Below, piece by piece: positions 1 to 54,987 of a DNA stretch of 54,987 bases (positions are counted from its first letter, which is position 1; each line of letters opens with the position of its first letter). This DNA is from an uncultured Clostridia bacterium. Lineage in GTDB: Bacteria > Bacillota > Clostridia > UBA1212 > UBA1255. The stretch covers positions 1 through 54,987 of the forward strand of contig CANQOI010000007.1 of assembly GCA_947625435.1 (NCBI GenBank), written 5' to 3'. The translations under genes and the position numbers were made by a program. The notes under the pieces were generated by a model. It was not told where the DNA came from. It saw only the letters and a program-made list of their open reading frames with translations, and did not search any database.

Positions 1-40
1 TTATGCTTTTCATTCAACCTGTATAAAATTTTCAAGGTTC

Positions 41-75
41 AAAAAAATCTGCTTGACTTTTTATTTGCAGACTTA
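41..75 (-). terminator. Rho-independent terminator after hsdR
   Basis: On the minus strand TCTGC (71-67) and GCAGA (52-48) can pair, extended by a G-U and an A-U pair, and are followed by seven T residues (47-41). The stem overlaps the hsdR stop codon. The stem is short and the loop long (14 nt), so this is a modest terminator. If real, it ends the Fic-DUF262-HsdR operon inside the window. Confidence 0.5.
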
Positions 76-2847
76 ATTACTATACTTATCTACATGTGAG
101 CGTATAAAATCCGTGATGCGGTTTACAAGCGCTTTCTTTTTGAGCAGCGACATCGGTGTTGAAATTCTGTCACGAATTTCACCGGGATTGAGAACCCCAG
201 TAAACTCAAATTCAGCAATTTCTTCTTTAAGTATTTCAGGGTCAATGTCTTCGGATGAAGCGAATTCTTCGATTTCGGCAAATTTACATTTGTTTTCAAA
301 TTCATTATACTCTGCGTCAATATCCTCTGAGCCGTCGAAGCCAGACACAGCTTCTTCTAAAAAAGCGCGTAAAATGTCTATTTTCTTATGAAGATGCATA
401 TTGTCGGAACGGTTCAATTCATTCAATATATGCTCGATATCCCTATTTATAAATTCTTTCGATTTGAAGTTTATATTATGAATAAGGTTCATGATATAAG
501 CAACATTGATTCGGTCACTTTCCATGATTTCAATGCAGAAATCCACATCGTTAAGCACAGAAACAACTTCTCTGCCATTTGTATGATTTCGGTATAAAAG
601 AAGATACTTGCTTTTGTAGTCCTGATATTCCTGATCAGACATATTCAGACTGCTGCGTTCAAATCGAAATTCAACAAATGTTTGAAGAGAAAGCAAATAC
701 CGTGTGAGTTCACGGAACAATACAACAAATTGTTTTTGGTCGTCCTCCGAAAAAAGCATATCAATAGCGGCAGGCGTCGGGGCAATTTCTTTGATTTTTG
801 CAACCAATTCATTAAATTGATGTGCAAAGCAATCAAAATCCGGAGCCACTATACCATTAAAATCTGCTGTTTGTGAAAACAGTGCCAATGCTTCATCTGT
901 GTTTTTCTTTAAACCGGGACGGTAACACATTATTATGCCAAATGGTTTTGTATCCTTTTCCACACGATTAGTGCGACTGTACGCTTGCAGCAGATCATGA
1001 TACACGAGTTCCTTGTCAACATACAACACTGACAATGGTTTGCTGTCAAACCCCGTCAGAAACATATTAACGACCAGAAGAATATCCAGTGGCTTAGTCT
1101 TCTTCCCTTTCATTCGGTCAGAAATATCCTTATGATATGCTGAAAAAGTTTCTGTATTGAAGTTTGTGCTGAATGTTTTGTTGTAATCTTGTATTATGCG
1201 TTCCAATGAATCCCGAGAATGTTCATCACGTCCTTCATAGTCCTCGTTTACTCCATAGGAGAAGATGCCGCTAATATTCAAATCATGATCAATTGATTTG
1301 AATATATCATAATATTTTACCAGCATCGGAATTGATGAGACAGCAAATATGGCCGTATATTGCCTGTTACGTGTCATGTTCTTATGATTCTGAATTATGT
1401 GGTTTGCAATCATAATCATACGCTCGTCAGCCATATATAGCTCTCCAACGTCAATAGCCTCTGTCATTGTGTTGTCGTTTTCGTCATAGTCGCCTTTCAT
1501 AGTCTTTATATATTGAATTTTAAACCCAAGAACATTATTATCGAAAATTGCGTCTTTGATCAAATATGAGTGGAGACATTCACCAAACAGAGTTTGCGTT
1601 GTTTGAATAATTTTTCCCTTTACTTTTCCGTTAATTTCAAAACGCGGCGTCCCTGTAAAGCCGAAGAATTGTGCATGGGCAAAATGGCGCACAATATCAT
1701 TATGCATATCTCCAAATTGTGAACGGTGACATTCATCTATGATGAAAACAACTTTTTCTTGTTTGTATGTATCCATTACAGAAGCATAGCGGGCATTTTT
1801 TACAGCATTAGACATTTTTTGTATAGTCGTAATAATAAGCTGACGGTTTTTATCTTTCATCTGACGAACAAGTACATCCGTGTGATCCGTAGCATCCACC
1901 GAACCGGCCTCAAATTTGTTGAATTCTTCTGTCGTCTGCGTATCAAGATCTGTGCGGTCAACAAGGAATATAACCTTTTTTATATTTGGATTAGCGGCTA
2001 AAATTTGAGCCGTTTTAAAGGCCGTTAGCGTTTTTCCTGCACCGGTTGTATGCCAAATATACGCATTTCGATTGGTAAATGTTGCCTGCCGTATTAAGGC
2101 TTCAGTTGCATAGACCTGATACGGTCGCATGACCATCATGACCTTATCAGTATCATTCAGTATAGTAAATTTTGTCAACATTTTGGTCACAAGATCTCGG
2201 GCCAAAAAGGCTATCGAAAAATCCTTAAGGTTAGTTATCCTGATATTATTTTCATCCGTCCAGAAAAATGTCTGTGAAAATAATATATCTTTATCACTGT
2301 TAGCAAAATATTTCGTATCTACGCCGTTTGACACAACAAAAATCTGAATAAAATGATACAGGCCGTTGTAAGAATGTTTGCGGTAACGCATAATTTGATT
2401 TACAGCTTCTTTGATGTCTACCCCACGTCGTTTCAATTCTATTTGAATTAAAGGCAACCCGTTTATCATAAGGGTAACGTCATATCGGTTTACGTATTTA
2501 CCCATCACAGTTGTTTGATTAGTGACTTGATATATATTCTTTGTGTAATCATCCGATAGAAAAGCGACATATACCTTAGAAGCATCATCTCGCTCTAATA
2601 CAAATTTATCTCGCAAAATTTTGGCGCATTCAAATATGCCTTTGCCATACAAATAATTTAAGACGCGTTCCAATTCTTTATCGGAGAGCGGTTTATTATT
2701 TAGATTTGAAGCATTAAATTTTTCAAATTGAGCTTTAAAATTCGTCAGCAAAGAACTATAACCCGGTATATATACCTGCTCGTAATTCTGACTCTTTAGC
2801 TGCTCGATCAACTGCTCCTCCAATTGAGCTTCGCTTTGGTATGCCAT
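73..2847 (-). CDS. hsdR: Type I restriction enzyme R subunit (HsdR)
   Basis: This is the ATP-dependent translocase and nuclease subunit of a type I restriction-modification complex. The N-terminal HsdR domain carries the PD-(D/E)xK nuclease core (D about residue 123, then the ELK triad about 137-139). A superfamily 2 helicase follows, with Walker A TGAGKT (about 268), DECH box (about 371), TGTPR (about 397) and a QAYSRTNR motif VI-like element. The length (924 aa) is typical of the EcoR124-like group. I chose the ATG at 2847 because GGAGG lies 8 nt upstream; the more distal ATG at 2868 has no comparable site. It follows the DUF262 gene by 36 nt in one operon. HsdR needs HsdM and HsdS for sequence-specific restriction; neither is in the window. 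Confidence 0.93.
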   Translation of the reverse strand: MAYQSEAQLEEQLIEQLKSQNYEQVYIPGYSSLLTNFKAQFEKFNASNLNNKPLSDKELERVLNYLYGKGIFECAKILRDKFVLERDDASKVYVAFLSDDYTKNIYQVTNQTTVMGKYVNRYDVTLMINGLPLIQIELKRRGVDIKEAVNQIMRYRKHSYNGLYHFIQIFVVSNGVDTKYFANSDKDILFSQTFFWTDENNIRITNLKDFSIAFLARDLVTKMLTKFTILNDTDKVMMVMRPYQVYATEALIRQATFTNRNAYIWHTTGAGKTLTAFKTAQILAANPNIKKVIFLVDRTDLDTQTTEEFNKFEAGSVDATDHTDVLVRQMKDKNRQLIITTIQKMSNAVKNARYASVMDTYKQEKVVFIIDECHRSQFGDMHNDIVRHFAHAQFFGFTGTPRFEINGKVKGKIIQTTQTLFGECLHSYLIKDAIFDNNVLGFKIQYIKTMKGDYDENDNTMTEAIDVGELYMADERMIMIANHIIQNHKNMTRNRQYTAIFAVSSIPMLVKYYDIFKSIDHDLNISGIFSYGVNEDYEGRDEHSRDSLERIIQDYNKTFSTNFNTETFSAYHKDISDRMKGKKTKPLDILLVVNMFLTGFDSKPLSVLYVDKELVYHDLLQAYSRTNRVEKDTKPFGIIMCYRPGLKKNTDEALALFSQTADFNGIVAPDFDCFAHQFNELVAKIKEIAPTPAAIDMLFSEDDQKQFVVLFRELTRYLLSLQTFVEFRFERSSLNMSDQEYQDYKSKYLLLYRNHTNGREVVSVLNDVDFCIEIMESDRINVAYIMNLIHNINFKSKEFINRDIEHILNELNRSDNMHLHKKIDILRAFLEEAVSGFDGSEDIDAEYNEFENKCKFAEIEEFASSEDIDPEILKEEIAEFEFTGVLNPGEIRDRISTPMSLLKKKALVNRITDFIRSHVDKYSN

Positions 2848-2883
2848 CGTATTTTCCTCCACATACATGCTTAGTGTTTTGTT

Positions 2884-4665
2884 TTACTTGCATAGTTCTA
2901 AATACGCGCGTTTTATTATCTGAGCCATAAGTTTTCTTCGTTCTGTAAGAAAGTTCATGTATTCCATTCTTTCAAAATTATCCGGCAGCGCATGTTCGGC
3001 ACATGCTTTCTTGTATTTTTCTTCGCCTAATTTAGTTCGATATTCACCAACATATTCAGCGGGCGATTTATCGGAAATATCAATATTTGTCGCATAATCA
3101 AGATATGTAAAATTTGCAAGTTGATTTCTTTCTCTGTCACTTGTAAATCCTATACCATAAAGGTAATTTTTCGGAAAAATATGGTGCTTATCAATAGCGC
3201 TTTTAGTACCACTGACTCCGAGGACAAAATATTTAGAAATTGGCGTGTTGCTGAACAACATTGTCGTATTCAAAACAATTTGAGAAGCAACATATCCGTT
3301 CCATGTCGGAGATATAGCTGCAGATGAATTCAACTCGTTCGGCAATGTATATTCAAAGTAATCATCAGTAAAACGGGTAGCAATCACATTATCAATATAC
3401 TTAATAAATTCCTGTGCATTGTTCACATTTCTTAAATCTGCAAACTGTTTTTCAACCTCACTTTCTGTTGAACCGGTATAGAAATAAGTAATTGTACTCA
3501 TAAAAAACCATTTACTAATGCATTTTTTTAAACTCATAGAGTCTAAATTGTAATCGTATTTTGCAATCAAATAAAGAACATAATTAAAAACAACCGCGTT
3601 TGAAGAAGCAATAAGCTTGTCGCTGATATATCCTGCTTCTGCTGCTATATTTATAAATGAATGCCAGTTGTTCAAATCCATTACACGCTCAAGCGCTTCC
3701 CTGAATTTAGATAAATTTTCCCTTCTTTTTGCTTCTGAAAACTCACCTGTTTCTAAGTTTTTTCCTCGTAAAAGCATGTATGCATATTTTAATCGAGCCC
3801 TACGGAATCCTACCCCAACCGCCATACGGATTAGGTGAGACGGTTCTACAACAAGTAGATTATTATAAGATGTATTGTTTGCCGGTATGCGTGATTTTTC
3901 CGAAAAGTCGTTAATCATATCGCTTACATCATTTTCATAAACAGAGATAAGCGTCTGAATAAAGTTATGTTCGGTTAAGCTTTGGCCTCCTGAGTTAACA
4001 CGTACAAATATATCAGCGACATCTTCTTCATCGGCGTTATAATTTATCTCTAATGTTGGCAATAAATAAGATGACAAATCGAGTAATGCCTTTATGTTTT
4101 CCTCAACGGCATATTCTTCTTCATCGGATAATTCAGGAAGTCCTTTTTTCTTTCTCCCTTCATTTGCCTCTCTGATATATTGCTTACGTAATGATGGAAT
4201 AGAATGGTTTTCTTCAGCTAAAAACACATCGGAAATTTTTGAAATCCATTCAGGATCACGTTCAAAAGCAGAAGACCACACTGAAAATTCTCTTTTTAAC
4301 GGATTAAAAGAAATTTTGATTTCACGTTCATTAAAATTTTTGTCCTTAATTTTTATGCCATACATTGCAGCAACTAAAGCTGTCAATCGTTGTTGTCCGT
4401 CAATAACAAGATCCTTGGGTTCATCGTAAGTTTTGTCGTTTGCTCCGATACTGGTTTTCTTCGTTTCATAATCAACGGGAGATTCCCAAAGCATAATATA
4501 ACCTATCGGATATCCTTTTATCATCGAATCTAATAGTTCTCTGACTTTATTGTCTTTCCATACAAAGGGGCGTTGAAGATCGGGTAATCCTATTCTCCCT
4601 GACAAGACATTTCGAACAAGTTCACCTACTTTAGTTGGTACGCTTTTAAAAAGTGTTGAATCCAT
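2884..4665 (-). CDS. DUF262/DUF1524 protein, GmrSD-like putative type IV restriction nuclease
   Basis: The 593-aa protein has the GmrS-type DUF262 domain at the N-terminus, with the DGQQRLT motif at residues 89-95 (ParB-like NTPase or nucleotide hydrolysis motif). The C-terminal GmrD/DUF1524 region holds an HNH-like KHHIFPK motif about residues 493-499. Members of this family (GmrSD, BrxU, SspE relatives) cut modified DNA or act in phosphorothioate-linked defence. The target here cannot be read from sequence. The start at 4665 is preceded by GAGGAAAATC. It lies 32 nt after the Fic gene and 36 nt before hsdR, so the three are probably co-transcribed. It is AT-rich compared with the chromosomal part of the window. 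Confidence 0.85.
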   Translation of the reverse strand: MDSTLFKSVPTKVGELVRNVLSGRIGLPDLQRPFVWKDNKVRELLDSMIKGYPIGYIMLWESPVDYETKKTSIGANDKTYDEPKDLVIDGQQRLTALVAAMYGIKIKDKNFNEREIKISFNPLKREFSVWSSAFERDPEWISKISDVFLAEENHSIPSLRKQYIREANEGRKKKGLPELSDEEEYAVEENIKALLDLSSYLLPTLEINYNADEEDVADIFVRVNSGGQSLTEHNFIQTLISVYENDVSDMINDFSEKSRIPANNTSYNNLLVVEPSHLIRMAVGVGFRRARLKYAYMLLRGKNLETGEFSEAKRRENLSKFREALERVMDLNNWHSFINIAAEAGYISDKLIASSNAVVFNYVLYLIAKYDYNLDSMSLKKCISKWFFMSTITYFYTGSTESEVEKQFADLRNVNNAQEFIKYIDNVIATRFTDDYFEYTLPNELNSSAAISPTWNGYVASQIVLNTTMLFSNTPISKYFVLGVSGTKSAIDKHHIFPKNYLYGIGFTSDRERNQLANFTYLDYATNIDISDKSPAEYVGEYRTKLGEEKYKKACAEHALPDNFERMEYMNFLTERRKLMAQIIKRAYLELCK

Positions 4666-4697
4666 GATTTTCCTCTTTCTTGTTAAATTTCAAAAGT

Positions 4698-5600
4698 TTA
4701 TTCCTTAAACGGTATCCTGAAATACTCCAAATACTTCTTGAACTTATCCTGCGCCGCAAGGCATGTGTCGGTAAGGAAACCCTTTTCACGCGGCCATTCC
4801 TTCAATCCACGGTAGTAGAACTGCTTGATGCCGTCCTCGATGATGAACGGTACGATGCCGTGCTTCAGGCACTCTTTAAACAGGATCAGCCTGCCGACCC
4901 GGCCGTTGCCGTCCTGAAACGGATGAATGCGCTCAAATCGCACGTGAAATTCAAGCAGGTCGTCAAGCGTGAAATTGTTTCTTTCGTTGTAATCGGAAAT
5001 AAGACGCTTCATCTCGGCGGGAACATTTTCAGGAAGCGTCGTTTCCGTGCCGCCGACCTCGTTTGGCAGCCTTTTGTAGTCGCCCACAGAAAACCAATCC
5101 TTTTTTGCGTCGCCGGTGCCGTTTTTAAGGATCATATGCAGATTCTTGATCCACTTTTCACTAAGACGCAATTTAACGCTGTCTATGACTTCATCGATAC
5201 ATCTGAAATGATTGGCCGTTTCGATGATATCGTCAACGCGGATGCTCCGGTCTGTGACGCCGACAGTATTCGTTTCAAATATATAGCGGGTCTGGTCATA
5301 TGTGAGGCGGCTCCCCTCAATGTGATTGGAATTGTACGTCAGCTCGATCTGTATTTTATGATAGATGCCGCCCGGTATCCTGCCGTTTTTTTCATCCGTC
5401 AGAGCAGAAAGCAATGTGCGTTCTGCGGCAAGCGCCGTACTTTTATTGCTCCGTTCCGGCTTCTCAGCGTTCTCGGGGATGCTCCACGTTTTACCTGTGA
5501 TAAATGCGCCGGGGATGCGGCCCTGCGCACAGTAATTGCGGACACTGCGTTCGGACATGTTCCAGAGCACTGCAATTTTTTTCACAGATAAATAGTTCAT
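4698..5600 (-). CDS. Fic-domain protein with N-terminal helix-turn-helix
   Basis: Fic enzymes transfer AMP or other nucleotide moieties to protein hydroxyls. The 300-aa product has a MerR/excisionase-like DNA-binding head (about residues 1-45, VKKIAVLWNMSERSVRNY). An inhibitory-helix motif SNHIEG (about 91-96, class II (S/T)xxxE(G/N)) and an intact catalytic loop HPFQDGNGRVGR (226-237) follow. The ATG at 5600 has AGGAAGG 7 nt upstream; an in-frame upstream start at 5660 lacks a ribosome site. Fic genes of this type are frequent inside type I restriction loci. A palindromic operator just upstream (5696-5713) suggests that the HTH head represses its own operon. GC content looks higher than in the two following genes. 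Confidence 0.88.
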   Translation of the reverse strand: MNYLSVKKIAVLWNMSERSVRNYCAQGRIPGAFITGKTWSIPENAEKPERSNKSTALAAERTLLSALTDEKNGRIPGGIYHKIQIELTYNSNHIEGSRLTYDQTRYIFETNTVGVTDRSIRVDDIIETANHFRCIDEVIDSVKLRLSEKWIKNLHMILKNGTGDAKKDWFSVGDYKRLPNEVGGTETTLPENVPAEMKRLISDYNERNNFTLDDLLEFHVRFERIHPFQDGNGRVGRLILFKECLKHGIVPFIIEDGIKQFYYRGLKEWPREKGFLTDTCLAAQDKFKKYLEYFRIPFKE

Positions 5601-5639
5601 ATCGCACCTTCCTCTTGTTCTTTTACCATACCGTGTTAA

Positions 5640-5668
5640 TTTATAGCACATTATCGGCAAAAAATCAA
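5640..5668 (-). promoter_or_regulatory. Sigma-A promoter of the Fic-DUF262-HsdR operon
   Basis: On the minus strand, -35 TTGATT (5668-5663), a 17-nt spacer and -10 TATAAA (5645-5640) put the transcript start near 5634, about 34 nt before the Fic start codon. One arm of an inverted repeat (TTTGCCGATA, 5661-5652) lies in the spacer. A second possible -10 TATAAT lies at 5682-5677. Confidence 0.6.
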
Positions 5669-5713
5669 TTATTGATATTATAATTTATAGCTTTGTTTGC
5701 CGATAGCGGCAAA
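5652..5713. promoter_or_regulatory. Operator-like palindrome and half-site upstream of the Fic operon
   Basis: TTTGCCGATAGCGGCAAA at 5696-5713 is an inverted repeat with 7-bp arms and a 4-bp spacer. A second arm, TATCGGCAAA (5652-5661), is a perfect inverted match to TTTGCCGATA (5696-5705) and sits between the -35 and -10 of the operon promoter. A protein bound at both could block RNA polymerase. The HTH head of the adjacent Fic protein is the obvious candidate; that link is inference. Confidence 0.55.
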
Positions 5714-5827
5714 TAAAGCCTCCCTATTAAATTCAGCAAAAAATTTGCACCTTGTATATTGAAATATAAATGTGACTTCTGCATATAATAATGTTGACGG
5801 TGTATCCGTTCATTTAAATCCGACCTC
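5714..5827. other. AT-rich divergent intergenic region
   Basis: This stretch between the Fic operator and the cptI promoter holds no ORF with a ribosome site. TTGACG near 5794 has no -10 at a usable distance. I see nothing else that I can support. Confidence 0.4.
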
Positions 5828-5856
5828 TTGACAAGTCGGTGATCCTACTGTAGAAT
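5828..5856 (+). promoter_or_regulatory. Strong sigma-A promoter of the cptI antitoxin RNA
   Basis: TTGACA (5828-5833), exactly 17 nt, then TAGAAT (5851-5856). The predicted start near 5863 lies about 18 nt before the first RNA repeat. A near-consensus promoter fits the need for excess antitoxin RNA. Confidence 0.85.
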
Positions 5857-5880
5857 ATATGCGCAGATAGGAATCTATCT

Positions 5881-5982
5881 CAAATGTTTGTTGCTACTCG
5901 ATATGCAACTGAAACAAGATCGAGTTCAAATGTCTGTCGCTACTCGATATGCGACTAACCAAAAGGTCGAGTTCAAATGTTT
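5881..5982 (+). repeat. Two direct repeats of 46/47 nt plus partial third
   Basis: Conserved blocks are CAAATGT, CTACTCGATATGC and TCGAGTT. Differences between the copies fall in the stem-1 arms, where they covary, and in the loop before stem 2 (GAAACAAGA against AACCAAAAGG). Confidence 0.9.
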
Positions 5983-5984
5983 GC

Positions 5985-6016
5985 GGCTCCATTCTGAAAA
6001 GAGTGGAGCCATTTTT
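5985..6016 (+). terminator. Rho-independent terminator between cptI and cptN
   Basis: GGCTCCATTC (5985-5994) pairs with GAGTGGAGCC (6001-6010) through one G-U pair, loop TGAAAA, followed by ATTTTT. In type III systems a leaky terminator at this place sets the high antitoxin-to-toxin ratio. Confidence 0.85.
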
Positions 6017-6030
6017 GTGAGGTAGTTTTA

Positions 6031-6516
6031 ATGTTGATGAATGCCGGACATTTTTATTATATTGACGATCAATATTTCATTGATTTTCCGGATGACAAGC
6101 TTATGCAAAACAAGGAACAAGCAAACGGTCAATTGCATGACCGTCCCTGCTTTTACGCATTTAAGGATAATGATACAGGTCTTTATTGGATGATACCATT
6201 ATCTTCTCAAGTGGAGAAATACCGTAGATATTACAATTTAAAAATCGCGCGTTACGGCAAGTGTGACACCATCACATTCGGTAAAGTGTTGGGATATGAG
6301 AAAGCATTTCTCATTCAAAACATGTGTCCCATTACTGAGAGGTACATAAAGAACGAATACATAGATATCCGTACTTCTATTCCGGTAAGGATTGACGGAA
6401 GGTTTGAGGCTGAACTAATACATAAAGCAAAGCGAGTCTTGCTTTTGCAAAGGAAAGGCATAAATCTTATTTTCCCTGACGTCCTTAAAATCGAAAAAGC
6501 ACTGTTATCCTCATAA
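6031..6516 (+). CDS. cptN: Type III toxin-antitoxin toxin, CptN/ToxN-like endoribonuclease
   Basis: The 161-aa product has the CptN family pattern: PCFYAFKDNDTGLYWMIPLS (about residues 48-67), then RYGKCDTITFG, KAFLIQNMCPIT and NEYID. ToxN-family toxins are sequence-specific endoribonucleases that process their own antitoxin repeats and act in phage abortive infection or maintenance. The assignment comes from my recollection of the family plus the diagnostic upstream architecture of promoter, pseudoknot repeats and terminator. The start at 6031 has GAGG 8 nt upstream, immediately after the terminator. The stop overlaps the last two codons of the convergent GNAT gene by 6 bp. Confidence 0.83.
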   Translation: MLMNAGHFYYIDDQYFIDFPDDKLMQNKEQANGQLHDRPCFYAFKDNDTGLYWMIPLSSQVEKYRRYYNLKIARYGKCDTITFGKVLGYEKAFLIQNMCPITERYIKNEYIDIRTSIPVRIDGRFEAELIHKAKRVLLLQRKGINLIFPDVLKIEKALLSS

Positions 6517-7035
6517 CCTCTTCTCCATATAAACCATATCATAATAATGTCCGAATTTATAACCGCACCTCGTCAGATGCCCGCATTCTGTAAAGCCCAT
6601 TTTTTCGTGAAAATAAATGCTGTCCTTCGTAAGATATCTGTCGTTTTCTTCGGCAGGATAAGCAATGCAGGCATACATATTGCGCGTTCCGATCGTTGCG
6701 AGCCTCATCTCCAGCTCAGTATAGAGCAAACGGCCTATGCCGCGCCCCGCAGAGCCGCTTCTTACATATATGCTCGTCTCGACGCATCCTTCGAACGCCC
6801 TTCTTTCGTGAAATTGTCTCGCGTAGCAGTATCCCACTATCTGTCCGTCACATACCGCGGCCAGATAAGGATACTTTTCCTTCACAGTCCTGATCCTTGT
6901 CCGAAATTCCTCAAGAGAAGGCACATCGTATTCAAACGAGATCGCCGTGTTGATCACGTAAGGCGCATATATGTCGAGCAGCTCCCGGGCGTCCGACAGC
7001 TGAGCGTCCCTTATCACGGTTTCCATGTCATCCAT
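6511..7035 (-). CDS. GNAT N-acetyltransferase, phosphinothricin/MnaT-like
   Basis: This is a GCN5-related acetyl-CoA transferase of about 174 aa. The N-terminal pattern (IRDAQLSDARELLDIYAPYV) and the acetyl-CoA loop VRSGSAGRGIGRLLY match the Pat/YncA subgroup, which acetylates small amines such as phosphinothricin or methionine derivatives. The natural substrate is unknown. The start is uncertain: ATG 7035 has GGGGG only 3 nt away, ATG 7026 has it 12 nt away. It is the last gene of the nfnA operon and overlaps the end of the GH109-like gene by about 20 nt. Confidence 0.85.
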   Translation of the reverse strand: MDDMETVIRDAQLSDARELLDIYAPYVINTAISFEYDVPSLEEFRTRIRTVKEKYPYLAAVCDGQIVGYCYARQFHERRAFEGCVETSIYVRSGSAGRGIGRLLYTELEMRLATIGTRNMYACIAYPAEENDRYLTKDSIYFHEKMGFTECGHLTRCGYKFGHYYDMVYMEKRL

Positions 7036-8231
7036 TTTCCCCCGGTAAAATCGGGCACGGCCACGGGCGCTCCGCCCCTTGCTATAGATTCCTCGCTGAG
7101 AGGACTGATACACATCCACGCCGCCGCGTCATATACGTTTATCGGCGGCTCCGTGGAGCTTCTCACACAGTCAATGAAAGTATTCAGCACGAGCCAGTCC
7201 ATCCCGTCGTGGCCGCCTTTTATATTATTCTTATAGTCTCGCCACATAGGATGCTCGTATTTTTCGGCATATTCATCGGCATTTCCCCACATGTGCCTGC
7301 GGTCGAATTCATATTTGTTGTGTACTCCGTCAATGAAAACGGAATCCGTCTCCTCCGTATACAGTCCCTTCGTTCCGTGCACTGAGAATCCCCTGCTGTA
7401 ATATCTGGGGAGCGTTGTATCGAGCGTAAGAGTGATCGTCTCGCCTCCGGCGCATTTTATGATCGTTGTCACCGCGTCGCCCTGTGCGAACCGTGTATCT
7501 GCAAGAGGCGAACCGGCGCCCTTTTCACGTAAAATGTATTCGTTAAGTCCCTTTGATGATGAGCTCACTGAAGAAAGAGATACAAATCGATTGCCTCTGT
7601 TGATATGCAGTATCTGCGCAATGGGGCCCAGTGCGTGAGTGGGATAATTATCGCAGCAGCGGTGTATGTAATTGCGGAGCCTGTAATGGCGCAGCTCTTC
7701 TCCGTTTGATATTTCATAGCGAAGATCATGCTCATATCCGCCGGTGCAATACATTATATCTCCGAAAACGCCCTCCTCGGCCATGCGCATCACCATCATT
7801 TCACGCCTGCCGTAGCAGCAGTTCTCGAGCATCATACACGGCACGCCCGTCTGCTCGTACGTATCTGTGAGCTTTTTGCATTCATCCAATGAATACGCGC
7901 AGCCCACCTCCATGCCCACATATTTGCCGGCACGCATGGCGTCCGCAGCTATATTTATATGCGACTCCCACGATGACATTATCATAACGGCGTCAAGCTC
8001 ATGCATTGCGAGCATTTCTCTGTGATCGACAGTGCAGAGCGGATCGTTTCCCAGCTCAGAGGAAACAAAACCGGCCGCTTCGCGCGCCCTGTCCTCATAT
8101 GTATCGCACACGGCGGCGATCTCTATGCTGTTTTCCTTCGCCATATCGGCGAGTACTCCCGTAAGTATCGCGCGTCCGCGCTGACCGTAGCCTATTATTC
8201 CGAGCCTTATTTTTCTCTTTTCAGTTCCCAT
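7014..8231 (-). CDS. Gfo/Idh/MocA-fold protein, GH109-like NAD-dependent glycosidase
   Basis: The N-terminal Rossmann fold starts LGIIGYGQRGRAI. The central segment (GMEVGCAYSLDEC, CMMLENCCYGRRE, YPTHALGPIAQI, INRGNRF) follows the GH109 subfamily pattern, not that of sugar dehydrogenases, which carry an EKP motif. GH109 enzymes use tightly bound NAD+ to cleave N-acetylgalactosaminides by an oxidation-elimination cycle. There is no signal peptide, so the protein is probably cytoplasmic. The ATG at 8231 has AAGGA 9 nt upstream; a TTG at 8240 would abut it. It lies 12 nt after the DUF389 gene. The substrate is not certain. Confidence 0.8.
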   Translation of the reverse strand: MGTEKRKIRLGIIGYGQRGRAILTGVLADMAKENSIEIAAVCDTYEDRAREAAGFVSSELGNDPLCTVDHREMLAMHELDAVMIMSSWESHINIAADAMRAGKYVGMEVGCAYSLDECKKLTDTYEQTGVPCMMLENCCYGRREMMVMRMAEEGVFGDIMYCTGGYEHDLRYEISNGEELRHYRLRNYIHRCCDNYPTHALGPIAQILHINRGNRFVSLSSVSSSSKGLNEYILREKGAGSPLADTRFAQGDAVTTIIKCAGGETITLTLDTTLPRYYSRGFSVHGTKGLYTEETDSVFIDGVHNKYEFDRRHMWGNADEYAEKYEHPMWRDYKNNIKGGHDGMDWLVLNTFIDCVRSSTEPPINVYDAAAWMCISPLSEESIARGGAPVAVPDFTGGKWMTWKP

Positions 8232-8243
8232 GATATGCAATCC

Positions 8244-9548
8244 TTATATTTTTTCTATCTTTATCTCTACATCGTCCGTGCCGCTCTCGGCCTTAACAAA
8301 ATTTTCTATTGTCTTTATCTCATCGTCCGAAAGATCGTACTGCGTTTTACATGTGAGAAGAACGGTGTTTTTGTCTTCGCCGCACATGAGCCCGCACCGC
8401 ACGTCTGTGAGCTTTGTGAATATTTCAGAGGCTTTTTTTGCCACGGAAGCGCAGTCGGTACGGCCCGCGATATCTGCCGAGAGCTCCTCGTTTTTCTTGA
8501 TCTCTTCATCCAGCTGCTGCTGAAGCCCGTTAATGGTATTCTCCTGAACGGCTATCGTTACCTTGTCACTGTCCGCTCCTTCAACGGCTTTATTCTGAAG
8601 GACATGGAGCGTATAGCCAGAAAGGTCGTAATCCTCGAGTTTACTCTCAAGCTCGGATATGCGGGTGTCCGACAGCTGCGTGCCTACGAGAGAAACCGAA
8701 ATGACCTTGTTCTTGTTATCGGTGCTGCTCTGCACGAGCTGCGTGTCCGCGAATACGAACTCCGAATCAAGATATGACGCTATATTCCTGTCGAGCACGG
8801 ACAGATATACGGTATAAGCTCCGCCGAGAGTGCTCGGTATGACGGCAACGACTATGAGCGCCGTGATTATCCTGTTTATCCTCTTCTGCTTCTTGGCATC
8901 CAGCTCCTTGTGATACGGCACGCCCAGAAGCTTTGTCACGATAAGAGCCGAGAGCGCTATAAAAAGCGTATTTATAGCAAACAGGTAAAATGCTCCCAGA
9001 ATAAAATTGAGCTGTCTTGTGGCTATACCGTACCCCACAGTACAAAGAGGCGGCATGAGAGCCGTTGCGATAGCGACTCCCGGTATCACATTGCTCGTCT
9101 TCTTGCGCGTATTTCCTATGCTGCCCGCGATACCTCCGAAAAGGGCTATCAGGACGTCCCATATAGTAGGACTTGTCCGCGCTATCATTTCACTTGTAGC
9201 GGTGCTGAGAGGAGAAAGAGAAAAATAAATGGTAGACGTGATAAGACTTATTATGACCTGCGTTGCGAAGCGTGTGGCCGCCTTACGCAGCATATCGAGA
9301 TCCCTTATGGCCAATGAATAACCTATCGTAAGTATCCCGCTCATAAGGGGTGAAATGAGCATCGCGCCAATTATGACCGCTGTTGAATTTACATTGAGTC
9401 CGATAGAGGCGATGAGGATCGCCAGCATGAGTATCCACATGTTGGCGCCGTGTATGATCGTATTCTCCTCCATCATGTCGTGCAGCTCTTCGTATGAGAG
9501 CATGTTGCTCCTCATTTCAAGGAGATTGTGAAAATAATCCTTTTTCAT
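8244..9548 (-). CDS. DUF389 family membrane protein
   Basis: The 434-aa product has the DUF389 hydrophobic core: repeated transmembrane segments in the first 240 residues, including STAVIIGAMLISPLMSGI. After a last membrane helix (about 220-245) comes an extracytoplasmic tail of about 190 residues with a predicted coiled coil (INGLQQQLDEEIKKNEELS). The function of the family is not established. GGGAGG lies 8 nt before the ATG at 9548, which favours it over the ATG at 9566. It is translated directly after the small membrane protein upstream, a 14-nt gap; the two may work together. Confidence 0.82.
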   Translation of the reverse strand: MKKDYFHNLLEMRSNMLSYEELHDMMEENTIIHGANMWILMLAILIASIGLNVNSTAVIIGAMLISPLMSGILTIGYSLAIRDLDMLRKAATRFATQVIISLITSTIYFSLSPLSTATSEMIARTSPTIWDVLIALFGGIAGSIGNTRKKTSNVIPGVAIATALMPPLCTVGYGIATRQLNFILGAFYLFAINTLFIALSALIVTKLLGVPYHKELDAKKQKRINRIITALIVVAVIPSTLGGAYTVYLSVLDRNIASYLDSEFVFADTQLVQSSTDNKNKVISVSLVGTQLSDTRISELESKLEDYDLSGYTLHVLQNKAVEGADSDKVTIAVQENTINGLQQQLDEEIKKNEELSADIAGRTDCASVAKKASEIFTKLTDVRCGLMCGEDKNTVLLTCKTQYDLSDDEIKTIENFVKAESGTDDVEIKIEKI

Positions 9549-9562
9549 AGTTACACCCTCCC

Positions 9563-10042
9563 TCATGCAGAGTGTTCAATTTCGATCTTAGTCGTTTTAA
9601 GCGCTTTCAATGTCCTCTTAGCTATGCGCGTGCGCGGATTTTCCACTATCCATATGTTTGCGGCCTCCCACACCGCGAACGAGCCCACGATAGATATGAG
9701 CTCTACGGGCACTGAACCTAATATGCCGTCTAAAAGTATGCCCGCCGCCACAAAAGCAACGCCTATGCAGAGCAGCCATATCTGCTTTAAACGGTTGAAC
9801 CTTTTCTGATTCGCATTGCGTATATCATGCTCCCTTATCAGTTCCTGAAAGGCACCCTTGACCCGGTCACGATCGACAGGCCCTGAGCATTTTATCTTTA
9901 AAATGATGTCGTCGCCCGCTTCCTTTCTGCCGTATTGCAGAGTGAGATAGTCCGACACAGCGGAGCTCAGCGTGCGGCAGCTTTCGTCAAACGGATCATA
10001 CAGCTCCATTTCATCGTTTATCTTCAAGTTTATCTCATACAC
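9563..10042 (-). CDS. Small two-TM membrane protein of unknown function
   Basis: I do not recognise a family. The 159-aa product has a soluble N-terminal domain of about 90 residues and a basic amphipathic stretch (NQKRFNRLKQ). Two membrane helices follow (about 95-112 and 118-136), then a basic C-terminal tail. The start is a GTG at 10042 with AGGGAG 5 nt upstream. It sits in the nfnA operon between a sugar isomerase-like gene (9 nt) and the DUF389 gene (14 nt). The soluble part could be a regulatory domain for the DUF389 partner, but that is only a guess from position. Confidence 0.75.
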   Translation of the reverse strand: MYEINLKINDEMELYDPFDESCRTLSSAVSDYLTLQYGRKEAGDDIILKIKCSGPVDRDRVKGAFQELIREHDIRNANQKRFNRLKQIWLLCIGVAFVAAGILLDGILGSVPVELISIVGSFAVWEAANIWIVENPRTRIAKRTLKALKTTKIEIEHSA

Positions 10043-10051
10043 AGCTGCTCC

Positions 10052-10906
10052 CTACTCTCTTCCCGCAATGCTTTTTGCTATATGACTGAGCGATATTTCC
10101 TGAAGCTCGCGCGCGGCTTCCGGCATTTTGGACGTTATATTCGTCTCCAGTGAAACGCATCCGTCAAAGCCTATCTCCTTAAGGGCCTTTGAAAAATCAT
10201 TCCAGTCTATCACTCCCGTATACGGTATCCAGTGAAGGTCAGACTGACCGTTGTTGTCGTGAATATGCAGCGTCCTGAGCAGATCCTTACCTATGAGTCT
10301 CACCGCTTCTGCCGGGGATTCGGAGAACACCGAGCAATGTCCCGTATCGAGGCATATCTTAAAATGGTCTCTGTTCATATTCTTTACAAACTTCAGTATT
10401 TCGCACGGTCTCGAGAGAGACAGCCGCGTGAAAGGCATATTCTCCAGGCATACGACAACATCCTCCTTCTCGGCGGCGGTGCAGAGCCTGTCCATGAATA
10501 CGTAATTCATATCCCACAGCTTTTCGGGCTCGGGGTCCTCGGTGACTCCGAATGGCATTATAGGATGTATGACAAAATTATCGCAGCCGAGAAGCTTCGT
10601 GCCGTGTATCGATCTTATCATCTTCTCAAGACGTTCTTCCCTGTCCTCTTGCGTAAAATCCCGCGGAGGCCAGCGCCAAGGGCCGTGTGTCTGCGATACG
10701 GTTATGCCTTCGGAATCAAGCGCGCTCTTGACGGCCAGGAGCCTCCTTTCAAATTCTGCTCCGGAAGCCGCGAAAAGCTCCGTGTCCGTATCCGCAAAGC
10801 TCTGATAATCGATGCACTCAAATCCGTGCTTTTTCAGCCTTCTGACGCCCTCCTCCAATCCGTACCTGTCTATATAACCGGATGACGATATGCCTGTCTT
10901 CATCAT
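10052..10906 (-). CDS. Sugar phosphate isomerase/epimerase (TIM-barrel, AP-endonuclease-2 fold)
   Basis: The 284-aa product has the xylose-isomerase-like TIM-barrel pattern: an early metal-site segment with SQTHGPW, then VVCLENMP, FKICLDTGHCSVF, LHIHDNNGQSDLHWIPYTG and VSLETN. These carry the metal-ligand E, D/H and H residues. Relatives isomerise or epimerise sugars or inositols. The substrate is unknown, but the GH109-like gene in the same operon points to carbohydrate use. The ATG at 10906 has AGAGG 8 nt upstream; a GTG at 10915 is too close to it. Confidence 0.85.
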   Translation of the reverse strand: MMKTGISSSGYIDRYGLEEGVRRLKKHGFECIDYQSFADTDTELFAASGAEFERRLLAVKSALDSEGITVSQTHGPWRWPPRDFTQEDREERLEKMIRSIHGTKLLGCDNFVIHPIMPFGVTEDPEPEKLWDMNYVFMDRLCTAAEKEDVVVCLENMPFTRLSLSRPCEILKFVKNMNRDHFKICLDTGHCSVFSESPAEAVRLIGKDLLRTLHIHDNNGQSDLHWIPYTGVIDWNDFSKALKEIGFDGCVSLETNITSKMPEAARELQEISLSHIAKSIAGRE

Positions 10907-10918
10907 AAAAAACACCTC

Positions 10919-12184
10919 TTAAATCTTATTCATACGCCTTGCGTTGGTCTTGCCCTCCGTGCTTATCTCGCCTGCCGCCATAAGAGAACGCTTAGTAAGG
11001 GCAGGTCCTATGAGCTCGTATACGAGCACAGAGAAGAGTACCACGTTCCTTACTATATTACCGTCCGCCAGCCTCTGCGCCGTGAGCGCCATGCCAAGAG
11101 CTACGCCGGCCTGAGGGAAGAGCGTTATACCCAGATGCTTCGTTATATTCGGATCGCAGTGAGTGAGGGCGCAGCTTCCGTATGCTCCGAAATATTTTCC
11201 GAGGCAGCGCGCGGCTATATAAATTATGCCTACTAAGAGCACAAGGGGTTTTGAGAGTATCTTAAGATCGAGTCCCGCTCCCGAGAGTACGAAAAAGAGC
11301 ACGAAAAGAGGCGCCGTCCAGCCGTCGATACGCTCCATGAGCTCCTCCGAGAAATCGCATATATTGCAGAATACCGTGCCTGTCATCATGCACACGAGAA
11401 GCAGACTGAATCCGAATTTTATACCGTTTATCTCAAAGCTCACCATAGACAGTCCCACAGTGAGCAGTACGCAGCCTATAGAAAGAGAAAGACGTTTGCT
11501 CCTCGAATGGAAAAATTTCTCCGTAAAGAACAGCAGTAGTCCCAACACAGATCCGAGCACCAGTGAAAGCACTATTTCTATTATGGGCTCAAGTATCACG
11601 GTAACGAGACTCACAGTCCCGCTCTCGAGCGCTGTGGCGATTCCGAAGGAAGCCGAGAAAAGAACAAGTCCCACGGCATCGTCTATTGCTACAACGAGAA
11701 GCAGCAGCTTTGTCATGGGACCGTTTGCCTTGTACTGTCTTACCACCATCAATGTAGCGGCCGGCGCAGTCGCGGAAGCGATAGCGCCGAGCGTTATGGC
11801 GGATGAAACGGAAATAAAATCGGGCTTTATAAAATGAAGGATTATAAGAGCCGCATCTACCGCCACGGTGGCGATCACGGCCTGTATGATGCCCACAGTT
11901 ATGGCCTGTTTACCCATGCTCTTTAACTGCGACACTCTGAATTCGTTTCCTATCGTAAAAGCAATGAATCCGAGGGCTGCCTGTGAAATGATATTAAGGC
12001 CTTCCACCTCTTCCATTGAATTGAAGCCCGCTCCGCGTATCCCGGCGGCTCCTATGCAGAAGGGGCCGAGAATGAGCCCCGCCACAAGATACGCCGTTAC
12101 TGCGGGAAGATTGAGCTTCTTTGCAAGTCTGGACATTAACAATCCGCCTATTATAGAGGCGGATAACTGAATAAGGATCAACAT
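10919..12184 (-). CDS. Cation:proton antiporter, CPA2 family (KefB/NapA-like)
   Basis: The 421-aa product has about 12-13 membrane helices and the CPA2 motifs: an early LPAVTAYLVAGLILGP segment, an inverted-repeat helix with LGAIASATAPAATLMVVR, and VVAIDDAVGLVLF, which carries a double Asp. It lacks a C-terminal TrkA-N domain, so it resembles NapA/GerN-type Na+/H+ or K+/H+ exchangers. GGAGG lies about 10 nt before the ATG. It lies 26 nt behind nfnB, so ion homeostasis is transcriptionally coupled to the bifurcating transhydrogenase. Confidence 0.87.
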   Translation of the reverse strand: MLILIQLSASIIGGLLMSRLAKKLNLPAVTAYLVAGLILGPFCIGAAGIRGAGFNSMEEVEGLNIISQAALGFIAFTIGNEFRVSQLKSMGKQAITVGIIQAVIATVAVDAALIILHFIKPDFISVSSAITLGAIASATAPAATLMVVRQYKANGPMTKLLLLVVAIDDAVGLVLFSASFGIATALESGTVSLVTVILEPIIEIVLSLVLGSVLGLLLFFTEKFFHSRSKRLSLSIGCVLLTVGLSMVSFEINGIKFGFSLLLVCMMTGTVFCNICDFSEELMERIDGWTAPLFVLFFVLSGAGLDLKILSKPLVLLVGIIYIAARCLGKYFGAYGSCALTHCDPNITKHLGITLFPQAGVALGMALTAQRLADGNIVRNVVLFSVLVYELIGPALTKRSLMAAGEISTEGKTNARRMNKI

Positions 12185-12210
12185 TTACAAAAGACCTCCG
12201 GAAGACTGTT

Positions 12211-13593
12211 TCAGCCTTTGTTTCGTATGTATTCGTCGATCGCCGCGGCAGCATTCTTTCCGGCGCCCATGGCAAGTATCACGGTAGCAGCTCCGGTCAC
12301 CGCGTCGCCGCCTGCGAACACTCCTTCTCTTGACGTTCTGCCGGTGCTCTCATCAACGACTATTCCTCCCCACTTGTTAGTGTCGAGGCCCTCAGTCGTT
12401 GATTTGATCAGCGGATTAGGCGAAGTACCGATGGCCATTATAACACAATCGGCATCTATGTCAAACAAAGCCCCCTCTATCGGGACAGGACGTGCGCGGC
12501 CCGACTCATCGGGCGCGCTGAGCTCCATTTTCTGGCATTTCACCGACTTGACCCATCCGTCATCCGAAGGATTTACGGCTACGGGATTTGTGAGCATCTT
12601 AAATACGATGCCCTCCTCCTTTGCATGCTCTACCTCCTCCGCACGCGCGGGAAGCTCCTTCTCAGTCCTGCGGTAAACGACCGTTACGTCCGAGCCCAGC
12701 CTTTTGGCACATCTGGCGGCGTCCATAGCCACATTACCGCCGCCCACTACGACAGTTCTCGAAGCCTTCTGGATGGGTGTGGAGCTCTTGTCATCGTAGG
12801 CCTTCATGAGATTTATTCTCGTAAGGAATTCGTTTGCGGAATAAACGCCCTTAAGATTCTCCCCCGGTATGTTCATGAATTTGGGAAGCCCCGCGCCCGA
12901 GCCTATAAATACGGCTTCATATCCGTACTCATCCATAAGCTCGTCTATCGACACTGTCTTGCCTATCACTGTATTGAGACATATCTCGACACCGAGATCC
13001 TTAAGTGCGTCTATCTCCTTACGCACGATAGCCTTCGGCAGTCTGAATTCGGGTATTCCGTATACGAGAACGCCTCCCGCAGTATGCAGCGCTTCAAAAA
13101 CGGTAACGCTGTATCCCTTTTTGGCAAGGTCGCCGGCGCACGTGAGTCCCGAAGGGCCGGAGCCTATAACGGCTATCTTATGACCGTTCTTTGCGGGAGC
13201 TTCCGCGGTGCCGCCTCTGTGCGAGTCCGCCGTGAAACGCTCTATGCGGCCTATTCCCACAGGCTCGCCCTTTATTCCTCTTACGCAGTATTTCTCGCAC
13301 TGGTTTTCCTGAGGACAGACGCGCCCGCAAACAGCCGGGAGCGAGCTCGACTGCGACATTATGTCGTAAGCTCCTTCAAAATCTCCGCATGCGGCTCTCG
13401 CTATGAATGCGGGTATGTCTATCTGTACGGGACATCCCGACACACACGGCTTGTTCTTACAGTTAAGGCATCTCTGAGCCTCATTCACTGCCTGTTCCTT
13501 CGTATAGCCGAGTGCTACCTCGTTAAAATTTCCGCTCCTTATCTGCGCGTCCTGAACCGGCATTTCGTTTTTAGTCAGTGACATATTGGGCAT
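12211..13593 (-). CDS. nfnB: NfnB: NADPH-binding subunit of NADH-dependent ferredoxin:NADP+ oxidoreductase (GltD-like)
   Basis: The large subunit of the electron-bifurcating transhydrogenase links NADH, ferredoxin and NADPH pools in anaerobes. The N-terminus binds two [4Fe-4S] clusters (Cys at about 42, 45, 50, 54 and a second group CGRVCPQENQCEKYC). FAD- and NADPH-binding Rossmann motifs GSGPSGLTCAG and GGGNVAMDAAR follow. The length (460 aa) fits. The ATG at 13593 has AGGAGGT 9 nt upstream; its A is also the last base of the nfnA stop (TAATG), so the two are translationally coupled. GltA-like glutamate synthase small subunit is the alternative label, but the NfnA partner next door decides for NfnB. 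Confidence 0.92.
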   Translation of the reverse strand: MPNMSLTKNEMPVQDAQIRSGNFNEVALGYTKEQAVNEAQRCLNCKNKPCVSGCPVQIDIPAFIARAACGDFEGAYDIMSQSSSLPAVCGRVCPQENQCEKYCVRGIKGEPVGIGRIERFTADSHRGGTAEAPAKNGHKIAVIGSGPSGLTCAGDLAKKGYSVTVFEALHTAGGVLVYGIPEFRLPKAIVRKEIDALKDLGVEICLNTVIGKTVSIDELMDEYGYEAVFIGSGAGLPKFMNIPGENLKGVYSANEFLTRINLMKAYDDKSSTPIQKASRTVVVGGGNVAMDAARCAKRLGSDVTVVYRRTEKELPARAEEVEHAKEEGIVFKMLTNPVAVNPSDDGWVKSVKCQKMELSAPDESGRARPVPIEGALFDIDADCVIMAIGTSPNPLIKSTTEGLDTNKWGGIVVDESTGRTSREGVFAGGDAVTGAATVILAMGAGKNAAAAIDEYIRNKG

Positions 13594-14438
13594 TATAAGC
13601 GTACCTCCTGTCTGTAAAGCGCACATGCGTCGTCGTATGCTTTTCTTTCAAACGGTTTATACATGGAAGAACGCGCTATGGCTTCATCGAAATCTATTAA
13701 ATGTCCGTCAAAATCGGGCCCGTCCACACATGCGAATTTCGTCTTGCCGCCTACGCTCAGCCTGCAGCCGCCGCACATTCCGGTGCCGTCTATCATTATG
13801 GGATTCATGCTCGCCACCGTTCTGATACCGTACTGTTTTGTGAGCGCGCACACGAATTTCATCATTATCAGAGGCCCTATCGTTATGACCTCATCATACG
13901 TTTCACCGCTCTCTATGAGCTTTTTGAGCGCGTCCGTAACAAGACCCTTCTCGCCCGCCGAGCCGTCGTCCGTCATCATAACGAACCTGTCGCTGACATT
14001 TCTGAATTCATCCTCAAGTATTATGAGATCCTTATTTCTGAATCCCACTATGGAATGAACCTCGGCGCCCGACGCGTGGAGCTTCTTGGCAACGGGATAA
14101 GCTATGGCGCATCCTACTCCTCCTCCTACAACAGCCACTTTTCCGAGACCGTCCGTTTCGGTGCTGCGTCCGAGGGGGCCCGCAAGATCATGTATGCTGT
14201 CATTCTCTTCTTTAAGGCCCAGCTTGAATGTAGTGGCGCCGACTATCTGGAATATCACAGTGACCGTTCCCTTATCTCTGTCGTAATCCGCGATGGTGAG
14301 AGGTATCCTCTCGCCGTCTTCATCGACGCGTAAAATTATAAACTGCCCGGGTTCGGCTTTCTTCGCGACCATCGGGGCATTTATTTCCATGAGCGTAACA
14401 GTGGGATTAAGGATCTTCTTTCTTACAATTTCAAACAT
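13593..14438 (-). CDS. nfnA: NfnA: FAD/[2Fe-2S] subunit of the NfnAB transhydrogenase (PyrK-like)
   Basis: The small subunit (281 aa) has a ferredoxin-reductase fold: an FAD-binding barrel, an NAD-binding half with VVGGGVGCAIAYPVAK, and a C-terminal [2Fe-2S] motif GMCGGCRLSVGGKTKFACVDGPDFDGH (given here only as Cys, Cys, Cys with D/H). It is paired with nfnB in the order usual for clostridia. The ATG at 14438 has GGAG 7 nt upstream. It is the first gene of an operon that appears to extend to 6511, under a promoter at 14492-14520. Confidence 0.91.
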   Translation of the reverse strand: MFEIVRKKILNPTVTLMEINAPMVAKKAEPGQFIILRVDEDGERIPLTIADYDRDKGTVTVIFQIVGATTFKLGLKEENDSIHDLAGPLGRSTETDGLGKVAVVGGGVGCAIAYPVAKKLHASGAEVHSIVGFRNKDLIILEDEFRNVSDRFVMMTDDGSAGEKGLVTDALKKLIESGETYDEVITIGPLIMMKFVCALTKQYGIRTVASMNPIMIDGTGMCGGCRLSVGGKTKFACVDGPDFDGHLIDFDEAIARSSMYKPFERKAYDDACALYRQEVRL

Positions 14439-14491
14439 ATAAAATCTCCGTTCCGAACAAGCTGTGCACTGCAAGTACACATTTCAAAGTT

Positions 14492-14520
14492 ATTTTAGCA
14501 AAGTACGGATATGCTTGCAA
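14492..14520 (-). promoter_or_regulatory. Sigma-A promoter of the nfnA operon
   Basis: -35 TTGCAA (14520-14515), 17-nt spacer, -10 TAAAAT (14497-14492). The start would be near 14485, 47 nt before the nfnA ATG. An imperfect palindrome (14464-14480) lies in the early transcribed region and could be an operator; this is weak. Confidence 0.65.
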
Positions 14521-14528
14521 CATAAAAA

Positions 14529-14960
14529 TCATTCGTTTCTGAACACCCACAGTTTATTCATGAGAAAATTGACGATGAGCATTACGGGAGTGACTATGAT
14601 CTTACAATAATCCCTGGGCACGCCCGCTGTCTTGTTTACGAGCATGACGAGGAGAGCGCTCACGGCGGCGTATATTATGAATGCTATTATGAATCTGGGC
14701 CCCGTGCTCCTGTTCCTGCCGCTGAAAACGAATCTGCTGTTAAGTATATAGCTGTTTATTGCGCCGGCTATATCGCCGATCACGGATGCAAGGCCGGCGA
14801 GTATGTCAAGACCGAACAGAACGAGTGAAAGGCCCGTGAGCCCGAACAGTTTTATGAGCAGGAAGCTCACTATGAGTGCCACGAGCGTGTTCGACACGCC
14901 CACGAAGCAAAAGAGTATAAACTGTTTATATTTTACGAACAGAGCTTTTATTTTAGACAT
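14529..14960 (-). CDS. GtrA family membrane protein
   Basis: The 143-aa product has four membrane helices and the GtrA signature pattern (FCFVGVSNTLVALIVSFLL near the start, NSRFVF in the middle, NFLMNKLWVF at the end). GtrA-like proteins are thought to help flip undecaprenyl-linked sugars for cell-surface glycosylation. The start overlaps the stop of the CPBP gene by 8 nt, with GAGG 8-9 nt upstream, so the two are coupled. The divergent GT-C glycosyltransferase gene 1.1 kb away is a possible functional partner. Confidence 0.87.
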   Translation of the reverse strand: MSKIKALFVKYKQFILFCFVGVSNTLVALIVSFLLIKLFGLTGLSLVLFGLDILAGLASVIGDIAGAINSYILNSRFVFSGRNRSTGPRFIIAFIIYAAVSALLVMLVNKTAGVPRDYCKIIVTPVMLIVNFLMNKLWVFRNE

Positions 14961-15876
14961 TTATGCGCGCCTCGTTTCTGCATATTTTGTAAGATACGAC
15001 CATCAATATGACGGAAGATACCGCCGATATCGCTATGCCCGTGTACGTACCCGTGAGCGCGAGCAGGCCCGCGACGACACCGGAGAAATTAAATGCCGCG
15101 TGGAACAGTATGTTCGATATGAGCGAGCCCGAAAGCTCATAGAACCATATCATGAACAGTGAGAGTATGCCCGCATATATCGCCTGTAAAATATTCCCGT
15201 GATATATCCCGAAAACTGCCGATGCAACGGCGGCCGATATTATCACAGACGCGATGTGTACCCTGTGCGTGACCTGCTTCGGTATCGTTATCACTATTTT
15301 CTTAACGGCGCTGTAAAGGAGGCCCCGGAATATTATCTCTTCCACAACAGGCGCAAAAACAACGGTCGCTATGAGCGACAGTATCAGCCCGCCGCCGTCA
15401 AATGCGCCCACGCTCTCCTCGTTTGCCTCCACCCATGACTGCGGCAGATATTTCACGAGAACGCTCAGCAGCAGATTGAAAAAAGCTCCCACAAACGTAC
15501 CCGTTATAAATGATATTGCATACGTGCCGTATCCGGCTCTTACGAAGCTGAAATTCACCGCCTTTTTTATGCCTGTTTTTGTGTATATGAGCACGAACAG
15601 GACAATGAATATGACCGCAGCGCCTATATACATTACTGAAATGTATCGGTAGAATACGGAATTCAGAGCCTGCTCTATCTGCTCCGGCGTCAATTCGGGA
15701 TGATTTACCGGATTTATATAAGCAGTGGATGCGATGCTCATTACGAGCTGCACCGCTATCTGCAGGAAAGTCCATCCCGCGCATGCCGCGGCCGGTATCA
15801 GGATCGCTATGATGATCGTGACCGCCTTATTTCTATTTTTCTGTTTCGAATCGATATTGTCGTTGATATTGTCCAT
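14953..15876 (-). CDS. CPBP family intramembrane glutamic endopeptidase
   Basis: This is an Abi/CAAX-type membrane protease of about 307 aa with 8 or so helices. The catalytic motif EEIIFRG is at about residues 179-185, followed by FGIYHG and a third motif with HAAFNFSG. The bacterial substrates of most CPBP proteins are unknown; some process peptides or confer immunity to bacteriocins. Two adjacent ATGs (15879 and 15876) follow AGGGG; the second has better spacing. The N-terminal 20 residues are polar with many Asn and Asp. Confidence 0.85.
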   Translation of the reverse strand: MDNINDNIDSKQKNRNKAVTIIIAILIPAAACAGWTFLQIAVQLVMSIASTAYINPVNHPELTPEQIEQALNSVFYRYISVMYIGAAVIFIVLFVLIYTKTGIKKAVNFSFVRAGYGTYAISFITGTFVGAFFNLLLSVLVKYLPQSWVEANEESVGAFDGGGLILSLIATVVFAPVVEEIIFRGLLYSAVKKIVITIPKQVTHRVHIASVIISAAVASAVFGIYHGNILQAIYAGILSLFMIWFYELSGSLISNILFHAAFNFSGVVAGLLALTGTYTGIAISAVSSVILMVVSYKICRNEARINV

Positions 15877-15938
15877 CATATTCCCCTTCGCACGCCGCCG
15901 GTATACGCTTCCGCGGCCGTGTGTAAATATATGTTCTA

Positions 15939-15966
15939 ATTATATATAAAATTTCACTTTTTTCAA
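15939..15966 (-). promoter_or_regulatory. Promoter of CPBP-gtrA
   Basis: -35 TTGAAA (15966-15961), 16-nt spacer, -10 TATAAT (15944-15939) on the minus strand. The start would be near 15932, about 55 nt ahead of the CPBP gene. Confidence 0.6.
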
Positions 15967-15970
15967 TGAT

Positions 15971-15999
15971 TTGACATGCAGGCGTACTTATTTTATAAT
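15971..15999 (+). promoter_or_regulatory. Consensus sigma-A promoter of the GT-C glycosyltransferase
   Basis: TTGACA (15971-15976), 17 nt, TATAAT (15994-15999): both boxes are perfect. The start would be near 16006, about 41 nt before the TTG start codon. It is back to back with the CPBP promoter. Confidence 0.85.
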
Positions 16000-16046
16000 T
16001 CCGTGATGCCGCAGCCATGAAACATCAATAAAGAGGTATATGAGAA

Positions 16047-17669
16047 TTGGGCGCTGATAAGAAAGCTATTCCTGACGGTAAAATATCGATCGCAAATATC
16101 AGAGGGCTGATATTTGCCCTTTTTGCCGTTTATTCCGCGCTCATAATGGGCGTGTGCTCTATGACTTCTTTTATTTTTCCTCTTCACGACAGAGTGGATC
16201 AGAATGTCTTCTTCACTGTAGGCCGCGAGATACTGAACGGGAAAGTCATATACCGAGACATGTTCGAGCACAAGGGCCCGCTCACATATTTTATACACGC
16301 TCTTGCGGCTCTTATCTCACGCTCCTCATTTATAGGCGTTTATATGATCGAGGTCGTATTTTACACCGTATTCCTTCATTATGTGTACCGCACTCTGCTC
16401 CTTTTCACCGGTAAAACGCAGTCCTTCTGCGCCGCTCTCGTGACCGGCGCCGTTATAGCGTCGGCTCCCTGCTTTCAGAGGGGCGACAATGTGGAGGAGC
16501 TGTGCCTTTCTTTTATCATGATACCGCTTTATCATATGCTCCGTTCATACAGGCTCCCCTCAAATGATACGCCTGTGCCTCAGGGAGTCCGTATATCTTT
16601 TCTCAACGGCATCATGTTCGGAGCGGTCCTGTGGATCAAATTCAATCTGGTGGGCTTCTGGATAGGCTGGATGCTCGCAGTGTATATTCCGCTCCTCAAG
16701 AACAGAAGATACGGGCTTTTTTTCAGGCACGCGGCTGCTTTCGCGTCCGCCTTCCTGATAACATCCGTTCCGTGGGTCGTGTACTTTATATATAAAAATT
16801 CTTTTTATGATTTTGTTTATACATATTTTTACTGCAATATATTCCTTTATAAGGACAGCTCCGCATTGTGGGTGCGCATCGTGTCCGTGCTCATGGGGAT
16901 GGGGAGAAATCTCATAGGAAACGTCACTTTGTTGGCGGTGTCTTTTTACGGGCTCATAAGGCTGTGCAAAAAGCATATCTATGCGCCACTTATCACTTAT
17001 ATATTTTTATACGCAGGAGTGTTTTTCGGGGGACGCTGGTACGAATATTACTATCTTATATTCGCGTGCTACTTTGTTCCGGGTGTCGCTTACTTTGTGC
17101 ATGATATTTCAAAGACTTCATTTTACACAAAGATCGACAGGCGCGCGCTTGTTTCATTATGCGCGCTTTTCTGCTTTATTTTTTCAGTTGTATGCAGCAA
17201 TTGCGCCCGTTTTTATTTCAGGGATGAAAGCGAATATCCTCAGGTGAAGTTTGCCTCTTATATCAAAAATTCCGGAATCGAGTCTCCTACGCTCCTTAAT
17301 TACGGCTTTATCGATCAGGGCTTTTATCTTGCGTCGGGCATTTCACCCGTCAATAAGTATTTCTGCCGTGTTAATATACCCTACAGCGCCCTTCCGGAGA
17401 TGTATGACGAACAGAAGCGGCTGATAGATAACGGATCCGTTGATTTTGTTGTCGTACGTATGAACGGCTCGGGGCACGATATTGAAAATGAATACATGAG
17501 ATCGCTCACGGGCGGAGATACGGACGTGGTCTTTCAGAATCCTTTATATACAGTAGATGAAGGAGAAACTCCCCTCCTGTTTGAAAATTACGATCTGATC
17601 ATGTCTGCCGAGGACATCTCTTCCGAATACACATTTGGCCTTTTCCAAAAGAAAGATGCCGCGCGTTGA
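16047..17669 (+). CDS. GT-C fold membrane glycosyltransferase (GT39/ArnT-like)
   Basis: The 540-aa membrane protein has about 11-12 helices. Its first extracytoplasmic loop holds acidic residues (HDRVDQN, about 47-53) and an EHKGPLTY motif (about 74-81). These are typical of polyprenyl-phosphate-dependent GT-C enzymes, which use the acidic loop to bind the lipid-linked sugar. It probably glycosylates a surface polymer or protein; donor and acceptor are unknown. The start is a TTG at 16047: GAGGT lies 9 nt upstream and the preceding in-frame codon but one is a stop, while the nearby ATG at 16040 runs quickly into a stop. The hydrophilic C-terminal part (about 390-540) is extracytoplasmic. Confidence 0.8.
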   Translation: MGADKKAIPDGKISIANIRGLIFALFAVYSALIMGVCSMTSFIFPLHDRVDQNVFFTVGREILNGKVIYRDMFEHKGPLTYFIHALAALISRSSFIGVYMIEVVFYTVFLHYVYRTLLLFTGKTQSFCAALVTGAVIASAPCFQRGDNVEELCLSFIMIPLYHMLRSYRLPSNDTPVPQGVRISFLNGIMFGAVLWIKFNLVGFWIGWMLAVYIPLLKNRRYGLFFRHAAAFASAFLITSVPWVVYFIYKNSFYDFVYTYFYCNIFLYKDSSALWVRIVSVLMGMGRNLIGNVTLLAVSFYGLIRLCKKHIYAPLITYIFLYAGVFFGGRWYEYYYLIFACYFVPGVAYFVHDISKTSFYTKIDRRALVSLCALFCFIFSVVCSNCARFYFRDESEYPQVKFASYIKNSGIESPTLLNYGFIDQGFYLASGISPVNKYFCRVNIPYSALPEMYDEQKRLIDNGSVDFVVVRMNGSGHDIENEYMRSLTGGDTDVVFQNPLYTVDEGETPLLFENYDLIMSAEDISSEYTFGLFQKKDAAR

Positions 17670-17683
17670 TCGTAACGCGCGGC
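17647..17683 (-). terminator. Hairpin after tRNA-Arg
   Basis: A perfect 10-bp inverted repeat GCCGCGCGTT / AACGCGCGGC (17658-17667 and 17674-17683, 6-nt loop) lies 3' of the tRNA on the minus strand. It is followed there by the T-rich ATCTTTCTTTT. It also covers the stop codon of the convergent glycosyltransferase gene. Confidence 0.6.
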
Positions 17684-17688
17684 GCATG

Positions 17689-17765
17689 TGGCGCACCCAG
17701 CAGAGCTCGAATCCACAACCTTCTGGTCCGTAGCCAGACGCTCTATCCAATTGAGCTATGGGTGC
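17689..17765 (-). tRNA. tRNA-Arg (anticodon ACG)
   Basis: The acceptor stem GCACCCA (17765-17759) pairs with TGGGTGC (17699-17693). Discriminator G and an encoded CCA (17691-17689) follow. The anticodon stem TCTGG/CCAGA encloses loop CTACGGA, giving anticodon ACG (read as ICG for CGN codons). The T-loop GGTTCGAG-type segment is present as GATTCGAGCTC. Confidence 0.95.
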
Positions 17766-17789
17766 ATGACATCTCCCGATGCTTGTGAT

Positions 17790-17818
17790 ATTCTACATGA
17801 TTTAGCTTTAGCTGTCAA
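17790..17818 (-). promoter_or_regulatory. Promoter of tRNA-Arg
   Basis: -35 TTGACA (17818-17813), 17 nt, -10 TAGAAT (17795-17790). The start would be near 17783, about 18 nt before the tRNA. Confidence 0.8.
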
Positions 17819-17823
17819 CATTT

Positions 17824-18030
17824 TTATTCAAATAGGTCATCCATGAGCTTTTTTATCCTGTCGGCTCTTTTTTTTGTATCTTCCTGATCTATCGATACAT
17901 CGACAGTATCGCCTTCCTTTGCGGAAGGCACGAGAACGCGCGCGATCTCGGCGAACTGTTCTTTTCCGGAATCGTCCGTATATTCCGCAACGGCAAATCT
18001 GCCCTCAAATCGGTCTATTATAACCTTCAT
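17824..18030 (-). CDS. DUF3006 domain protein
   Basis: The small acidic protein (68 aa) begins MKVIIDRFEGRFAVAE, the DUF3006 signature, with a C-terminal helix. Its function is unknown, but it is regularly encoded next to ComEC-like MBL-fold proteins, as here (5 nt after the MBL gene). The ATG at 18030 has AAGGAG about 10 nt upstream; the longer reading frame from 18060 has no ribosome site of its own. Confidence 0.85.
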   Translation of the reverse strand: MKVIIDRFEGRFAVAEYTDDSGKEQFAEIARVLVPSAKEGDTVDVSIDQEDTKKRADRIKKLMDDLFE

Positions 18031-18035
18031 AAGGT

Positions 18036-18932
18036 CTACTCTCCTTCCTGTTTTTCGCATTTTACATTTATATCCGTTCCGTCTGAGATAAATATTATAT
18101 CTCCCTGCTTATCCGTGCGCAGTATGCGGGCGCCGGACGCCTCCCATCTGTCCACGACGGATTTATGCGGATGATTATAGCTGTTGCCTTCTCCCAGACT
18201 GAATACGGCATATTTTGCGCCTACCGACGAAACGAATTTTTTCCCCGAAGATGTGCTGCTTCCGTGATGTCCTACCTTTATGACATCGGCTCTTACATCA
18301 TATCCGGCATTCATTATCTCATTTTCACTTTCTGTTTCGGCATCGCCCATGAAAAGGAAAACATTATTTCCGTTTACTATACGTATGACCGCCGAGTAAT
18401 CATTGAGGTCTTCGTATTCATCGGACACGGGAGCTATCATATCCACTCCTTCGCATATTGTGACTCCCGCCTTTGCGGTCTTGATCTTAAGACCTTGGGA
18501 AGCTATTTCCTCAAGAAGCTTTTCATATGTTTTTGTATTTGTCGAAACGCGGGGCATATATATATCACCTATTTCAAACCATGATATGATGTCCTTCATG
18601 GCGCCTATGTGATCCGCGTGCGGATGCGTTGCCACAACGATATCTATTTTTTTATACCCTTTTGATGATATCACTGAATATATCTTATCTGCGGAATCGC
18701 TGACGCCCGCATCTATAAGGATAGTCTTACCGCCCGGAAGCTCTATAAATGCGGAGTCTCCCTGACCTACATCTATAAAGGTAACGGTCATCTCGCCCGT
18801 ATTTACGACATTCTGCGGTGCGGAATTCTGACCGATGTTCATATGAACAGGGGCACAGCCGCTTAACGAAAATAACGCCGAAGCGGTCATCAATAAGTTC
18901 AGGATTGCTGCGTATATTGTTCTGCGATTCAT
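18036..18932 (-). CDS. ComEC/Rec2-like metallo-beta-lactamase-fold lipoprotein
   Basis: The 298-aa product starts with a lipoprotein signal (hydrophobic 9-22, lipobox LSGC with Cys at 26), so it should be anchored outside the membrane. The MBL domain has the metal motif THPHADHIG (about 102-110), an upstream DVGQGDS and downstream VGHHGSSTS, all as in the ComEC C-terminal nuclease domain. Stand-alone secreted members may act on extracellular nucleic acid or phosphodiesters. The ATG at 18932 has no recognisable Shine-Dalgarno; an 8-bp tandem repeat lies directly upstream (18940-18971). Confidence 0.85.
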   Translation of the reverse strand: MNRRTIYAAILNLLMTASALFSLSGCAPVHMNIGQNSAPQNVVNTGEMTVTFIDVGQGDSAFIELPGGKTILIDAGVSDSADKIYSVISSKGYKKIDIVVATHPHADHIGAMKDIISWFEIGDIYMPRVSTNTKTYEKLLEEIASQGLKIKTAKAGVTICEGVDMIAPVSDEYEDLNDYSAVIRIVNGNNVFLFMGDAETESENEIMNAGYDVRADVIKVGHHGSSTSSGKKFVSSVGAKYAVFSLGEGNSYNHPHKSVVDRWEASGARILRTDKQGDIIFISDGTDINVKCEKQEGE

Positions 18933-18939
18933 TGTGTTT

Positions 18940-18971
18940 CTGTATCTCTGTATGTCTGTATTTCTGTATAT
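18940..18971. repeat. Tandem octamer repeat, 4 copies of CTGTATNT
   Basis: Four perfect-phase copies (CTGTATCT, CTGTATGT, CTGTATTT, CTGTATAT) end 7 bp before the start codon of the MBL lipoprotein gene. They occupy the place where its ribosome binding site would be expected. Confidence 0.85.
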
Positions 18972-18974
18972 TGT

Positions 18975-19005
18975 AAAAAACGGAGCTATCCGTCGGACGC
19001 TCCGT
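18975..19005 (-). terminator. Rho-independent terminator of groESL
   Basis: ACGGAGC (18980-18986) pairs with GCTCCGT (18999-19005), and an inner TCCG/CGGA can extend the fold. Six T residues follow on the minus strand (18980-18975). It is 33 nt after the groEL stop. Confidence 0.85.
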
Positions 19006-19037
19006 TTTTATCACTCAAAAAACCGTTTGGTCGGTCA

Positions 19038-21000
<1,963 letters not shown>

Positions 21001-21013
21001 TCATTTCCGATTG

Positions 21014-21040
21014 TTAGCACTCAATGTGTCTGAGTGCTAA
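21014..21040 (-). promoter_or_regulatory. CIRCE element (HrcA operator)
   Basis: TTAGCACTC (21014-21022), 9-nt spacer, GAGTGCTAA (21032-21040) is an exact match to the CIRCE consensus. It lies between the groES promoter and start codon, so heat-shock repression by HrcA is expected. hrcA itself is not in the window. Confidence 0.98.
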
Positions 21041-21051
21041 CAACTGTATAT

Positions 21052-21080
21052 AATATACCCTTATTTTCTTTTTTGTACAA
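21052..21080 (-). promoter_or_regulatory. groESL promoter
   Basis: -35 TTGTAC (21080-21075), 17 nt, -10 TATATT (21057-21052). The start would be near 21045, directly before CIRCE. Confidence 0.8.
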
Positions 21081-21167
21081 ATCTAATTTGCAAAGATATT
21101 CAGGTAAAATATGTCATTTTACCAAATTATCTCTGTCATACTTATATATTCTTCATTTTTCTCGATT

Positions 21168-23432
21168 TTATTCATCTGTGAGCTTTGCGTACTCTATTAT
21201 GAGCCGTTTCATTCCCGCGTTGTCAAACACGACCTCAACCGCGCTGTTCCTGCCGTCGCCCAGAAGCTTTGATACCGTACCTGCGCCGAATCTCTTATGT
21301 CTTACGCGCTGCCCCACTGTAAATTCTGTGATATAGCTGCCGCTTTCCTGAGCGGGCATCTGTGCGCGCATCGGTATCTGTACATGCGCCTGACTCTGCG
21401 CCCGCGCCGTGGTATCCGCACCTGAGCGGTCATTTGCATTTTCGCGCCCGCAGAACAGGATCTTTCTTCTGCCTCCGTATACTTCCGTCATACACTGATC
21501 CGGTATCTCGCCCAGAAAGCGCGACGGCTGATTGCGCGTCGTCTTGCCGTAGAGCATACGCTCCTCGGTATTTGTTATATAAAGCTTCTTCATCGCACGC
21601 GTTATGGCAACATAACAAAGGCGCCTTTCTTCGTCAAGAGCTTCGGGTGATTCATCTATCGATCTGTACGACGGGAACACACCCTCCTCCATGCCTATCA
21701 TAAATACTGTCGGAAATTCCAGTCCCTTGGCGCTGTGCACGGTCATGAGCGTAACCTTGTCTTCATCCTCCGCTGCGGCTTTTCTGTCTGCATCCGAGCT
21801 GAGTGAAACATATTCCAGAAATCCGGCATACGTTATATCGTCGTTTCCTTCATGTCTCTCCTCATCTTCATATTCTCTGGCAACAGAAATGAATTCCTTC
21901 AGGTTATCGGCTCTGCCCTGATCCTCTATTCCGGCATCGTCCCTGTCATACATGCCGAGCAGACCGGTCTCATTAAGTACGAGCTCGACAAAGTCCGGCA
22001 GACTCATTTCATCGGCCTTCAGCATTATCTCTGACATCATAACGGCGGCTTCCGTCATTTTATCGGCCGACCTTGCAAGCTCCGGGTATTCATGTGCGGA
22101 AAGTAAAATATTGAAAAGCGATGTGTTCTCGCGTACCGCTGTCTCGGAGGCCTTTCCTATACTTGTAAGACCGATACCCCTTTTTGGCACGTTTATTATG
22201 CGCCTTAACGCTGAATCATCGGCAGGATTGTTGAAAACTCTCAGATATGCTATAAGATCCTTTACTTCCATTCTGTCATAGTATCTCAGACCGCCGTATA
22301 TCTTGTAGGGAACGCCGTATTTTACGAGAGTGTTTTCAATGTTCTTGGAAAGAGCATTCGCGCGGTACAGAACAGCATGATCGCTGTATTTTGCGTCGCC
22401 GGACGATACGGATCTTCTTATGGTATTCACCACATATTCGGACTCGCTGTTCTGGTTCTCGGCGGTATAATGCACTATCCTGTCACCGCTGCCCTTTGAA
22501 GTCCACAGCTCCTTTGTCTTGCGCGAAAAGTTATTCGCGATGACCTTGTTGGCCGCATCGAGTATGAACTGCGTGGATCTGTAATTCTGCTCGAGCTTTA
22601 TTACGCAGCAGTTCTTATTTTCTCTCTCGAATTCAAGTATGTTCCTTATGTCCGCGCCTCTGAAGCTGTATATGCTCTGATCGTCATCGCCTACCACGCA
22701 CAGATTGTGATGCCGCTCCGCGAGCTTTGATACAAACAGATACTGTGCTTTGTTCGTGTCCTGATACTCGTCTACCATTATATATCTGAATCTCTCTCTG
22801 TAGTGATCCAGCACATCCGGGCACGTGTTGAACAGCAAAAGAGTGTTCAGGAGCATGTTGTCAAAATCCATGGCGTTGTTTTTCTTAAGCTGTTCCTCAT
22901 ACATCAGATAACATTCGGCCATCATCCTGTAGTCATAATTTCTGTGATCCACTGAATCGGCGAACTGCGAAGGCGAGAGCAGTTCATCCTTCGCTTTTGA
23001 GATCACGGCCTTTATTTTGGAGTTTGGTATGCGTTTGTCGTCTATATTGAGCCTTTTCTGGCACTCTTTTATGAGGGCCGTAGTCTCGGCATCGTCGTAT
23101 ATTACGAAATTTTTCGTGTAGCCTATCCTTTCCGCGTGAGCGCGGAGTATTTTACCGCACGCCGCGTGAAATGTATTCAGCCACATTCCGCGTATATTTC
23201 CCTCCAGCAGCCGTTCCGTGCGCTCGTACATCTCTCTTGCGGCCTTGTTCGTAAAAGTGATGGCCATAATATTGTATGGTGAAACGCCGCATTCGCCCAC
23301 GAGATAAGCTATCCTGTATGTGAGCACCCGCGTTTTACCGCTTCCCGCGCCCGCGAGCACGAGCACCGGCCCTTCCGTCTGCGTGACCGCCTCGTACTGT
23401 CTGTCATTGAGCTCCTTTTTATAATCCATCAT
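21168..23432 (-). CDS. pcrA: ATP-dependent DNA helicase PcrA/UvrD
   Basis: The superfamily 1A 3'-5' helicase for repair and for clearing replication-transcription conflicts is 754 aa long. Seen motifs are Walker A AGAGSGKT (about 28-35), FTNKAAREM, DEYQDTN (about 223), GDDDQSIYSFRGA, TVHSAKGLEF and VAITRA. The C-terminus has the PcrA-type tail (VGQRVRHKRFGAGTV) that binds RNA polymerase in relatives. The ATG 23432 (or 23429) follows AGGAG. The start overlaps the rlmB stop by 14 nt, so it belongs to the proS operon. Confidence 0.95.
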   Translation of the reverse strand: MMDYKKELNDRQYEAVTQTEGPVLVLAGAGSGKTRVLTYRIAYLVGECGVSPYNIMAITFTNKAAREMYERTERLLEGNIRGMWLNTFHAACGKILRAHAERIGYTKNFVIYDDAETTALIKECQKRLNIDDKRIPNSKIKAVISKAKDELLSPSQFADSVDHRNYDYRMMAECYLMYEEQLKKNNAMDFDNMLLNTLLLFNTCPDVLDHYRERFRYIMVDEYQDTNKAQYLFVSKLAERHHNLCVVGDDDQSIYSFRGADIRNILEFERENKNCCVIKLEQNYRSTQFILDAANKVIANNFSRKTKELWTSKGSGDRIVHYTAENQNSESEYVVNTIRRSVSSGDAKYSDHAVLYRANALSKNIENTLVKYGVPYKIYGGLRYYDRMEVKDLIAYLRVFNNPADDSALRRIINVPKRGIGLTSIGKASETAVRENTSLFNILLSAHEYPELARSADKMTEAAVMMSEIMLKADEMSLPDFVELVLNETGLLGMYDRDDAGIEDQGRADNLKEFISVAREYEDEERHEGNDDITYAGFLEYVSLSSDADRKAAAEDEDKVTLMTVHSAKGLEFPTVFMIGMEEGVFPSYRSIDESPEALDEERRLCYVAITRAMKKLYITNTEERMLYGKTTRNQPSRFLGEIPDQCMTEVYGGRRKILFCGRENANDRSGADTTARAQSQAHVQIPMRAQMPAQESGSYITEFTVGQRVRHKRFGAGTVSKLLGDGRNSAVEVVFDNAGMKRLIIEYAKLTDE

Positions 23433-24180
23433 TTATTCTCCTCTTAAATACCTCATAAAGCACCACTCCCGCCGCTACGGATGCATTTAATGACGACACT
23501 TCGCCCTTCATGGGTATGGTCAATATAAAATCGCATTTTTTCGAAACGAGCGCTCCCATGCCGTTTCCCTCGCTGCCTATGACTATGCCTATAGGCCCGC
23601 TGAGATCGGCCTTGTAAAAAGGTACCGTGCCCTTGAGATCGGTGCCCGCTATCCAAAGCCCGGCCTCCTTGAGCTCGTCTATCGCCGCCGGAATATTCGG
23701 AACTCTCGCGACCTTTACGTAAGCCGAGGCTCCCGCGGACGTTTTGGCGACAGTGCCCGTAAGCTGCACGGATCTCCTTTTGGGTATTATTATGCCGTGG
23801 GCGCCCACGGCATCCGCAGTGCGTATGACAGCGCCGAAATTATGCGGATCCTGTATTTCGTCAAGTATTATGACAAAAGGCGGCTCGCCCTTGTCCGCAG
23901 CCGTTTCAAGTATGTCGCTTATGCTGCAATAGCTTCCCGCCGCTGTGAAGAGCACCGCTCCCTGATGGCCCGCGTTTCCCGCAATCTCCGTAAGCTTTGC
24001 CTTATCGGCAGTCTGATATACGATGTGCTTTTCTTTTGCAAGAGCAACTATGGCCTTAAGTGACCCCGATATGTCTCCGCCGGATATGAGCAGCTTGTTG
24101 ACAGGTATGTCGCTCTTCAGTGCTTCAATGACGGCATTCCTGCCGTAAATGACCTCTTTGGATATATTATCTTCATTCAT
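23419..24180 (-). CDS. rlmB: TrmH/SpoU-family RNA methyltransferase (RlmB-like)
   Basis: The protein is predicted to make 2'-O-methylguanosine in 23S rRNA (G2251-type). It has the N-terminal substrate-binding domain (VIYGRNAVIEAL) and the SPOUT knot motifs ILDEIQDPHNFGAVIRTADA, IGIVIGSEGNGM and IPMKGEVSSLNASVAAGVVLYE. The length from 24180 is 253 aa, normal for RlmB. The ATG overlaps the end of mrnC by 8 nt. mrnC-rlmB is a conserved Firmicute neighbourhood. Confidence 0.93.
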   Translation of the reverse strand: MNEDNISKEVIYGRNAVIEALKSDIPVNKLLISGGDISGSLKAIVALAKEKHIVYQTADKAKLTEIAGNAGHQGAVLFTAAGSYCSISDILETAADKGEPPFVIILDEIQDPHNFGAVIRTADAVGAHGIIIPKRRSVQLTGTVAKTSAGASAYVKVARVPNIPAAIDELKEAGLWIAGTDLKGTVPFYKADLSGPIGIVIGSEGNGMGALVSKKCDFILTIPMKGEVSSLNASVAAGVVLYEVFKRRINDGL

Positions 24181-24595
24181 ATCGCATTTTCCCCGCCTCA
24201 AGAGACCTCTGTAAAATATATTCAAGTCTTTCTTCATCGTCAAGCATATACAGATATCCGATGAGCGCCTCAAATGCCGTCGCATATCTGTAATCCGCGA
24301 CACTCGCGTTCTTCGGTACCGTATGAGGATGCGCATTGCGCGCACGCCTTACTATCTCGCGTTCTTCCTCAGTGAGTTCATTTTCTATACAGTGTAAAAT
24401 ATGTGCCTGAGCTTTGGCCTTGACAAAAAATATCGACTTAACGTGCAGCTCGTTCACATCCCTGTATTTTTGAGAAATAAGATAATTGCGTATATAAAGC
24501 TCATATACGCAATCACCTGTGAAAGCAAGAGCCAGAGGCTTCACAGCCGCAAGCTCCGCTTTAGTATATTTATGAAATAAAAAACGGTCAGACAA
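24173..24595 (-). CDS. mrnC: Mini-ribonuclease III (MrnC)
   Basis: This is an RNase III catalytic domain without the dsRNA-binding domain (140 aa). In Firmicutes it matures 23S rRNA. Motifs are ALAFTGDCVYELYIR with the catalytic Asp, RRARNAH and the second acidic site YATAFEALIGYLYM. The start is a TTG at 24595 with AGGA about 8 nt upstream. It overlaps the stop of the preceding glycosidase gene by 8 nt, an unusual translational link. Confidence 0.94.
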   Translation of the reverse strand: MSDRFLFHKYTKAELAAVKPLALAFTGDCVYELYIRNYLISQKYRDVNELHVKSIFFVKAKAQAHILHCIENELTEEEREIVRRARNAHPHTVPKNASVADYRYATAFEALIGYLYMLDDEERLEYILQRSLEAGKMRYE

Positions 24596-27137
24596 TATCT
24601 TTCTTCCTTTTCTTTCTGAGCTTTTCGCGTGTAAGAATAAACACTCCCACGCCTGCGGCTATAACGGCTGCGGCGCATATTACGATGAGACGTATCATTT
24701 TGCTCCTGAAGCTCGTTCTGGCCACAAAAGCGCTTCCGTCGGTCACGGCACCGGGGTCGAACACATCATACGAGGGATCGTCCCACACATCGCTCGTATT
24801 GTCCGCCTCAGCCCTGTTCACGGCGTTGACTTCTTTTATGCGCCGGTTGGCGTCCGTTATCATATCAAGCAGCTCGCCGCTGTCTATCCTCCAAAGATAT
24901 CCGTCGTTAAAGCCCTGCCTGTCGGAACGGAACGTCCACCAGTGCGAGAGCTGCACCCTCGCGTTTATTATGGAATCTATATATGCCTGTGTATCCTCGT
25001 AAAATGTCTTGCTCTCAAGCTGATAGCTTCCGTTCGTTTCGCCGTTGTAAAACGGCTTTCCGAGCCTTGCAGCCTCTTTCTCATACATTTCAAAGTCACA
25101 GTTTACGGTATTTCCGCTGCTGTCCGTATATACCGAGACATCGCTCACACCGAGTCCGTAAGCGTGAGCGCTTATAACGTCAAGCTTCGAATTCAGAAGA
25201 GAAAGAGCCTTAAGGCGTTCTTCGGCAGTATCCGTTTTCCACGAAAGTCCCGAGCCGTTCATAACATCGTTCAGCAGGTTCCACTGCGAATTTCTCAATA
25301 CGCTGTCCCCGCTCGTTATGAGATGCTCACTGTCTATCGAGCGTATCTTGTCCGCGCAGTCTCCGTAGAATCCTGCAAGCTGCAAAAGCGAATAATGCAC
25401 GTTTCTGACAGCCTCTCCCACGTCGGCGTCCAGAGATCCTTCATTTTTTATCTCCCACATGAGCACGCTTTTTCTGTCCTTATAGCGGCTTATGAACATG
25501 TCGAGATATTTGTACACATTCTGCCTTGATTCCGAATCCCTGTCAGCCACGATGTCCGTTGTCGTTTCGGTGCCGGTTATCCAGCCCTTGCCTTCTATGT
25601 ATTCGTTCTTGAGCAGGTAGCTCTCTATAAGCCCGAGGCAAACGACGACCTTGATGTCATATTTGTCGCACAGATCGAAGAACTGATCCATTGCCTTAAA
25701 ATATGTCTTCTGAGATTCTTCGTTATACATGAGATCGGGAAGTGCGTTGGAGTATACAAAAACGCGTATCGATTTAAACCCGAGCTCATTTAACTGCTTT
25801 AAGGCAGCCTCCGCCGCCGAAACGGTGTATTCCTCCGAAGGGAACTGACCGTCCGGAACATACTCGGAAAGTATCTGGTAGAACATATCGAATTTATTGA
25901 AGCTTATCTCATAATAAGGCTCGCCGTTCATGTAGAGCCTGCCGCCAACAGACCTGAGTATTCCGTCCTTTTTGCGGCTGCCCGTCGTTATTACGAGCAT
26001 ATTATAATATTCGTCCCACCACACCTTTGCGTTGAGCGCTTCGTTCAGGAAATTGGGAGGCACATTCACTATGCCGTTTATTTTACGCACGGGAGCCGTA
26101 AGAACGCATTTTTTGCCGTTTACGGTTATTTCGTCGCTGTCGACCGTTCCCGCTATATCCGTGTCGGCATTCTTTATGCGGAACGTCTTGTCGGAATTAT
26201 CCTCCGTAAAATCCATATTTATGCATCTTGCTATCTGTTCAAGATCCGTATAGACCGTGCCGTCTCTCAGCACGGGAGCGTATGTCATGGCTATCTGTGT
26301 GGAATTTATGAATACCTTTATATCGCCGCTTTCGGCAGGTTCGTCGGGAACATCCACGTAAGGCATGGCACCGGGAGCCTGCGTTGAATATTTCTGGGGA
26401 TATGCGCGTCCCTTTGTAGCAACGCACGGATTGTCTATGAGGATATAAGCAACATGTTCTTCCGCGGCGGAAGCGGCGGCAGTATCGCCGGAATCCTTTG
26501 CGAGCTCGTTTACATTGACGCTCACGGATTCAACGCTGTATACTTCACTTCTGAATTTACATCCCTCCGCCGCAGGCAGATTGTTCACGAATATATCGTA
26601 TTCATTTTCGCCGCGTCTGAAAGCCGTTCTTATATTGTATCTCACATCGTTTTCAAGCTCGGCTACCGTTTTACCGGAGCTGTCCTTGATGACAGGGATC
26701 CCGTCCTGTTTTGTCACTGTTATTATGACTCCGTCGGAGGGACCGCTGTAACCGCTCGGCTTTGAGCTCGCCATGCTCAGTATCATTTCATTGTTGAAAT
26801 TTTCATTTACCTTGACAACGATACTTACATACATTTCGGTGTCTCTCGCGCCTATAGTCCACCATCTCATGTCGCATCTGTTTACGGCGAGCGACCGCGA
26901 ACCCATCACGGCTTCACTGTTCCCCACGACCCTTATCATGCTGTCCGGCGACACATATGACGCTCCGAGTCCCGATGAAGGCGCTCCGAATTCCTGCGTT
27001 ATATTCTGATCTTCATATGTTACCAATATTCTTTCTGTCATCTGCGATAAATCCTGTCCTGCGGAGGACACAAATGTCATGCCGCATACCGTGAGCACGA
27101 TAACGAGTATCGAGGATATGTACCTTTTTATCAACAT
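24588..27137 (-). CDS. Secreted, membrane-anchored GH5-like glycoside hydrolase with copper-amine-oxidase-like domain
   Basis: The 849-aa protein has an N-terminal signal (about 4-25) and a jelly-roll-like region (about 30-240). A copper amine oxidase N-terminal-type domain follows (about 270-390, with PVLRDGTVYTDLEQIA, PVRKINGIVNVPPNF), then a GH-A clan (beta/alpha)8 domain (about 395-780). Probable catalytic residues are E566 in WEIKNEG (acid/base) and E700 in YNGETNGS (nucleophile), as in GH5-like mannanases and cellulases. A C-terminal membrane helix (about 818-838) and a KKRKK tail suggest anchoring. It lies inside the proS-mrnC-rlmB-pcrA operon with overlaps on both sides (7 and 8 nt). 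The exact GH subfamily and substrate are not certain. Confidence 0.78.
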   Translation of the reverse strand: MLIKRYISSILVIVLTVCGMTFVSSAGQDLSQMTERILVTYEDQNITQEFGAPSSGLGASYVSPDSMIRVVGNSEAVMGSRSLAVNRCDMRWWTIGARDTEMYVSIVVKVNENFNNEMILSMASSKPSGYSGPSDGVIITVTKQDGIPVIKDSSGKTVAELENDVRYNIRTAFRRGENEYDIFVNNLPAAEGCKFRSEVYSVESVSVNVNELAKDSGDTAAASAAEEHVAYILIDNPCVATKGRAYPQKYSTQAPGAMPYVDVPDEPAESGDIKVFINSTQIAMTYAPVLRDGTVYTDLEQIARCINMDFTEDNSDKTFRIKNADTDIAGTVDSDEITVNGKKCVLTAPVRKINGIVNVPPNFLNEALNAKVWWDEYYNMLVITTGSRKKDGILRSVGGRLYMNGEPYYEISFNKFDMFYQILSEYVPDGQFPSEEYTVSAAEAALKQLNELGFKSIRVFVYSNALPDLMYNEESQKTYFKAMDQFFDLCDKYDIKVVVCLGLIESYLLKNEYIEGKGWITGTETTTDIVADRDSESRQNVYKYLDMFISRYKDRKSVLMWEIKNEGSLDADVGEAVRNVHYSLLQLAGFYGDCADKIRSIDSEHLITSGDSVLRNSQWNLLNDVMNGSGLSWKTDTAEERLKALSLLNSKLDVISAHAYGLGVSDVSVYTDSSGNTVNCDFEMYEKEAARLGKPFYNGETNGSYQLESKTFYEDTQAYIDSIINARVQLSHWWTFRSDRQGFNDGYLWRIDSGELLDMITDANRRIKEVNAVNRAEADNTSDVWDDPSYDVFDPGAVTDGSAFVARTSFRSKMIRLIVICAAAVIAAGVGVFILTREKLRKKRKKDIV

Positions 27138-28861
27138 ACCGATCTTTCTGTCTCCTTTTTAAGTCTTTCTACAAGAGCGATTATTTCACGCACCGCGTCT
27201 TTTTTTGCCGCTTTCATGTTCACGCTCTTGTCTCTTGTTGATATCTCTACGGCGCCTTCCGAAAGGGATCTCGGACTTATGACCGCTCTTACGGGCACTC
27301 CCAACAGATCGGCATCGGAGAACATGACTCCCGCTCTTACATCACGGTCATCGTATATGACTTCTATGCCTTTACTCTGCAGTTCGTCATACAACGAATC
27401 GGATACGCTCCTGATCTCACTGTCATCTGATCTGAGGCAGCATATGTGCACCTGCCACGGAGCTATTGAAATGGGCCATATCGGGCCGTGATCGTCGTGA
27501 TGAGCCTCGCATACGGATGCCGCGAGTCTTCCCACACCTATACCGTAGCAGCCCATTACGGGATAATTGAGATTTCCTTCGCTGTCAAGGTATTGCATAC
27601 CCATGGACTTTGTGTATTTCGTGCCGAGCTGGAAAATATTTCCGACTTCAATGCCTCGTGATATCTTTATGGTGTGCTTTCCGCATACGGGACATATACC
27701 GCCTTCCGTTATCTTTGCCACATCAGTGTATTCAACGCTTCCGCAGTCTCTTTCCATATTGAGTCCCGTAAAATGCGTATCCTTCTTATTGGCGCCGCAC
27801 AGCAGATCACAGGCGCCCTTTAATGAGCGGTCGTAGACCACGGTAAACTTACCGGAAATGCCTACAGGGCCTATAAAGCCGGCTTCTATTCCGGAATCCT
27901 GCGTGATCGTACCGGGATGTATATCCTCTCCCACGTGATTGCGCAGCTTCGTCTCATTCACGTCGAGATCTCCCCTTATAAATACTATCACATACTCATC
28001 CGTCATATTTTTCTGATATACAACGGCCTTGCACGATCTCTCTACCGGAAGCTTAAGGAAGCGGCACACGTCATCTATTGTCTTCATTTCGGGCGTGTAA
28101 ACTTCCTTTAATTCCTCACTGTCTTCGTTTTCGTTAATTGTCACGCATTCCGCTGCTTCCATATTCGCGCGGTAACCGCACTCGTCGCAGAGCGCTATCG
28201 TGTCCTCGCCTACGGGAGTGAGGAGCATGTATTCATGAGATATGCTGCCGCCCATCATGCCGGAATCGGATTTCACCGTAACGACCTCGGGTATTCCGGC
28301 TCTTGCGAATATCCTGTTGTAGGCGTCATAGCACCTTTTGTAGTATTCCTCGAGATCCTCCTGAGACGTGTGAAATGAATACGCGTCTTTCATGGTAAAT
28401 TCACGCACACGTATGAGTCCCGCGCGCGGGCGCGCCTCATCACGGAACTTTGTCTGTATCTGATATATCATGAACGGATAGCGCGTATAGCTCGCTCCGT
28501 ATTCTCTGACGAGCTGAACGGCGGCCTCCTCATGCGTCATACCGAGCACCATGGGAGCGTTGTTCCTGTCCGTAAAACGCAAAAGCTCGCTTCCCACACT
28601 TTCATATCTTCCGGACTCTTCCCAAAGACCCGCGGGGAGAGCTACGGGGAACAGTACCTCCTGTCCGTCTATGGCGTCCATTTCCTCGCGTATTATCTGC
28701 TCTATCTTACGGCAGATGCGTCTGAGCGGCATATACTGTGAAAAAATACCGCTCGTTACGAACTTCATATATCCTCCGCGGAGCATGAGAGAATGACTTT
28801 CTATAACACAGTCTGCGGGTTTTTCCTTAAATCTGTCGCCTACAAGCCTGTCTAATTTCAT
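27131..28861 (-). CDS. proS: Prolyl-tRNA synthetase (bacterial type)
   Basis: The class II aminoacyl-tRNA synthetase is 576 aa long. It starts with the catalytic core (VTSGIFSQYMPLRRI, EVLFPVALPAGLWEESGRY, YQIQTKFRDEARPRAGLIRVREFTMKDAYSFH) and carries the long insertion (editing) domain about 225-390. It ends with the anticodon-binding domain (GIEVIYDDRDVRAGVMFSDADLLGVP). GGAGATCACCGT precedes the ATG. The first gene of a five-gene operon, it has a leader of only about 57 nt, so there is no T-box. Confidence 0.97.
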   Translation of the reverse strand: MKLDRLVGDRFKEKPADCVIESHSLMLRGGYMKFVTSGIFSQYMPLRRICRKIEQIIREEMDAIDGQEVLFPVALPAGLWEESGRYESVGSELLRFTDRNNAPMVLGMTHEEAAVQLVREYGASYTRYPFMIYQIQTKFRDEARPRAGLIRVREFTMKDAYSFHTSQEDLEEYYKRCYDAYNRIFARAGIPEVVTVKSDSGMMGGSISHEYMLLTPVGEDTIALCDECGYRANMEAAECVTINENEDSEELKEVYTPEMKTIDDVCRFLKLPVERSCKAVVYQKNMTDEYVIVFIRGDLDVNETKLRNHVGEDIHPGTITQDSGIEAGFIGPVGISGKFTVVYDRSLKGACDLLCGANKKDTHFTGLNMERDCGSVEYTDVAKITEGGICPVCGKHTIKISRGIEVGNIFQLGTKYTKSMGMQYLDSEGNLNYPVMGCYGIGVGRLAASVCEAHHDDHGPIWPISIAPWQVHICCLRSDDSEIRSVSDSLYDELQSKGIEVIYDDRDVRAGVMFSDADLLGVPVRAVISPRSLSEGAVEISTRDKSVNMKAAKKDAVREIIALVERLKKETERSVC

Positions 28862-28889
28862 ACGGTGATCTCCTTCTGTTCATTTTATA

Positions 28890-28913
28890 TTTTTGCACAT
28901 GACTGCGCAAAAA
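28890..28913. promoter_or_regulatory. Inverted repeat in the proS leader
   Basis: TTTTTGC (28890-28896) and GCAAAAA (28907-28913) are perfect inverted arms around 10 nt, located between the proS -10 box and start codon. It could be an operator or a small leader hairpin. No T-run follows on the coding strand, so it is not a classical attenuator. Confidence 0.4.
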
Positions 28914-28924
28914 CAACAAGTGCA

Positions 28925-28953
28925 ATTATACAAACGTTGCCTGTCAAAAACAA
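28925..28953 (-). promoter_or_regulatory. Promoter of the proS operon
   Basis: -10 TATAAT (28930-28925) with -35 TTGTTT (28953-28948) at 17 nt. A perfect TTGACA is also present but only 11 nt from the -10, too close to serve. Confidence 0.6.
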
Positions 28954-28965
28954 GTGTCATGCATA

Positions 28966-30159
28966 TTATCTGCCTTTGAATTTTGCTATTTCCTCTTTCA
29001 TGATCTGATAATACTGATCCGAATACACTGTGTTCGGTTCTATGTCCTTGCTTATATTTTCACTTATCTGTTCGCCTATCACGAATTCATTCCATGACAC
29101 CACAAGCGCTATCTTTACGCCTATGAGCCTGGCTCTGGCCCATTCTTCCCTGAATGTGAGTCCGTCTCGCCTTCCCGGGGCGGGGATATAGCCTTCTTCG
29201 CCTTCATAGCCCTCCTGCCTGTAGGATGCGACCACCGTCATTGCCTCCGGCATGTCCGTTTCCTTATTTACCGCGAATGTCTGAGCCTCTCTGTCCTCCC
29301 AGCTCCAGTATCCGTACTTGCTCTCAAGTGTCTCCGTATTCTGAAGGTTGGGCTGCTGTGTTATGAATCCCGTTACAAATCTGACCGTAAAGCGTTCGTC
29401 GTCCCAGTCCTCGTGAGGATCCCTGTCTCCTATGAATGTGGGAGTCCCGAGATATACGAGCAGCAGCGGCTTGCCGTAAAGCATCATATACTTATCGGCA
29501 CGTTCCGGATTGTCCTTGTTGTTTATAAACCAGTCGTACACCTGATCCGCTTTTTTCTGCAGAATGCCGTCATACACTGAATCAGGTCTGTCCGGGCATC
29601 CGAGCATTATGGCTATCTGAGGCGTTTTTTCTTCCATTTTACCCCATATATCAAACATTTTAACGGCGGATCTTTCTATCATCGCGAAATCCTCGCGCCC
29701 CGTCCTGTTGAGATATTTTTCATCCATTATCTTATCGTATGTGGCTCTTTTATTCATCTCGGTATTGAATGTCACGTTGTTGGACCAGTCAATGAAAACA
29801 AAATCTACATCCGCCTCGCCGAGGAGCCTGCCGTGGGCCTCTATGACTTCGTCATCGTCGGATCTGTACTGTCCGAGCTCCGGATAGGCCCAGAATTTAT
29901 CCGCGCTCCAAAGCGATTGTCTGTGCCAGGTCGTATATGCGAGTCCTACGAGCCTTTCCTCATACGGCGTTCTTTCGTATATTCCCGCACCCTTATCGGA
30001 AACACTGAGTCCTTCTTCTGTAAAATCTTTCATATTATCACCTTCCCATTTGCTGTCATATGTATCTTTAACACCGTCTCCGCATGCCGAAAACGCCATT
30101 GTCACGGTCACGGTCACAAGCAATGTTATTATTGTGAGTGTTTTTCTGAACGGATTCAT
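28966..30159 (-). CDS. GH99/GH71-like lipoprotein
   Basis: The 397-aa lipoprotein (hydrophobic 8-22, lipobox FSAC with Cys about 26) has a GH71/GH99/WbsX-like (beta/alpha)8 pattern. AYTTWH opens the barrel, DFVFIDWSNN follows, then MLYGKPLLLVYLGTP, and VVSWNEFVIGEQISENISKDIEP near the end is split here as SWNEF, GEQ, IEP. The family includes endo-alpha-mannosidases and many uncharacterised members. GGGAGG lies before the ATG. It is transcribed alone, divergent from tRNA-Trp. Family-level confidence is moderate. Confidence 0.7.
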   Translation of the reverse strand: MNPFRKTLTIITLLVTVTVTMAFSACGDGVKDTYDSKWEGDNMKDFTEEGLSVSDKGAGIYERTPYEERLVGLAYTTWHRQSLWSADKFWAYPELGQYRSDDDEVIEAHGRLLGEADVDFVFIDWSNNVTFNTEMNKRATYDKIMDEKYLNRTGREDFAMIERSAVKMFDIWGKMEEKTPQIAIMLGCPDRPDSVYDGILQKKADQVYDWFINNKDNPERADKYMMLYGKPLLLVYLGTPTFIGDRDPHEDWDDERFTVRFVTGFITQQPNLQNTETLESKYGYWSWEDREAQTFAVNKETDMPEAMTVVASYRQEGYEGEEGYIPAPGRRDGLTFREEWARARLIGVKIALVVSWNEFVIGEQISENISKDIEPNTVYSDQYYQIMKEEIAKFKGR

Positions 30160-30200
30160 CTTATACCTCCCAATGTTCGCGTCCGATATTCATGAGTGGT

Positions 30201-30229
30201 ATTTTACATACAGTGACAAGAAAAATCAA
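30201..30229 (-). promoter_or_regulatory. Promoter of the GH99-like lipoprotein gene
   Basis: -35 TTGATT (30229-30224), 17 nt, -10 TAAAAT (30206-30201). Back to back with the tRNA-Trp promoter, with -35 boxes 2 bp apart. Confidence 0.6.
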
Positions 30230-30231
30230 TG

Positions 30232-30260
30232 TTGACATGAGTAAAATGTTTGTGTATACT
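30232..30260 (+). promoter_or_regulatory. Promoter of tRNA-Trp
   Basis: TTGACA (30232-30237), 17 nt, TATACT (30255-30260). The start would be near 30267, 6 nt before the tRNA. Confidence 0.85.
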
Positions 30261-30272
30261 TACAAAGCTCTT

Positions 30273-30347
30273 AGGGGAGTAGTTCAATGGTAGAGCAACG
30301 GTCTCCAAAACCGTCTGTTGCGTGTTCGAGTCGCGTCTCCCCTGCCA
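30273..30347 (+). tRNA. tRNA-Trp (anticodon CCA)
   Basis: The acceptor stem AGGGGAG (30273-30279) pairs with CTCCCCT (30337-30343). Discriminator G and an encoded CCA (30345-30347) follow. The anticodon stem ACGGT/ACCGT has loop CTCCAAA, giving anticodon CCA. The T-loop contains GTTCGAGTC. Confidence 0.96.
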
Positions 30348-30360
30348 GCTTGAGCTGTAA

Positions 30361-30390
30361 AGCAGATCGGATCTTTCCGGTCTGCTTTTT
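30361..30390 (+). terminator. Terminator after tRNA-Trp
   Basis: AGCAGATCGGA (30361-30371) pairs with TTCCGGTCTGCT (to 30386) with one G-U pair and a 4-nt loop, then a run of T. It insulates the tRNA from the alpha-galactosidase gene 50 nt further on. Confidence 0.85.
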
Positions 30391-30440
30391 CTCATTAGAG
30401 CAGAGTATGAATTTTAATTTTATTGTCCGGAGATGATTTT

Positions 30441-32636
30441 ATGGAAAATAAGGCGTTGGGATCGGAGAAGATATTTCACGGCGATATTGAGATGACGTTT
30501 TGTCACGACGGGGACGGAAACAAGCTGAATATGCTCCGTATGAAGCCCGTTTTACACGGCGCCGGTACAGATGAGGATGCAGGTTCGGACGAGCTTTATT
30601 CACAGCCGAACTTTCAGATGACGGTCGCGGGATGCAATTACGGCATTCAGGAGGGCGTGAACATAGGCGGCTCTCAGGTGCCTCACGATGTAAGGCTCAA
30701 AGATTTCAGGCATGATGAAAGCGGCGCGGAATTCGTATATGTACACGATATACTCGGTCTTGAAATAACGCTTCATATGACTTTTATAAAGGGTGCGAAC
30801 GTCATACGGCAATATAACACCGTAAAGAACATAGGCGATTCGGAAAAGGTCATAACTCATTTTTCGTCTGCGAACATATGCGGTATAGAACCCCTCGGCA
30901 AGCTTCCATGGGATCATCCGGGTAAGTTTATGATACATTACTGCGTCAATACCTGGCAGGGCGAGGGTCAGTGGAGATCCGTTTCACTCGAGGACGCCGG
31001 CATATATTCATGCTCCGTACATCAGAACACAAATACATTCAGGCTCTCCTCTACGGGCTCCTGGAGCACGTCCAGGTTCATGCCTTTCATTTTACTCGAA
31101 AATACGGAAACAAAGCAGATATGGTACGCACAGATCGAAACGTCGTCCGCATGGCACTTCGAGGTCGGGCACAGGAAGAAGGGTCCGGGCATGCGCGGTG
31201 AGATGTATATCACGGCCGACGGAGCGGACGAGAACACTTCCGGCTGGCACATACGTCTGCATCCCGGAGAGAGCTTCGATACCGTGCCGTGCGCTTTCGG
31301 CTGTGTGAACGGAGGCTTTGAGGAAGCAGTATGTGAAATGACAAAATACAGACGTTCTCATATCAAACCCGTGCCCGCTTGGGAAAATGAAGCGCCCCTC
31401 TTCTTCAATGATTATATGAACTGCCTGTGGGCCGATCCTTCCGAAGATAAGCTCATACCTCTTATAGACGCGGCCTGCGAGGCGGGTGCGGAAGGCTTCT
31501 GCATCGATGCCGGCTGGTTCGGGATAAGCGGCAAGCCCTGGGGAAATGTGCTCGGCGACTGGGAGCCGAGCCCCGACAGATTCGGCAAAGGCGGTCTCAA
31601 ATGTATAATAGACTATATCACATCCAAAGGCATGCGCGCGGGGCTGTGGATCGAATTTGAATCGTGCGGTAAGGATGCAGCGCTTTATGCAAAGGACGAT
31701 TCTTATTTTCTCACGCGCAGCGGTGAAAGGATAGGCGGCGAACGTGCCATGCCGGATTTCAGGAATCCGCATGTAAGGGAATATATGCACGGCGTATTTG
31801 ACAGGCTTATCGACATGGGAGTCACATATTTCAAGAACGATTACAATCAGTCCGCTGCTTTGGGAGACGACAAATATACCGAAAGTGCCGCCGAAGGCCT
31901 TATTGAACATATACGCGCCGTTTATTCCTTTATCGACGAGGTAAGGGCGAAGCATCCCGGCGTCATTATAGAGGCATGCGCGGGCGGCGGACTCAGAGGA
32001 GATAACGGCATGGCGTCGCACTGTCACCTGTTAAATACATCGGATCAGGAGATCTACACGAGATACCCTTCTGTCATACAGGGAAGTCTAGCATGCATCC
32101 TGCCGGAGCAGGCTACGATATGGTCTTATCCCTGGCCGCTACTCATTCTCAAAGCCTCCGATCCTTCGCTGCTCTCATCACATGAATATATGAGTGAAAT
32201 GACCGACGGAGAGCAGACTGTCTTCAATATGATAAACGGCATGTGCGGGAACATGCTCCTTTCCGGCCGTATAGACCGTGCGGACGGATTTAACAGGGAG
32301 CTCATAAAGAAGGGCTGCGCTTATTATAAAAGCATAAGAAAATATACGCATTCAAGCGTGCCCTTCTACCCCATCGGGCTTACGCGCATAAACAAAGAAG
32401 CATACGCCGCATTCGGGCTCAGAAATGATGACGCGCGTAAAATGTTCATTGCAGTATGGCGCATAAATGCCCCGTATGACAGCATAACCCTGGATCTTAA
32501 GAAATGCATAACGGGCGCCAAGGTAGCTTATCAGGCCGGAACCGGCGTTGCGGTACACATTTCCGAAGGCAGCCGCATCACGGTTGATTTTACAAAGAAG
32601 CTGCAGGCGGCGTTCATTGAAGCAGATTATAAATAA
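30441..32636 (+). CDS. Alpha-galactosidase, GH36
   Basis: The 731-aa enzyme releases terminal alpha-galactose from raffinose-type sugars or galactomannan. It has the N-terminal beta-sandwich, then a TIM barrel with CIDAGWFG, GDWEPSPDRF and GLWIEFES. The nucleophile is D467 in YFKNDYNQ and the probable acid/base D535 in NTSDQE. There is no signal peptide, so it is cytoplasmic. The ATG at 30441 has GGAG 8 nt upstream. The Asn before the catalytic Asp (KND instead of KWD) is found in a subset of GH36. A bidirectional terminator follows. Confidence 0.92.
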   Translation: MENKALGSEKIFHGDIEMTFCHDGDGNKLNMLRMKPVLHGAGTDEDAGSDELYSQPNFQMTVAGCNYGIQEGVNIGGSQVPHDVRLKDFRHDESGAEFVYVHDILGLEITLHMTFIKGANVIRQYNTVKNIGDSEKVITHFSSANICGIEPLGKLPWDHPGKFMIHYCVNTWQGEGQWRSVSLEDAGIYSCSVHQNTNTFRLSSTGSWSTSRFMPFILLENTETKQIWYAQIETSSAWHFEVGHRKKGPGMRGEMYITADGADENTSGWHIRLHPGESFDTVPCAFGCVNGGFEEAVCEMTKYRRSHIKPVPAWENEAPLFFNDYMNCLWADPSEDKLIPLIDAACEAGAEGFCIDAGWFGISGKPWGNVLGDWEPSPDRFGKGGLKCIIDYITSKGMRAGLWIEFESCGKDAALYAKDDSYFLTRSGERIGGERAMPDFRNPHVREYMHGVFDRLIDMGVTYFKNDYNQSAALGDDKYTESAAEGLIEHIRAVYSFIDEVRAKHPGVIIEACAGGGLRGDNGMASHCHLLNTSDQEIYTRYPSVIQGSLACILPEQATIWSYPWPLLILKASDPSLLSSHEYMSEMTDGEQTVFNMINGMCGNMLLSGRIDRADGFNRELIKKGCAYYKSIRKYTHSSVPFYPIGLTRINKEAYAAFGLRNDDARKMFIAVWRINAPYDSITLDLKKCITGAKVAYQAGTGVAVHISEGSRITVDFTKKLQAAFIEADYK

Positions 32637-32659
32637 TAAAAATAATAAATAAAAATACA

Positions 32660-32710
32660 AAAAACGAAGCGATCTGATAGGCGCCCGCCTTTCAGACCGC
32701 TTTTCCTTTT
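32660..32710. terminator. Bidirectional terminator
   Basis: AAGCG-A-TCTGATAGGCG (from 32667) pairs with CGCCTTTCAGA-C-CGCTT (to 32702), one A/C mismatch. T-rich runs follow on both strands (TTTTCCTTTTTT on plus, CGTTTTTTG on minus). It serves the convergent GH36 and phosphodiester glycosidase genes. Confidence 0.85.
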
Positions 32711-32740
32711 TTGCGATATATGATATCTTTGCTCTGATCT

Positions 32741-34340
32741 TTATGATTTGCCGTACTTCTTATTGCCTACTATCACGGCAATAACGACAGCGATCACGAG
32801 ACATACGGCGCTGCCTCCTATGAGCAATATCAGAAGGAGCGAACTGCTCTTGTTGCCGTTTTCGGTCTTATTGCCGCTTTCGGTCTTATCGGCGGCGGAA
32901 CCGTCGGCGGTACCGTTTACATTGCCGCTGTTTGCGGCATCGTTACCGTCAGCCTCCGGAGCTTGATCGGCTCCGGTGTCCTCTTCGGGAGCATTTCTGT
33001 CCGGGCCGTATGAAAGTATGACTGAATTTACCACGGTCCTGGCCTCTCCGTACTCACCGTCGGCTTTTTTATCACTCGGCCTGTTTACAAGAGCATAACC
33101 GTTTTCCTCAAGAGCTACTATCGAAGATGAACCGCCCCCGTCGACTATGAAAGCATTCTTCAAGTCAAAGGCTTTGGTGAGCTGAGAATAATCCGAAAAA
33201 CGTATTCCCAGGCTGTAACCCTCCTGCCTTCCGTCATTCTGTATAAACAGGACCTTGCCTGAATTTGTCTCGGCTATTATGGTGGTAGGATATCTGGTGG
33301 CATCTCCGAGGGCAACATTCTTTCCGTCCTTGGCAAAGACCATATGTCCGCCTACCGCATTTACAATATCGTTCTGCCATACCTCATCGTTTTTATATCC
33401 GTCGCGTACGGATACGGATATCTGTATTTCATCACCTATTTTTATGTCGCTCAGCATCGCGGTCTTTTTATCGCCGCGGGCAGTAAGTATTATCCTGTTC
33501 CTCGTCTCCCTCCTTGCATATGGCAGTCACTTTACCGGTGATATTTGCGCCGTGTTTAACGACGTAGTCTTCGTCGCAGTCGATTATGACCTCATACGCA
33601 TCGTCAAGGGCATAATGCGAGAGCACGCCCTTGTCAGTATACATTACAATGGCTTTGTCTGCCGGAAGTCTGTTTATTCCGTCAATTTTATTCGATTCAT
33701 CGGGATTCTGAGTCTTATTAACAAAATTTACGGTCACGGTAGGCTGTCCGAGATAGGGCTTGTTGTCAGCCGTGAAGCCGAAGGACTGGAAAGCGCCTTC
33801 ATACGGTGTCTCCTGCGGAATGTGAGCGGATGAGATGATCTCGCCGTCATACATGTTGAAGCCGCGCGGTATGGTAAGAGATTTTGTGACAACAGCGTCG
33901 CTGTAACCGCCGTATGTAGTGCCCGAGCCTTCAACTCTCGCATGAGCGTAAGCGACCATCCACATATCGCCGTTCACGGCGGCTATGGCCGTTTTGCCGT
34001 TTTCGGCGGCGTTGAAATCCTCTATTGTCTTGGCGACCGTTTTGAGCTGATTTGAATAATCGGAAACATTCGTAACATCAACATAAAGATCGCTCTGCGA
34101 AGGATCGAATTCGACTACATGCACTTTGTTCAAGCCTAATTTTGAGCCCTCGGGAAGATCAAAGGATGTAAGTGTAACACCTTTATACAGCTCTTTTGTC
34201 CGCACATTTTCCGCTCCGTCCGGAAGACCCGTCTTGCTTTCATCCGCTCCTGCGGCCGCCCCCGTAAACGGCATTGCGATCATGAGCAGAAGCGCAAGTG
34301 CCGCAAAAGAGATACGCACCAAATTAAATCTGATTTTCAT
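32741..34340 (-). pseudogene. Phosphodiester glycosidase (NAGPA/DUF2233) gene with frameshift
   Basis: Two reading frames together encode one protein. Frame 1 (34340-33468) has a signal peptide (about 5-30) and the N-terminal half with AAVNGDMW. Frame 2 (ending 32741) has the C-terminal half with VGGHMVFAKDG, NDGRQEGYSLGI and FIVDGGGSSSIVAL, an acidic linker, one membrane helix and a short basic tail. NAGPA-like enzymes cleave sugar-1-phosphodiesters. The switch point lies in CTCGTCTCCCTC (33501-33512). Removing one G from the coding-strand GGG run joins the frames into KEETRNRIILTARGDKKTAM and restores an ORF of about 530 aa. It is either a real mutation or a sequencing error; the rest looks intact. 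Confidence 0.85.
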
Positions 34341-34347
34341 TCTGGTT

Positions 34348-35310
34348 TCAGTCCTTTCTTTTCAGCTTTTGTGCCATTTTACTGTCGTCATCTAAAAACA
34401 GCGTACATATTACGCCTATAGCAATAAGGAGAACGTCTGTCAGCAGCATAGCAAACGCGCCGCCCGTGAAATCAGTGAATGCGGCTGTAAATTTTCTGTC
34501 CGGAAGCACACCCTGTGCAAAAAGTATCACAACAGCGCCCAATATCATTCCCGCAACGCCGTAGTATGTCTGGGATTCGAATCTTGCGAGAAGCCTTGAT
34601 ACCACTTTGGAAATGCATATGAAACCGGCTATACCGCCCACCGCAAATACGAGCACGAGCCATATCGATCTTGACGCCTCCAATGCCGCTGCGGAATCGC
34701 CCGACACTATATATTTCAGCATATCGGTACATCTGCTCACGGCGCCGTATACGGTGGCATACTGGCCGAGCACCATGAGCGTCACGGATCCGCTCACTCC
34801 CGGTATGGTCATGAGAGCACACGATATGAATCCCGATAAGAGTATAACGATTACATCGCGAACGCCTGTAAGATAATATGCGCCGTTTCCCGCAGTCTCC
34901 GAGGCTGCGGCTTCGCCGCCGGAAAGATATCCCATCAAAAGTATGAGTGCCATGCACAGCACCGTTATCACCAGACAAGCGGGATTAAAGGGCTTTTTTC
35001 TTATTTTTCTGAGTACGAGAGGCACGCTTCCCATCACGAGGCCTATAAAAAAGAAGTATGACTGCTGCGGGAATTTCTCACATATGACTGTTATTATCTT
35101 AGCCGAGAGCAGTACGCCCGCCGCCGCGCCTATAACGATCGGAATCAAAAACAATATATTTTTCTTGATATTTTTTCTGAAATTGCTGATGGCATTTATC
35201 ATTTTCTCGTAAAGTCCCACGACTACTGCGAAAATGCTTCCGGAGAGTCCCGGTATGACTACAGCGATGCCAATGAGTATTCCTTTAACAAAATTTATTA
35301 TTTGTGTCAT
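34348..35310 (-). CDS. DUF368 family protein, PopT-like polyprenyl-phosphate flippase
   Basis: The 320-aa membrane protein has the two DUF368 inverted repeats: GIAVVIPGLSGSIFAVVVG at residues 15-33 and MTIPGVSGSVTLMVLGQY about 185-203. The repeats carry the PG(L/V)SG re-entrant motif. DUF368 proteins (PopT) have been shown to recycle undecaprenyl phosphate across the membrane. AAGGAG lies 7 nt before the ATG. It lies just upstream of the frameshifted glycosidase gene (7-nt gap), with which it is probably co-transcribed. Confidence 0.88.
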   Translation of the reverse strand: MTQIINFVKGILIGIAVVIPGLSGSIFAVVVGLYEKMINAISNFRKNIKKNILFLIPIVIGAAAGVLLSAKIITVICEKFPQQSYFFFIGLVMGSVPLVLRKIRKKPFNPACLVITVLCMALILLMGYLSGGEAAASETAGNGAYYLTGVRDVIVILLSGFISCALMTIPGVSGSVTLMVLGQYATVYGAVSRCTDMLKYIVSGDSAAALEASRSIWLVLVFAVGGIAGFICISKVVSRLLARFESQTYYGVAGMILGAVVILFAQGVLPDRKFTAAFTDFTGGAFAMLLTDVLLIAIGVICTLFLDDDSKMAQKLKRKD

Positions 35311-35359
35311 TGTGTCACTCCTTTTTTAATAGTATAATTGAAAGGTATCATATTTGCAA
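35310..35359. promoter_or_regulatory. Overlapping divergent promoters of popT-like gene and membrane-protein gene
   Basis: Minus strand: -35 TTGCAA (35359-35354), 17 nt, -10 TATACT (35336-35331). Plus strand: -35 TTGTGT (35310-35315), 17 nt, -10 TATAAT (35333-35338). The two -10 boxes share four base pairs, so only one promoter can be open at a time. Confidence 0.55.
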
Positions 35360-35375
35360 CAGGGAAGTTTATTGT

Positions 35376-35897
35376 ATGGATATGCAATTGCGCTTAAACA
35401 ATAAAGATAACAGAACGGTGTTCATATCTGCCGCTCTGCTCGCTTTTATCACTCTTGCCGTATCTTTTATATCCGGACTGAATGAATTTTCATTCGAAAA
35501 CAGGCAGCTGAGCGCGTTTTCCATCATTGTTTCCGCTGCAGTCATCGTGCTGCATATCGTTTTATGTATATTCATGCGCATAAAGCGCACTTCAAGGATC
35601 GCAAAAGCGCTTTTCTGCTATCAGCTCGCAGGCTCCGCGCTGTATATCATACATTTTATTTTCTTCATATTCAGTATCCCTTTTGCTTCTTTTTTCCATT
35701 CGCTGTTCCACGCGTGGTCATTTGCGCTCGAACCCGTTTCGGTAGCCATAGGCAGGCTCATGGGCATACGCGCCAAATATATCGCCGCCATATTCTACCT
35801 TGCTCTTACATTCATAACAGGCAAAACAGCAGTCTCAATAAGAAAAGATATTTCGTACGAACGAAAATATGCGGAGGATCACACTTTCGGTTCATGA
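35376..35897 (+). CDS. Four-TM membrane protein of unknown function
   Basis: I do not recognise a family. The 173-aa product has four hydrophobic segments (about 17-37, 50-71, 82-115 as a long or split helix, and 140-158), a basic loop between helices 2 and 3 (MRIKRTSRIAK) and a polar C-terminal tail. The ATG at 35376 has GGGAAG 8 nt upstream; upstream in-frame starts lack one. It is divergent from the PopT-like gene and its last 19 bp overlap the end of the convergent 6PGDH-like gene. Confidence 0.7.
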   Translation: MDMQLRLNNKDNRTVFISAALLAFITLAVSFISGLNEFSFENRQLSAFSIIVSAAVIVLHIVLCIFMRIKRTSRIAKALFCYQLAGSALYIIHFIFFIFSIPFASFFHSLFHAWSFALEPVSVAIGRLMGIRAKYIAAIFYLALTFITGKTAVSIRKDISYERKYAEDHTFGS

Positions 35898-37360
35898 TCT
35901 TCCACTTTGATCTCCTCTTTAACGCTGTGCCAGCTTGCATGACGCTTTGTATTGCCGTCGGGTTTTATACGAAAGCCGCTGCCGTGTATGTAATCCCTTG
36001 CAAGATCGATCATTCCGGCTTCCGTATCATCGGAGGCGTATAAATCGATATACGAAAGCGACGACGCCATTGAGGGCACGATTATGCGGGAATCCGATGA
36101 AATGCTTATTACCTTTCTCAGCGACGGCAGGCATCTCGCAACGGCTTCCGTAAAATATTTATCTTCAAAGAAAGAATATATGCCCTCATCTTTGCGCAGA
36201 GCATCTATTATGCGTGAAAGGAGCCTTGAACGTATGAACGAGCCTCCCTGGAATGTGATGGCTGCGTCAAGCAGATCGGTTCCCCAAATGTAAACATCGG
36301 CCGCACGTCTCAGAAGAGAAAACGCCTGTACATAAACACATATAGATGAGATATAAAGTGAATTCCTGATATCCTCTACAAAACTTTTCTTTGCATCATT
36401 CACGATATGCGCTTCTTCCGCCGTCATGGCGACTGTTTTGCTTAATGATGTATATTCTGTTTTTGAATGAAGCATAACGGCGGTCTCAAAAGCCGCGCGT
36501 ATCGTGGGAACCGGAACCGACAGCTGCGCGGCCCCCGCACAGAACCATGAAAGAGATTTGTCGAAGCTTATACGGTCCGATACATTATCGAAAATATATT
36601 CTCCCGTTTCTGAATCCTTTTTGTTAAGTATATCGTGTATCACCTGTATAAGGTAGCTTTCATTGTCGCCGTTACCCCACTCGCTTATTATCTCACTGAT
36701 CTCTATCCTGTCACATCCCGCGGCGCGGCTCAGGAGCGATATGGCTTCAGAGTAAAGCCTGAGCATACCGTATTCTATACCGTCGTGTATCATCTTGACG
36801 TATTGTCCCGCCCCTTCGGGTCCCATATATGCACAGCAGGGATAACCGTCGTATTTGTACGATATTTTTGAAAGCATTTCGTATGCGGTATTATATGCCC
36901 CCGCCGATCCGCCTATCATAAGGGATATGCCTGAGAATGCGCTGCTGTTATTTTCATATCCGGACGATCCGGCGCTTACATATCCTATGCCCTTGTCCGC
37001 AAATTTACGGCACCTTGAGGCGGCCGTCTTATAATTTATGTCGCAGATGTCGATCACCGCATCTGCGCTCTGCAATATGTCATACAGCTCATTCAGTATC
37101 TCTTCCGTGAACACGCCGTTTTTACCGACTGTAAATATGATCCTGGGCGAGCCGAGCAGATTGACAGTCATATCGACCGAAGTGGCTGCAAGTATCCCCT
37201 TCTCCTGTATTTCACATATGTATGCATTTATGTCGCTTCTCTGCATATTTTCAAGATATGTGTTATACAAAACTACATTATATCCTTCATATGAAAGGGC
37301 AAACGCTATACTGCTGCCCTGCACACTGTCGGTGATTATGCCTACATCATACGTATTCAC
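35879..37360 (-). CDS. Diverged 6-phosphogluconate dehydrogenase homologue, possibly inactive
   Basis: The 493-aa sequence follows the whole decarboxylating 6PGDH fold: YMGPEGAGQYVKMIHDGIEYG about 178-198, the SYLI...DIL helix, and QGGSFIRSRLL near 380. Key sites are changed. The NADP loop (canonical GLAxMGxN) reads GIITDSVQGSS. The DGGNS substrate loop is DICDI (104-108). The SGG loop is SAGSSG. The proton-relay Asn after the catalytic Lys (K189) is Asp (D193), and the GTGKWT segment is lost. E196 is kept. The start is a GTG at 37360 with AGGAGG 7 nt upstream, overlapping the aminotransferase stop by 4 nt (GTGA). Its role is unknown; ordinary oxidative pentose phosphate activity is unlikely. 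Confidence 0.8.
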   Translation of the reverse strand: MNTYDVGIITDSVQGSSIAFALSYEGYNVVLYNTYLENMQRSDINAYICEIQEKGILAATSVDMTVNLLGSPRIIFTVGKNGVFTEEILNELYDILQSADAVIDICDINYKTAASRCRKFADKGIGYVSAGSSGYENNSSAFSGISLMIGGSAGAYNTAYEMLSKISYKYDGYPCCAYMGPEGAGQYVKMIHDGIEYGMLRLYSEAISLLSRAAGCDRIEISEIISEWGNGDNESYLIQVIHDILNKKDSETGEYIFDNVSDRISFDKSLSWFCAGAAQLSVPVPTIRAAFETAVMLHSKTEYTSLSKTVAMTAEEAHIVNDAKKSFVEDIRNSLYISSICVYVQAFSLLRRAADVYIWGTDLLDAAITFQGGSFIRSRLLSRIIDALRKDEGIYSFFEDKYFTEAVARCLPSLRKVISISSDSRIIVPSMASSLSYIDLYASDDTEAGMIDLARDYIHGSGFRIKPDGNTKRHASWHSVKEEIKVEDHEPKV

Positions 37361-38193
37361 GTCCGGGCCTCCTTTATGTGATCATTGAACGCATTCATTA
37401 TTTTTCTTACGGTAATATTCTCACTTGAACCATACTTCATATCATCAAGCACGGCGATAGGAAGTACATTTATAGATGTTCCGGTCAGGAACAAAGCTTC
37501 CGCATTTGCGAGCTCCGAGTATTTAAGCGGTTCGAAGCTGATATTTATACCCGCTGCCGGGCATATGTCGATCACATATTTTCTCATAACACCTTCAAGC
37601 ACCATATCGGACGGCGCGGTACGCACGGTGTCCTTCCGATCCTTCATAACGGCAAAGAAATTCGATCTGCTGCCTTCGGTAATGAAGCCGTCGCGGTTCA
37701 TCAATATCGCTTCAAATACACCGTTCGTTCTTTTAAATTCATCTATGCGTTCTATATATTCGGTGCGTCTTATCTTGGCATTGGGGCTCGGCCTCTCGAT
37801 CTGTATGCAGGCGGTGTCAACGCCGTTCTTGTAATACTCCTCACCCGGGTAAAATTTCTTGCTTAAATATATTACAAAATCAGAGCCCGTAGTCATTATC
37901 TTAAGGTTACAGTCGGTCTGCTCGTTCGCGCTCAGCAGCACCGAAGCATACTCGTTGAAATGATTTATATCTATGCCGCACTCAGTATCCTGCAATACAA
38001 AGCTCTTCTTTAATCTTTCAAAATGATCTTCAACGAAAAGACCTTTACCGCCCATGAAACGTATGACCTCATACACTACGCTGCCTTCAAACGGCAGCGT
38101 GACCGTGCCTCCGTCACTCTCGAGGGCGTCGCGGCTCTCAAGCTCACCGTTCACGATGATATACTGCGCATCATTGTCATTAAAGCTTAACAT
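37357..38193 (-). CDS. Class IV aminotransferase (BCAT/D-amino acid aminotransferase/PabC fold)
   Basis: This PLP fold-IV enzyme is 278 aa long. The Schiff-base Lys is probably K140 in NAKIRRTEYI, and the cofactor-binding segment FITEGSRSNFF has E173. The short N-terminus and VVYEVIRFMGGKG resemble small BCAT-like or aminodeoxychorismate lyase-like members; which reaction it does is not decidable here. GAGG lies 6 nt before the ATG. It overlaps the upstream amidohydrolase by 14 nt and the downstream 6PGDH-like gene by 4 nt, a tightly coupled trio. Confidence 0.85.
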   Translation of the reverse strand: MLSFNDNDAQYIIVNGELESRDALESDGGTVTLPFEGSVVYEVIRFMGGKGLFVEDHFERLKKSFVLQDTECGIDINHFNEYASVLLSANEQTDCNLKIMTTGSDFVIYLSKKFYPGEEYYKNGVDTACIQIERPSPNAKIRRTEYIERIDEFKRTNGVFEAILMNRDGFITEGSRSNFFAVMKDRKDTVRTAPSDMVLEGVMRKYVIDICPAAGINISFEPLKYSELANAEALFLTGTSINVLPIAVLDDMKYGSSENITVRKIMNAFNDHIKEART

Positions 38194-39457
38194 TGTTTAC
38201 CTCATAAATTATTCTTTCTTCATCAAGTGTCTTTAGTTCGCGCTTTTCCATGAGCACTTTGCCGTTTACGATCACAGTGTCAATGTCCGAGCCCTGCATT
38301 GAGTATACTATGTCGCTTTCGATATCGTGCACCGGATTGAGATGAGGCGCTCTCATATCTGCGATCACTATATCGGCGAAGGCGCCTTCCTTTATTTCAT
38401 TCCCGAAGAAAGCGGCGTTCAGCACACGGCGCGGCTTTACAAGCTCGGGATCCTTCATAAGTCCTTTATACAATAAAGAAGCGATGTGGATCTCTTCGAA
38501 CATATTCAGATTATTGTTGCTCGCGCAGCCGTCCGTGCCGAATCCGAAATTTATGCCTTCATCAATAAAACGCGGGAGCGGCGGTATGCCGCTTGCAAGC
38601 TTCAGATTGCTCGTCATATTTACGGCGGGAAATATACTGCGGCGCTTTATTATTTCTATATCTTCATCATTCATCACCGTACAGTGAGCGGCCACGACCG
38701 GTACATCGAAAGCGCCGACAGATTCCAGGAATACGGCGGGTCTCATTCCGGTCTCACTGATACAGTCAATAATTTCCGTTTCGGTTTCGTTAAGGTGCAT
38801 ATTTATGGCAAGTCCGTTCTCCGCTGCAAATGCAGCTACATCTTTAAGGAGGCTTTTATCGTAAAGATATACGGAGTGCATCTCGCACATTGCATTGAGT
38901 CTTCCCGACGCCGCTTTATTCCACCGACGGAGAGATTCGGCGGCTTTTTCAAATCTTTTTTCGGTAACCCTGCTTCCCGAGCTGAAATCATTGTGGAGCA
39001 TTGGTATACTTACGGCAGCTCTGAGTCCCGATGCGCTCACGGCAGCGGCCAGTGAATCGAAGGGCTCATACATATCAACGAATGAAGTTGTTCCGGAGCG
39101 TATCATTTCAATCTGCCCGAGCAATGAACCGTAATATACGTCTTCCGGCTTAAGACGCGCTTCTCTCGGCAGTATCTCATTGAAGAGCCATTTTCGGAGC
39201 GGCAGATCGCTCCCTATATTTCTGAGCACTGTCATAGGGCTGTGTGTGTGCAGGTTCACAAATCCGGGCATTACGAGCATACCCGATGCGTCCACAGTAT
39301 ATATATCATCCGCATTTCTGCGCATGAACATGTCCTCTGACGATATGTCGTTTGTAAGTGATTCTATCTTACCGTCGTCGTTGATACATACCGCTTTATA
39401 ACCTCTGACGCCGGATACGGCATCGTACACATCTGCATTTTTTATAATGAGCGCCAT
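38180..39457 (-). CDS. Amidohydrolase, MTA/SAH deaminase-like
   Basis: The 425-aa metal-dependent deaminase belongs to the MtaD/TrzN subgroup. The first metal motif NLHTHSPM is at about 69-76, with MHLNETE about 219, HCTVMND about 250 and FGTDGCASNNNLNMFEEI about 303-320. Relatives deaminate 5'-methylthioadenosine or S-adenosylhomocysteine, or other purines. GGAAGG lies about 12 nt before the ATG, somewhat far. It lies 33 nt behind the TadE-like gene 39491-40468, so it may share that transcript, though the functions seem unrelated. Confidence 0.88.
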   Translation of the reverse strand: MALIIKNADVYDAVSGVRGYKAVCINDDGKIESLTNDISSEDMFMRRNADDIYTVDASGMLVMPGFVNLHTHSPMTVLRNIGSDLPLRKWLFNEILPREARLKPEDVYYGSLLGQIEMIRSGTTSFVDMYEPFDSLAAAVSASGLRAAVSIPMLHNDFSSGSRVTEKRFEKAAESLRRWNKAASGRLNAMCEMHSVYLYDKSLLKDVAAFAAENGLAINMHLNETETEIIDCISETGMRPAVFLESVGAFDVPVVAAHCTVMNDEDIEIIKRRSIFPAVNMTSNLKLASGIPPLPRFIDEGINFGFGTDGCASNNNLNMFEEIHIASLLYKGLMKDPELVKPRRVLNAAFFGNEIKEGAFADIVIADMRAPHLNPVHDIESDIVYSMQGSDIDTVIVNGKVLMEKRELKTLDEERIIYEVNNVKL

Positions 39458-39490
39458 AAATAATGCACCTTCCTTCTTCGGCTCATAATA

Positions 39491-40468
39491 TCACACAGTC
39501 TGGTATCTCTGCAAGTCAATGAATACAGATTGGCGCGCGGCATACACCATTATAAGGTTGATCGCCGTTTTCTGATACTGTGTAAATTCATTTTCCGGCA
39601 TTACGAGTATGAGCTTTCTTCCCCTTATGTCGCCTGCGTTTATGACCGTGTCTCCGTATTTTGCACCTTTGAAAGCCGCAAGCGAATCTATCATCTGTTT
39701 TACGGTATTTTCAAGCACACGCGTATCCTTATAGCTTTCCGCTCTGTGATTGAGGCTTTTGATCATAACCGCCATACCGTCATTGAAGGCTGCTATGACA
39801 GGAAATGATTCCGGCAGATTTGCTCCGTACAGCTGCCTTATTATCTTACCTCTCGTAAAATTATCCAGGTCCCATATCGTCGACGCGCTGCTTTCATCAC
39901 CGCTCCCCGTATTTATCAAAGGCACATTGCCCGTTCCCCACGCGGCGCATTTTATACGGTACGTGATAACCGTATCAAGGGGAAAATATGTATCTGTCCC
40001 GCATTGACCGGCCAATATGATATCATTTGAGCCTCCGTGAAAGAATGCGCTTTTGTCAAGATCAATATCCTTTATACTGACTATCCCGGATCTGACGAGC
40101 ACATCATCGTTTATATGATCTCTGCACACGGCTTCCGCGGCTTTCGTATAAATACCGTCCGTAACGTATTCCGACATGTTCCTGAGATTTATAATATCTC
40201 CCGTAAACGGTATTTTCGATATGATACCGGCGGCACTTCCTCCTATTTCCGTAAGGATGTCGTCGGATATATCCGTTATGCACCCGTTTCTGTACACCGG
40301 CGCCCACCTTGCAAATTCGCCCGCGGTATATGCAACGGATGTTTTAAATACGGTTTCGGCGGCGGCTATCTGAAATAATGACAGAAAGAACATCATAAGT
40401 GCCGTAAGTCCCGCCATTACGCCGGCACATTCAAGTGAAACGCTCCCGCTGTCAGTACGACATCTCAC
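39491..40468 (-). CDS. TadE-like pseudopilin-family protein
   Basis: The 325-aa protein has a short basic N-terminus and SGSVSLECAGVMAGLTALMMF, the TadE pattern with Glu at position 5 of the hydrophobic helix. A long extracytoplasmic domain follows. The GTG at 40468 has AAGGA 5 nt upstream; a GTG at 40492 lies too close to its own purine run. It overlaps the DUF5702 gene by 17 nt. The large C-terminal domain is of unknown function. It is the third of three co-oriented Tad-related genes; the pilus ATPase and platform genes are not here. Confidence 0.75.
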   Translation of the reverse strand: MRCRTDSGSVSLECAGVMAGLTALMMFFLSLFQIAAAETVFKTSVAYTAGEFARWAPVYRNGCITDISDDILTEIGGSAAGIISKIPFTGDIINLRNMSEYVTDGIYTKAAEAVCRDHINDDVLVRSGIVSIKDIDLDKSAFFHGGSNDIILAGQCGTDTYFPLDTVITYRIKCAAWGTGNVPLINTGSGDESSASTIWDLDNFTRGKIIRQLYGANLPESFPVIAAFNDGMAVMIKSLNHRAESYKDTRVLENTVKQMIDSLAAFKGAKYGDTVINAGDIRGRKLILVMPENEFTQYQKTAINLIMVYAARQSVFIDLQRYQTV

Positions 40469-42308
40469 AGCTTTCCTTCGTATACAGATCACTTCCGTTT
40501 GCGCCCCCTATAAAAACAAAATCCAGCTTGTTCACGGCAGATGCCCTGACCGTTCCGTATACTCCGGACATTCTGTATCTCTGCCCTGTAATATCACTCA
40601 TGTTCATTTCTATTATGTCACATATGCGGAGAAGCTTCGTTTTCTCGGGAGTGACTGTAAGGAGTATCCTGAGATAAAAAGAATAGTCCTGCATACGATC
40701 GATACTGCCTCCCGCAGTGTCTTCCAATGATATCAGGGGCACGCTTCCCCCGGAAAGAAGTTTGTCAAGGTCGTTGTAAGCGTCTATCATAGCCCATCCT
40801 GCTATTATGATATATTTAAAAAGCGTCGTGCCGGAGCCCATACTGACAAGAGCCGCTATAGCGGCCGCCATAGCCTCCGCAAGAGCGCATTTTTCTGCGT
40901 CCGTCATTATGTCCGCGAAATCGACGGCGAAACGTATCGCAAGGATGCGCATATTGACTGCCGTATTGTTGTCTGACGCCGACGGCAGCCCCGAGATTAT
41001 ATATTCGATCTCATTATTAAGCCTTTCGTTGGATACTCCCGACAGCCTGTCGGTCATATAAGTCATTATGTAGTCGTCTACAAGTATCCTTTCCCCTATA
41101 TCCTTTAAGACGGATCTGAAAGACATGTTCTGCACATATGTTAAAATATCAGAGAATCCGTCAAAGGAATCCAGCGACAGACTGATACCGCCCAATACCG
41201 TATCACGTGCCGGTCCATACGATGCGGAAGGCAGTGTGCGGTATATATCATCAGGTATCACATAGCTGTCAGAGGCGGTCTGAGAAGATGAAAGCCTGTC
41301 CAGCTCTTCCTTTATGGCTTTTCTCCCGTCGCTCCCGTTTCCCGTGCCGCCGGCATACGATGTATTTATATGTATGTCCGTATGTATACTCTCGTTTATA
41401 AAAGCATCGTAGATTTCATTTATATCGGCAGTTCCGGATCTGACGTCATTCAGTATCCCGATCCTTCGGGAGTAAGTGTCTATATTTTCTTCGAGATATC
41501 CCATAAAGGACGTGTTGCCTGCCTGCACAGCTCTGCTCCGTATGTTTTTAGCCTCATAGTAAACGGAGCTGTCCCTGCTCACACGGTCCGTGACAGAAGT
41601 TATGTCGCTCTTAAGTATGTTCATTTCATTACACAGCGCAGCGGCTTCGCTGTTGTACCTTATGTATTGTTCCGTTAAAACGATCACATTGTCTATAAGC
41701 CCCTCCGGATCGGGCTTTCCGTGAACTATATCGGCTATCAGTGCGGCTATATTCGGATAAATGAGTGAATAGCCGTTCACACACGCCGTATCTCCGCCGA
41801 AAAGTCCCTCTACCTTATCCTTAAGTTTTTTCTGCTTTTTCTCAAGCTCCGCAAGACCGGCAGAGGCTTCCGCGCAGAGCGAAAGGTCGCCCGATCTGTC
41901 CGTATCGTCCGAAAGCACGCCTATTACCCTGAGCAGCTTCTCCGTTATATTAAGGGGTGTCCTGATCTTCATGATACCCGTTATCTGATCTTTGAGAACC
42001 TGCGGCGCCGTATACGGGTCGCTGAACGAAATACTGTATGACTCGGCAGTGCAATACTCTCCGAATCTTTCATCGGGAGGGACAGCCGATACCGTATTGA
42101 TGCCGTACAGACCGTAATGCTCCGCAAGGAGAGAATCGTATGAAGCGAGCACCGAGCCGCACGCCAGCCTGAGCTCATCCCTGCAGAGCGCTTTCTGACC
42201 CTTAAATGATATGTAGTCATATAATACAGAATCAAGTATCACTATGGCACTGAGTATAAGAGCCGTAAATACCGTTACGGCTCCTCTGTCATCTCTTAAA
42301 AATCTCAT
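40452..42308 (-). CDS. DUF5702 domain protein (TadG-like surface protein)
   Basis: The 618-aa protein begins MRFLRDDRGAVTVFTALILSAIVIL, the TadG/TadE-like N-terminal anchor with the basic-polar-helix pattern. LASYDSLLAEHYGLYGIN follows (about 61-78), a conserved segment of DUF5702 proteins found beside clostridial Tad loci. The rest is a long extracytoplasmic domain with two hydrophobic stretches (about 480-510). The ATG at 42308 (GGTGA 8 nt upstream) is preferred over a GTG at 42320. It overlaps the small TadE gene by 20 nt. Confidence 0.78.
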   Translation of the reverse strand: MRFLRDDRGAVTVFTALILSAIVILDSVLYDYISFKGQKALCRDELRLACGSVLASYDSLLAEHYGLYGINTVSAVPPDERFGEYCTAESYSISFSDPYTAPQVLKDQITGIMKIRTPLNITEKLLRVIGVLSDDTDRSGDLSLCAEASAGLAELEKKQKKLKDKVEGLFGGDTACVNGYSLIYPNIAALIADIVHGKPDPEGLIDNVIVLTEQYIRYNSEAAALCNEMNILKSDITSVTDRVSRDSSVYYEAKNIRSRAVQAGNTSFMGYLEENIDTYSRRIGILNDVRSGTADINEIYDAFINESIHTDIHINTSYAGGTGNGSDGRKAIKEELDRLSSSQTASDSYVIPDDIYRTLPSASYGPARDTVLGGISLSLDSFDGFSDILTYVQNMSFRSVLKDIGERILVDDYIMTYMTDRLSGVSNERLNNEIEYIISGLPSASDNNTAVNMRILAIRFAVDFADIMTDAEKCALAEAMAAAIAALVSMGSGTTLFKYIIIAGWAMIDAYNDLDKLLSGGSVPLISLEDTAGGSIDRMQDYSFYLRILLTVTPEKTKLLRICDIIEMNMSDITGQRYRMSGVYGTVRASAVNKLDFVFIGGANGSDLYTKESCEMSY

Positions 42309-42489
42309 AAATAATGTCACCGCACCTGGCTATGTCGGTATTGCTCACAGAGCGGTCCTCAGCAGCATCATATAACCTTTCCGCATGTACGGACATCAAT
42401 CTCGCATATTCAAATGCGGAAAACAATGTCATAAAAACGAATAATATGAGCACCGGTAAAATGATCGCAGTTTCCAGCGTGTGCACCAT
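42289..42489 (-). CDS. Small TadE-like pseudopilin
   Basis: The 66-aa protein is MVHTLETAIILPVLILFVFMTLF followed by a short tail; described by parts, the N-terminus is followed by LETAIILP with the Glu typical of TadE prepilins. GGAGG lies 4 nt before the ATG at 42489. It is the first gene of the Tad-related operon, with a promoter at 42517-42545. Confidence 0.78.
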   Translation of the reverse strand: MVHTLETAIILPVLILFVFMTLFSAFEYARLMSVHAERLYDAAEDRSVSNTDIARCGDIIYEIFKR

Positions 42490-42516
42490 ACCACCTCCGA
42501 AAAAATTTACAGTACA

Positions 42517-42545
42517 GTTATACATGTGGGATCACGTTTTGTAAA
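42517..42545 (-). promoter_or_regulatory. Promoter of the TadE/DUF5702 operon
   Basis: -35 TTTACA (42545-42540), 17 nt, -10 TATAAC (42522-42517). The start would be near 42510, 21 nt before the TadE ATG. Confidence 0.6.
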
Positions 42546-42593
42546 GAACAATCGTTCGTCAATATTCGTCATATTTCGACATATATAATACAT

Positions 42594-42989
42594 TCATAGA
42601 ATATTCATGAGAGTCAGGGTATTTTGTTCACCGGCAGCATCGAAGATCCGCATTATTTTACAGGCCTGTCCGTTCAGGTTGCCGTCACCGGACATCGCCA
42701 TAGACTCAAATGTGCATATCTCAATGTCGATCTTTTCTATGACGGAATGATTCATATAAAATCCCCATTTCACCTTGCGGTTCTTCCAATAAAGATCGAG
42801 CGAAGCGCATTTTTCCGCGATGTCGGTATTTTTACCGTTCCTTGACGAAATATCGCATATATCATTGATCTTACCGGTCAATACGCCAGTGTCCCTCATT
42901 ATCACTCTGTCAAAGCAGCGCGCGGGCACTATTACGGCAGACAATATCACGGCTGTGAGAAGTATGAATATCTTAGTGCTCTTATTCAT
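42594..42989 (-). CDS. DUF4363 family protein
   Basis: The 131-aa protein has an N-terminal membrane anchor or signal (about 5-24) and a helical extracytoplasmic domain (WKNRKVKWGFYMNHSVIEKID, in parts). It matches DUF4363, a family found almost only beside DUF421 genes in spore-forming Clostridia and Bacilli. AGGAG lies 9 nt before the ATG, which overlaps the DUF421 stop by 4 nt (ATGA). Function unknown. Confidence 0.85.
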   Translation of the reverse strand: MNKSTKIFILLTAVILSAVIVPARCFDRVIMRDTGVLTGKINDICDISSRNGKNTDIAEKCASLDLYWKNRKVKWGFYMNHSVIEKIDIEICTFESMAMSGDGNLNGQACKIMRIFDAAGEQNTLTLMNIL

Positions 42990-43615
42990 AGACACGCACT
43001 CCTTTTCTGGGCTGTCATCTCGCCGCTGCCGTTTACGTAGCAGTAGAAAACGTCTTTGACGGATGATGCTCCGCACGATCTTACGGCTTCATCCAAAGCC
43101 TCACGCGTTATACCGGCCCGTTTCATGTTTTCACGGATAACGCATCCTCCTATCACGATGTCCGTAACACCGCCCTCCGGGAGCACGCTCAGCTCCCCGT
43201 TATTTTCAAGTACGGCAAGCTTTACGTTCCGCACATCGGGGCAGCCCTTCATCCTCAGAGCCTCGAGCAGGTCGTCGAGAGTGTACATCTGGTCCGAAAG
43301 ATTCTTCTCTATTATCACGCCGTCCCTTACCATAACGCAGGGCCTTCCGCACATAAAGCGCCTTATCCTGTTCGACTTCAGTACGCCGAATGATATCAAC
43401 AGCTGCATGAGCAGCAGTGACAGTATGGGAACGACGCCCGACCACAGAGGTATCGAGCTGTCCTGCATGGGAAGCGCCGCAAGATCCGATATCATGAGAG
43501 CTATCACAAATTCGTACGGTTGGAGCTGCCCTATCTGCCTCTTGCCCATGAGACGCATAACGAGCACCACGAGCAGATACATTATTATAGTTCTTATAAA
43601 ACTGACCAAATCCAT
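42986..43615 (-). CDS. DUF421 family membrane protein (YetF-like)
   Basis: The 209-aa protein starts MDLVSFIRTIIMYLLVVLVMR and has the DUF421 signature LMGKRQIGQLQPYEFVIALMISDLAALP (positions about 20-48). Three membrane helices and two small cytoplasmic alpha/beta domains follow (LFRMKGC-type segment: LRMKGCPDVRNVKLAVLENNG). YetF/YrbG relatives occur in spores. The GAGGGGG before the ATG at 43615 is unusually close, so the start is a little uncertain. Divergent from two spore-coat genes. Confidence 0.87.
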   Translation of the reverse strand: MDLVSFIRTIIMYLLVVLVMRLMGKRQIGQLQPYEFVIALMISDLAALPMQDSSIPLWSGVVPILSLLLMQLLISFGVLKSNRIRRFMCGRPCVMVRDGVIIEKNLSDQMYTLDDLLEALRMKGCPDVRNVKLAVLENNGELSVLPEGGVTDIVIGGCVIRENMKRAGITREALDEAVRSCGASSVKDVFYCYVNGSGEMTAQKRSACL

Positions 43616-43708
43616 CCCCCTCGATCCGAAATACCGACCGTGTATATTTTCTTCTTTTCTACGTAAAATATTCAATGCGATATCAATTTTGGGAAAGGAT
43701 GATTATTC

Positions 43709-43921
43709 ATGAGCGATACGCCTCTCCCGGCAAGATCTCTCGAAAGGCTTGACGCCATACTTTCCGGGAAATCAACAGCCGTTAAAAAGTACCGCTGCTA
43801 TGCGGCAAGCTGTACGGACCCTAAACTTAAAACTATCTATGAGAATGCCGAGCAGATGCACAGAAGGCATTTTGACTTGCTGCTCGGGCATTTGAATTTA
43901 TATACGGGAGCAAAACAGTAA
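43709..43921 (+). CDS. Small CotF-like spore coat protein
   Basis: This is a 70-aa helical protein with the ferritin-like coat pattern (LERLDAILSGKSTAVKKY, then AEQMHRRHFDLLLGHLN). Small proteins of this kind are paired with CotF-family genes in spore formers. AAAGGA lies 9 nt before the ATG. Its stop TAA shares its last base with the next start (TAATG). The match is by overall pattern, so the name is tentative. Confidence 0.65.
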   Translation: MSDTPLPARSLERLDAILSGKSTAVKKYRCYAASCTDPKLKTIYENAEQMHRRHFDLLLGHLNLYTGAKQ

Positions 43922-44190
43922 TGGAACATATACTCACAGAGCGCGATATGCTCGCGGATTCACTCATGACCGAAAAAGAGCTGGCCGGATCGTGCGCCGC
44001 ATTCGTGACGGAATCGACGTCACAGACACTCAGGAATGAAATGACAAAAATATTCGCGGAATCTCAACAGATCCAGTTTGAAATGCTGAATCATATGAGA
44101 GCCCGCGAATGGTACGATATACGGAGCGCCGATTCGGAATATATAAAAGATACAGTCAGAAAATACAGAGACGAAATGAGTACACTGTAA
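43921..44190 (+). CDS. Spore coat protein, CotF family
   Basis: The 89-aa protein (LTERDMLADSLMTEKELAGSC, in parts; later LRNEMTKIFAESQQIQFEMLNHM) matches the core of the CotF/DUF3231-like ferritin-like coat family: MLxDxLxxEK near the N-terminus, then a second helix with QxxxFxxM. GGGAG lies about 10 nt upstream. Translationally coupled to 43709-43921. It ends 12 bp from the convergent ABC transporter gene. Confidence 0.78.
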   Translation: MEHILTERDMLADSLMTEKELAGSCAAFVTESTSQTLRNEMTKIFAESQQIQFEMLNHMRAREWYDIRSADSEYIKDTVRKYRDEMSTL

Positions 44191-44202
44191 GATCTTCTGA
44201 TA

Positions 44203-46827
44203 TCATTCCGTGCGGAGCGCCTCAACAGGATCCTTCTTTGCAGCTATCCTCGACGGTATGAGTCCGGCTATAAATGTAAAGAACATGCTTATGCCTATGA
44301 GTATGACCGCTCCCAGAACAGGTAGAGCCGCAACGCCTGAAATATCCGTGAGCGCTTTTATGATCATATTCACGGGAATTATGAGAAGGAGCGTGATCCC
44401 TATGCCTATGATGCCCGCAGAGAATCCTATTATGAGCGTCTCGGCATTGAATACGCGTGAAATATCGCGTTTTGAAGCGCCTATGCTTCTGAGTATTCCT
44501 ATTTCCTTCGTTCTTTCAAGCACGGAAATATACGTTATTATGCCTATCATGATAGACGACACTATGAGAGAGATGGCTACAAAGGCGATGAGTATATAGC
44601 TTATGGCGTTTATGATAGTCGTTATGGAAGACATCATTATGCTTATATAGTCCGTATACTGTATCTGATCGTCCTCTTCCCTGCCCGCATTGTATTCGTC
44701 GATCTTAGACACTATCTTCTCCTTTGATTCGAAGTCCCTGGGGAAAATATTTATCCTTGAAGGCTCGTCAAGATCGGCTGCGCCCATTTTACTCATATTC
44801 GATTCGTATGTCGCGGGTACGGAAAATGACAGCGATCCGCTTCCCAATGAAGCTCCCTCTCCCGCTTCACCGCCGGGCATTTCGGGCATTTCGGTCATAC
44901 CGGACATATCCTGCGTCTGTCCGAACTGGAGTCCCGTAAATACATCCGTATCAGGATCCGCGCGCTGCGCCTTGACTATGTCGCTTTCATTTACTCTCTC
45001 AACGAGCGTTGTCATGAGGTCCGATCTGTAAGCCACGACTCCGCCGGACGATGTTCCCGAAGCCGTATCGTCCGCCTGTCTCAGTATGCCTACTATCTCT
45101 ATTTCGATACCTCTTTCCGGGTCTTCTATAAGACTCTTTATATATCCGGAATCAGAGGACCTGTCTTTCCAGAGCGATGTCTCATCGTCATATTCATAAT
45201 AATCGGTGGGAAGCAGCGCCTTGAACCTTACCGAGCACAGATCTTCATACGTGTAGGATACCTGCTCCGTTTCTTCTATCTCGTTGCCCGACACTATGTC
45301 GTTCATCATCTGCTGAAGCTCGGCGGGATCCTTTATTCCGAGAGAATACAGCGTATAGTCGCCTATCTCATTGTTCTTGTCAACTATTATGACTGCCTGA
45401 TCGTATCTTTCGGGCATTTTACCGTAAAGGACATCATACTGGGATTCTATGAGCTCATCATTGTTCATTATCTCCGTCCACACGTTCATGTTCGCCATAG
45501 AAACAGTGGCAGACGCTCCCGCTCCCTGAGACTGTCCGGACGAAGCGCCGGGCATTCCCATAGATTCGAACACTTTACTCGGATTGACCTGTAAAACGCC
45601 GGACCCGGTATCGGCACGGTATATGTTCATGGGCGTCGAATAAACATATTTTATATCGGATGTGAGGCTTCCGAAGCCGTTTGACTCATCTTCTATATAC
45701 GTTTTAAATGATTTCAGATCGTTCAGTATCACCTGACCGGATATCGCTTCGAGCATTCCTCTCATGAAGTCATTTGAATATATCTTGTCAAAGTCATGCT
45801 GAACGTCCTCCGACTGAGACGACATCATGGCCGCCATAACGCCCGTCATATCCATAGTGGCGGATTCGATGGTGAGAGGATAACTTGAAAGAGTATCGGC
45901 CTCCACTCTCTTGACGTATGCGTTCACGCCGCTTGACAATGACAGTATGAGCGCAATGCCTATTATGCCTATGCTGCCGGCAAAAGACGTCAGTATGGTG
46001 CGCGCCTTCTTAGTCAGCAGGTTGTTGAAGCTGAGAGACAGCGCCGTCATGAACGACATGGACCTCTTGAGTGAGTTTTTGTCTGTATTCTTATTTTTCT
46101 TTTTCTTATCCGCCGTATCGTCCTTTTGTATCGGCTCGACTCTCGAAGGCTCATAAGGATCGCTGTCATCAGTTATATTACCGTCAAAGAGCCTTATTAT
46201 ACGCGTGGAATACGTATTTGCGATATCCGGGTTGTGCGTTACCATTATCACGAGCTTGTCTTTTGATATCTCTTTAAGGAGCTCCATTATCTGAATGCTC
46301 GTTTCGGAATCCAACGCTCCCGTGGGCTCATCGGCAAGCAATATGTCCGGATCGTTGACGAGTGCGCGCGCTATCGCCACTCTCTGCATCTGGCCGCCCG
46401 ACATCTGATTCGGTTTTTTGTGCGCCTGATCCGCAAGTCCCACCTTTTCGAGAGCCTCCTTAGCCCTTCTCCTCCGTTCCGATTTGCTGACGCCGGAAAG
46501 AGTAAGGGCGAGCTCTACGTTGGAAAGAACGCTCTGATGTGAAATGAGATTGTAGCTCTGAAATACGAAGCCTATGCAGTTGTTCCTGTAGGCATCCCAA
46601 TCCGCATCCTTGTATTCCTTTGTGGTCCTCCCGTTAATTATGAGATCTCCGCTCGTATAGTGGTCAAGTCCCCCTATGATATTAAGAAGTGTCGTCTTTC
46701 CGCATCCGGAAGGACCGAGTACGGACACGAACTCACTCGCGCGGAACTCAACAGAGAGGCCCTTAAGGGCCTCCACTTTCATTTCACCGACTGAATAGAC
46801 CTTTGTTATGTTATTTAGTTTAAGCAT
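44203..46827 (-). CDS. MacB-type ABC transporter, fused ATPase and FtsX-like permease
   Basis: The 874-aa single chain has an ATPase (Walker A GPSGCGKTT 39-47, signature MSGGQMQR about 141-148, Walker B ILLADEP about 161-167). A charged linker follows (KKKKNKNTDK), then a first TM helix (about 278-298) and a 440-residue extracytoplasmic domain rich in Met, Gly and Ser. The C-terminus has three FtsX-type helices (about 745-865) ending PSRIAAKKDPVEALR. Such Type VII ABC mechanotransmitters export peptides or act on the envelope. AAGGAGAGG lies before the ATG. It has its own promoter region with a palindrome (46846-46857). Confidence 0.88.
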   Translation of the reverse strand: MLKLNNITKVYSVGEMKVEALKGLSVEFRASEFVSVLGPSGCGKTTLLNIIGGLDHYTSGDLIINGRTTKEYKDADWDAYRNNCIGFVFQSYNLISHQSVLSNVELALTLSGVSKSERRRRAKEALEKVGLADQAHKKPNQMSGGQMQRVAIARALVNDPDILLADEPTGALDSETSIQIMELLKEISKDKLVIMVTHNPDIANTYSTRIIRLFDGNITDDSDPYEPSRVEPIQKDDTADKKKKNKNTDKNSLKRSMSFMTALSLSFNNLLTKKARTILTSFAGSIGIIGIALILSLSSGVNAYVKRVEADTLSSYPLTIESATMDMTGVMAAMMSSQSEDVQHDFDKIYSNDFMRGMLEAISGQVILNDLKSFKTYIEDESNGFGSLTSDIKYVYSTPMNIYRADTGSGVLQVNPSKVFESMGMPGASSGQSQGAGASATVSMANMNVWTEIMNNDELIESQYDVLYGKMPERYDQAVIIVDKNNEIGDYTLYSLGIKDPAELQQMMNDIVSGNEIEETEQVSYTYEDLCSVRFKALLPTDYYEYDDETSLWKDRSSDSGYIKSLIEDPERGIEIEIVGILRQADDTASGTSSGGVVAYRSDLMTTLVERVNESDIVKAQRADPDTDVFTGLQFGQTQDMSGMTEMPEMPGGEAGEGASLGSGSLSFSVPATYESNMSKMGAADLDEPSRINIFPRDFESKEKIVSKIDEYNAGREEDDQIQYTDYISIMMSSITTIINAISYILIAFVAISLIVSSIMIGIITYISVLERTKEIGILRSIGASKRDISRVFNAETLIIGFSAGIIGIGITLLLIIPVNMIIKALTDISGVAALPVLGAVILIGISMFFTFIAGLIPSRIAAKKDPVEALRTE

Positions 46828-46845
46828 ATCGCCTCTCCTTTCATT

Positions 46846-46857
46846 TACACCGGTGTA
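46846..46857. promoter_or_regulatory. 12-bp palindrome TACACCGGTGTA before the ABC transporter gene
   Basis: A perfect palindrome lies between a -10-like TAAAAT (46862-46857 on the minus strand) and the ABC start codon, where the transcript would begin. An operator is plausible. The -35 region is weak, which fits an activated or repressed promoter. Confidence 0.5.
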
Positions 46858-46889
46858 TTTTACAGGAGAAATTTAAACTGAATATTAAC

Positions 46890-49493
46890 TCAGGCCGATA
46901 ACTTTATTTCATACTCCCCGGAGCCTATGACCGTGCCCCTGTCGCATTTCACGCCGTCAAGCTGAATGCTCCTGTGTGAATCGAGGACACATTCGCATCC
47001 CGCAGGCACCGAAAGACGGCATATGCGATCATGTGTTCCGGCGTCGTTTTTGATCTCAACCGCGATCGTGCCGCATACCGATCCGAATGTGAGCCTGATA
47101 TCCCCGTTAAGATCAGTATCGCACGGATCAAAAGCGAAGCGCGAAAATCCCGGTGCGACGGGTTTGATACCCGCTATGTGAGTAATGCAGAAATACATGA
47201 ATCCTATGTGCATGGGATGGTCGTAGGATGCGACGACCTCGCAGCTTTCTGTTACGACGCTCTGCATACCCGGGTTTTCATATACGGTCGTGGCGCCCTC
47301 TTTCATCATAGTGCCGAATCCCCTTCTTTCTGTGTCAAAGAGCGCGCGGAGCAATATATCCGCATTGCCCGTCTCGGAAACAGCGGGAGCCATATATTTA
47401 TTTGCATATATACCCGTAGGCAGGCAGTCCTTTTCGCCGTAATTCTTTTCCGATAGATTGCGGAGCAGGACAGTCTTAAGAGCTTCCCTCTCACCATCCG
47501 GGCAGAGCCCGAGCTCGAGCGCTGCGGCATCGGAGCCTATATAGCCGAACGTATGCGCGGTGCCGTCGTAAAAGTGACGTATCGCGGAAGCCTTGATCTT
47601 TTCGGAAAGATCCGCATAATAGCCGCGTCTGTCTTTCGCAAATTCCCCGGAAAGGCGCGCCATGAGTACGCATATTTCATAAAACATGAATGTGGATGAA
47701 TGCTCTACCGGCATTCTCGCGGGATTTTCGTTTCCCCCGGGAGGAGACCAGTCACCGAGTCCTTCCGATATTATGAGATCGTCAGACCGGGCGAGCTCGT
47801 GATCCACCCACGCCTCCATGAGATCCCAGTTGTTCGTGACGGCTTCCCTGTCCGCGCAGTAGACATATAAGTAATAAGGTATTATTATCTGTGCGCATCC
47901 CCAGAGAGGCGAGGCCTCGCCGCAGCCGCGTTTTCCGGGCGATATCATGAGCCATGTTCCGAACACTTCCCTCGTAGTGCGTATATCGTTCAGATATTTT
48001 TCATAAGCAGGCGCGGAGGCGTAATTGAGAAGCCCCCAGTTGCACACTATCTGCGCGTCACCGAGCCAGCCGCACTTTTCACGCGCCGGGCAGTCCTCGG
48101 GAAGTCCGTGAAAATTCGATCTGTATGTATTGTCGGACAACACGTAAAATCTCTCAAGAGGCTCATATGACGTGTGAAATTCCGCAGTCTTCCGCATATC
48201 GGTGGAAAGCTGCAGCCCCTTTACCAATGAAAGCTGAGGGAGCGTGCCGTATCCCTTTGAAAAATCGTGAACGCCGGTGACCTCCACATATCTGTAACCG
48301 TGGTAGCAGAACCTCGGCCTGTATGTCTCTCCCTCGGGAAGCCCCTTCGCGATATAGATATCCTGCTGAATGCACTGTGTGGCAAACGTACCTATGGATC
48401 TGAAATCGAGTGTGCCGCCTTCATTCAATGCTTCGGCGAATCTGAATGTGTATACTGCGCCTTTTGGAGACGGAGGCAGCCTGAATTCGGCTATGCCGGC
48501 CATGTTCTCTCCTATATCATATATCCACGCCCCGTCGGAAGCGCCGTTTGCCGGGTGCATTTCGACTGCGGGCAGCTCCCTTATGATCCTTACGGGCGGC
48601 ATGAGAGCGGGCACGAGCCTTCCCTTTGGAGTCAGATCCTCCGTTACCGGTCCCCATCCTTCCGTGTCCGATCCAAAATCGCAGAAATCGGGTGTTTCCA
48701 GACGGGCATCGTACGTTTCGCCGCCGTATATATTGTTTATTGTTATGGGGCTGTATTTATATTCCCAGTTGTCCGTATCAGTGACTGTCACACTCGTGCT
48801 GCCGTCCTCCGCATAGAGTACTATCTTGATCCTGGCGCACACATCCCCGTATACGAATCCGTTTATGCCCCATACCCGGCTCTGTGAGTAAAATCCCTCT
48901 CCGAGCAGTACCGCCACGGCGTTTCCGCCCTCTTTTATAAGATCGGTTATATCAAAACGCCTGTAAAATACGGTCTTCTCATAATTTGAAATGGGAGGAT
49001 CTATATAATAATCGTCTGTTCTGCGTCCGTTTACATAATATTCTGCGCAGCCGAGGCCGGATGCGTACATGACAGCCTTGACAGTGCCGTGTGACATGAA
49101 TCTCGTCCTCATATAAGGAGCCCAGCCGGGTATATGACGTGAAGGCTTTATCCATTTGGCATCGCCCCATTCGTGCTCCAGTATCTCTGTGGATACGCCC
49201 GTTTCATAAGATGCGGAGTCACCGTGATTGTCCTTAACGCATACCGTTATAGTGTAATCGCAGCATGAATCCAGCACGAGCCCCGGCACCCGGACATCAC
49301 ACATATCTCCCGACGGGACAGTGCCCGTATCGCATACCGTTTCGCGTTGTGCATTTCTGATCATTATCCTGTACGACTCCTGAAGCACATTCCTTCCGTC
49401 AGAGTTCAGCTTCCATCCGAAACGCATATTTTCGGTCCGTATCAGATGCGGATCTTCAACATAATCGACAGAGAAACCGTAAATCTGTAGCAT
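46890..49493 (-). CDS. Alpha-L-rhamnosidase, GH78
   Basis: The 867-aa enzyme has the GH78 layout: N-terminal beta-sandwich domains (about 1-330), then an (alpha/alpha)6 barrel. The family signature DCPAREKCGWLGDAQ lies at about 462-476, with acidic catalytic residues there and at SEGLGDW about 575. The C-terminal beta domain ends the protein. There is no signal peptide, so it should act on imported rhamnosides in the cytoplasm. The ATG at 49493 has only a distant AAGG. A promoter and a small inverted repeat lie upstream. No rhamnose catabolic genes are adjacent. Confidence 0.93.
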   Translation of the reverse strand: MLQIYGFSVDYVEDPHLIRTENMRFGWKLNSDGRNVLQESYRIMIRNAQRETVCDTGTVPSGDMCDVRVPGLVLDSCCDYTITVCVKDNHGDSASYETGVSTEILEHEWGDAKWIKPSRHIPGWAPYMRTRFMSHGTVKAVMYASGLGCAEYYVNGRRTDDYYIDPPISNYEKTVFYRRFDITDLIKEGGNAVAVLLGEGFYSQSRVWGINGFVYGDVCARIKIVLYAEDGSTSVTVTDTDNWEYKYSPITINNIYGGETYDARLETPDFCDFGSDTEGWGPVTEDLTPKGRLVPALMPPVRIIRELPAVEMHPANGASDGAWIYDIGENMAGIAEFRLPPSPKGAVYTFRFAEALNEGGTLDFRSIGTFATQCIQQDIYIAKGLPEGETYRPRFCYHGYRYVEVTGVHDFSKGYGTLPQLSLVKGLQLSTDMRKTAEFHTSYEPLERFYVLSDNTYRSNFHGLPEDCPAREKCGWLGDAQIVCNWGLLNYASAPAYEKYLNDIRTTREVFGTWLMISPGKRGCGEASPLWGCAQIIIPYYLYVYCADREAVTNNWDLMEAWVDHELARSDDLIISEGLGDWSPPGGNENPARMPVEHSSTFMFYEICVLMARLSGEFAKDRRGYYADLSEKIKASAIRHFYDGTAHTFGYIGSDAAALELGLCPDGEREALKTVLLRNLSEKNYGEKDCLPTGIYANKYMAPAVSETGNADILLRALFDTERRGFGTMMKEGATTVYENPGMQSVVTESCEVVASYDHPMHIGFMYFCITHIAGIKPVAPGFSRFAFDPCDTDLNGDIRLTFGSVCGTIAVEIKNDAGTHDRICRLSVPAGCECVLDSHRSIQLDGVKCDRGTVIGSGEYEIKLSA

Positions 49494-49516
49494 ATTTATA
49501 CGCCGCCTTTCTTATC

Positions 49517-49562
49517 GCGAATCAATTTCGCCCATTATGACATACTTCACGGTAAAATTCAA
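49517..49562 (-). promoter_or_regulatory. Promoter and inverted repeat of the rhamnosidase gene
   Basis: -35 TTGAAT (49562-49557), 17 nt, -10 CATAAT (49539-49534). GCGAA-TCAAT-TTCGC (49517-49531) is an inverted repeat covering the likely start point and may bind a sugar-responsive repressor. Confidence 0.5.
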
Positions 49563-49655
49563 CCGCAAGTTATTTTGGATTTTTACGTGAGAGTCTGTAT
49601 GAAAAGCGTTTTCTGTGGTAAAATGTACGGATAACGGCACGGACTGAAAGGAAAT

Positions 49656-50348
49656 ATGAAATTGTTCAATATTTTAATAGCTGAAGACGATATGAATACG
49701 AGGAAGCTCATGACCGCGGTACTTAAGAGCAGGGGCTACAATGTGACGACCGCGGGAAACGGCGAAGAGGCGCTGGATCGCCTTGACGAAGAACACGTGG
49801 ATCTGATGATAATAGATATCATGATGCCCGTCATGGACGGATACACTCTTACGGAAAAGGTGCGCGAAAGCGGCAGGACGATACCCATACTCATGGTGAC
49901 GGCCAGAGAAGCGCTTCCCGACAAGGTGCGCGCTTTTAAGGCAGGCGCGGATGATTATATGGTAAAGCCCGCAAACGAGGAGGAAATGATATGGCGCATA
50001 ACGGCTCTTTTAAGGCGGGCTCAGATATCCAACGAGCGCAGGCTGAGCATAGGATCGACGGAGCTTGATTATGACAGTCTGAGCGTGACATACGAGGGCA
50101 CGTCATACATACTCCCGCAGAAGGAATTTTTAGTGCTATTTAAGCTGCTCTCATATCCGGGTAAAATATTCACGCGCCGCCGGCTCATGGATGAGCTCTG
50201 GGAGCTGTACAGCGAAACGGACGAACGCACCGTGGACGTACATATAAACAGGCTCCGGGATAAATTTAAAGACAATACGGACTTTGAGATAGTAACGGTC
50301 AGAGGACTGGGATATAAGGCCGTAAGAAAGGAACAGACTCCGCAATGA
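49656..50348 (+). CDS. Response regulator, OmpR/PhoB family
   Basis: The 230-aa protein has a receiver domain (acid pocket DD at 11-12, phosphoacceptor D54 in MIIDIMMP, conserved Lys in DYMVKP about 106) and a C-terminal winged helix (about 130-228) with RRLMDELWELYSETDERTVDVH in parts and VRGLGYK at the end. AAGGAAAT precedes the ATG. Its stop overlaps the kinase start by 4 nt. A possible extended -10 (TGGTAAAAT, 49616-49624) lies upstream. Confidence 0.95.
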   Translation: MKLFNILIAEDDMNTRKLMTAVLKSRGYNVTTAGNGEEALDRLDEEHVDLMIIDIMMPVMDGYTLTEKVRESGRTIPILMVTAREALPDKVRAFKAGADDYMVKPANEEEMIWRITALLRRAQISNERRLSIGSTELDYDSLSVTYEGTSYILPQKEFLVLFKLLSYPGKIFTRRRLMDELWELYSETDERTVDVHINRLRDKFKDNTDFEIVTVRGLGYKAVRKEQTPQ

Positions 50349-51433
50349 AGCGCATAAGACTTTACAGACATTCAAAAACATTTTCCGGCGCTCTCGTTTT
50401 CTTCGTGGCGTCTGTCATGATAACATCTGGATTCCTGACATTTTTGTTCCTTTACCTACTGCATCTGCTTGAAATAGTTCCCGACATAAAGACGGCCACC
50501 CTTACTCTTCCTTTTCTCGCTCTGGCTATGAGCATAGTCATAGGGATATGCGTATCTCTTGTTGTGAGCCGTATGCTGCTAAGACCGATACACAACATGA
50601 TAAGCGGCACGAGAGCCGTAGCCAGGGGCGATTTCACCGTGAGGATAGACAATGACGGCACGGCGGGAGAGATAAGAGAGCTCATTGACAGCTTCAACAA
50701 AATGGCGGGCGAGCTCGGCAGCATCGAGATACTCAAAAACGATTTTATAAACACATTTTCCCATGAATTCAAGACTCCCATAGTATCGGTATGCGGCTTT
50801 GCAAGACAGCTCAGATCGGAAAACATAACGGAGTCGGAGAGGCGCGAATATACGGACATAATAATAAACGAATCGGAAAGGCTGGCGAAAATGTCATCCG
50901 CGGTGCTTCTACTTACAAAGCTCGAAAATCAGAATATAATAAGCGGCTGCGTGAGTTACCGTCTTGACGAACAGATAAGGGACTGCATACTCATTTTCCA
51001 GAAAAACTGGGAGGATAAGGATATATCGCTGAATGTGGAGCTTGACGAAGTATTTTACATCGGCAATCCGGAGATAATGTTCCACGCATGGCGGAACCTT
51101 ATCGAGAACGCAGTCAAATTCTGCACTCCCGGCGGTGAAATTTCTGTAAAATGCTATATGAAACATAACAGCATCCATGCTATAATAAGTAATGACTGCA
51201 CTGTTCTCAAGCAGGAAACGCTCGACCATATATTCGATAAATTCTACCAGGCGGATGAATCACACGCATCTGCCGGAAACGGGCTCGGGCTATCACTTGT
51301 AAAGAGGATCGTACAGCTGTGCGGAGGATATATAACGGCCGAGAGCGACAACGACCGTATACTTTTCGATATAGAGCTGCCCGTGCCGCCTGCCGGCCGG
51401 AGCGGGAACGATACTGAAAGGCCGGAGGATTAA
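50345..51433 (+). CDS. Sensor histidine kinase
   Basis: The 362-aa membrane kinase has two TM helices (about 15-42 and 52-78) with an extracytoplasmic loop of only about ten residues. A HAMP domain (about 79-130), HisKA with H140 in FSHEFKTPI, and the ATPase N box NLIENAVKF and G box GNGLGLSLVKRI follow. The tiny loop suggests sensing within the membrane or through a partner, as in intramembrane-sensing kinases. It partners the preceding regulator. The start overlaps it by 4 nt (ATGA). Confidence 0.94.
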   Translation: MKRIRLYRHSKTFSGALVFFVASVMITSGFLTFLFLYLLHLLEIVPDIKTATLTLPFLALAMSIVIGICVSLVVSRMLLRPIHNMISGTRAVARGDFTVRIDNDGTAGEIRELIDSFNKMAGELGSIEILKNDFINTFSHEFKTPIVSVCGFARQLRSENITESERREYTDIIINESERLAKMSSAVLLLTKLENQNIISGCVSYRLDEQIRDCILIFQKNWEDKDISLNVELDEVFYIGNPEIMFHAWRNLIENAVKFCTPGGEISVKCYMKHNSIHAIISNDCTVLKQETLDHIFDKFYQADESHASAGNGLGLSLVKRIVQLCGGYITAESDNDRILFDIELPVPPAGRSGNDTERPED

Positions 51434-53185
51434 ATGAACTTTAAAGAACAGAACAAGAACATGAAACGCCCCTGGGCGAAATATTATTCATCCCCCGAGC
51501 TTGCCGAGCTCGAGTATCCCGAGGGCACGCTTTACGACGCCCTCAAAGACACTGTTCTTAAATATCCGAAGGAGACCGCCGTGGATTACATGGGCGTCAG
51601 GTTTACATATAAGGAGCTGGACGAATATATAATACGCTGTTCAGAAGCTCTTTACGCTCTCGGCGCAAGGCCGGGAGACAGGATAACCGTATGTCTTCCC
51701 AATATACCTCAGGCTGTGATCGTATTTTACGCCGTGATACGCATAGGGGCCGTCGCGAATATGATACATCCCCTTTCCGCCGGAAGTGAGATCGAATTCT
51801 TCGTAAACAAGAGCAAGAGCAATATGCTGTTTATATTCGACGCATTCTTCGGCAAAACGGCTTCTGTCAACTGTCCCACGCTCAGAAAGCGCGTTTTTGC
51901 CGGAGCGGCGGATATGCTTCCTTTCTTTATGAGAGCATATTTCAACATGACCGACGGGAGAGCCGTAAAAAGGCCCGCCGAAAATGACTCCGTGCTTTCA
52001 TGGGGATCCTTCATGAGCGCGGCAGGCACGGCCGGCTCCGGGCATGACGACATACTTTACAGAAACGCAGGATATACCGACACTGCGGTGATACTTTACA
52101 GCGGAGGCACTACGGGCACGAACAAGGGGATATGCCTTTCGCATCTGAATTTTAACGCGCTCGCATGTCAGACGGCGGCCGTAGGCGCAGACAGCATACT
52201 CCCCGGCGATACTATGCTGGCAGTCCTTCCCATGTTTCACGGCTTCGGGCTCGGAGTGTGCGTACACACGGTCATATGTAAAGGGGGTACCGTCATTCTG
52301 GTGCCGCGCTTTAATGCCGATTCGTTTGCGGATCTGCTCAGAAAGAAAAAGCCGAGATTCATAGCGGGCGTACCCACACTTTATGAGGCGCTCCTCAGAA
52401 AAGACAGGCTGAAGGGCGTTGATTTCACGCATATAAAGGGTGTATACTCCGGCGGCGACACGCTTCCACCGGACATAAAGCTCAGATTCGACAAGGCGCT
52501 CAAAGAGCGCGGCGCGTCCGTGACATTGAGGGAAGGCTTCGGCCTTACGGAGTGCGTGACGGCCAGCGCCCTGACGCCCGAGAATGAATACAGGAGAAGG
52601 AGCGTCGGTATACCGTATTCCGACACATTTTACAAGATAACGGCGCCCGGTTCTGAGGAAGAGCTTCCTGCCGGCACAGACGGTGAGATATGCATAAGCG
52701 GCCCCACCGTAATGAACGGCTATCTCGACGACGTGAATGAGACGGCAAATGTGCTCCGCAAGGACAGTGACGGAAGGATATGGCTCCACACGGGCGATCT
52801 CGGATGCATGGACGCCGACGGATTCGTGTATTTTAAATCACGTCTCAAGAGAATGGTAAAATGCTCGGGATATTCCGTATATCCTTCTCAGCTGGAGGCC
52901 GTGATAAACGCGCATGAGGCCGTTTCCGTTTCGTGCGTGATAGGCATTCACGACGACTATAAAATGAGCAGGCTCAAGGCGTTCATAGTGCTTAAGGACG
53001 GCATGGAACTCACGCCGGAGCTTGAAGTATCGATCAAAGAGCACTGCCGCAATAATATAGCGGCGTACGCCATGCCGAAGGAATTTGTTTTCAGAGATTC
53101 CCTTCCGCTCACGAATGTCGGAAAGGTAGCATATACACTTCTCGAAAAGGAGGAAAATGAAAATGTCAAAGAACAAAAAATGTAA
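51434..53185 (+). CDS. AMP-forming acyl-CoA synthetase/ligase
   Basis: The 583-aa adenylate-forming enzyme has the P-loop-like motif LYSGGTTGTNKG (about 218-229), GFGLTE (about 374-379), the HTGDLG motif (about 455) and a C-terminal lid with FKSRLKRMVKCSGYSVYPSQLE in parts. It lacks the usual K in the A10 PxxxxGK, reading LTNVGKVAY, which does keep GK. The acyl substrate is unknown; a fatty or aromatic acid is possible. The ATG directly follows the kinase stop, with GGAGG 6 nt upstream, so it is expressed with the two-component system. Confidence 0.9.
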   Translation: MNFKEQNKNMKRPWAKYYSSPELAELEYPEGTLYDALKDTVLKYPKETAVDYMGVRFTYKELDEYIIRCSEALYALGARPGDRITVCLPNIPQAVIVFYAVIRIGAVANMIHPLSAGSEIEFFVNKSKSNMLFIFDAFFGKTASVNCPTLRKRVFAGAADMLPFFMRAYFNMTDGRAVKRPAENDSVLSWGSFMSAAGTAGSGHDDILYRNAGYTDTAVILYSGGTTGTNKGICLSHLNFNALACQTAAVGADSILPGDTMLAVLPMFHGFGLGVCVHTVICKGGTVILVPRFNADSFADLLRKKKPRFIAGVPTLYEALLRKDRLKGVDFTHIKGVYSGGDTLPPDIKLRFDKALKERGASVTLREGFGLTECVTASALTPENEYRRRSVGIPYSDTFYKITAPGSEEELPAGTDGEICISGPTVMNGYLDDVNETANVLRKDSDGRIWLHTGDLGCMDADGFVYFKSRLKRMVKCSGYSVYPSQLEAVINAHEAVSVSCVIGIHDDYKMSRLKAFIVLKDGMELTPELEVSIKEHCRNNIAAYAMPKEFVFRDSLPLTNVGKVAYTLLEKEENENVKEQKM

Positions 53186-54173
53186 AAATATAGGTACAGA
53201 CGGCGCGAAGATATGCTCGGTAGGCGGGCAGGCGCTCATGGAGGGCATAATGATGTTAGGGCCCCACGGCATGGCGCAGGTGGTGAGAGATCCCAAGGGT
53301 GAGCTTGTCATAAAGCAGTCGGAGATAACGCTCCTTACGAAGAGATACAAGATACTCGGCCTGCCTCTAATACGCGGCAGCGTTACGCTCGTCGATTCAA
53401 TGAGACGCGGAATGAAGGCGCTCTTCGATTCCGCCGAGATAGCCGCGACGGAAGAAGATCCCGACTATAAACCGTCAAAATTCGACAGCTGGGTCGAAAG
53501 AAAGCTCGGTGACAAGGCTATGAGCGTGCTCATGACAATATCCATGATAATAGCGGTCGCCTTTTCGGTAGGTCTCTTCATGCTGCTGCCGAACCTTGTC
53601 GCTTCTCTGTGCATACCGGCTTCCGCTCCGAGGATCCTGTACAACCTGTGCGAGGGCATCATCAGAATGGCGATATTCATGGGATATATGATCATAATAG
53701 CCAATATGAAGGATATACGCCGCGTATACATGTATCACGGCGCAGAACACAAGACGATCCACTGCTTTGAGCATGAGGACGAGCTGACCGTGGAAAATGT
53801 CAGAAAGTATTCTAAGCATCATCCCCGCTGCGGAACGGCTTTTCTTTTCGTGGTCATGATCATCAGTATACTTATATATTCGATCATACCGAGATTCCCG
53901 AACATTCTCATAAACATAGGGATCCGCATACTGCTCCTTCCCGTTATCGCCGGCGTGAGCTATGAGTTCAACCGTTTTGCGGGCAGTCACAACAACACTC
54001 TCACAAAAATTTTACGTGCGCCGGGCATGGCAATGCAGCATTTTACGACAAAAGAGCCCGATGACGACATGATAGAGGTGGCTATAGTCGCTCTTAAGGA
54101 AGCCCTGAAATTCGAGGAGAAATACGAAAAGATGCCCGACTACAGCGCCGCCGCCTGCGAAAACAGTCAATGA
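53163..54173 (+). CDS. DUF1385 membrane protein
   Basis: The 336-aa protein has the DUF1385 opening (VGGQALMEGIMMLGPHG) and several TM helices (about 120-143, 165-185, 215-240, 250-268). A conserved central YHGAEHKTIHCFEHED and RCGTAFLF motif is present. It is widely conserved just upstream of prmC-prfA in Firmicutes, with unknown function. The ATG at 53163 has AGGAGG 9 nt upstream; the ATG at 53157 is only 3 nt from it. It overlaps the synthetase gene by 23 nt. Confidence 0.9.
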   Translation: MSKNKKCKNIGTDGAKICSVGGQALMEGIMMLGPHGMAQVVRDPKGELVIKQSEITLLTKRYKILGLPLIRGSVTLVDSMRRGMKALFDSAEIAATEEDPDYKPSKFDSWVERKLGDKAMSVLMTISMIIAVAFSVGLFMLLPNLVASLCIPASAPRILYNLCEGIIRMAIFMGYMIIIANMKDIRRVYMYHGAEHKTIHCFEHEDELTVENVRKYSKHHPRCGTAFLFVVMIISILIYSIIPRFPNILINIGIRILLLPVIAGVSYEFNRFAGSHNNTLTKILRAPGMAMQHFTTKEPDDDMIEVAIVALKEALKFEEKYEKMPDYSAAACENSQ

Positions 54174-54987
54174 AGCTCTCGGAATGGCGCGCACATTCGG
54201 ATATCCCGCCGCACGAGACGGACATGCTCATAAGCTTTGTGACAGATCTCGACAAGGCGCATATCGTCGCAGACGGACCTTATCGCGAGCTGAGCGCAGC
54301 TGAGCTGGCCTCTCTTGAGCTGTACAGAAAAAAGAGGATCGAAGGCTGTCCCATACAATATATAATGGGATATGCGTATTTTATGGGATATAGATTTGCC
54401 GTGTCCCCCGACGTGCTCATACCCAGGCCTGACACCGAGATACTCGCTTCATGCGCGGCGGAGGAATGCCGTAAAATGGCGGCCTCACATGAAATAAACG
54501 GGCCTGTCAGTATACTCGATATGTGTACGGGGAGCGGCTGCATTGGCATATCCGTTATGCTGTCTCTCGGAGGCTCGGCAAAGCTCACTGTGAGCGATAT
54601 ATCCGAGGCAGCTCTCACCGTCGCTTCACAAAACGTGTCCCTGCTCGCTCCGGACGCCGATATCGATATAAAAAGATCCGATTTTTGGGCAGGTCTCGGA
54701 AATGAAAAATATCACATCATCGTATCCAATCCGCCGTATATACCGACTGACGACATAGAGACGCTCGATGACGAGGTAAGGCTCCATGAGCCTATCATAG
54801 CTCTCGACGGAGGGAGCGACGGACTTAACGCTTACAGGCGCATAGCCGAAGATATAAGCGAACATATCACTGTGCAGTCTCATCTGCTTTTGGAGGCGGG
54901 AATAAATGAGGCTTCGGGAATAGCGGACATATTCTCGCCGTATTTCAGCAAGGCCGACATCATAAAGGATCTTTCGGGTAAAGACCG
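54170..54987 (+). CDS. prmC: PrmC, release factor glutamine methyltransferase (cut by window end)
   Basis: The protein methylates the GGQ glutamine of peptide release factors. About 272 residues are visible: a helical N-terminal domain (IQYIMGYAYFMGYRF, LIPRPDTEIL), then the SAM-binding domain with DMCTGSGCIGI and the catalytic SNPPYIP. The ATG at 54170 overlaps the DUF1385 stop by 4 nt (ATGA). Only about a dozen or so residues should be missing; prfA would be expected next. Confidence 0.95.
   Translation, partial: MKLSEWRAHSDIPPHETDMLISFVTDLDKAHIVADGPYRELSAAELASLELYRKKRIEGCPIQYIMGYAYFMGYRFAVSPDVLIPRPDTEILASCAAEECRKMAASHEINGPVSILDMCTGSGCIGISVMLSLGGSAKLTVSDISEAALTVASQNVSLLAPDADIDIKRSDFWAGLGNEKYHIIVSNPPYIPTDDIETLDDEVRLHEPIIALDGGSDGLNAYRRIAEDISEHITVQSHLLLEAGINEASGIADIFSPYFSKADIIKDLSGKD

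Follow-up and report, generated by a model that had tools for sequence, protein, structure and literature searches.

A CptIN-family toxin-antitoxin locus with two distinct antitoxin repeats in an uncultured Clostridia genome

Results

The locus and its signals

The window is a 54,987-nt stretch of one contig (CANQOI010000007.1) from an uncultured Clostridia bacterium, and we are highly confident that positions 5828-6516 of its plus strand hold a chromosomal type III toxin-antitoxin module of the CptIN family. A promoter is followed there by two repeats, 46 and 47 nt long, then by a terminator and a gene for a 161-aa protein, all of them where a first-pass annotation of the sequence had placed them. 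This order is the type III layout and it recurs in relatives. The annotation had called the locus a complete CptIN-type system with pseudoknot repeats, which is now backed by a sequence profile, a relative of solved structure, the predicted fold, the anatomy of the locus and covariation in relatives.

All features given below lie on the plus strand. The promoter (5828-5856) consists of a -35 element TTGACA (5828-5833), a 17-nt spacer and a -10 element TAGAAT (5851-5856), and agrees with the consensus at 11 of 12 positions. Five promoter-like matches were found where 4.2 were expected, so that one such match alone is not significant; close relatives have similar -35 and -10 elements in the same position. 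Between the antitoxin and the toxin gene lies an intrinsic terminator (5985-6017), in which the arms GGCTCCATTC and GAGTGGAGCC enclose the loop TGAAAA (5985-6010) and form an 11-pair stem that is followed by ATTTTT. An equivalent stem is present in relatives. The locus thus has the single upstream promoter and the Rho-independent terminator, separating the repeats from the toxin, that mark membership. A ribosome binding site, GAGG (6019-6022), was recognized in the sequence 8 nt 5' of the ATG.

The toxin

The gene cptN (6031-6516) encodes a putative endoribonuclease of 161 aa with a MazF/Kid-like fold. It matched the NCBIfam equivalog NF047359, 'type III toxin-antitoxin system CptIN family toxin', at 210.7 bits, well above its threshold of 90 (E = 8.7e-63), and the only significant solved relative in a phmmer search of the PDB was 4RMO, the CptN of Eubacterium rectale (1.2e-23). 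An AlphaFold model, for which the input was 30 aligned relatives after two plasmid-record rows had been left out, reached a mean pLDDT of 91.9. Its best Foldseek match was 4rmo_A (E = 2.0e-11, TM 0.84/0.87, rmsd 2.0 Å), and MazF toxins and AbiQ (4glk, TM 0.65-0.66) were ranked after it.

Ser58, Ser59 and Tyr110 align with Ser51, Ser52 and Tyr104 of the E. rectale protein, and the Ser-Ser pair of the ribonuclease active site and its Tyr, located at the scissile adenine, are therefore present. Arg38 and Lys63 are likewise conserved; the Arg of the published catalytic triad was not identified in the residue comparison with E. rectale CptN. Asp81 and Ser85 of that protein, which contribute to specifying the scissile adenine (PMC4627078), are replaced by Leu87 and Lys91, and the recognition of the cleavage site thus probably differs in detail.

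Pfam and PADLOC gave no match for the toxin, and Rfam gave none over positions 5000-7500 at E values up to 10. The first-pass annotation had proposed to search Rfam for ToxI/CptI and Pfam for ToxN/AbiQ, and both checks came back empty. The missing matches reflect gaps in those two libraries, the current releases of which miss this antitoxin and this toxin. Membership of ToxIN was rejected, as no ToxN/AbiQ hit was obtained in NCBIfam, Pfam, PADLOC or the phmmer search of the PDB.

The pseudoknot repeats

Repeat 1 (5883-5928) is a predicted processed unit of 46 nt, with stem 1 (S1) at 5890-5894/5905-5909, stem 2 (S2) at 5897-5902/5919-5924 and loop 2 (L2) at 5910-5918. The corresponding unit of repeat 2 (5929-5975) has 47 nt, with S1 at 5936-5940/5951-5955, S2 at 5943-5948/5966-5971 and L2 at 5956-5965. 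An independent repeat search returned the 46- and 47-nt spacing and a partial third copy, and these lengths agree with the about 45 nt of CptI. S1 pairs GTTGC with GCAAC in repeat 1, and GTCGC with GCGAC in repeat 2. S2 had been described as unchanged between the repeats, and this is not fully correct: CTCGAT pairs with ATCGAG in repeat 1 but with GTCGAG in repeat 2, which turns one U-A pair into U-G. The 155-nt RNA folded far more stably than its dinucleotide shuffles (z = -4.5, 0 of 200; pseudoknots were left out of the folding).

About 40 relatives were compared, including 29 from genomes, two from viral contigs and further ones from whole-genome searches, and their pseudoknots were located by a descriptor. 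Covariation was measured on 52 repeats (49 distinct) from 28 loci. Standard pairs occupied 98.7% of cells in this set, against at most 37.3% when the partners were slid along the sequence. Both sides had changed at 7 of the 11 pairs, and none of 500 shuffles reached the observed covariation. By this count, the repeats are predicted to form H-type pseudoknots. The annotation had taken the two-sided S1 change between repeat 1 and repeat 2 as direct evidence for selection on RNA structure. The change is real, but as evidence from this locus itself it fails, being one old difference common to 23 of the 28 loci; the evidence for a selected structure is the family-wide pair changes, not this single difference in the window.

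Differences between repeat 1 and repeat 2

In those 23 loci, the middle pair of S1 sets the repeats apart, U-A standing in repeat 1 where repeat 2 has C-G, and in one locus (L023) the remaining S1 pairs differ as well. Among the 23 core loci, the two repeats of one locus lie 8.35 edits apart on average, compared to 4.62 edits between the repeat 1s and 6.14 between the repeat 2s of different loci. No within-locus swap of labels out of 2000 gave groups as tight as those observed. A tree separated repeat 1s from repeat 2s with support of 98/99; the labels change 6 times on it, compared to 18.5 times when shuffled. Carriers of the difference include Lachnospiraceae, Oscillospiraceae and Veillonellaceae. 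Both repeats are of one kind in L012 (the repeat-1 kind), L015, L032 and L036, as would be expected from conversion or re-duplication, and L042 has C-G in both. When these five loci are omitted, 23 are left, and every one of their repeat 1s has A as the fourth base of L2; among the repeat 2s this base is most often U (13), then G (5), C (3) and A (2).

The grouping survived the omission of either the S1 pair or L2 and was lost when both were removed (13 changes vs 15.3). The signal resides in the S1 pair and loop L2, and ancestry and position-specific selection are therefore not fully separable. The two repeats are paralogues of ancient origin, the order of which has been kept across several Bacillota families, and the simplest reading is that two copies persisted under purifying selection without gene conversion. 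A distant locus, L050 (toxin 36% identical), has the same two versions of S1 in the same order, GTTGC/GCAAC and then GTCGC/GCGAC, together with an unrelated stem 2; either ancient retention or convergence may account for this likeness.

Ends of the precursor RNA

A leader hairpin, AGATAG-GAAT-CTATCT (5865-5880), lies upstream of the first predicted cleavage site, with 2 nt between them. It starts about 9 nt past the -10 box and is thus close to the expected 5' end of the transcript. Leader hairpins were counted by a script against shuffles: 34 of 47 relatives have one with 5 or more pairs ahead of the first cut, where 6.6 were expected. The arms vary (AGATAG/CTATCT, GAGTAA/TTACTC, CAGTAA/TTACTG, TAGTAA/TTACTA, GAGCAG/CTGCTT). 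The hairpin may shield the end of the RNA, or it may frame the first cut. In one relative (L029, upstream of position 924), the leader has no short hairpin; there, AAAGTTAAG, about 75 nt farther upstream, can pair with CTTAACTTT ahead of the first repeat, as if an insertion had entered the leader loop.

Directly before the terminator stands the start of a third repeat, AATGTTTGC (5976-5984), which in our reading supplies the 3' half of the last cleavage site. It had been taken as a sign that the array may have lost copies. As nearly all relatives have the partial repeat at the same place, the array normally ends in this way at its 3' border, and a final cleavage site explains the partial repeat better than a lost copy does. 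In the E. rectale system, a 3' AAG was appended to a single repeat to permit processing, and CptI Er carries a cyclic phosphate at A45 (PMC4627078). The cut site UUCA/AAUG (the slash marking the cut) and the processed units were assigned by analogy with this A45.

Distribution and neighbourhood

The source genome has one CptIN locus, the one described here, and a whole-genome search found none in four further genomes from its genus. This absence suggests that the locus was acquired horizontally. An empty-site comparison by way of a neighbouring GNAT gene gave no readable insertion boundary, with the GNAT gene absent from the same four genomes. A tblastn search of phage records gave no match, and a plasmid search returned six distant records.

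On one side, all on the minus strand and running away from the module, are genes for HsdR (73-2868), a GmrSD/DUF262-type protein (2884-4665) and an HTH-Fic protein (4698-5660; PADLOC candidate PDC-S04). The start of the contig adjoins hsdR, and no HsdM or HsdS was seen in the examined part of the window. In the flanks of relatives, one ORF matched Cas12b models (7e-149) and two matched Cas12f/TnpB-like models. An ORF near a contig end in L002 (3742-3945) begins with MGSEMCIRDR, presumably a sequencing-adapter artefact, and is fused to a tyrosine-recombinase-like C-terminus. The toxin gene is broken in L017 (in-frame stop), L020 (frameshift) and L028 and L030 (deletion or truncation, L030 being truncated). 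The repeats are still readable in L017, L020 and L030, as expected if an addiction module loses its toxin first and its antitoxin later; in L028 repeat 1 is degraded too.

Discussion

The locus is ordinary in itself, an intact example of the already known CptIN class whose family membership is established and whose pseudoknots and putative catalytic residues are conserved. It adds a clear CptIN member from an uncultured, gut-type Clostridia genome. Its added value is the long-kept difference between the repeats and the 5' hairpin. We found no description of either in the literature searched, the first classification of type III families lying outside it. That classification is reportedly the work of Blower et al. 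in 2012.

From the E. rectale homologue we infer cleavage, ring assembly, toxicity and retention. Transcription would start beside the 5' hairpin and run through the two repeats. Most transcripts would stop at the terminator, so that antitoxin RNA would exceed toxin mRNA, and read-through would yield CptN. As an endoribonuclease, CptN would cut its own precursor RNA at UUCA/AAUG before, between and after the repeats, and the released pseudoknots of 46 and 47 nt would remain bound across its active site. As in E. rectale, two toxin molecules and two RNAs would probably close into a ring. Once the supply of the short-lived RNA stopped, free toxin would cut cellular RNA and arrest growth, and this arrest on loss of the RNA would stabilize the DNA that bears the locus.

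Alternatively, the selected role of the module may be anti-phage abortive infection, with the shut-off of transcription by a phage depleting the antitoxin and freeing CptN. Type III systems had been described in the annotation as known for phage defence, which is true of ToxIN and, as reported, of TenpIN. However, the E. rectale CptIN did not protect E. coli when more than 200 coliphages were tried (PMC4627078). The HsdR, GmrSD/DUF262-type and Fic proteins on one side look like a defence island, and these neighbours suit that reading and prove nothing; the flanking genes of relatives vary and include no fixed defence partner, in a survey without a baseline. A phage defence role of this locus is possible, and we hold selection for abortive infection to be plausible rather than probable.

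Decay seems very unlikely to us. The partial third repeat and the broken toxins of several relatives might suggest a remnant, with an array shrunken from more copies or with an inactive toxin. Against this, the ORF, its start, the ribosome site, the catalytic serines, the terminator and both pseudoknots are intact, and two repeats plus a partial third are normal in nearly all relatives. The absent Rfam and Pfam hits are all that could be cited for the view that two repeats merely happen to lie next to an unrelated gene. Such a pair would not recur with the same architecture upstream of the same toxin, and with compensatory changes, in about 40 relatives; the pseudoknots located in these relatives and their covariation rule it out, and we give it practically no credence.

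If the module works as a CptIN system, do its two repeats do the same work? Because their identity and order have been kept across several Bacillota families, a ring with one RNA of each kind, or a division of roles, may exist. We propose, tentatively and with more doubt than belief, that in this branch of CptIN the repeats are specialized and not interchangeable. Repeat 1 would be defined by its U-A pair in S1 and a UNAAANAAG-like loop, and repeat 2 by its C-G pair and a loop that is often 1 nt longer. The two RNAs in the ring might then be one of each kind; otherwise, one repeat might act in processing or assembly and the other in inhibition. The 5' hairpin and the terminator would stand in for repeat stems and frame the outermost cleavage sites. 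The comparison with relatives raises the questions of whether long-maintained repeat differences mean a division of labour in type III antitoxins, and whether the conserved 5' hairpin protects the RNA or frames the first cut.

Compared to known systems, ToxIN (ToxN/AbiQ) shares the type III layout and, as the match to AbiQ indicates, the general fold. It has no significant phmmer sequence match with the CptN described here, and is marked by repeats of 34-36 nt, a heterohexamer and phage defence (PMC5086642). The CptIN of E. rectale (Eubacterium/Agathobacter; 4RMO) is alike in family, toxin fold and the positions of the Ser-Ser pair and Tyr. It has two repeats, each an H-type pseudoknot of about 45 nt with a 5-pair S1, a short L1 and an A-rich L2, and a terminator ahead of the toxin gene (PMC4627078). 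It is toxic, is rescued by its own RNA only, for which a single repeat is enough, and fully stabilized a plasmid (PMC4627078).

The differences from E. rectale lie in both partners. The toxins are 34% identical on the structural alignment, Asp81 and Ser85 are not conserved here, and the cut motif is UUCA/AAUG instead of UUGA/AAGU. The two arrays of the E. rectale type in our comparison have repeats that are identical (L046) or one base apart (L035), unlike the non-identical repeats of our locus. The essential kink U30 of CptI Er is the fourth base of L2, and its deletion abolishes antitoxicity (PMC4627078); repeat 1 of our locus has no uridine at this position. The CptIN loci of gut Clostridia (L002-L014, for example in Roseburia faecis and Hungatella hathewayi) have toxins 69-84% identical to ours. 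They have other neighbours, small changes in loops and stems and, in L012, two repeats of the repeat-1 kind, and nearly all of them show the same difference between repeat 1 and repeat 2, the 5' hairpin and the partial third repeat.
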